From Robiginitomaculum sp. (lineage in GTDB: Bacteria > Pseudomonadota > Alphaproteobacteria > Caulobacterales > Maricaulaceae): a stretch of DNA of 35,263 bases. The notes under the pieces are model-generated. The model had not been told where the DNA came from and made no database searches. It was given only the letters and a program-made list of their open reading frames with translations. Positions 1 to 35,263 of this stretch are shown here, one piece after another. How positions within the stretch are numbered: position 1 is the stretch's first letter; each line of letters opens with the position of its first letter. The stretch spans positions 1 through 35,263 of the forward strand of contig JAESUG010000005.1 of the NCBI GenBank assembly GCA_016763185.1, written 5' to 3'. The translations under genes and the position numbers were made by a program.

Positions 1-8
1 CACCTGTC

Positions 9-160
9 ACCCTCCGACTTGTTCGGGGGGGCAGCTCTTTGTGCAACATTCACGCATGTTTCATGGTGCGCTATGGACCCCCCGAACAAGTCGTGGGGTG
101 GCAGACTTGGGGGGTCGTGAGGTGGCAGGCGGGAGAGGGTTGTGCCACCCAGTGCCGCCA
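9..160. repeat. Intergenic inverted-repeat element with partial tandem copies on its right side
   Basis: ACCCTCCGACTTGTTCGGGGGG (9-30) is near-complementary to CCCCCCGAACAAGTCGTGGGGT (78-99). It is followed by degenerate copies (gtcgtggggtggcag / tcgtgaggtggcag). Confidence 0.7.
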
Positions 161-257
161 CCGTTGTTGGTGACAAGTGGTGACAGTCATGACGTGTCAA
201 GGTAGGAGGCGGCCCAAGGGTAGCACAATGAAGACCGCCGGTTGAAAAACAGCTTAA

Positions 258-280
258 GCCCTTCGGCTAAGCCGAAGGGC
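258..280 (-). terminator. Hairpin downstream of carbonic anhydrase, probable terminator
   Basis: Perfect 10-bp stem GCCCTTCGGC-TAA-GCCGAAGGGC. On the minus strand it is followed shortly by GTTTTTC. Confidence 0.55.
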
Positions 281-299
281 GTCGCAAAGTTACCTAGTC

Positions 300-1088
300 T
301 TATTTAGGTTGTAGCAATAACCGACCGTTTAGGGGTTGCACCGGACGGGCATTGCCGCCCATGATTTTCGTGAACTTGGCGATCTGCGCTGTGCTGGCGC
401 TTACTGGGGTTTTGACCACATGCCAGTTTACACCCTCGGAACATGGCGGCGTGGTTAGTGAGCCCATATAGCGGTACAAGCTTAGATCGCTTGGGATCAT
501 TTTGGTTGGGTCCAAGGTGTGCTGGGCTGATGTATCACCTGCAATAACGGCATCCAAAATGGTTGCCAATTGTGGGTTGGCTTCGCCTTCGGTGAATAAA
601 ATACCAAGAACTAACAATTCACCAGCATCGGTCGCGTGGACAAAATGTGCGCCAATGGGATAGGTGCTACCGGCCATTACGTGTTCGGATGGCGTATGAA
701 AATGAACTTGTAGCAATTTAAATTTACGCGCATCAATTTTGACACCCAAACCAGCAGCAAAATTAGCTTGAATGGTATGGCCGTTGTCTTCGATAGAGGC
801 TTGCACCGGTGCGTAATTATGTTTGATTGCAACTTTACCTAAGGCATTGGCTTCACTAAGATCAATTGGGGATTGCATAATTCCGGCCGCGCATAGATAA
901 TTTGCATCGGCCAAAGCCGCCCAATTTTGCGGCCCGCCCGCGCCTTCATATCCCCAATGCACAGCATCATCTGCCGTGGCCGACTTTGCCGGTTCTGCAC
1001 CAGTATTTATCGTGAGGGAGGTTGTACATGCGGCTAGACCCATCAGGCCAGTTAGCGCTAAAACTTGAAGCTGATTACGTGTTTTCAT
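300..1088 (-). CDS. Alpha-class carbonic anhydrase, predicted lipoprotein
   Basis: 262 aa. Contains HFHTPSEH, SLTTPPCSEGVNW and QSPIDL motifs. N-terminus MKTRNQLQVLALTGLMGLAAC has a lipobox-like LAAC. Confidence 0.93.
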   Translation of the reverse strand: MKTRNQLQVLALTGLMGLAACTTSLTINTGAEPAKSATADDAVHWGYEGAGGPQNWAALADANYLCAAGIMQSPIDLSEANALGKVAIKHNYAPVQASIEDNGHTIQANFAAGLGVKIDARKFKLLQVHFHTPSEHVMAGSTYPIGAHFVHATDAGELLVLGILFTEGEANPQLATILDAVIAGDTSAQHTLDPTKMIPSDLSLYRYMGSLTTPPCSEGVNWHVVKTPVSASTAQIAKFTKIMGGNARPVQPLNGRLLLQPK

Positions 1089-1219
1089 ATTGAATTTTTC
1101 TTTCCAGATAAAAATGACAACGTGTTGTTTATAGAAATTCTAAGATTTGAATAGATATATCTGTGGCAAGGTAAATTAATTGTGATGGCCCAAGAAAACC
1201 TGACGCCTCATTGCTTGCG

Positions 1220-2524
1220 TTAGTTTTGTTCCAGCATGGCTATCTTACAACCATCAAATTCTTGGACCTCGGCCAAGCGCCCCAAGGCCAAAGCGCGTCG
1301 GTCCATGATCATATCGCGCGCGGTGATGGCCCGCGATAATTGCAAACCCTCCATGGTGCGACAGCGACTAAGGGCGACATAGGCTTGGCCGTGCGCGAAC
1401 AGGCCGCGTCTTAAATCCACATAGACGTGGGTTAAGGTTTGGCCTTGGGATTTGTGGATGGTGAGCGCCCACGCCAAGCGAAGTGGATATTGCTTGAACG
1501 TCCCGATCACTTCTTTTTTCAGTTCTGATTTTTTTGGATCCACTCCATAGCGAATACGTTCCCAGACGGCAGGTTCAATTTTGTGGATATGGCCGTCGAT
1601 TTTGACGTGTAATTGTTGATCCCCAACCCCGGACACCACGGCCAATGTTCCATTTACCCATTTTTTGTCCGGGTCATTTTTGAGCATGATCACCCGCGCG
1701 CCCGGTTTTAGAGACAACGGCGCTTCGGTGGGAAATAGTTTGGCGTCGAACTCGCCACTGACCTTAGCTTGATAGGCATGAGGTTGCCCCGGCAACGCGG
1801 CCAAGCGCTGGTGGTTGATCTCAAATGCGGCTTGGTTGGTGCCGGTTAATACCACATGGGTGTTTGATGCGGTGACCGGATCAGTATCGGTAACGCAATC
1901 GCCCAAGAACTCAGCTTGTTGCCGGTCCAATTCGCCGTGGCGCACCCCGGCCAATACATCCAAAAACACCGGATCAGATTGGCGAAAAACTTGGGTTAGC
2001 TCGATCAACTGAAACTGGCCGTCACGAAAACACGGCGGTGAGAAAAAATAACACCCGCCATGAACCTCCTCCAAATAGCTCTCTAACCCGCGCTCAATCA
2101 CCGGCGGCAATTGGTACGGATCGCCCACCAGCACCATTTGCACGCCGCCAAAGGGTGCATCCACTTCGCGGTTCATCCGCAATGACAGATCAATCGCCGA
2201 CATCACATCGGCACGCAGCATCGAAGCCTCGTCAATAACCAAGGTCTGTATGGCCCGCAATGCGGTTGCATGGCGCAGGCGCTTTACATCTGACGGCTCG
2301 ATCAATCGTGGCGGAAAACGAAAGAACGAATGTACGGTTTGACCCCCGGCATTGACCGCCGCAATTCCAGTGGGGGCCAACACCGCCGTCGTGGTCGGAT
2401 TGCGTGCGACAAAGGCTTTGAGCAAGGTGGTTTTGCCGGTGCCAGCTCGTCCGGTGAGATACACATTAGAGCGCTGAACCTCTAGGGCGTGCAATACTGG
2501 GGCGATGATCTCAGACTTGTTCAT
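1220..2524 (-). CDS. RecD/PIF1-like ATP-dependent DNA helicase (AAA family)
   Basis: Walker A GRAGTGKTTL, Walker B VIDEASM, and a C-terminal LAWALTIHKSQGQTL...YVALSRCR helicase motif. Confidence 0.9.
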   Translation of the reverse strand: MNKSEIIAPVLHALEVQRSNVYLTGRAGTGKTTLLKAFVARNPTTTAVLAPTGIAAVNAGGQTVHSFFRFPPRLIEPSDVKRLRHATALRAIQTLVIDEASMLRADVMSAIDLSLRMNREVDAPFGGVQMVLVGDPYQLPPVIERGLESYLEEVHGGCYFFSPPCFRDGQFQLIELTQVFRQSDPVFLDVLAGVRHGELDRQQAEFLGDCVTDTDPVTASNTHVVLTGTNQAAFEINHQRLAALPGQPHAYQAKVSGEFDAKLFPTEAPLSLKPGARVIMLKNDPDKKWVNGTLAVVSGVGDQQLHVKIDGHIHKIEPAVWERIRYGVDPKKSELKKEVIGTFKQYPLRLAWALTIHKSQGQTLTHVYVDLRRGLFAHGQAYVALSRCRTMEGLQLSRAITARDMIMDRRALALGRLAEVQEFDGCKIAMLEQN

Positions 2525-2617
2525 TGGGATTTGTTGCAGGCTATTGCACGGCGATCAAGACTAGTTTTTAAGTTGAAAACCGCTTATGCGTGTCGCAGTC
2601 AAAAAAGGGAGCACAAT

Positions 2618-3400
2618 ATGTCACAACGGCTAGCAGGAAAACGGGCGGTTATTACCGGTGGTGCCTCAGGTTTGGGGGCAGGGATGGGCATGCGCTTTGC
2701 CGAACATGGGGCGCGGGTTGCGTTGACGGATCTGAACCTAGAAGGCGCGAGGCAAGTTGCCGACGAGATCAACGCAAAATACCCGGACGCTGCGATCGCT
2801 TTGGCGCATGATGTGGCGGATCAACAAAGCTGGGAACAGGTATTGCACCAAGCTGATGCGGCGCTGGGTGGGTTTAATGTGTTGGTCAATAATGCGGGCA
2901 TTGGCTCGATGGCCTCGGTGGAAGACGAAACTTTGGAAGCCTTTCAAAAAGTTATTTCGGTAGATGTCGATTCGGTATTTTTGGGCTGTAAACTAGCCAT
3001 TCCTTACATGAAACAGCATCAACCAGGCTCAATCATCAACCTGTCCTCCATCGCCGGATTGTATGCAGCAGGCAATATGGCCTCCTATAATGCGGCCAAA
3101 GCTGCGGTCTGGTTATTGTCGAAATCCGTCGCCTTACACTGCGCCAGTGCGGGCTATGATATTCGCTCCAACTCACTGCACCCAACCTTTATTCGCACCC
3201 CGATTATGTATGAAATGGGCGCGGCCATTGGCACCACTGACAAAGCCGAGATCGAGCGAAAATTAGCCCGCAGTGTCCCATTAAAACGAGTGGGTGAGCC
3301 GGATGATGTCTCTTATGCCGCTATTTATTTTGCCTCGGACGAATCGCGATTTATTACCGGTGTTGAGTTAAAAATCGACGGCGGGATGAGCGCACGATAA
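2618..3400 (+). CDS. SDR family oxidoreductase
   Basis: MSQRLAGKRAVITGGASGLGAG Rossmann motif, NNAG, SYNAAKAA (YxxxK). The start is moved from the ORF-track start 2489 to the ATG at 2618. Confidence 0.9.
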   Translation: MSQRLAGKRAVITGGASGLGAGMGMRFAEHGARVALTDLNLEGARQVADEINAKYPDAAIALAHDVADQQSWEQVLHQADAALGGFNVLVNNAGIGSMASVEDETLEAFQKVISVDVDSVFLGCKLAIPYMKQHQPGSIINLSSIAGLYAAGNMASYNAAKAAVWLLSKSVALHCASAGYDIRSNSLHPTFIRTPIMYEMGAAIGTTDKAEIERKLARSVPLKRVGEPDDVSYAAIYFASDESRFITGVELKIDGGMSAR

Positions 3401-3405
3401 AAGTT

Positions 3406-4257
3406 TTACTTTGAGCGCGACGGGGTCAGGGTCGCCAAGGCAACCCCGCCCAAAATAACCAAGCTGGCCACTATAAAGCCAAAGGTAATTGGCTCGCCCA
3501 GAAACACCATCCCGCCTAATGCGGCAATCGCGGGTACGCTCAGTTGTGAAACCCCGGCGCGGTTGGCGCTCAGCCCCGGCAACGCCATATACCAAATGGC
3601 ATACCCAAGCCCAGAGGTGATCGCCCCCGAAGCCAGTGCCAAAAGGACACCATTGGTTTGCGGACGAACTTCGGGCATCCACAGCAATAACGGTACAGCT
3701 AACAAGCTCGCGATCACGGCTGCTTTGGTGAAATTGCCGGCGGTTTGTGCGGTTGGACGGGTGCTGGTGCGCCCGCGCAGTGAATACACGCCCCAACCGA
3801 TACCGGCCAATGCCATCAGTAATGCGCCAACCCATGAAGGCGGTGCCAGAGCGGGGCTAAGCAAAGCCAATAAGCCTGCTATGGCCAATCCGGTTCCAGC
3901 CCACTGAATGACGCGCAACCGCTCGCCCGCAGCCAACCCAGCGCCCAGCATGGTTAGCTGTACAATCGCAAATAAAATCAACGCGCCAGTGGCGGTGGGC
4001 AACATCAAATAGGCATAGGAAAAGAACCCAGCATAGACCAACAGCGCCGCCGCCGAGTACCAACTTCCAGCCTGAAATGCGGTTCGCGGCCCGACCAACA
4101 CGGCCAATACCACCGCACCAGCCAATAAGCGAATGAGCGTAAAGCTCCACGGTCCGATCAGCTCGTCGCCCAAGGCAAATCGGGCCAATACTGAATTGCC
4201 AGCAAAGGCGATGACGGCAAACAAGGTTAGAATGAAGATTCGAGCTGGTGTCTGCAT
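3406..4257 (-). CDS. DMT/EamA-family transporter
   Basis: Multiple hydrophobic TM segments in the 10-TM EamA pattern. Start placed at MQTPARIFILTLFAVIAFAGNSVLARFAL. Confidence 0.82.
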   Translation of the reverse strand: MQTPARIFILTLFAVIAFAGNSVLARFALGDELIGPWSFTLIRLLAGAVVLAVLVGPRTAFQAGSWYSAAALLVYAGFFSYAYLMLPTATGALILFAIVQLTMLGAGLAAGERLRVIQWAGTGLAIAGLLALLSPALAPPSWVGALLMALAGIGWGVYSLRGRTSTRPTAQTAGNFTKAAVIASLLAVPLLLWMPEVRPQTNGVLLALASGAITSGLGYAIWYMALPGLSANRAGVSQLSVPAIAALGGMVFLGEPITFGFIVASLVILGGVALATLTPSRSK

Positions 4258-4294
4258 AGGTGTTTCGTTGCGCAATTTATGGTGCAAAGTCAAA

Positions 4295-4501
4295 CTAGCG
4301 CCCGCGACCGGTTTCAATTCCCAACACATTTAGAATATGAACAATGAGGACGATAACAACCACACTTGCGATCATCAATACCGGTTTCCAGCTAAACCAA
4401 TGGGCTTTTCCGTTTTGTCTTGGGATGCTATCGCGCCAAATGGCCAATCCCAATATGGCTATGGTCACGCCTAGCCAGAGCAAAGTTTGTACCATGGTCA
4501 T
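4295..4501 (-). CDS. Small two-TM membrane protein, hypothetical
   Basis: 68 aa with two hydrophobic segments, co-directional with and between the GT2 and EamA genes. Confidence 0.5.
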   Translation of the reverse strand: MTMVQTLLWLGVTIAILGLAIWRDSIPRQNGKAHWFSWKPVLMIASVVVIVLIVHILNVLGIETGRGR

Positions 4502-4532
4502 GGGCGTTGAAATGGGGATGTTGATCTAAAAT

Positions 4533-6104
4533 TCAAGGTGGTTGGTGTTCTTCAAGTAAGTGACTATGGGCAAATGAATGACCGTGGGCGGTCTTTTCCC
4601 AATGAAATGGCCGAACCAGTAAATCCTTAATCGCCAGCAATGCCGCCCAGGTTTGTAGCGGCCAATAGGCCAGTGAGCTGATGATCAGAACTGGGTCTAT
4701 ATGCCAGCTCGTGCGGTCTTTTGCCGCAATATGACCGCACGCCAGCAAACCCCACGCCAACAGTGTGCCACAAGCCGCCAAGATTGCATCCGGCACTGCC
4801 GGTGGCTGCCCACCCAATGGCCAACAAACCAGACAAACCATCGTGGCCAGCAATAACAATCCATGACTAAATGACGAAACAACGGCCACACCTAAGCTGG
4901 CGAAAAATCCAAATGCGTGTTTTGGCCGTCCGCCGGGTGTGGTACCGCGCAAATGAACAAACAAAGTTTGAACAAAGCCCTTGATCCAGCGCGAACGCTG
5001 TCCAATCCACGGCAACAGCCCGGCGGTAGCTTCTTCGAGCGTCGGCGGCAAGATCATGCCGGACCGCCAACCATAAGCAGCCAACCGAAAGCCCAAATCT
5101 GCGTCTTCGGTGACATTATACGGGTCCCAACCACCACACTCATCCAAAGCAATTTTACGAAAATGATTGCTGGTACCGCCTAGGGGAAACGCCAAACCCA
5201 ATCGAACCAGGGCCGGTAAGACCACCCGAAACTGGGCGTTATACTCTAGCGAAAATTGTTGGGTGAGCCAGTTTTGCGATGCGTTATAATAGCCAAGTGG
5301 TGCTTGCACACAGGCTAGATCGTCTTCATCCTTCGCAAAGGCACACACGGCAGCTTGTAACTGATCCGGATGCGGGCGATCTTCGGCATCATAAATCGTC
5401 ACCAATGAGCCACGGGCCCGGTGCAAGCCAACATTTAATGCTTTTGGCTTTGTTCGCGGCCCGATATTGGGCACGATCAGCACCTCCCAGTTTGCATCCA
5501 AATGCAAACGCCGCGCCGCGCGCAAAGTTTCTTCATCATCAGCTTCGAGCAATAATTTAATATCCAGACGCGCGCGTGGGTAGTTCAAATTGGCAATGGC
5601 TTCGACCAGCTTTGGTAATATCCGGGCCTCGCGATATACCGGTAGCAATATTGTATAGAGCGGCCAGCTCTTTGGCGTGGTTTGAGCCATGTCGGGTTTG
5701 GGTTTTGGCCAAAAATGAACAACCAATAACAACCCGCGAAAAGCAATGATAAATCCGAACAAACCAAGTAAGCAAAGACGAAGAATTTGAAGCATCAAAC
5801 TAAAATTCATCACCAACCCAAAGATGATCGCACCAAATAATAAGGCCAGGAACAAAACTTGACCGGGAACCAACCCGCTCGCTGCAGAATACAAAGGTTT
5901 GGTTTGCGCAAGATGATACGCGGCATGACGAGTTTCCCCATGTCGCACGCGAATAAATTTCGCCCCTTTTACGCGTCCCTGTTGATCGAAATTTTCCGAG
6001 TTTTTCCCGGCTATTTGTTTCTTTTTCGATCGTAAAACAGGGGCTTTTACCCTGTCATCCACACCTAATACCCCCCGAACGGGAAGATTAGAAGAAATGC
6101 ACAA
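4533..6104 (-). CDS. Membrane-associated GT2 (cellulose-synthase-like) glycosyltransferase
   Basis: TILLPVYREARILPKLVEAI, YDAEDRPHP (DxD-like), TEDADLGFRLA, QRSRWIKG (QxxRW), flanking TM segments. The exact start is uncertain. Confidence 0.88.
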   Translation of the reverse strand: MCISSNLPVRGVLGVDDRVKAPVLRSKKKQIAGKNSENFDQQGRVKGAKFIRVRHGETRHAAYHLAQTKPLYSAASGLVPGQVLFLALLFGAIIFGLVMNFSLMLQILRLCLLGLFGFIIAFRGLLLVVHFWPKPKPDMAQTTPKSWPLYTILLPVYREARILPKLVEAIANLNYPRARLDIKLLLEADDEETLRAARRLHLDANWEVLIVPNIGPRTKPKALNVGLHRARGSLVTIYDAEDRPHPDQLQAAVCAFAKDEDDLACVQAPLGYYNASQNWLTQQFSLEYNAQFRVVLPALVRLGLAFPLGGTSNHFRKIALDECGGWDPYNVTEDADLGFRLAAYGWRSGMILPPTLEEATAGLLPWIGQRSRWIKGFVQTLFVHLRGTTPGGRPKHAFGFFASLGVAVVSSFSHGLLLLATMVCLVCWPLGGQPPAVPDAILAACGTLLAWGLLACGHIAAKDRTSWHIDPVLIISSLAYWPLQTWAALLAIKDLLVRPFHWEKTAHGHSFAHSHLLEEHQPP

Positions 6105-6207
6105 CCAAGGCGAGTCCTATTTTGCTATTTTATTGCATTCGTCAGGAACCGCAGGTGGTTGGGTAAGCAAGGATAATTTCAAACAACCAATTTCGGTTCC
6201 CGGATTT

Positions 6208-6412
6208 AGTTCGGGGTCCAGCTTCTTGGGAAATTTCTCACAATGCGCAAAGAGCTGGACCCCCCGAACAAGTCGTGGGGTGACAGGTGGTGGGGGTCGT
6301 GGGGTGACAGTGGGTAATCGTCGTGGGGTGAAAGTGGGTAGTAGTCGAAGAGCGACGATGTGCCTTGTCACTAAGACAACCATGATGTGCCTTGCACCAA
6401 GGCAACCACATA
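6208..6412. repeat. Intergenic inverted repeat plus degenerate tandem copies
   Basis: TTCGGGGTCCAGCTTCTT (from 6210) is complementary, with a 2-nt gap, to AAGAGCTGGACCCCCCGAA (ending about 6267). It is followed by three degenerate GTCGTGGGGTGAcAGtGGGT units and a doubled gatgtgccttg unit. Confidence 0.65.
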
Positions 6413-6442
6413 GAACAGTATTTCGGCACTTCTTAATTATTA

Positions 6443-6471
6443 TTGACAGCTTCACCTTAGCTAGATACATA
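6443..6471 (+). promoter_or_regulatory. Candidate sigma70-type promoter upstream of ffh
   Basis: TTGACA (6443-6448), 17-nt spacer, TACATA (6466-6471). The -35 is perfect and the -10 is weak. Confidence 0.4.
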
Positions 6472-6482
6472 CCGCCCCTTAT

Positions 6483-6590
6483 CCACAGCGTCAGATGACG
6501 CCTCTGGCTGTACAACTTGGGTTATCTCAAGGGGAGACAGGCGGAGCCCCCACTCGGCAATGGTTTGCTCAGTGGGGTTCTTTTGCTGTG
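6483..6590 (+). ncRNA. Candidate structured ffh leader or small RNA (three hairpins, the last terminator-like)
   Basis: H1 CCA-ca-GCGTC-agat-GACGC-ctc-TGG (6483-6507). H2 CTTGGG-ttat-CTCAAG (6516-6531). H3 CCCCACT-c-GGCAA-tggt-TTGCT-c-AGTGGGG (6548-6577), followed by TTCTTTTGCTG. Confidence 0.45.
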
Positions 6591-6609
6591 TTTGGTTTTG
6601 GGTGGTTTG

Positions 6610-8070
6610 ATGTTTGATACTTTAACCGATGAGTTAGGCGGCATTTTTGACCGATTGACCGGTCGTGGCGCACTGTCGGAAAAAGATGTCAAAGCAACAC
6701 TGCGCGAAGTACGGGTTGCCTTGCTGGACGCGGATGTAGCCCTGTCCGTGGTCAAACAATTTATCACCTCGGTTGAGGCCGAAGCCATTGGCGACAAGGT
6801 GTTGCGTTCGGTAACACCGGGTCAGCAAATGATCAAAATTGTCCATGACGCTTTGGTTGAAATGCTGGGCGGCAACGAAGAAACCGCGCCCCCTCTAAAC
6901 CTAGCCGCCACACCACCGGTTGCGATTATGATGGCGGGCCTACAAGGTTCCGGTAAAACCACCACAGCCGCCAAGATCGCACTTCGTTTGCGCACCAAAG
7001 ACAATAAAAAAGTATTATTGGCCTCATTGGACACCCGTCGTCCGGCGGCGATGGAGCAATTGGCGCAATTGGCTGGATTGGCTGAAGTTGAGTGCTTGCC
7101 GATTGTTGGCGGTCAATTGCCGGTGCAGATCGCGGCTCGTGCCATCAAGCAAGCCAAACTTGGCGGCTTTGACGTCGTGATTTTGGATACTGCGGGCCGG
7201 ACCTCAATCGACGACGAACTGATGACCGAAGCAGCGGCGATTGCCAATATTGCCAAGCCTACCGAAATTTTGTTGGTGGCCGATGCACTAACCGGACAAG
7301 ACGCGGTGGAAACTGCCCAGCGTTTTCACGACCGTTTGGCCTTAACCGGTTTGGTGCTGACCCGTTTGGACGGCGATGGGCGTGGTGGTGCGGCTTTGTC
7401 GATGCGGGCCGTAACCGGGTTGCCGATTAAATTTTTGGGTGTGTCCGAGAAAATTGACGGACTGGACAATTTTGATGCGCGCCGCATAGCAGGTCGTATT
7501 TTGGGTCAAGGCGATGTGGTGTCACTGGTTGAAAAAGCCAGTGAGATGATCGACCAAAAGCAGGCGGACAAATTGGCCGCCAAAATGAAAAAAGGCACGT
7601 TTGATCTCGAAGATTTGGGCAATCAACTGCGCCAAATGCAAAAAATGGGCGGCTTACAAGCGATTATGGGTATGTTGCCGGGCATGGGTAAAATGCAAAA
7701 GCAGCTCGATGGCTCTGGCATGGATGACAGCGTTTTTACCAAACAGTTAGCGATTATTTCGTCCATGACCCCGCTGGAGCGTGAAAAACCTGTATTGCTC
7801 AAAGCCTCGCGCAAAAAACGTATTGCCGCTGGTTCTGGAACCCAAGTACAACAGATCAATCAATTGCTAAAAATGCACAAGCAAATGTCTGGCATGATGA
7901 AAAAAATGGGCAAAGGCGGACGCGGTGGCGACTTTGGCGGCCAAAACCCAGCCATGCCACCTAGCAATATTGATCCCATACAGCTCGAACAAATGAGACA
8001 AAAACTAGGGTCTGGCGGTTTGCCAGGCTTGGGCGGCGGCGGTTTACCCGGCCTGCCCGGAAAGAAATGA
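6610..8070 (+). CDS. ffh: Signal recognition particle protein Ffh (SRP54)
   Basis: MFDTLTDELGGIFDRLTGRGALSE, GLQGSGKTTTAAK, DTAGR, Met-rich M domain (GMLPGMGKMQKQL). Start set to 6610 rather than the ORF-track start 6517. Confidence 0.96.
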   Translation: MFDTLTDELGGIFDRLTGRGALSEKDVKATLREVRVALLDADVALSVVKQFITSVEAEAIGDKVLRSVTPGQQMIKIVHDALVEMLGGNEETAPPLNLAATPPVAIMMAGLQGSGKTTTAAKIALRLRTKDNKKVLLASLDTRRPAAMEQLAQLAGLAEVECLPIVGGQLPVQIAARAIKQAKLGGFDVVILDTAGRTSIDDELMTEAAAIANIAKPTEILLVADALTGQDAVETAQRFHDRLALTGLVLTRLDGDGRGGAALSMRAVTGLPIKFLGVSEKIDGLDNFDARRIAGRILGQGDVVSLVEKASEMIDQKQADKLAAKMKKGTFDLEDLGNQLRQMQKMGGLQAIMGMLPGMGKMQKQLDGSGMDDSVFTKQLAIISSMTPLEREKPVLLKASRKKRIAAGSGTQVQQINQLLKMHKQMSGMMKKMGKGGRGGDFGGQNPAMPPSNIDPIQLEQMRQKLGSGGLPGLGGGGLPGLPGKK

Positions 8071-8114
8071 ACTTCTATTTTTAATTTTACACAAACCTCA
8101 AAAGGAATACTCAA

Positions 8115-8495
8115 ATGCCAGTAAAAATCAGATTAGCCAGAGGCGGTGCCAAGAAGCGTCCGTATTATCGTATCGTTATTGCCGATGTTCGCGCCCCACG
8201 CGATGGCCGTTATATTGAACAAGTTGGCACTCATAATCCATTATTGCCCAAAGACCATGAGGACCGGGTACGCATCAAAGAAGACCGCATCAAATATTGG
8301 CTTAGCAAAGGCGCACAACCCACCGATCGCGTGGCCAGATTTTTAAGCGTAGCTGGTTTGTACGAGTGGAAGCACGGCAATAACCCGAACAAAGGCAAGC
8401 CGGGCGAGAAAGCTTTGGAGCGGCTTGAAGAGAAAAAAGAAAAGAAGTCGCGAAAAAAGAAGCGGCTGTCGAAGCCAAAGAAGCTGCAAAACTAG
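8115..8495 (+). CDS. rpsP: 30S ribosomal protein S16 (zero-frame product, 126 aa)
   Basis: [44 protein letters not shown]. Sits in ffh-rpsP-rimM-trmD-rplS order. Confidence 0.95.
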
Positions 8496-8677
8496 CTGCC
8501 GTCGAAGCCAAGGAAGCTGCAAAACTAGCCGCCATCGAAGCCAAAGAAGCTGCCAAAGCCGAAGCTGCAAAACCAGCCGAAGAAGCGCCAGCCACTGAGG
8601 CTGAAGCACCAGCCACTGAGGCTGCGGCCACTGAAGAAACGCCGGCAACAGACACGCCGGAAACCAAAGAAAGCTGA
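8453..8677 (+). other. -1-frame coding extension of rpsP (possible frameshift product, 187 aa in total)
   Basis: From A_AAA_AAG (8453-8459) the -1 frame reads [74 protein letters not shown]-stop. This fills the gap up to rimM. Confidence 0.85.
8462..8560 (+). repeat. 33-bp tandem repeat, three copies, encoding an 11-aa unit
   Basis: Units [11 protein letters not shown] / [11 protein letters not shown] / AAIEAKEAAKA at 8462-8494, 8495-8527 and 8528-8560. Confidence 0.8.
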
Positions 8678-8709
8678 GCGATATTGGTTTGAGAGGGGGA
8701 GTATTTTAC

Positions 8710-9267
8710 ATGTTGGAACCCTCTCATACCGTATTCATAGCTGCGATCGCTGGGGCTTTTGGGGCCAAGGGTGAGATCAAGATAAAATCCTTCACCCAAG
8801 ACCCGGCGGCCTGTTTGGAGTATGCGCCGTTTGTTGATGAGGCGGGCAAGGAGATATTAAAAATCTCCAAACCACGGGTCATTAAGGGCGGCTTTGCGGT
8901 ACGTTCTCCGGGCATACAATATCGCGATCAAGCTGAAGCTTTGCGCGGAACTAAGTTATATTGCCTGCGCAGCCAATTGCGAAAACCAGAGGAGGATGAG
9001 TTTTATCATTCCGATCTAGTTGGTTTGCAGGTGCAATCGGCGGAGGGTCAGATTTTAGGTCAAATCACAGCCATACATAATTTTGGTGCGTCTGATTTGT
9101 TAGAGATCACGGGCACGCCTGATGTGGCTGAGGATTGGACATTGCCGTTTACATTGGCGCATGTGCCAACGGTAGATATTGCGGCCAAAACCGTAATTAT
9201 TGCTGACTGGCAGAGGTTTTTGCCCGAAGCCAAAGCCCAAAAAAAACCACGTGATCATGATGCGTGA
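8710..9267 (+). CDS. rimM: Ribosome maturation factor RimM
   Basis: [29 protein letters not shown] and operon position. Start moved from 8689 to 8710. Confidence 0.93.
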
Positions 9268-9976
9268 ACCGTTTAGCGCCACCGTCCTTACCTTGTTCCC
9301 GGAGGCGTTTCCTGGTGTGCTGGGGGCGTCTTTGATTGGGCGCGCGTTAAAACAGCAAAAATGGCAGCTTGAAACGCTGGACATTCGTTCGTTTTCCCAT
9401 CATAAGCACGCCTCCGTTGACGATACGCCTGCTGGCGGCGGCCCAGGAATGGTACTGCGCCCAGATGTAGCGGCAATGGCAATAGATAGTGTGACGGATA
9501 AAAACCGCCCACTGATCCACCTTAGCCCCCGGGGCAAACCGTTGACCCAAACCCGTGTTCGGGAGCTGGCGGCGGGTCCGGGAGTGGTGCTGTTTTGCAG
9601 CCGGTTTGAGGGTTTGGATCAACGGGTAATTGATGGCCGTGACATGGAAGAGATGAGTATTGGCGATTATGTACTCGCCGGTGGGGAAGTGGCGGCGCAG
9701 GTGTTAATTGAGGCCTGTGTTCGATTGTTGCCCGGTGTGTTGGGAGATATGATGTCAACACACGAAGAAAGTTTTGAAGGGGATTTGCTTGAATACCCAC
9801 AATATACCCGGCCTCGGGTGTGGGAAGACCAGCAAATACCAGAAGTATTGCTAAGTGGCGATCATGGGCGTATAGCCCGCTGGCGGCGCGAAGCAGCGAT
9901 AGGTTTAACCAAACGCGTTCGACCTGATCTAATGGATCGGGCGCGACACAGGAGTAAAGATGATGAACATCATTGA
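9257..9976 (+). CDS. trmD: tRNA (guanine37-N1)-methyltransferase
   Basis: [47 protein letters not shown]. Start at ATG 9257 or 9260, overlapping the end of rimM. Confidence 0.95.
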
Positions 9977-10370
9977 ACAGATTGAACAAGAAGAAGCCGC
10001 CCGCATCCTAGGTGAAAGAACGCACCCAGATTTTTCGGCCGGTGATACCATCCGCGTGATGGTTCGCATCGTCGAAGGCGAACGCGAACGTCTACAGGCG
10101 TTTGAGGGCGTATGTATTGCCCGCCAAGGCGGTGGCCTCAACCAAAGCTTCACCGTGCGTAAATTGTCATTTGGCGAAGGCGTGGAACGAGTGTTTCCGC
10201 TCTACAGCCCTAATGTCGATAGCATTGAGATCAAACGCAAAGGCAAAGTCCGCAGAGCCAAGCTATATTACCTGCGCGGCCTAACCGGCAAAGCCGCCCG
10301 TATCATCGAGCGCACCTCTGGCCGCGGCATGGCCGACGTTCGCGCCAGACGCGCCAAGAAAAGTAAATAA
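9960..10370 (+). CDS. rplS: 50S ribosomal protein L19
   Basis: [60 protein letters not shown]. Confidence 0.96.
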
Positions 10371-10396
10371 ACTTTTTTGAGTTGTAACGAATACCG

Positions 10397-10427
10397 AAAA
10401 CGCCCTTGGTTCGCCGGGGCGTTTTTT
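10397..10427 (+). terminator. Intrinsic terminator of the ffh-rplS operon
   Basis: AAAACGCC...GGCGTTTTTT downstream of rplS. Confidence 0.8.
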
Positions 10428-10484
10428 GTTGGGGCCACCATATAGACGAAGTACAAGCGTTCAGTCATCTAAGCATTTCAAAGA

Positions 10485-10651
10485 CTGGGTCACCCGGACA
10501 AGCCGTGTGATGACAAAAAGGGTAGGTATTATAACCGATGTCATCAAAATAACCGATCTCTTCAACCCCCTTCAACCTATCATCAAATTCTCTCTCAACT
10601 TGTCATCACACGGCTTGTCCGGGTGATCCAGTTCCAAGCCGGGTGATGACA
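10485..10651. repeat. Long inverted-repeat element (32-bp arms) with an extra partial copy
   Basis: CTGGGTCACCCGGACAAGCCGTGTGATGACAA (10485-10516) and TTGTCATCACACGGCTTGTCCGGGTGATCCAG (10600-10631) are complementary with one mismatch. A partial copy ccaagccgggtgatgacag follows. Confidence 0.85.
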
Positions 10652-10773
10652 GTATGAAAAAATAGACATTCCAATTTACCTCATCATATTCCCTATCCAA
10701 TTTTCTCAATGTGCCGGTAGGATAATGCTCAAGCGAAATTAGCTAGACAAATAGAGGGATACCTATTTACCCT

Positions 10774-12183
10774 TCAAAACAAATCGCCTTGTTCCGGGTC
10801 CGCTGCCTTTGCTTTGCGCCCAGCGGGCCGAACTGCTTTGGCTCCTTCGCCAATTACCGCTATTTTTTTGCCATCAATGAATTCGAGCGAAACATGCTCT
10901 GCACTTTGTAGCCCAGCCGCACGGGTGACCAATTGGCCGCTATCCCCGCGTACCAATGCAAAGCCACGCCCCAACACGGACTTGTGCGATAAAGCACCCA
11001 GGATTTTGCGGGTGGCGTATAAGCGCTCAGTACGCGCCGCCAATAGGCGCTCCATCGCTGGGTTGACCCGCTTGGCAAGTCCGCTAACCAATGCTTCGCG
11101 TTGGATAATTCCGGTTTGCAGGGTTTTCGGACGCAGGCCCGCAATGGCCCGATGCACGGCTTGTTCGGCGCATTCCACCCGTCGGATTAGGGCTTGCCCC
11201 AATCGGCTGGCTATATAGTCAAAGCGCTGGCTGACCGCGGCCAACAGCTCCTCTGGCTTGGGTAGGCCACGCTTTGCCGAGGTTAGTGCCAGTTCGCGAG
11301 CCTCGATTAACCGGCGCAACCCGGCTTTTAGGCGCAGTGCGCTTTCATCCAAGCTGGCGATCAGATCCGCACGTACCGGCACTGCCATCTCCGCCGCGCC
11401 GGTGGGGGTTGGCGCGCGCACGTCGGCGACCAGATCCAACAAGCTCCAATCGGTTTCATGGCCGATGGCCGAAATCAATGGGATGGAACAGGCATGGGCG
11501 GCGCGAACTACTTCTTCTTCGTTAAATGGCCATAAATCCTCAACCGAGCCACCGCCGCGGGCAATAATCAACAGATCAGGGCGCGGGATATCACCGTCCG
11601 CAGACATTTCGTGAAAACCGTTAATGGCGGTGGTTATTTGCGCGGCGGCTTTGTCGCCTTGGACCAATACGGGCCATAGCAGTACATGGCGCGGAAACCG
11701 GTCTTCGAGTCGGTGCAGGATATCGCGGATCACCGCACCGGTGGGCGAAGTTATGACCCCGATTACTTCCGGCAAAAACGGTAAACTTTGTTTATGGGTT
11801 TCGGCAAATAAGCCCTCAGTGGTTAATTTCTTTTTGCGTTCGGCCAGCAATGCCATCAACGCCCCGGCCCCGGCGGGTTCTAATTGCGTGATGACCAATT
11901 GATATTGCGAGCGCCCAGGATAGGTGGTGAGCTTGCCCTCGGCGATCACCTCCAAACCTTCTTCGGGACGAAAGCTTAAGCGTCCAGCCACGCCTTTCCA
12001 GACAATGGACGAGATCACCGCTTTGTCGTCTTTTAAGTCCATATAGATATGGCCGGAACCAGCAATGGTCACCCGGCCCAGCTCGCCGCGCACCCGTACA
12101 TGGCCATAATTTTCCTCGACGGTACGTTTTAAGGAACCAGCCAGTTCGGAGACCGTAAATTCATGTGCATTGGTTTGTGTCAT
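10774..12183 (-). CDS. xseA: Exodeoxyribonuclease VII large subunit
   Basis: FTVSELAGSLKRTVEENYGHVRVRGELGR, GVITSPTGAVIRDILHRL, IARGGGSVEDLWPFNEE. Confidence 0.95.
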   Translation of the reverse strand: MTQTNAHEFTVSELAGSLKRTVEENYGHVRVRGELGRVTIAGSGHIYMDLKDDKAVISSIVWKGVAGRLSFRPEEGLEVIAEGKLTTYPGRSQYQLVITQLEPAGAGALMALLAERKKKLTTEGLFAETHKQSLPFLPEVIGVITSPTGAVIRDILHRLEDRFPRHVLLWPVLVQGDKAAAQITTAINGFHEMSADGDIPRPDLLIIARGGGSVEDLWPFNEEEVVRAAHACSIPLISAIGHETDWSLLDLVADVRAPTPTGAAEMAVPVRADLIASLDESALRLKAGLRRLIEARELALTSAKRGLPKPEELLAAVSQRFDYIASRLGQALIRRVECAEQAVHRAIAGLRPKTLQTGIIQREALVSGLAKRVNPAMERLLAARTERLYATRKILGALSHKSVLGRGFALVRGDSGQLVTRAAGLQSAEHVSLEFIDGKKIAVIGEGAKAVRPAGRKAKAADPEQGDLF

Positions 12184-12238
12184 TGGGAGCGAATCTTAGT
12201 ATGGAAGATCAGCTTGGCAAGGCGCTAGGGGAATATCG

Positions 12239-13513
12239 ATGAAAATAATGCTGGTGGGCAATGGCGGGCGCGAACATGCATTGGCGTGGAAGCTGTCCCA
12301 AAGTCCGATATTACGCGAGATGATCTTGGCCCCCGGCAGCGATGCAATGGCCGTCTATGGCCGTTGTGTTGCGGTTGCGGCGGATGATGTGGCTGGCTTG
12401 GTACAGTTGGCGGCGTTAGAACAACCAGATCTCGTAGTCATTGGCCCAGAGGTCGCCTTGGCCGCGGGGTTGGTTGATCAATTGGCAGAGCTAGAAATTT
12501 TGGCGTTTGGCCCCAGTGCCGCTGCCGCGAAATTAGAAGCGTCCAAAGCATTTACTAAAGATTTTTGCCAACGCCATAATATTCCGACGGCTCGTTCAAA
12601 AACCGTCGCTACGGATATGGCAGCCCATGCCTATTTGGAGACCTTGCCCGGCCCCTATGTGCTCAAAGCCGATGGTTTGGCCGCCGGCAAAGGCGTGGTG
12701 ATCACCGATGAATTAGCGGCGGCAAAACAAGCGGCCAGCGACATGCTCGGCGGACAGTTCGGTGCCGCATCTGCCAAATTGGTCATCGAAGAGTTCCTGA
12801 GCGGCGAAGAAGCATCCCTCTTTGTGTTGTGCGATGGCACCAGCGCCGTCCCCTTGGTCGGCGCCCAAGATCATAAACGCGCCTTTGATGACGACCAAGG
12901 CCCAAACACCGGTGGCATGGGTTGTTATTCACCAGCGCCGGTGCTGGATGCGTTGATGACGGCCAAGGTAATGGATGAGATTATCACGCCAACTTTACGT
13001 GGCATGAAGCAAGAGGGCGCACCGTTTGTTGGGGTGTTATATGCCGGGCTAATGATCGATCAAACCGGCCCAAAATTAATCGAATATAATGTACGCTTTG
13101 GCGACCCCGAAGCCCAAGTTTTAATGCGCCGTTTACAAAGCGATTTGCTGCCGGTGTTATTGGCTTGTGCCAATGGTTCGTTGGCGGATGTGCCTGCATT
13201 GCACTGGGATGAGCGCCCTGCCGCCTGTGTGGTGATGGCGACGAAGGGCTATCCGGGGAAGGTAGAGAAAGGTTCCAAGATCAGTGGGTTGGAACGTGCC
13301 GCCGCTACCTCCAACGTCGAAATTTTCCATGCCGGAACCAAGCAAGACGAGACCGGGCAATGGCTTGCCAATGGCGGGCGGGTGCTGAACATCTCCGCAA
13401 TGGGTGATGATTTGGCCGAAGCCGTGAACCATTGTTACGCGGCGGTTGATCTCATTGATTGGCCGGAAGGTTTTTGTCGCCGCGATATCGGTCGGCGCGC
13501 TTTGACGAACTGA
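12239..13513 (+). CDS. purD: Phosphoribosylamine-glycine ligase
   Basis: MKIMLVGNGGREHALAWKLSQS, KADGLAAGKGVV, EFLSGEEASLF, EYNVRFGDPEAQ. Confidence 0.96.
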   Translation: MKIMLVGNGGREHALAWKLSQSPILREMILAPGSDAMAVYGRCVAVAADDVAGLVQLAALEQPDLVVIGPEVALAAGLVDQLAELEILAFGPSAAAAKLEASKAFTKDFCQRHNIPTARSKTVATDMAAHAYLETLPGPYVLKADGLAAGKGVVITDELAAAKQAASDMLGGQFGAASAKLVIEEFLSGEEASLFVLCDGTSAVPLVGAQDHKRAFDDDQGPNTGGMGCYSPAPVLDALMTAKVMDEIITPTLRGMKQEGAPFVGVLYAGLMIDQTGPKLIEYNVRFGDPEAQVLMRRLQSDLLPVLLACANGSLADVPALHWDERPAACVVMATKGYPGKVEKGSKISGLERAAATSNVEIFHAGTKQDETGQWLANGGRVLNISAMGDDLAEAVNHCYAAVDLIDWPEGFCRRDIGRRALTN

Positions 13514-13631
13514 TTTATTTTGCTTTTGCCCGCATCAACTATCCACTTCTTGCGCTGTCATTGCTTTTCCAATGTCGTCACAAACTAGGCACCCAACCGG
13601 CCCCCGGCCTCTTGGGCAAAGTATTTATGGC

Positions 13632-13673
13632 GCACAAAGAACTGGACCCCGGATTAAATCCGGGGTCCGAATA
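13632..13673. repeat. Intergenic palindromic repeat, GGACCCCGGATT family
   Basis: 25-bp palindrome GGACCCCGGATTAAATCCGGGGTCC (13644-13668), flanked by gcgcacaaagaact, which resembles the flank of the 6208 element. Confidence 0.8.
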
Positions 13674-13756
13674 TGATCGAGAGTTTACGATATTAACCCA
13701 TTGTCCGTATCGTCATCAATGCGGGTGGTAAACCGGTCCCCTTACCTTGCGCCTCT

Positions 13757-13773
13757 CTCCGGTTTGACCGGAG
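13757..13773. repeat. Short hairpin repeat CTCCGGT-TTG-ACCGGAG
   Basis: Perfect 7-bp arms; the following gggtcca resembles the GGACCC end of the palindrome family. Confidence 0.6.
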
Positions 13774-13895
13774 GGTCCATCTTTTTGAAAAAATGCTTGT
13801 GGCCCAACCAGAAGGAAATTCCGATCTGCTATTATTTTACCCAATTTGGTTGATTTTTATTGCAGCTTTGTCCGCCAGTTTGTAGAGCCGGTGCC

Positions 13896-15263
13896 ATGAA
13901 CACACAGAATATGCCCGGCGCACCCGATGTAACCTCAATCGATGACAGCATTAAAGACATGCTGCATTTGGCCAAACAAGCAGGCGCGATGCACGCTGAA
14001 ACCATTGTGGTCGTCACCCGAAACATTGCCGTTAGTGTTCGCGATGGCGCGGTGGAAGAAGTGGAAAGTTCCGAATCAAATGATCTTGGTTTGCGCGTTT
14101 TAATCGGCCAGCAACAAGCGTGCGTATCTTCGTCTGATCTGTCGCGTTCAGGTTTGCAAAAAATGGCCGAACGAGCCTGTGCGATGGCGAAGCAAGCTCC
14201 CGAAGACCCGTATTGTGGCTTGGCCGAGCCGGAGCAAGTGCAATCGGCAAACCGGGATTTGCAAATATTCGATCCGGTGCAACTTGATATCGAACAACTC
14301 ACCGAACGCGCCTTAGCTGCCGAGGCTGCAGCTTTAGCTGTCTCTGGTGTGAACCTTCCCGCCACCGCCAGTGCCAGTTGGTCGACCGGCGCGGTTTGCC
14401 ACCGAGCCAGCAATGGCTTGTTTCGTTCCAGCATTAATTCTTTTCACGGTCATTCGGTGATGGCGTTGGCGGAGCGTGATGAGGCGATGGAGCGAGATTG
14501 GGCGCAATCGGGCACAAGGTGGCTCGAAGACTTGCGCGATCCATCTGATATCGGCACTGAGGCTGGAGGCCGGGCCGTGGCCCGCTTGGGCGCACGCAAA
14601 GGCAAAGGCGGTACCATGGCCGTTTTGTTTGAACCGCGTACCGCCAAATCTTTGTTGGGTATGTTTTTAGGCGGGATCACCGGCGCGTCCGTTGCCCGTG
14701 GTGTATCATTTTTGAAGGACCATATGAATGAGCTGGTGTTTGCACCGGATATCAATATTCTTGAGGACCCGTTTCGGCTCCGTGGGTCCAGCTCCAGCGA
14801 AATTGATAGCGAGGGTATTGCAAGACAAGCCCGCAATTTAATTGAAAATGGCCGTTTGACTAGCTGGGTGCATAACCTGTCCTCGGCGCGACAATTGGGT
14901 GAGGCGCCGACCGGCCATGGTGCTACTGGTATTGGCTCGCCGCCGGGTACGCGATTAAGCAATGTGGTGTTGGCGGCAGGTGAAAAATCACCGGAACAAT
15001 TAATGAAGCAAATGGGCCAAGGTCTGGTGGTAACCGACAGTTTCGGCGCGAGCTTTAACAGTGGTACCGGTGACTGGTCGGTGGGTATTGCCGGGTTTTA
15101 TTTTGATGGCGAGCAGCGAACCCAGCCGTTTTGCGAGATGACGGTGGCGGGTAATATGTTGGATATTTTCAAAATTCTGGTTCCGGCTTCGGACCTTAAA
15201 TTAGAAGAATCTACCGAATGTCCGTCTTTGCTGGTGCCGGAACTTACCGTCGCTGGTCAATGA
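13896..15263 (+). CDS. pmbA: TldD/PmbA family metallopeptidase-related protein
   Basis: NIAVSVRDGAVEEVESSESNDLGLRVLIGQQQACVSSSDLS; C-terminal GDWSVGIAGFYFDGEQ...EMTVAGNMLDIF. Start placed at MNTQNMPG. Confidence 0.9.
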   Translation: MNTQNMPGAPDVTSIDDSIKDMLHLAKQAGAMHAETIVVVTRNIAVSVRDGAVEEVESSESNDLGLRVLIGQQQACVSSSDLSRSGLQKMAERACAMAKQAPEDPYCGLAEPEQVQSANRDLQIFDPVQLDIEQLTERALAAEAAALAVSGVNLPATASASWSTGAVCHRASNGLFRSSINSFHGHSVMALAERDEAMERDWAQSGTRWLEDLRDPSDIGTEAGGRAVARLGARKGKGGTMAVLFEPRTAKSLLGMFLGGITGASVARGVSFLKDHMNELVFAPDINILEDPFRLRGSSSSEIDSEGIARQARNLIENGRLTSWVHNLSSARQLGEAPTGHGATGIGSPPGTRLSNVVLAAGEKSPEQLMKQMGQGLVVTDSFGASFNSGTGDWSVGIAGFYFDGEQRTQPFCEMTVAGNMLDIFKILVPASDLKLEESTECPSLLVPELTVAGQ

Positions 15264-16039
15264 GCCAAGCCACGCCCGCACAGGATTTAAGCTTATTGGA
15301 AACTGCGGCCAGAGGCGCCGGGGCGTTGGCGATGCACTGGTTCGCCAACCCAGGCAAGGTGTGGGATAAAGGCGATCAGCACCCAGTGACCGAAGCAGAT
15401 CTGGCGGTCGACCAACAATTAAAGGAAGTTTTACGAGCCGCACGGCCTGATTATGGTTGGCTATCCGAGGAAACCGTTGATGACCGCTCAAGATTACATG
15501 CGGCGCGGGTGTTTATAGTGGACCCGATTGATGGCACCCGCGCTTTTATCCAAGGCAAGCCGCATTTTAGCATATCCATAGCCATCGTCGAAAAGGGTCG
15601 TCCGATCGCTGGCGCGGTGTTTAATCCAGCATTGGATGAAATGTATTTGGCCGCCAAAGATAAGGGTGCCAGTCTTAATGGCGAACCGATCCGCATTCGC
15701 ACGTGCGCCAGTTTACTGGACTGTCGGATGATTGCCAATGAGGGTTTGTTTCGACAAAAACATTGGCGTGAAAGCTGGCCTGCTATGCAATATTGCACCC
15801 GTAACTCGATGGCGTACCGCATTGCATTGGTGGCCAGTGGCGCACACGATGTGACGTTGACCTTGCGCCCCAAATCGGATTGGGATTTGGCCGCCGCTGA
15901 TCTCATTGCCAATGAAGCGGGCGCGACAATTACTGACCCCGATGGGGTTGCGTTTGCATATAACTTGCCAAGTGTCACCAAATCCGGTGTGATCTGCGCT
16001 GGCCGAACCTTGCATGATTTGATAAGACAGCGCATGTGA
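15260..16039 (+). CDS. Inositol monophosphatase family protein (3'(2'),5'-bisphosphate nucleotidase-like)
   Basis: WLSEETVDD, VDPIDGTRAFI, WDLAAADLIANEAG motifs. Overlaps the pmbA stop codon. Confidence 0.87.
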   Translation: MSQATPAQDLSLLETAARGAGALAMHWFANPGKVWDKGDQHPVTEADLAVDQQLKEVLRAARPDYGWLSEETVDDRSRLHAARVFIVDPIDGTRAFIQGKPHFSISIAIVEKGRPIAGAVFNPALDEMYLAAKDKGASLNGEPIRIRTCASLLDCRMIANEGLFRQKHWRESWPAMQYCTRNSMAYRIALVASGAHDVTLTLRPKSDWDLAAADLIANEAGATITDPDGVAFAYNLPSVTKSGVICAGRTLHDLIRQRM

Positions 16040-16064
16040 ACTAGCAAAGGAAACTCAAATTCCC

Positions 16065-16331
16065 ATGAGCAATAAACCTGATAATAACGACAGCAAAGAA
16101 CCGCAACTCTTACATATCGTATTGGGCGGTGAATTGGTAGATGTACGAAAAACTAGGTTCCAGGATTTATCCAACATAGATTTTGTCGGCGCCTATCCAA
16201 ATTACAGCCTGGCCTTTACCGCATGGAAAGGCGCAGCCCAGCGCTCCGTAGACAATGCCCATATGCGGTATTTCATTATTCATGCTCATCGCTTGTTTGA
16301 CCCGGAACACGATCATCACGACGAGCACTAA
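16065..16331 (+). CDS. DUF4170-like small protein
   Basis: 88 aa: LLHIVLGGELVDVRKTRFQDLSNIDFVGAYPNYSLAFTAWKGAAQRSVDNAHMRYFIIHAHRL. Confidence 0.75.
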   Translation: MSNKPDNNDSKEPQLLHIVLGGELVDVRKTRFQDLSNIDFVGAYPNYSLAFTAWKGAAQRSVDNAHMRYFIIHAHRLFDPEHDHHDEH

Positions 16332-16338
16332 ATCCTCC

Positions 16339-18051
16339 ATGCCTTCGCGGCTATGGCACCAATTGGTGCGCCCGCATCTTGGCTTGGGTTTGTGGGCGGT
16401 GCCGGCAATGGTGCTGGTGGCGGCAGCAACCAGTGCGTATCCGTTATTGGTCAATTTTGCGTTTGAATTGCTAGAAACGAGCGACCCACGTATTTTCAGC
16501 CTTGTGCCTATGGTGTTGATCGCCGTGGCCTTGGTAAAGTCCGTTGCGCTTTATATTCAAGTTTTACTGACCAATGCCTTGGGGCTTCGGGTGGTGCGCG
16601 ATTTACAAACATTGATGTTTTGCCACGTCCAAAAGCTCGATATCAGCCAGCTAAGCCATGATGCCGGTGGCTTGTTGGTGTCGCGCTTTACCAATGATGT
16701 GAACTTGGCCAAAGAAGCCTTGGTTCGGGCCTCAAACAATTTGGTTCGTGATGTATTGGTGGTGGCGGGCTCGTTGGCCGCGATGTTTTATCTGAACTGG
16801 CAATTGGCGTTGATCATTTTGGTGATTTACCCGTTGGCCACTTTCCCGGTGATCTGGTTAGGTAAACGAGTGCGCGCGCTATCCTTGGCGGCCCAGCACC
16901 AAATCGGAACGCTAACCGCATTATTGGCCGAGAATATCGCAGGCACTGCCATGGTTCGCGCGTTCGAACTGGAAGCCCACGAACAACAACGGGCCGATGC
17001 CAGTTTTGCCGGGCGCTATGCCTTGGCGATGAAACTCACCGCGACCAAAGCCGCCGTTGACCCGTTTTTAGAAGTGTTGGGGGCTGTTGCCTTGGCCGCA
17101 GTGCTGGGCTTTGCTGGCTGGCGGGCGCTACATGGCACATCAGCATTGCCGGAATTAATGGGGTTTATTACCGCATTGGCCAGCCTTGCACCATCAGCGC
17201 GGGCTTTGGGTACGTTAAATGCGGTTTGGCAAGAGGGCATGGCCGCCTTGGGCCGGGCGTTTGATGTATTGGACGAGCGCCCAAAAATCACCCAATCACC
17301 CACCGCCAAGCCATTACAAATACCCGCTGGCGAAGTGAAATTGGAACATGTTAATTTTGCCTATGGCACGGATGTTGCGGCACTCACTGACATTTCATTT
17401 ACCGCTAAACCGGGACAAACTTTGGCGCTGGTCGGGCCGTCGGGTGCCGGAAAAACCAGTATTTTTAATTTGCTATTGCGGTTTTACGACCCGCAAAGCG
17501 GGCAGGTGCTTATTGATGGACAAGACATTACCGAAGTTGAACTTCCCAGCTTGCGCCATGCCATTTCGATGGTCGCCCAGCACCCGGTATTGTTTGACGA
17601 CACGGTACGCGCCAATATCGCCTTTGGGCAATTGGATGCCAGTGATGAGGAAATTAAAGACGCCGCCAAAGCCGCTGCCGCGTTGGGTTTTATTGAGGCG
17701 CTTCCCCAAGGTTTTGCCACACCGGTTGGTGAAAATGGCAACCGACTTTCGGGCGGACAACGCCAACGGATTGCTATTGCGCGGGCAATCTTAAAAGACG
17801 CACCGATATTACTGCTCGACGAAGCCACCAGCGCCTTGGACAGCACAGCAGAGGCCGAGGTGCAAAACGCTTTGGCCAAGCTTGCCGCCGGGCGTACGAC
17901 TTTGGTCATTGCCCATCGCTTGGCTACGGTGCAAAACGCCGATCAGATTTTGGTGCTGGAGAACGGGCGGATTGTCGAAACCGGCACCCATGCTCAATTA
18001 TGCGCCGCCAATGGCTTGTATAGCGAGCTGGCCAAAGGGCAATTGCGATAA
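16339..18051 (+). CDS. ABC transporter, fused permease/ATPase (MsbA-like)
   Basis: TM domain plus VGPSGAGKTS, LSGGQRQRIAIARAIL, LLLDEATSALD. Location next to waaA/lpxK/lpxL supports lipid A flippase function. Confidence 0.9.
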   Translation: MPSRLWHQLVRPHLGLGLWAVPAMVLVAAATSAYPLLVNFAFELLETSDPRIFSLVPMVLIAVALVKSVALYIQVLLTNALGLRVVRDLQTLMFCHVQKLDISQLSHDAGGLLVSRFTNDVNLAKEALVRASNNLVRDVLVVAGSLAAMFYLNWQLALIILVIYPLATFPVIWLGKRVRALSLAAQHQIGTLTALLAENIAGTAMVRAFELEAHEQQRADASFAGRYALAMKLTATKAAVDPFLEVLGAVALAAVLGFAGWRALHGTSALPELMGFITALASLAPSARALGTLNAVWQEGMAALGRAFDVLDERPKITQSPTAKPLQIPAGEVKLEHVNFAYGTDVAALTDISFTAKPGQTLALVGPSGAGKTSIFNLLLRFYDPQSGQVLIDGQDITEVELPSLRHAISMVAQHPVLFDDTVRANIAFGQLDASDEEIKDAAKAAAALGFIEALPQGFATPVGENGNRLSGGQRQRIAIARAILKDAPILLLDEATSALDSTAEAEVQNALAKLAAGRTTLVIAHRLATVQNADQILVLENGRIVETGTHAQLCAANGLYSELAKGQLR

Positions 18052-18052
18052 A

Positions 18053-18712
18053 TTATTCGCGCCGCAAAATGGTATCGACCAATAGATTGCCCAACCGGTT
18101 TTCCATAAATTCGGCTTTGACCGCCGCCGGGTCGTATTCATTGACCACCCAGTCGGAAAAGCTCATCGGTTTTTTCTTGGCAAAGTCCAAATAGCTTTGG
18201 AAGAAAAAATCAAGCATTCCAGTTTTACCGGCTTTGACGTGTAGATATTTCAATGAAAGCTGTTGCATGGCCTGTTCAATGGGCTGACCCTTGGTAAAAT
18301 GCATATAAAGCGCCGCCATAAACCCGGCCCGGTCCGCACCAGATTTACAATGCATCAGGGCTGGCGTTTCAATACGGGCAAATAAATCACGAGCGCCAAA
18401 AATAATTTCACTTGGATGCGTATCGCGAGACTTTACGGTGAAGTTTTCCAAGTGCACGCCATGCTTGGCACAGGCCTCAACCTCCAGCGCATGAAAACCG
18501 CTTTGCAACCCGCCGCGTAAATTGATGATGGTACGAATACCCTGTTTGGCCCAGTTTTCGATTTGGTCGGGCGAGGGCTGATTGCTGCGCACCATGTCAT
18601 CGGATATCCAGTATTGGTTTTGAAACCAAACCCGCAAAAAGCCATGATCGCGCCACATCAGATCGGTTTTGGCATTTTTTCGGCCCTGAGGGGTGGTTAG
18701 ATCAAAGGTCAT
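18053..18712 (-). CDS. Tyrosine/dual-specificity phosphatase-like protein
   Basis: CX5R signature HCKSGADRAG, preceded by TIINLRGG. Confidence 0.85.
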   Translation of the reverse strand: MTFDLTTPQGRKNAKTDLMWRDHGFLRVWFQNQYWISDDMVRSNQPSPDQIENWAKQGIRTIINLRGGLQSGFHALEVEACAKHGVHLENFTVKSRDTHPSEIIFGARDLFARIETPALMHCKSGADRAGFMAALYMHFTKGQPIEQAMQQLSLKYLHVKAGKTGMLDFFFQSYLDFAKKKPMSFSDWVVNEYDPAAVKAEFMENRLGNLLVDTILRRE

Positions 18713-18749
18713 GGGTGCCTTTTCGTTTCAGACGCGCTAAACAAGAAAA

Positions 18750-19463
18750 ATGAGTAAGAAATTATTTCGCGCCAAATCGGTTCAATATATGCTAGCCGTG
18801 ATTTTGGCCGGATATATGAAATGGGTCAAGCGCACGACGCGTTGGCAGGTTGAGGGGCAAGAAATTGTCGACCCGATCTGGGCCGGTGGCAAAGGGGTTA
18901 TCGCTGTCTTATGGCATGCCCGTGTATTGATGACCATTGCCGGCTGGCCGTTGGACAAACCACCTGCCAAACAGCCGCCTAGTATGTTAATTTCGTTATC
19001 GCCCGATGGAGAATTTATCGCACGCGCCACTAAAATATTAGGTTTCGATGTCATTCGAGGCTCGGCGGGTAACCCTAAAAAGATCAACAAAAACAAAGGC
19101 GGCCTTCGCGCATTTCGAGCGATGATGACCCATGTGCAGGCCAATGGCTGTGTGGCGCTCACCCCCGATGGCCCACGCGGACCCCGGCATGAGGCCAGCT
19201 TGGGCGCAGTGCAATTGGCGGCCAAAACCGGTGCGCCGATCCTGTGTTTTGGCTGGTCCACCACTCGTGCTTTATTTTTCAAGACATGGGACCGGTTTTG
19301 CTTGCCGCTCCCATTTGGACGCGGGATGATTGTTTGGGAGGGGCCAATTTTGGTGCCAGCCAATGCCGATGCAGAAATATTGGAAGCCAAACGGCTTGAG
19401 ATGCAAATCAAACTTATTTCAGCAACCCAGCGCGCCGATCAAGCCTGTGGTCACCTCTTATGA
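18750..19463 (+). CDS. Lysophospholipid acyltransferase family protein (DUF374-like)
   Basis: VIAVLWHARVLM, SLSPDGEFIARATKILGFDVIRGS, ALTPDGPRGPRHEA. Confidence 0.87.
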   Translation: MSKKLFRAKSVQYMLAVILAGYMKWVKRTTRWQVEGQEIVDPIWAGGKGVIAVLWHARVLMTIAGWPLDKPPAKQPPSMLISLSPDGEFIARATKILGFDVIRGSAGNPKKINKNKGGLRAFRAMMTHVQANGCVALTPDGPRGPRHEASLGAVQLAAKTGAPILCFGWSTTRALFFKTWDRFCLPLPFGRGMIVWEGPILVPANADAEILEAKRLEMQIKLISATQRADQACGHLL

Positions 19464-20725
19464 AGCGTCCGTTCTCACTTTGGTTGTATCTGTGCCTTAG
19501 TCATTGGTTCGGGTGGTTGTACCGTTCATTGATCGCTGTGCGCGTTTGGCAGGGCAAGGAAGACCGCGCCCGGATCAAGGAACGGTTTGGCAAAGCCTCG
19601 GCAATCCGCCCCAATGGTCAATTGGTGTGGATACATGGGGCCAGTGTTGGCGAGTGCATATTGGCCTTAGCTTTGGCCGAGAAACTGCGTGGCGCGCGGT
19701 CTGATCTGTCGTTTTTATTTACGTCGGGCACGCGGACCTCGGCCAAACTATTGGTGGATGCGGGTCATTTACACCAATTTTTGCCGGTGGATACACCAAC
19801 TGCGATGCGCCGGTTTGTCAGCCATTGGCGGCCTGATCTGGTGATATTGCTCGAATCCGAAATTTGGCCAAACTTGCTGAACAGTGTCAAAGCCACGGAT
19901 ACGCCGTTGGTATTGGTCAATGCGCGGTTAAATACTGGTTCACGAAATAAATGGACCAAGCGCCCTAGGTTAAGCAAAGCATTGTTCGAACAATTTAACT
20001 GGATCAGTGCTGCCGATCAACCAACTGCGGATTTTGTCAGTCAGCTAACCGGAAAAATGCCGCCAATGCTGGGCAATCTAAAACTGCTAGCGACGCCAGC
20101 ACAGGATGAGCCTGCGTGGGTGCAACAATTGCAAAATACGATTGCTGCCCGCCCAGTTTGGCTGGCGGCCTCCATCCATGCTTATGAAGATGAAGTGATC
20201 ATTGAGGCCCATCGAAAGGTCATTGAACAACAACCAAATGCGCTATTGATATTGGCCCCGCGCCATCCCGAACGGGGCGAAAAGATCGCAGCGCTTTGTA
20301 GCAAAGCTGGTTTTTCGAACACAAGATGGAGCCAACAACAGCCGCCAACTGGCGCGGTGTTTATCGCCGATACCATTGGTGATATGCAAGCCTGGCTCAG
20401 CTTGGCAACTATTGTGTTCGTTGGTGGCTCTATTGGTGCGGGCACCGGCCATAATCCGTTGGAGGCGGTGCGGGCTAACCTGCCGGTGATATCGGGCAAA
20501 TACGTGGCCAGCTTTGCCGATATTTATCAGGCTTTGGACAAATTGTCCGCCGTGCAATGGGTGACCAATGCCTCTGAACTGGCCGATGCTGTGCTGCATC
20601 CACCCACAAACGCTCAAACCTTGGCTGCTACCCATTGGTTGCAACAAGCAGCAGATGGACTGGGCCAGCAAGTACGAGTAGCTTTGTTGTCTTATCTGGA
20701 TGAAAAGCATGATGCGCCCACCTGA
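19460..20725 (+). CDS. waaA: 3-deoxy-D-manno-octulosonic acid (Kdo) transferase
   Basis: WIHGASVGECILALALAEKL, LLESEIWPN, FVGGSIGAGTGHNPLEA. Confidence 0.95.
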   Translation: MKRPFSLWLYLCLSHWFGWLYRSLIAVRVWQGKEDRARIKERFGKASAIRPNGQLVWIHGASVGECILALALAEKLRGARSDLSFLFTSGTRTSAKLLVDAGHLHQFLPVDTPTAMRRFVSHWRPDLVILLESEIWPNLLNSVKATDTPLVLVNARLNTGSRNKWTKRPRLSKALFEQFNWISAADQPTADFVSQLTGKMPPMLGNLKLLATPAQDEPAWVQQLQNTIAARPVWLAASIHAYEDEVIIEAHRKVIEQQPNALLILAPRHPERGEKIAALCSKAGFSNTRWSQQQPPTGAVFIADTIGDMQAWLSLATIVFVGGSIGAGTGHNPLEAVRANLPVISGKYVASFADIYQALDKLSAVQWVTNASELADAVLHPPTNAQTLAATHWLQQAADGLGQQVRVALLSYLDEKHDAPT

Positions 20726-21686
20726 ATTTTGGCAACACCTTGATGGCCGTGCGGCGGCACCGGTGACCCGCAGTCTGCTTACGCCGATGAGCTGGCTCTA
20801 TGACCGGCTGGCACAAAGACGCAGCGCCAAAATTGTGCCAACCAAAGTTTCAGTACCGGTGATCTGCATTGGCAATATTACCGTTGGCGGTACGGGCAAG
20901 ACACCGTTGGCTCTGTTGGTGGCAAAGACATTGCTAGGCCAAGGTGTGCAACCAGCATTTTTATCGCGTGGCTATGGTGGGCAACAGCGCAGTTCGGTGC
21001 AGGTGGACTTGAAGTTACACGGCTTTGCGGATGTGGGTGATGAGCCGTTATTACTGGCAAAAACTGCCCCAACCTTTGTGGGGCGGGACCGGGTGGCCAG
21101 TGCAAAGTTGGCGATTGCGGGTGGGGCGCAGGTGTTGATATTGGATGATGGTTTTCAAAATCCCAGTTTGGCCAAGGATTTGTCGGTTTTGGTGATTGAT
21201 GCCGGGGCTGGTCATGGCAATGGGCGAATATTTCCCGCTGGGCCATTGCGTGAACCCGTGGCGCGGGCGCTCAACCGTGCGGACGCAGTGGTGCTGGTTG
21301 GGGCGGGTCCGCAACCGAATTTGGCGGGGTTTACTGGACCGATGCTGCGGGCAAATATAAGGGCTCGCCAACCGGTACCAACCGGTAAATTATTGGCATT
21401 TGCCGGTATTGGCAGGCCGCAGAAATTTTTTGATCATATACGCGAAGCCGGGGCCGATCTGGAACAAGAAATAGCCTTTGCCGATCATCACGCCTATCGG
21501 GCCAAGGATGTGGCCAACTTGTTTGCTTGGACAACAAGGTCCGGCATTCGGTTGATCACGACGGAAAAAGATATTTTGCGCTGGCCCGAAGAAACCCGTG
21601 ATCAGGTGTTGGTTTGGGCAATAGACATGGTGTTTGAGCACCCTGGTGATCTGGTGCAAGTTTTACAAAAAGCCAACATCCGATGA
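20700..21686 (+). CDS. lpxK: Tetraacyldisaccharide 4'-kinase
   Basis: PEFWQ, VPVICIGNITVGGTGKTPLALLVAK, LSRGYGG, LDDGFQNPSLAKDLSVLVID. Confidence 0.95.
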   Translation: MKSMMRPPEFWQHLDGRAAAPVTRSLLTPMSWLYDRLAQRRSAKIVPTKVSVPVICIGNITVGGTGKTPLALLVAKTLLGQGVQPAFLSRGYGGQQRSSVQVDLKLHGFADVGDEPLLLAKTAPTFVGRDRVASAKLAIAGGAQVLILDDGFQNPSLAKDLSVLVIDAGAGHGNGRIFPAGPLREPVARALNRADAVVLVGAGPQPNLAGFTGPMLRANIRARQPVPTGKLLAFAGIGRPQKFFDHIREAGADLEQEIAFADHHAYRAKDVANLFAWTTRSGIRLITTEKDILRWPEETRDQVLVWAIDMVFEHPGDLVQVLQKANIR

Positions 21687-22600
21687 GCCAACAAGCAAAT
21701 GCAAGCAAATGGCAACGAGTGCAATGGCGCATTGAAGCCGGGTTGTGGTTTATGGTGATGGGCCTGTTTCGGGTGTTGCCGATTGAGCAAGCATCTGCCG
21801 TTGGTGGGTGGGCTTTGCGGGTTGTTGGGCCATTTACTTCGGCGCACAAAACGGCGCTTACCAATATCAAACTGGTGTTTCCGAAACTATCCACGCTTGA
21901 GGCAAAACGCTTGGCGCTGGCGACGTGGGATAATTTGGGGCGCATTGGGGGTGAATTTCCGCACCTTCGTGGGCTAAACCCTTATCAGACCGATGGCCGG
22001 GTCGAGATCTGTGGGCGCGAGCATTTAACGGCGATTATTAAGAGCGGCAAACCGGCGGTATTGATCTCCGGCCATTTTGCCAATTGGGAGGTGATGGCGG
22101 CGGCCATATGTCTGGGCGGTTTGCCCGCACGGGTTTCCTACCGTCATGCCAATAATCCGTGGATTGATGCTGACATTACCCGCGCGCGCCTTGGCTATGG
22201 TATTCCTGAATTGAGTGCCAAAGGCGGTGTCGGTGCCAAAGAAATGCTCCGAGCGATGGCGCAAGGGCATAGTGTGACGTTTTTGAACGATCAAAAATTT
22301 AATCGTGGCATCGAGGCTCATTTTTTCGGTCATAAACTGATGACCGCCCCCGGCCCGTCGCGTTTGGCATTGCGCTTTGATGCGCCGATTTTACCGGTTT
22401 CGATCGTACGATTGCCCAAAGCGCGGTTTCGAGTTGAGTTTCATCCTCCGATTGCAGCTTCAACGGATCCGGATCATCAGGTGGCGATTGCCCAAACGGT
22501 TGAGAAGATCAATCGCTTTTTAGAGGCTTGTATTATTCGCCATCCTAAAAGCTGGTTTTGGGTACATCGGCGTTGGCCCAAAGACGTGTACCGCAAATAA
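21683..22600 (+). CDS. LpxL/HtrB-type lipid A acyltransferase
   Basis: SGHFANWEVMAAA, FLNDQKFNRGIEAHFFGHKLMTAPGPSRLAL. Confidence 0.9.
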   Translation: MSQQANASKWQRVQWRIEAGLWFMVMGLFRVLPIEQASAVGGWALRVVGPFTSAHKTALTNIKLVFPKLSTLEAKRLALATWDNLGRIGGEFPHLRGLNPYQTDGRVEICGREHLTAIIKSGKPAVLISGHFANWEVMAAAICLGGLPARVSYRHANNPWIDADITRARLGYGIPELSAKGGVGAKEMLRAMAQGHSVTFLNDQKFNRGIEAHFFGHKLMTAPGPSRLALRFDAPILPVSIVRLPKARFRVEFHPPIAASTDPDHQVAIAQTVEKINRFLEACIIRHPKSWFWVHRRWPKDVYRK

Positions 22601-22601
22601 A

Positions 22602-22623
22602 AGCGACCCCCGAAGGGGCCGCT
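22602..22623 (-). terminator. Probable terminator for the glycine-zipper gene
   Basis: AGCGgCCCCttcgGGGGtCGCT followed by TTTTATTT on the minus strand. Confidence 0.7.
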
Positions 22624-22646
22624 AAGTTACGTGGAGCTAGGTGTTT

Positions 22647-23360
22647 TTATCGTCCGTTCCAAGTCCGGTATTGTCCGCCATATGTACGGCATTCTTTGGT
22701 TTGGATCCGCTTAACATAACCGTATTGATCCCGAACCTTACGATTGACCTTGCGGCAATCATTCGGACGATTTTGTCCGGCTAGATAGACAAAGCTGGTC
22801 GGCGCATAGTCAACATTGTTGCGATAGGTATTGCGCCGTTGGTTGCTGTTCGAATACTGGCGTTGCTGTCGGTTGCGATCGGCGCGGCGCTGTTGGCGCT
22901 GATACCGCTTTTGGGCGCGGTGCTCTTGGCGGTAGCTGCGCTTATCACCCGCATAGCCGCGATTGTATGAACGATTATAGCCATGGCGTGATCCACGATT
23001 GTGACGCGAGCTATACCGGTTGTTTGAGCGACGATTGTCATAGGCATGCCCATTGTTATAATCATAACGTACCTGTTGGTACCGTTGTCGTTGTCGTGGA
23101 CGACAATCGTCATTACCATTCGTAATTGCGGCCCCGGCGATACCACCAACGACAGCGCCAATTACGGCACCTTCTGTGCGGTCATGGTAACCGGCAATTT
23201 CGGAACCGATTAATCCGCCTAGTAACCCGCCAACCAGAACACCAACGACTTGGTCGCCATTATTTGATCGGCATTTATTGCGATAATCATCAGCCATTGC
23301 TGTGGCCGGTAAGGTTATGCCGGCAAGTAAAGTTGCGGCAGCTATCATTGCGTTACGCAT
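22647..23360 (-). CDS. Exported glycine-zipper protein with Arg/Tyr/Asn/Gln-rich low-complexity region
   Basis: Signal peptide MRNAMIAAATLLAGITLPATAMA; GVLVGGLLGGLIGSEIAG...GAVIGAVVGGIAGAAI; long R/Y/N/Q tract; conserved-looking C-terminus DCRKVNRKVRDQYGYVKRIQTKECRTYGGQYRTW. Confidence 0.8.
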   Translation of the reverse strand: MRNAMIAAATLLAGITLPATAMADDYRNKCRSNNGDQVVGVLVGGLLGGLIGSEIAGYHDRTEGAVIGAVVGGIAGAAITNGNDDCRPRQRQRYQQVRYDYNNGHAYDNRRSNNRYSSRHNRGSRHGYNRSYNRGYAGDKRSYRQEHRAQKRYQRQQRRADRNRQQRQYSNSNQRRNTYRNNVDYAPTSFVYLAGQNRPNDCRKVNRKVRDQYGYVKRIQTKECRTYGGQYRTWNGR

Positions 23361-23496
23361 GGGGGTCTCTCCTTCATATTTCGCTAGCCTGTGTAGCGAT
23401 GACTGCAACTTACAAAACCCTGTCTGAACAGGAGGTGAAGCCATTTGTCAGGTTGTGTTATGGGAGGAAAAAGACCGTCTGCGTTATACTTTTACC

Positions 23497-24819
23497 TTAT
23501 AAGCACTCTTGGAATGTGAGGGGCTTGCCTTGTGCCTTTGTGGTAATTTCGTCATCTTGCATGACCACGACCCCGCGAATAATGGTGGCCATCGGCCAGC
23601 CGGTGACTTCATGGCCCGCAAAGGCAGTCCATTTGCATTTCGAAGCAATCCATTCGTCGGTAATGACACGTTTGGCGCTTAAGTCCGCCAAGGTGAAGTC
23701 TGCGTCATAGCCCACGGCCATGCGCCCTTTGCCGGCAATTCCAAATATACGGTTGGCCCCGGCGGAAGTAAGATCGACAAAGCGCTGCAAGCTAAGTCGT
23801 CCTTTGGCCACATGGTCCAACATGATCGGTACCAAGGTTTGCACACCCGGCATCCCGGACGGCGAAGCAGGGTAGGGCCGCTGTTTTTCTTCGAGCAAAT
23901 GCGGCGCATGGTCAGAGCCGATGACATCAACCAGACCATTTTGCACACCAGCCCAGATCCCGGCCCGGTGTCGCTGCGAACGAATTGGCGGGTTTTGTTG
24001 TACTTTTCCGGCCAGTTCCTCATAACATTCCGGTGCGGCCAAGGTTAAGTGTTGCGGCGTTACTTCGACGGTAGCAATATCACGGTGCTGGGCCAAAAAC
24101 ACGATCTCTTCGGCGGTGGAAATATGTAAGACATGAATACGTTTTCGTGCTTTTCGTGCCAAACGAACGAGGCGCTTTGTTGAGATCATTGCGGCCTCGG
24201 CATCGCGAACCACTGGGTGCGACGAATAATCGCCCGCTACCGCCAGATGATACCGGCTTTCCAATCGATCATCATCCTCGGAATGAAAGGCGGCGCGGCG
24301 GGTGATATTGGCCAATACTCGCGCCACCCCAGCATCATCAGATACCAATAGTGAACCGGTGCTGGCCCCCATAAATACTTTGATCCCGCAACATCCCGGC
24401 ACCCGTTCGAGGTCGGGGAGTTGTTCAAAATTTTCATTGGTGGCCCCACCGTAAAAGGCGTGATCGCAATGCATCCGGTCTTTGGCACGGGTTAATTTGT
24501 CCTGTAATGCCTCCACCGTTGAGGTTGAAGGCTTGGTGTTTGGCATTTCAAACACGCTGGTTACTCCGCCCAATACCGCAGCGCGTGAGCCGGTTTCTAG
24601 GTCCTCTTTGGTCTCCGACCCCGGTTCACGAAAATGAACTTGGCTGTCGATTATGCCAGGAAATACGTGCAAGCCAGTAGCGTTTATTGTTCGCGCTGCG
24701 CTTGCTTGGCGTAAATCACCGATGGCGGCAATTTTGCCGTCGACCATCGCCACATCACCAAGGCCGATGCCATCATGGTTGACCAAAGTTCCGCCGGTAA
24801 TCAAAAGATCATAGTTCAT
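23497..24819 (-). CDS. pyrC: Dihydroorotase (class I, multifunctional-complex type)
   Basis: PGIIDSQVHFREPGSETKEDLETGSRAAVLGGVTSVFEMPNT; IGSDHAPH; RIFGIAGKGRMAVGYDADFTL. Start placed at MNYDLLITGG. Confidence 0.88.
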   Translation of the reverse strand: MNYDLLITGGTLVNHDGIGLGDVAMVDGKIAAIGDLRQASAARTINATGLHVFPGIIDSQVHFREPGSETKEDLETGSRAAVLGGVTSVFEMPNTKPSTSTVEALQDKLTRAKDRMHCDHAFYGGATNENFEQLPDLERVPGCCGIKVFMGASTGSLLVSDDAGVARVLANITRRAAFHSEDDDRLESRYHLAVAGDYSSHPVVRDAEAAMISTKRLVRLARKARKRIHVLHISTAEEIVFLAQHRDIATVEVTPQHLTLAAPECYEELAGKVQQNPPIRSQRHRAGIWAGVQNGLVDVIGSDHAPHLLEEKQRPYPASPSGMPGVQTLVPIMLDHVAKGRLSLQRFVDLTSAGANRIFGIAGKGRMAVGYDADFTLADLSAKRVITDEWIASKCKWTAFAGHEVTGWPMATIIRGVVVMQDDEITTKAQGKPLTFQECL

Positions 24820-24869
24820 GGAAATTTTCCGCCTTGCAGTTTTAAGATTGTGCCGCCAGTATAGCCGAT

Positions 24870-25688
24870 ATGGAAGTTTTCGCACCCCCTCAAATGCGCG
24901 CCGTATTATCGTTGACTGGAAGTGATAGTTTTAGCTTTTTGCAAGGAATGATTACCAATGATCTGGAGTTGTTGGCTACACAAAACGCCATTTATGCAGC
25001 GTTTTTGTCACCGCAAGGCAAAGTGTTACAAACCTTCTTTGTGGTCAGTGACGGCACGGGCGGGTTTTTACTGGATTGCGCCAATGGTGATTTTGGCAGT
25101 TTCGTAAAACGACTGACCATGTTTCGGTTGCGCGCAGATGTGATCATTCTTGATGTGTCAGCTCATTGGCAGACCGGGCTTAGCGCTGGACCGGTATCGG
25201 TTGAAAACGCAATTTCGTTTGCTGATCCACGTAATTCAGCCTTGGGGTTTCGTCACATTATTCCAACTAAAGATGCGAAACCAAAGCCTGCGACCCCAGA
25301 GTTCTTAGCCATCCGGTTTGCACATTTCACCCCCGAACAAGACCTTGATTTTGCCAGTGGCGAAGTGTTTGTCACCGATATCAATATGGATTTACAAAAT
25401 GGCATTGCCTGGCGCAAAGGCTGTTATGTCGGCCAAGAAGTGGTGAGCCGAGTGCGCCGGCGCGGGACCATTCGCAAGCGAATTTGCTTGGCAGGCTTTA
25501 CGGGGGCACCACCTGCACCGGGTACGCTTATTTTTGCAGGCAAAGCAAAATTGGGCCATATTTGCTCAAACTACGGCACGGAGGCTTTGGCGATGATCCG
25601 TACCGACCGCTTGCACCAAACCAGCGAACCGATTACGGCTGCCGATATGCCTTTAACCTTACATCCACCAAAGGAGATTGATCTATGA
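24870..25688 (+). CDS. ygfZ: YgfZ/GcvT-domain folate-binding protein
   Basis: FLQGMITNDLELL, KGCYVGQEVVSRVRRRGTIRKR signature. Confidence 0.9.
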   Translation: MEVFAPPQMRAVLSLTGSDSFSFLQGMITNDLELLATQNAIYAAFLSPQGKVLQTFFVVSDGTGGFLLDCANGDFGSFVKRLTMFRLRADVIILDVSAHWQTGLSAGPVSVENAISFADPRNSALGFRHIIPTKDAKPKPATPEFLAIRFAHFTPEQDLDFASGEVFVTDINMDLQNGIAWRKGCYVGQEVVSRVRRRGTIRKRICLAGFTGAPPAPGTLIFAGKAKLGHICSNYGTEALAMIRTDRLHQTSEPITAADMPLTLHPPKEIDL

Positions 25689-26278
25689 GCGTTCGTTGTG
25701 CATGGGTGCCGCCTACTGATCCGCTTTATTGTGCTTATCATGATGAAGAATGGGGGGTGGCGGAGGCTGAGCCGCAAGCCTTGTGGGAAAAACTGGTATT
25801 GGACGGGATGCAAGCGGGGTTGTCATGGATCACAATTTTGCGCAAGCGCGAAACCATTCGGGCGGCATTTGCCAATTTCGACCCCGAAAAAGTTGCCAGA
25901 TTTGACGAAACGGACATGGAGAGATTGCTAAATGATGCGGGTATTATCCGCTCGCGGGCCAAGTGTCAGGCGACCATTGATGGCGCTAAAATATTCCTAG
26001 ACATGCGCGACAAAGGCGAGGATTTTTCGCACTATATGTGGGGGTTTGTTGATGGCAAGCCGTTGCAAAACAGCTGGGCGAGCTTGGCGCAAGTTCCGTC
26101 AAAAACCGAGCTGTCCGAGGTCATCACCAAAGACTTGAAATCCCGTGGTTTCAAATTTTGTGGGCCGGTGATCGTCTATGCCTTTATGCAAGCAGTGGGC
26201 ATGGTCAATGATCATACCGTGGATTGTCATTGTTACGAGCCGGTGCGCAATGCCGGTTTTGATATCAACCAAACTTGA
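25685..26278 (+). CDS. tag: DNA-3-methyladenine glycosylase I
   Basis: RCAWVPPTDPLYCAYHDEEWGV, LVLDGMQAGLSWITILRKRE, HTVDCHCY. Confidence 0.95.
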   Translation: MSVRCAWVPPTDPLYCAYHDEEWGVAEAEPQALWEKLVLDGMQAGLSWITILRKRETIRAAFANFDPEKVARFDETDMERLLNDAGIIRSRAKCQATIDGAKIFLDMRDKGEDFSHYMWGFVDGKPLQNSWASLAQVPSKTELSEVITKDLKSRGFKFCGPVIVYAFMQAVGMVNDHTVDCHCYEPVRNAGFDINQT

Positions 26279-26379
26279 TGTAATGTGACACAAATTTTGC
26301 CTGACACGCTGTCAAGTTCGGCGTATGAATGCGCTGGGGTTTGTGTTTTTTTCCAAGCAAAATAAGAAACGGAACAGGC

Positions 26380-27498
26380 ATGAGTAAAGCCGTCATTTCC
26401 TCCACCGGGCTGTGGACACCAAAAAATAGTATTTCCAACGATGAACTGGTCGCCAGCTATAATCAGTGGGCCAACAATTGGAACCAAACGCACCAAGCCA
26501 AAATTGACGCTGGTGATGCTTTGCCGAAACCGATGTCATCATCGGAATTTATCGAAAAAGCTTCTGGGATCAAATCTCGTTTTGTGGTGTCAAAAGAGCC
26601 AATTCTAGACCCAGACATCATGGCCCCCAGAATTCCGGAGCGTGCCGATAGCGAGATTTCATTGCTGGCAGAAATGGCAGTGGCGGCGGCCAAGCAAGCT
26701 TTGGCCACAGCAGGACGAGCGGCCAAAGACGTGGATGCGGTATTGGTGGCTTGTTCAAACTTGCAACGGGCATACCCCGCGATTTCTATTGAAGTACAAG
26801 ATGCGTTGGGCACCTCCGGCTTTGGCTTTGACATGAACGTTGCTTGTTCGTCGGCGACCTTTGGTATTAGCACCGCGGCCTCGATGATCCATAGTGGTCA
26901 AGCCCGTTCGGTGTTGGTATGCAGCCCCGAAATTTGCTCTGGCCATCTGAACTTTCGCGACCGGGATAGTCATTTTATTTTTGGCGATGTCGCCACTGCC
27001 GTGTTGGTCGAGGCGCAAAGCATGGCCCCCGATGGCGCGTTTGATATTGTGGATGCGGTGTTAAAAACCCAGTTCTCGAACAATATTCGCAATAATTTTG
27101 GCTTTTTGAACCGCGCTGCCCCCGAAGAAGTGGGCGCCGACGATAAATTGTTCGTCCAAGAGGGCCGCAAAGTATTTCGCGAAGTGGTGCCGTTGGTAGC
27201 CGCCATGATCCGCGAACAATTAGACGGCCAAGGCATTGCCCCCAGCGCCATTAAGCGTCTGTGGCTCCACCAAGCCAATTTGAGCATGAACAATCTCATC
27301 GCCAAAAAAGTAATGGGCGAAAGTGTGAGCACTGAAATTGCACCGGTAATTTTGGATGAATATGCCAATACCTCGTCAGCCGGTTCCATCATCGCATTTC
27401 ATAAATCACATGCAGATTTCACTACAGGCGACAAAGGGCTGATCTGCTCGTTTGGGGCCGGGTATTCCGCAGGTTCCATTGTGGTTGAAAAGCGCTAA
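26380..27498 (+). CDS. Beta-ketoacyl-ACP synthase III-like protein
   Basis: Catalytic Cys in NVACSSATFGIS, His in WLHQANLSMNNLIAKK, Asn in EYANTSSAGS. Start placed at MSKAVISSTGLWTP. Confidence 0.9.
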   Translation: MSKAVISSTGLWTPKNSISNDELVASYNQWANNWNQTHQAKIDAGDALPKPMSSSEFIEKASGIKSRFVVSKEPILDPDIMAPRIPERADSEISLLAEMAVAAAKQALATAGRAAKDVDAVLVACSNLQRAYPAISIEVQDALGTSGFGFDMNVACSSATFGISTAASMIHSGQARSVLVCSPEICSGHLNFRDRDSHFIFGDVATAVLVEAQSMAPDGAFDIVDAVLKTQFSNNIRNNFGFLNRAAPEEVGADDKLFVQEGRKVFREVVPLVAAMIREQLDGQGIAPSAIKRLWLHQANLSMNNLIAKKVMGESVSTEIAPVILDEYANTSSAGSIIAFHKSHADFTTGDKGLICSFGAGYSAGSIVVEKR

Positions 27499-27503
27499 AT
27501 GCC

Positions 27504-28142
27504 ATGAGCGAAGCGCCCCCACGAGAAATTGACATGGTGTCGGACATTGTTTGTCCGTGGTGTTGGGTGGGCTTGCGCAACTTAATTTTAGCATTGCAGC
27601 AAAGCCCTGAACTTGCATTTTCAGTGACGTTTCGCCCGTTTTTCTTGGATGGAACCTTACCTGAAACCGGTGCCGATTATCACGCCTATATGGCGGCGAA
27701 GTTTCCCAACCCTGAACAACGCAAAGCAGGATTGTTGGCCTTGGAACAAGCGGGCAAGGCGGTTGGTATCGATTTTCGGTTCGACAAGATCAAGCGCCGC
27801 CCCCATACCGGCAATGCCCATCGGTTACTGTTGTGGGCCCTAGGTCAAAACAAAGGCTTGGCCGCCAAGGAAGCTTTGTTTTCGGCGTTCTTCACCGAAG
27901 GCTTGGATATTGGCGACCGGCAAGTGTTGGTACAAATCGCCAGCAATATCGGCATGGACGGCGCATTGGTGAAAGACCTGCTAGAGGGCACCCAAGACAA
28001 AGCCAAAGTTGAGGCCGAAGTAAAAGGCTTTCAGGAAATGGGTGTTTCTGGCGTTCCAACCTTTATTGTCGACCGAAAAACCGGTGTATCCGGGGCCTTA
28101 CCACCAGATGATTTGGCAAAGTTTTTAACCCAAATTGGATGA
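27504..28142 (+). CDS. DsbA family (FrnE-like) oxidoreductase
   Basis: DMVSDIVCPWCWVGLRNL (CPWC motif), GVSGVPTFIVD. Confidence 0.9.
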   Translation: MSEAPPREIDMVSDIVCPWCWVGLRNLILALQQSPELAFSVTFRPFFLDGTLPETGADYHAYMAAKFPNPEQRKAGLLALEQAGKAVGIDFRFDKIKRRPHTGNAHRLLLWALGQNKGLAAKEALFSAFFTEGLDIGDRQVLVQIASNIGMDGALVKDLLEGTQDKAKVEAEVKGFQEMGVSGVPTFIVDRKTGVSGALPPDDLAKFLTQIG

Positions 28143-28853
28143 CCTACCGCCCCGCCGCTTTTTTCGCGGTCGCAACACGAACCGATGCACCAATAAGGAA
28201 ATTCCGGTTAGCGAAAACACCAAGGCGCTCAGCGAAAATATGATCAACAATGGATGATTAAAATCATCGCGTTCGTCATAATCCATAATGTGCAACATCC
28301 AAAAGAAATCAAACAGCCGCCACAGATCAGACCGGCGCGCAATGATGCGACCTTGCTTAATATCAACCCATACCGAATAGTTAGAAGGCTGGCTGAACAC
28401 CGCTTGATAGAGCGGGCCTCGGCCTCGCACTTCAATGGGGCCTTTTTCAACTAAGCTCACGTGAAGCAATTTGCCACTACCCGTGTAGTCCGCGACTGCC
28501 AACGTCGTAGCTTGGGCCATACTTAAGGGTAGCAAGGAACGACCGGTTGTTGCAGATAGTAACAAAACGCTCTGATCCGATGTTATGCGCCACACCGGAT
28601 CGCCAGCAAAACTTTCAAGCTGTAAAGCCGTGATATCTGAAAGCCCTGCCGCTTTTGCTGCGTCCAATGGGTCAATGCCATTGGGAATATCAATCGGCAA
28701 TGCTCTTGGTTCGGCGATTAAATGTTCGGAGCGCACATCTTCGATTTTGGCCACGCTCATCACCAAACCACCTGCCGTCCACAACACAATTTGCACGCCG
28801 ACAATCAAGCCAATCCATTTGTGCATCCGGGTTAAAATTGCAGCTGTTTTCAT
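28125..28853 (-). CDS. PepSY-type membrane protein
   Basis: MKTAAILTRMHKWIGLIVGVQIVLWTAGGLVMSV N-terminus, DPVWRITSDQSVLLLSATTG, C-terminal TM. Start taken at 28853, not 29093. Confidence 0.72.
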   Translation of the reverse strand: MKTAAILTRMHKWIGLIVGVQIVLWTAGGLVMSVAKIEDVRSEHLIAEPRALPIDIPNGIDPLDAAKAAGLSDITALQLESFAGDPVWRITSDQSVLLLSATTGRSLLPLSMAQATTLAVADYTGSGKLLHVSLVEKGPIEVRGRGPLYQAVFSQPSNYSVWVDIKQGRIIARRSDLWRLFDFFWMLHIMDYDERDDFNHPLLIIFSLSALVFSLTGISLLVHRFVLRPRKKRRGGRSSNLG

Positions 28854-28926
28854 GGTAATGGCCTTAACAATTGGCAATGCTTCGAAATTTGGTTTATGGG
28901 AACCGACAAGAAAGAAGCAGATCATC

Positions 28927-29679
28927 ATGCCCATTACAAGCGCTATTATTTTACTGATCACCGTGCTGGCCACCGCGTTTTTATCCGGGATTTTTGGGAT
29001 GGCCGGTGGCCTGATCCTGATGGGGGTGTTGCTAAGCTTGCTAAGTGTCCCGCAGGCGATGGTGGCGCACGGGTTATTGCAAATGTTGGCCAATGGCTGG
29101 CGCTGTTATTTGCTACGAACCTCCATCCAGCGGCGGGTTCTGGCCTATTATTGCGTGGGTACGGTGTTGGCGATCGGCTTGTTGTTTTTTGTGGCATTTC
29201 GCCCATCAAGACCCGTGGTGCTTTTGCTATTGGGGTTGGTGCCATTTTTGATTTGGCTGCCTAAATCCGTGTTTCGCTTGGATGCACAAAACCCAGCTCA
29301 TGCGGTGTTGGCGGGGTTTTTGGTGACGGGCTTAAACACATTTGCAGGTGTGGCCGGGCCGATCTTGGACATTTTTTTCGTCCGAACCACGCTGACCCGC
29401 CATCAAATTGTCGCTACCAAATCCGTCACCCAATTGATCGCCCATTTCGTCAAAGTTATTTTTTGGAGCGGCTTGGCCTTCGGTGCTTTGTCGGATAACA
29501 AAGGTCTGTTGATAGTTTTGCTGCTTGCCATTCCATTTTCGATGACCGGTACCTGGGTTGGTGGATTTGTACTAGACCGCCTAAGCGATAAGTCGTTTTT
29601 GAGGTGGGTACGAGGTTTGGTAACGGGTATTGGTATCGTGTTTTTGGGCAGAGCAATGATGACGTGGTTCGGCGGATGA
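28927..29679 (+). CDS. TSUP (TauE/SafE-like) membrane transporter
   Basis: SAIILLITVLATAFLSGIFGMAGGLILMGVLL, LNTFAGVAGPILDIFFV, multiple TM. Start moved to 28927. Confidence 0.82.
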   Translation: MPITSAIILLITVLATAFLSGIFGMAGGLILMGVLLSLLSVPQAMVAHGLLQMLANGWRCYLLRTSIQRRVLAYYCVGTVLAIGLLFFVAFRPSRPVVLLLLGLVPFLIWLPKSVFRLDAQNPAHAVLAGFLVTGLNTFAGVAGPILDIFFVRTTLTRHQIVATKSVTQLIAHFVKVIFWSGLAFGALSDNKGLLIVLLLAIPFSMTGTWVGGFVLDRLSDKSFLRWVRGLVTGIGIVFLGRAMMTWFGG

Positions 29680-30419
29680 CAAAAATTACCGCCAGCGCCT
29701 TTCTCATCACGTTGAACTGCGAGGAAACCCTCGAAGCGGCCTTACAAAGCGTCGCCGGCTTTGCCCAAATTGTGGTGGTCGATTCGGGTAGCACCGACAA
29801 AACCCTACAGATCGCCAAACAATATGCTGATCTGGTTATGCACCATGATTTTGCTGGCTTTGGCCCACAAAAAGAATTTGCTTTGCGGCTCTGTACGCAA
29901 AAATGGGCGCTTAATCTGGATGCGGACGAAGTGATAAGCTCCGTGCTAACCGCCGAGATCGAACAATTGATCGAACAATCATCCGTGGACGGATTATTGG
30001 TGCCGCGCATCGACATGGTGTTTGGTAAACCAGCTCATCCTTGGACCCACAAAACCATATTGCAACGGTTTTTCCGCACGGAAAAAACCAACTATGACCC
30101 CAAACAAGTCCACGAATCGGTGCGATTGGAGGGCAAATGGGGCCGGGCCAAGGGCGTAATATTGCACCGCTCCGATCCGGATATCAAAACTCGTTTGGAA
30201 AAAATCCAGCTATATTCAAGCTTGCGCGCCAAGGACAAAGCGGCGGCAGGTAAACGGCCTAGTTTGCTGAAATTGCTATTGGCCGGGCCGTTGATCTTCT
30301 TAAAAACTTTTTTCATCCGGCGGCATTTTTTGAATGGCCGCGGCGGATTTGTGCTAAGCGTGATGAACGGCCATTACGCATTTCTAAAAGAAGCCAAATT
30401 ATTCGAGAAAACCCGTTAA
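29676..30419 (+). CDS. GT2 glycosyltransferase (WaaE/KdtX-like)
   Basis: ASAFLITLNCEETLEAALQSV, VVVDSGSTDKTLQIA, WALNLDADEVIS. ATGA overlap with the preceding gene. Confidence 0.87.
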   Translation: MTKITASAFLITLNCEETLEAALQSVAGFAQIVVVDSGSTDKTLQIAKQYADLVMHHDFAGFGPQKEFALRLCTQKWALNLDADEVISSVLTAEIEQLIEQSSVDGLLVPRIDMVFGKPAHPWTHKTILQRFFRTEKTNYDPKQVHESVRLEGKWGRAKGVILHRSDPDIKTRLEKIQLYSSLRAKDKAAAGKRPSLLKLLLAGPLIFLKTFFIRRHFLNGRGGFVLSVMNGHYAFLKEAKLFEKTR

Positions 30420-30425
30420 AGCGAG

Positions 30426-31496
30426 CTACTCTGCCGGTTGGGCTTTGCGGGTTCGGTTGGCCTGTGCCGCGTCTTTCCAAATGCGGACCAAGGCGTGAGC
30501 CAAACTTTTACGGCTGGCCAGCAAGAACATCGTATTGTCGCTCAGGCCATCGCGTAAGATATCATAGGCGCGCGGTAAATTATGATATGGCATGCGCGGG
30601 AACAAATGATGGGTGGCATGAAAGCGTAATCCCACCGGTGCCCAAAGTGTGGTCAATACCGGATGGCCGGGGATGTCCACCGAGTCCAAAAATTGTTCCG
30701 GCACGGTTAATTGTTCCTCGCCCGAATTGCGATAGGCGTGCGCCGCTAAGGTTCGTAGCGAGTTTAGAAAAAATATCAACACTGCAATGGCGTACCACAA
30801 TACCAATGCTTTGGCTGGCAACCACCCGAACCAAACCAAGGCACAAGCTACCCAACCATAGGCAAAGGCCATAAATTCTTGGGCGGCCCACAAAAACTTT
30901 GGATCTTTGGCACCGGGCATTGGCCGGATATAAGCCGGATCAATGGTCAACGACGATAACCGGCTCCATACCAAGCGCCGCAATGGCGGCAAGGCCCACG
31001 ACAAAGGGGCCAACACCATAAACCGGACCACAAAAAAACCTGGTAAGATAAAAATCAGCAACATATAGCCAATTAACCCAAACGGATGACTGGTGCCAAA
31101 GGGAAGATACTCGCCATCAGCTTTGGTACCATAGACATCATGCACATGATGGTGACGATGAACCCCGTGATAGGTAAAGGCCGGGATCAACAACGCAAAT
31201 CCACACAAGATATTCCACACAAAGCGGAACACTTTGAACGTGCCGGTTTTGAGGTGAGTCAATTCATGGGTGAACAACACGGCGCGATACAGGGCAAAAG
31301 TGGACAATACTAATCCGGCAATCCCGGCCCACGAAACCCAAGGGTTCATTAGCGCCAGTGCAAAGCCTGCCCAACCCAAAGAGATTGAAATCAAGAAATC
31401 CAGCCAATAAGTTTTGGGATTTGGTTTCATCAATCCGGCCACCAATTGATTGGCTTCCATCAAGGGAAATTGACCCTGTTCGCGCTGGATGGTCAT
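30426..31496 (-). CDS. Membrane fatty acid desaturase family protein
   Basis: Histidine boxes HELTH, HGVHRHHHVHD, HATHH plus TM segments. Confidence 0.9.
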   Translation of the reverse strand: MTIQREQGQFPLMEANQLVAGLMKPNPKTYWLDFLISISLGWAGFALALMNPWVSWAGIAGLVLSTFALYRAVLFTHELTHLKTGTFKVFRFVWNILCGFALLIPAFTYHGVHRHHHVHDVYGTKADGEYLPFGTSHPFGLIGYMLLIFILPGFFVVRFMVLAPLSWALPPLRRLVWSRLSSLTIDPAYIRPMPGAKDPKFLWAAQEFMAFAYGWVACALVWFGWLPAKALVLWYAIAVLIFFLNSLRTLAAHAYRNSGEEQLTVPEQFLDSVDIPGHPVLTTLWAPVGLRFHATHHLFPRMPYHNLPRAYDILRDGLSDNTMFLLASRKSLAHALVRIWKDAAQANRTRKAQPAE

Positions 31497-31647
31497 GGGG
31501 GTTAGCCTTTTGTTTTTCTCTGGCCTTGAATACGCGACTTTGCCGAAGTGGGCAACAACCGAACCATGTAGGAGCGATCATTGTTCAGTAACAATTTTTG
31601 CCAATTTGCATCAAGCTCGCGCCATTGCCATTGTGGTTTATATAACC

Positions 31648-31675
31648 CGGGTCTCCGGTCTTGAGCCGGGGCCCA
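31648..31675. repeat. Degenerate GGACCCCGG-family palindrome
   Basis: CGGGTCTCCGGTCTTGAGCCGGGGCCC. Confidence 0.55.
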
Positions 31676-31901
31676 GCATTTTTAGGAAAAATTGGGCGGG
31701 GAGCAGGGCATTTCAAACCAAAGAACTGAGCCTCGGCTCAAGTACCGTGCTTGGTTGGATAAGCGCTCAATCATCAAACTGGATCGTCGACATTACAAAT
31801 TGTTAGGTCAGACGACAATGATTTGCCGGCAATCGTATTTTCTTCTTGGCATCCATGCGTCTCGCGGGTACACACACCAAAATCTCACGCGGGTTACACA
31901 C

Positions 31902-34900
31902 ATGCCAAAACGCGAGGACATCTCGTCAATCTTAATCATCGGTGCCGGGCCAATTGTTATTGGTCAGGCTTGTGAATTTGACTATTCCGGCGTTCAAGCC
32001 TGTAAAGCTCTGCGCGAAGAAGGCTATCGAGTGATTTTGATCAACTCGAACCCAGCAACAATAATGACCGACCCCGGCATGGCCGATGCCACCTATATTG
32101 AACCGATTACGCCGGAAATCGTGGCCAAAGTCATCGAAAAAGAACGCCCCTGTGCCTTATTGCCAACCATGGGCGGACAAACGGCGCTAAATACGGCGCT
32201 GTCGCTAAACCGTGACGGGATTTTAAAAAAATACGGGGTCGAGCTGATCGGAGCCACGGCCCACGCCATCGACAAAGCCGAAGACCGCGATTTGTTTCGT
32301 ATTGCCATGAAAAAAATCGGATTGGAAACGCCTAATTCGCGTGTGGCTCATAATATGGAAGAAGCGGAAGAAGCGTTTAAAACCATTGGCTTGCCGGCGA
32401 TTATTCGGCCCAGCTTTACCATGGGCGGCACCGGCGGCGGTATTGCCTATAACAAACAAGAATTTCGCGACATCGTTAATTTCGGGCTTACGGCCTCCCC
32501 AACCAATGAGGTGTTAATCGAAGAAAGCATTGTCGGTTGGAAAGAGTTCGAGATGGAAGTGGTGCGCGACAAAGCGGACAATTGCATCATTGTCTGTGCC
32601 ATCGAAAATATTGACCCGATGGGGGTGCATACCGGTGATAGCATTACCGTGGCCCCGGCTTTGACGTTAAGCGACCGCGAATATCAGATCATGCGCAATG
32701 CTTCGATTGCAATCTTGCGCGAAATTGGTGTTGAGACCGGTGGTTCCAACGTGCAATTTGGGGTTAACCCTGCCGATGGTCGCTTGGTGGTGATCGAGAT
32801 GAACCCACGGGTGTCGCGCTCGTCGGCTTTGGCCTCCAAAGCCACGGGTTTTCCCATCGCACGAATCGCGGCGAAATTGGCGGTTGGCTATACTTTGGAC
32901 GAGCTAGACAATGATATTACCGGTGCAACCCCGGCCAGTTTCGAGCCGAGCATTGACTATGTGGTAACCAAAATCCCACGTTTTGCCTTTGAGAAATACC
33001 CCGGTGCCGAGGTCAAGCTGTCCTCATCTATGAAGTCGGTTGGCGAGGCGATGGCCATTGGCCGCACCTTTGCGCAAAGCATGCAAAAAGCTTTACGCTC
33101 GCTGGACACGGGTTTAAGCGGATTTGACGAATTTGAGTTTGATGGCATGGGCGAGGGCGATGACAAAGGCGCAATTTACGCCGAGCTGGCCAATGCCACA
33201 CCGTTACGGCTGCTGGCCCTTGCCCAAGCGTTTCGTCACGGGTTAAGCTTGGATGAAATCGCCGCTGCCTCTTTGTACGAGCCGTGGTTTTTGGCGCAAA
33301 TCGAGGACATTGTTCGCGCCGAGGATGAGATACGTAAGGCTGGATTGCCCGGTACAGCCGAACAATGGCAAATGGTAAAACAAATGGGGTTTTCGGACGA
33401 GCGCCTTGGCCATCTTACCGGAACCAGTGAAACCGACGTACGGCTAGCCAGATATCAGGCGAATGTTCATCCGGTTTATAAGCGCATTGATACCTGCGCT
33501 GCCGAGTTTCGTGCCAAAACGCCCTATATGTATTCGTCCTATGAGGCCGCGCCGGTTGGCGAGCCTGCCGAATGTGAGGCCGCGGTGGAGGCGGGCAAAA
33601 AAGTTATCATTTTAGGCGGCGGTCCGAACCGAATTGGCCAAGGCATTGAGTTCGATTATTGCTGTTGCCACGCCGCATTTTCCCTCAAAGAACTGGGCAT
33701 TGCGGCGATTATGGTCAATTGCAACCCTGAAACGGTGTCCACCGATTATGATACCTCAGACCGGCTGTATTTCGAGCCGTTAACCGACGAAGACGTGTTG
33801 GAAATTTGTCGGGTTGAAATGACCAAAGGCGAGCTATTGGGCGTGCTGGTACAGTTCGGCGGCCAAACCCCGTTAAAACTGGCCAATGCCTTAGCTGCCG
33901 CCAATATTCCGATATTGGGCACGCAGCTGGACAGTCTGGATCTGGCCGAAGACCGTGAACGGTTCAAAGCATTATTGGACGAATTAGAGCTCACCCAACC
34001 GCCAAATGTAATCGCTAAAACCGAGGCCGAAGCGTTGGTGGGGGCCGAGCAGCTTGGATTTCCGTTGATATTGCGTCCGTCGCATGTGCTGGGCGGGCGG
34101 GCGATGGAAATTATTACGAATACGCAAAGCCTGAAGCGCTATGTCACCCAAGCCGTGCAAGTATCAGCGGGCTCGCCGCTTTTGCTCGACCGCTATGTGA
34201 ATGATGCCATCGAGGTTGATGTGGACGCGATCTGTGATGGCGATACCGTATGGGTATGCGGAATTATGGAACATATCGAAGAAGCTGGCGTACATTCAGG
34301 CGATAGCGCTTGTGCTTTGCCGCCCTATTCACTGTCCCCCGCAATGATTGCGCGCATCACCGAACAAACCAAGAAAATGGCCCATGCGCTCGATATTCGT
34401 GGGCTGATGAATGTGCAGTTCGCTATATCGGGTGACATTATTTATGTGCTGGAGGTCAACCCCAGAGCCTCACGCACCGTACCGTTTGTTGCCAAAGCCA
34501 TTGGCGCACCCGTAGCAGCAATGGCGACACGGGTGATGGTCGGCGAGAAGTTGGCAGACATGCACTGCCCCAACGCCCCAACCAACCATGTGGCGGTCAA
34601 AGAAGCCGTGTTCCCATTTGCCAGATTTTTGGGTGTTGATCCCGTACTGGGACCAGAAATGCGCTCCACCGGCGAGGTGATGGGCATTGACAGTAATTTT
34701 GCCAGAGCCTTTGCCAAAGCACAATTGGGCGCGGGCGTGATGTTACCGGCCCACGGCAATGTGTTTATTTCGGTCAAAGATGTCGATAAACCAGCAATGG
34801 TGGCGTTGGCCGACAAACTGGTGAAATTGGGTTTTGGTGTGATCGCCACCGGCGGAACTTATGCCCATTTAACCCAAGCCAATATCAAAGCCACTCATGT

Positions 34901-35144
34901 CAACAAGGTATTTGAAGGCCGCCCCCATTGTGTCGATGCCATGAAAAACGAAGAAATTGCCTTGGTCATCAACACCACCCAAGGCCGCCGCGCCCACGAA
35001 GACAGCTTCGCCATCCGCCGTACCGCATTGGAGATGAATATCCCCTATTTCACCACCGCCGCCGCCGCCGCCGCCGTCGTCCTCGCCATCGAAGAATTAC
35101 AAACCCGCCCGTTAACGGTTCGCGCCTTGCAGGAGTTTAACTAA
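31902..35144 (+). CDS. carB: Carbamoyl-phosphate synthase large subunit
   Basis: [37 protein letters not shown]; the two homologous ATP-grasp halves; MGS domain at the C-terminus. Start moved from 31692 to 31902. Confidence 0.97.
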
Positions 35145-35190
35145 GGGGTTGGTGCGTCCGCCGGTTGTGGCATGACTGACTATTTGACCT

Positions 35191-35263
35191 GATGTACTGG
35201 ACCCCGCATCAAGTGCGGGGACCGTGTGTTCATATGTTTCGTCTCTAGCAATACCGGTCCCCG
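35191..35263. repeat. GGACCCCGC-family palindrome downstream of carB, with a possible second half cut by the window end
   Basis: CTGGACCCCGCATCAAGTGCGGGGACC, then ACCGGTCCCCG at the window edge. Confidence 0.7.

Follow-up and report, generated by a model that had tools for sequence, protein, structure and literature searches.

The ffh gene of Robiginitomaculum sp. is preceded by an intergenic region carrying a promoter-like pair and several potential hairpins, which raises the question of what RNA is encoded there and to what it might respond. A preliminary description of the sequence had proposed a structured leader with the logic of an attenuator, or else an independent small RNA, and had linked it to synthesis of the SRP protein. 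The region was analysed within a window of 35,263 nucleotides, the term window being used here for the whole stretch of DNA under study.

Promoter region and operon

The features of the locus are listed below in the coordinates of the window.

6443-6448, plus strand: -35 element TTGACA, read directly from the sequence
6466-6471, plus strand: -10 element TACATA, read directly, with a 17-nt spacer from the -35 element
6484-6590, plus strand: whole structured RNA, 107 nt, matched by covariance models R1 (107 bits) and R2 (85 bits), the window sequence being in the training set of both
6484-6489, plus strand: P1 5' strand CACAGC, long-range closing helix, paired in 98% of cells of the genus alignment (14 sequences), with a double change in one pair only
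6488-6501, plus strand: P2 (H1 of the preliminary description), GCGUC-AGAU-GACGC, sharing 6488-6489 with P1
6502-6546, plus strand: P3 arm, CUCUG.CUGU / ACAG.CGGAG, nine pairs changed on both sides in 14 sequences
6548-6577, plus strand: P4 (H3 of the preliminary description), the ffh-motif hairpin, with the C6555·C6570 mismatch and an invariant closing pair C6548-G6577
6585-6590, plus strand: P1 3' strand GCUGUG, from folding and the genus alignment
6610-8070, plus strand: ffh (SRP54), ATG at 6610, Pfam PF00448 with E 1e-65, start conserved in relatives
8115-8495, plus strand: rpsP (S16), Pfam PF00886
8689-9976, plus strand: rimM and trmD, Pfam PF01782 and PF01746
9960-10370, plus strand: rplS (L19), Pfam PF01245

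Direct reading places the TTGACA-N17-TACATA pair exactly where it had first been seen, and transcription is predicted to start near 6478. The pair was not listed by the promoter scan of the window because TACATA fails the -10 rule of that scan. The position of TTGAC is kept across the class: of 184 alphaproteobacterial loci, 152 have the motif 75-220 nt 5' of their counterpart of H3, compared with 21 when the reverse strand is read. The genes 3' of the structured RNA follow in the order ffh, rpsP, rimM, trmD, rplS; with rpsP and rplS among them, the RNA heads an operon containing r-protein genes, as r-protein leaders do. Just 5' of the ffh promoter, a 24-nt unit (GTCGTGGGGTGACAGTGGGT...) is present three times at 6272-6356, and a 16-nt inverted repeat lies at 6213-6228/6248-6263.

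Fold and covariation of the RNA

The three consecutive hairpins proposed earlier were all recovered in place, the C-C mismatch, loops and distances included. H1 has the stem GCGTC/GACGC (6488-6501), with the CCA/TGG pairs outside it, H2 is CUUGGG-UUAU-CUCAAG (6516-6531), and H3 (6548-6577) consists of a 7-bp outer stem, the C6555·C6570 mismatch, a 5-bp inner stem and a UGGU loop, followed by UUCUUUU. What had been missed is that H2 is only the tip of the longer P3 arm, which also holds a conserved internal loop (ACA/GGGGAG), and that P1 closes the whole molecule, so that the RNA at 6484-6590 is a three-arm structure held together by a long-range helix, larger than the published single hairpin. 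Folding of 6480-6590 gave -51.3 kcal/mol, compared with -35.4 +/- 3.8 kcal/mol for dinucleotide shuffles (z -4.2, with none of 200 shuffles as good). A kink-turn in the P3 internal loop was considered and rejected after examination by eye, tandem G·A pairs not being present on both strands.

Conservation and covariation among relatives, on which the case for a structured RNA had been made to depend, were found in both a genus and a class alignment. In the genus alignment, which was made with MAFFT from 14 members and was not fitted to the structure, 93% of the cells of P1, P3 and P4 are paired, 12 pairs carry double changes, and 49 double-changed cells were counted as against 14.9 in shuffles. 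The class alignment A4 contains 530 double-changed cells versus 145 after shuffling, a figure that leans toward the structure to which A4 was fitted; double changes occur in 11 of the 12 pairs of P4 in the structure-fitted class alignment, and both the C·C mismatch and the closing C-G pair are present in all 76 sequences of the covariance-model class alignment. For Rhodobacterales, RNAalifold placed P2 and P3 hairpins 5' of P4 in an alignment made without reference to the structure.

A search for P1 by RNA duplex energies was unselective against shuffles and a position-limited helix test was therefore used instead. At a score of at least 14 this test detected P1 in 81% of Caulobacterales sequences, compared with 32% of shuffles and 54% when the strands were swapped between species; outside Caulobacterales it gave little or no excess over shuffles. 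P1 and P2 exclude each other because both use positions 6488-6489, and the folds of the window sequence with one or the other enforced differ by 0.1 kcal/mol. In general the P1-forced folds were better by 2-14 kcal/mol, and in two Caulobacterales sequences they were worse. Among 28 Caulobacterales sequences, which were chosen for a visible P1 and include near-duplicates, 27 have a best local hairpin that takes in part of the P1 5' strand, and 93% reach a hairpin score of 12 compared with 31% of shuffles. The closing helix and the first hairpin thus share a strand and are mutually exclusive in most Caulobacterales.

Relationship to the ffh motif

According to its published description (Meyer et al., 2009, PMC2704228), the ffh motif is one bulged hairpin whose bulge holds two conserved cytosines and whose first pair is invariably C-G; it occurs in Rhodobacterales, Sphingomonadales and Rhizobiales, is absent from Caulobacterales and Rhodospirillales, and bears no resemblance to the 4.5S site. 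It is held in Rfam as RF01793, classed 'Gene; sRNA', and RF01793 has been listed for M. huakuii (PMC5596092). No function or mechanism for the motif was found in the literature searched.

Rfam searches of the window at the gathering score, and of 701 bases and 73 bases at E<10, returned nothing relevant, RF01793 giving the window copy no score. That copy lies below the Infernal gathering score of RF01793 (35 bits) and was accordingly treated as a diverged variant, connected to RF01793 through intermediates, and not as a member of the model. RF01793 scored above its cut-off in none of 61 Caulobacterales genomes, where four weak matches were at the right place, at 6 of 20 ffh leader loci from various relatives, and in 30 of 142 genomes of the class. 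In other orders, RF01793 and the models built here match the same sites; R1, a covariance model built from the 14 genus sequences, does so in five loci (L053, L095, L058, L039 and L046). A C·C hairpin descriptor, which requires the C·C mismatch by construction, reached a score of at least 24 in 86% of 214 ffh upstream regions and in 5% of shuffles, and this result bridges the window RNA and the RF01793 motif. The RNA at 6484-6590 is very likely a homologue of RF01793, and the sequence comparison identifies H3 with its C·C mismatch as the Caulobacterales form of the ffh motif, an overlooked and diverged variant. The earlier proviso that a match to a characterised family would make the RNA a known one applies in part: it is homologous to RF01793, but it belongs to a lineage from which that family was reported absent and its structure is larger.

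Distribution in Alphaproteobacteria

R2 matches the RNA 5' of ffh in 56 of 56 Caulobacterales loci, including 14 that its training set did not contain, and the reported taxonomic range of the ffh motif therefore appears too narrow. A search of 61 Caulobacterales genomes yielded 39 matches with E < 0.002, one per genome and all adjoining ffh. In 142 genomes of the class the best R2 matches number 81; ffh follows after 4-107 nt in 75 of these, and a further two lie at contig ends beginning with ffh. Four class-wide matches away from ffh (G038:C3, G156:C2, G117:C1 and G099:C2; E 4e-5 to 0.003) are probably due to chance, and no ffh was found near the first two; these two, at G038:C3:48759-48845 (E 4e-5) and G156:C2:231329-231412 (E 1.5e-4), could possibly be second copies. 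In 200 genomes of the phylum, no match outside the class was better than E 0.0017.

The genes that follow ffh vary in some Rhodobacterales, where acetyltransferases or chorismate mutase take the place of rpsP; at L039, L048 and L053, which are of Rhodobacteraceae type, GNAT acetyltransferase genes, chorismate mutase or COQ7 were observed after ffh. In one relative of Robiginitomaculum (G013:C4:29532-30677) the ffh reading frame contains a TAA stop, possibly an assembly error.

A family lacking ffh at the locus

In one alphaproteobacterial family, ffh is missing from the locus and all 14 genomes with a match have the RNA directly before rpsP with divergent dapF upstream, dapF being visible in 13 of them and replaced by a contig end in G389. 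R2, trained without these genomes, matches 12 of the 14, and the ATG of rpsP lies 27-34 nt after the 52-nt RNA match. One genome, G109 (loci L289-L360; 97% complete, 35% GC, no N; 1,351,574 bases, with all 12 contigs read), has an RF01793 match directly before rpsP-rimM-trmD, with dapF divergent upstream, and retains the promoter, P2, P3 and P4 ahead of a Shine-Dalgarno-like sequence and rpsP. A domain search across G109 revealed no SRP54, tblastn detected neither Ffh nor FtsY while SecA, SecY and RpoA were found, and a pattern search of the same genome did not find the SRP RNA core. The whole SRP pathway has apparently been lost in this family, judging by the sequence of G109, the one member searched in full for SRP components. 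The 13 relatives with the RNA (among G387-G402) also lack ffh between it and rpsP. Separately, a match to RF02800 (Rickettsia sRNA47) just above the cut-off was noted in G109 at L304 (5708-6014, minus strand).

That the RNA persists where the locus has lost ffh, and in G109 where no Ffh is detectable, argues against Ffh as the ligand and for either a remaining operon product (S16 or L19) or an independent RNA. The case is that of a single family, which could have kept a leader that once served ffh as well. As a natural deletion experiment, in which the RNA is kept, ffh is gone from its place there and rpsP comes next, it points from Ffh toward a ribosomal protein, and what the RNA senses thereby becomes directly testable.

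Proposed function and alternatives

The homology, structure, promoter position, single copy and location of the RNA, and the exclusion between P1 and P2 in Caulobacterales, were computed here, and the proposal of a structured leader immediately upstream of ffh has held up, the RNA being promoter-proximal, conserved, covarying and distinct from SRP RNA. As a whole, it is explained best, and by a slight preference, as a leader through which an r-protein would control the ffh-rpsP-rimM-trmD-rplS operon in cis; action in cis is probable, and the likelihood that a ribosomal protein is the ligand falls just short of even. In this mechanism, transcription from the TTGACA promoter at 6443 would yield an ffh-rpsP-rimM-trmD-rplS mRNA with positions 6484-6590 as its 5' leader. 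The P2 hairpin would form first during transcription, and on emergence of the P1 3' strand P1 would displace P2 and close the three-arm fold, an order of events that we infer. An operon-encoded protein, most likely S16 or L19, would then bind to P4, the arm with the C·C mismatch, once the fold is closed, and translation of the operon would be repressed, the ligand and the direction of control both being presumed. More tentatively, the ffh motif may be misnamed, being a class-wide two-state leader (P1/P2 exchange) that senses S16 or L19, couples SRP and ribosome synthesis in Alphaproteobacteria, and still governs the rpsP operon alone in the SRP-less family. No sequestration of the Shine-Dalgarno sequence by the fold was found; pairing of CCGCCC (6472-6477) with GGGUGG (6600-6605) was rejected as a candidate because its 5' strand would precede the predicted transcription start. 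Counting against the proposal, genes other than rpsP come after ffh in some Rhodobacterales, and P1 rises little or not at all above shuffles outside Caulobacterales.

An independent or processed sRNA of ~105-120 nt acting in trans, for which the spot before ffh would be a gene location only, is rather unlikely. It would account for the RNA having its own promoter and a compact closed fold, for the variable distance to the start codon (4-107 nt), for its outlasting the loss of ffh and for the Rfam type of RF01793, and a discrete RNA would also fit the array signal of the S. meliloti candidate sm5, ~120 nt between dapF and ffh (PMC2573895), and the distinct RNA-seq peak of the Bartonella 'ffH leader RNA' (PMC7717549). 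However, in nearly all cases the RNA immediately precedes the operon in the same orientation, it is never confidently placed elsewhere, and no conserved terminator follows it.

Regulation by or for the SRP protein is doubtful, since an entire family has lost ffh from the locus and still carries the RNA before rpsP. Ffh does bind RNA, and a feedback in which it attached to the leader when free of 4.5S RNA and repressed its own synthesis would suit the placement of 75 of the 81 best class-wide matches directly 5' of ffh, including loci where genes other than rpsP follow. Nevertheless, the RNA resembles neither the SRP RNA of the same genome nor the 4.5S site, and it persists in the 14 genomes whose locus has lost ffh, one of which, G109, has no detectable Ffh at all, making such feedback improbable.

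The reading of H3 as an intrinsic terminator, with GGGG at 6531-6534 as the competitor in a transcription attenuator, did not survive comparison with relatives and is very improbable. In the window, a strong stem (H3 by itself, -19.5 kcal/mol, z -3.2) is indeed followed by UUCUUUU, but relatives do not conserve this U-run: within the 11 nt that follow H3, at least five consecutive U occur in 23 of 184 relatives and three or fewer in 133. The terminator scan of the window also omits H3, an equivalent of GGGG, and with it the proposed competition with CCCC, is missing in several relatives (L130, L133 and L142), and the segment 3' of H3 is conserved instead as the P1 3' strand. Chance hairpins in a GC-rich intergenic stretch can be dismissed in view of the folding z-score, the compensatory changes, the invariant C·C and C-G, and the class-wide position.

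Comparison with known systems

Signals of transcription from the equivalent position have been reported in other orders, namely S. meliloti sm5, a ~120-nt sigma70 transcript candidate between dapF and ffh (PMC2573895), and the leader RNA-seq peak of Bartonella (PMC7717549), in neither case with a function or full structure. The gene next to the window RNA encodes the partner protein of SRP (4.5S) RNA (RF00169), but the RNA itself is without the GGAA apical domain (domain IV), as the preliminary description had remarked; the true SRP RNA, which is the sole RF00169 match in this genome by covariance search, lies on contig C64 (5323-5420) and not in the ffh leader. With the autogenous r-protein leaders (L19, S15, S2 and similar) the RNA shares a compact multi-helix structure at the head of an r-protein operon and restriction to a class, although it matches no Rfam r-protein leader and its mechanism and ligand are inferred here.

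The closest counterpart is the ffh motif. Like it, the window RNA lies directly 5' of ffh on the same strand, with P4 (6548-6577) ending 32 nt before the ATG at 6610, and shows the bulge cytosines (here C6555·C6570), an outermost C-G pair (C6548-G6577) and a covarying stem. It differs in that the motif was described as one hairpin of 52 positions, which is enlarged here to one of three arms in a closed fold of ~107 nt with alternative helices, and in that the motif, reported as missing from Caulobacterales, now extends to this order, that of the genetic model Caulobacter.
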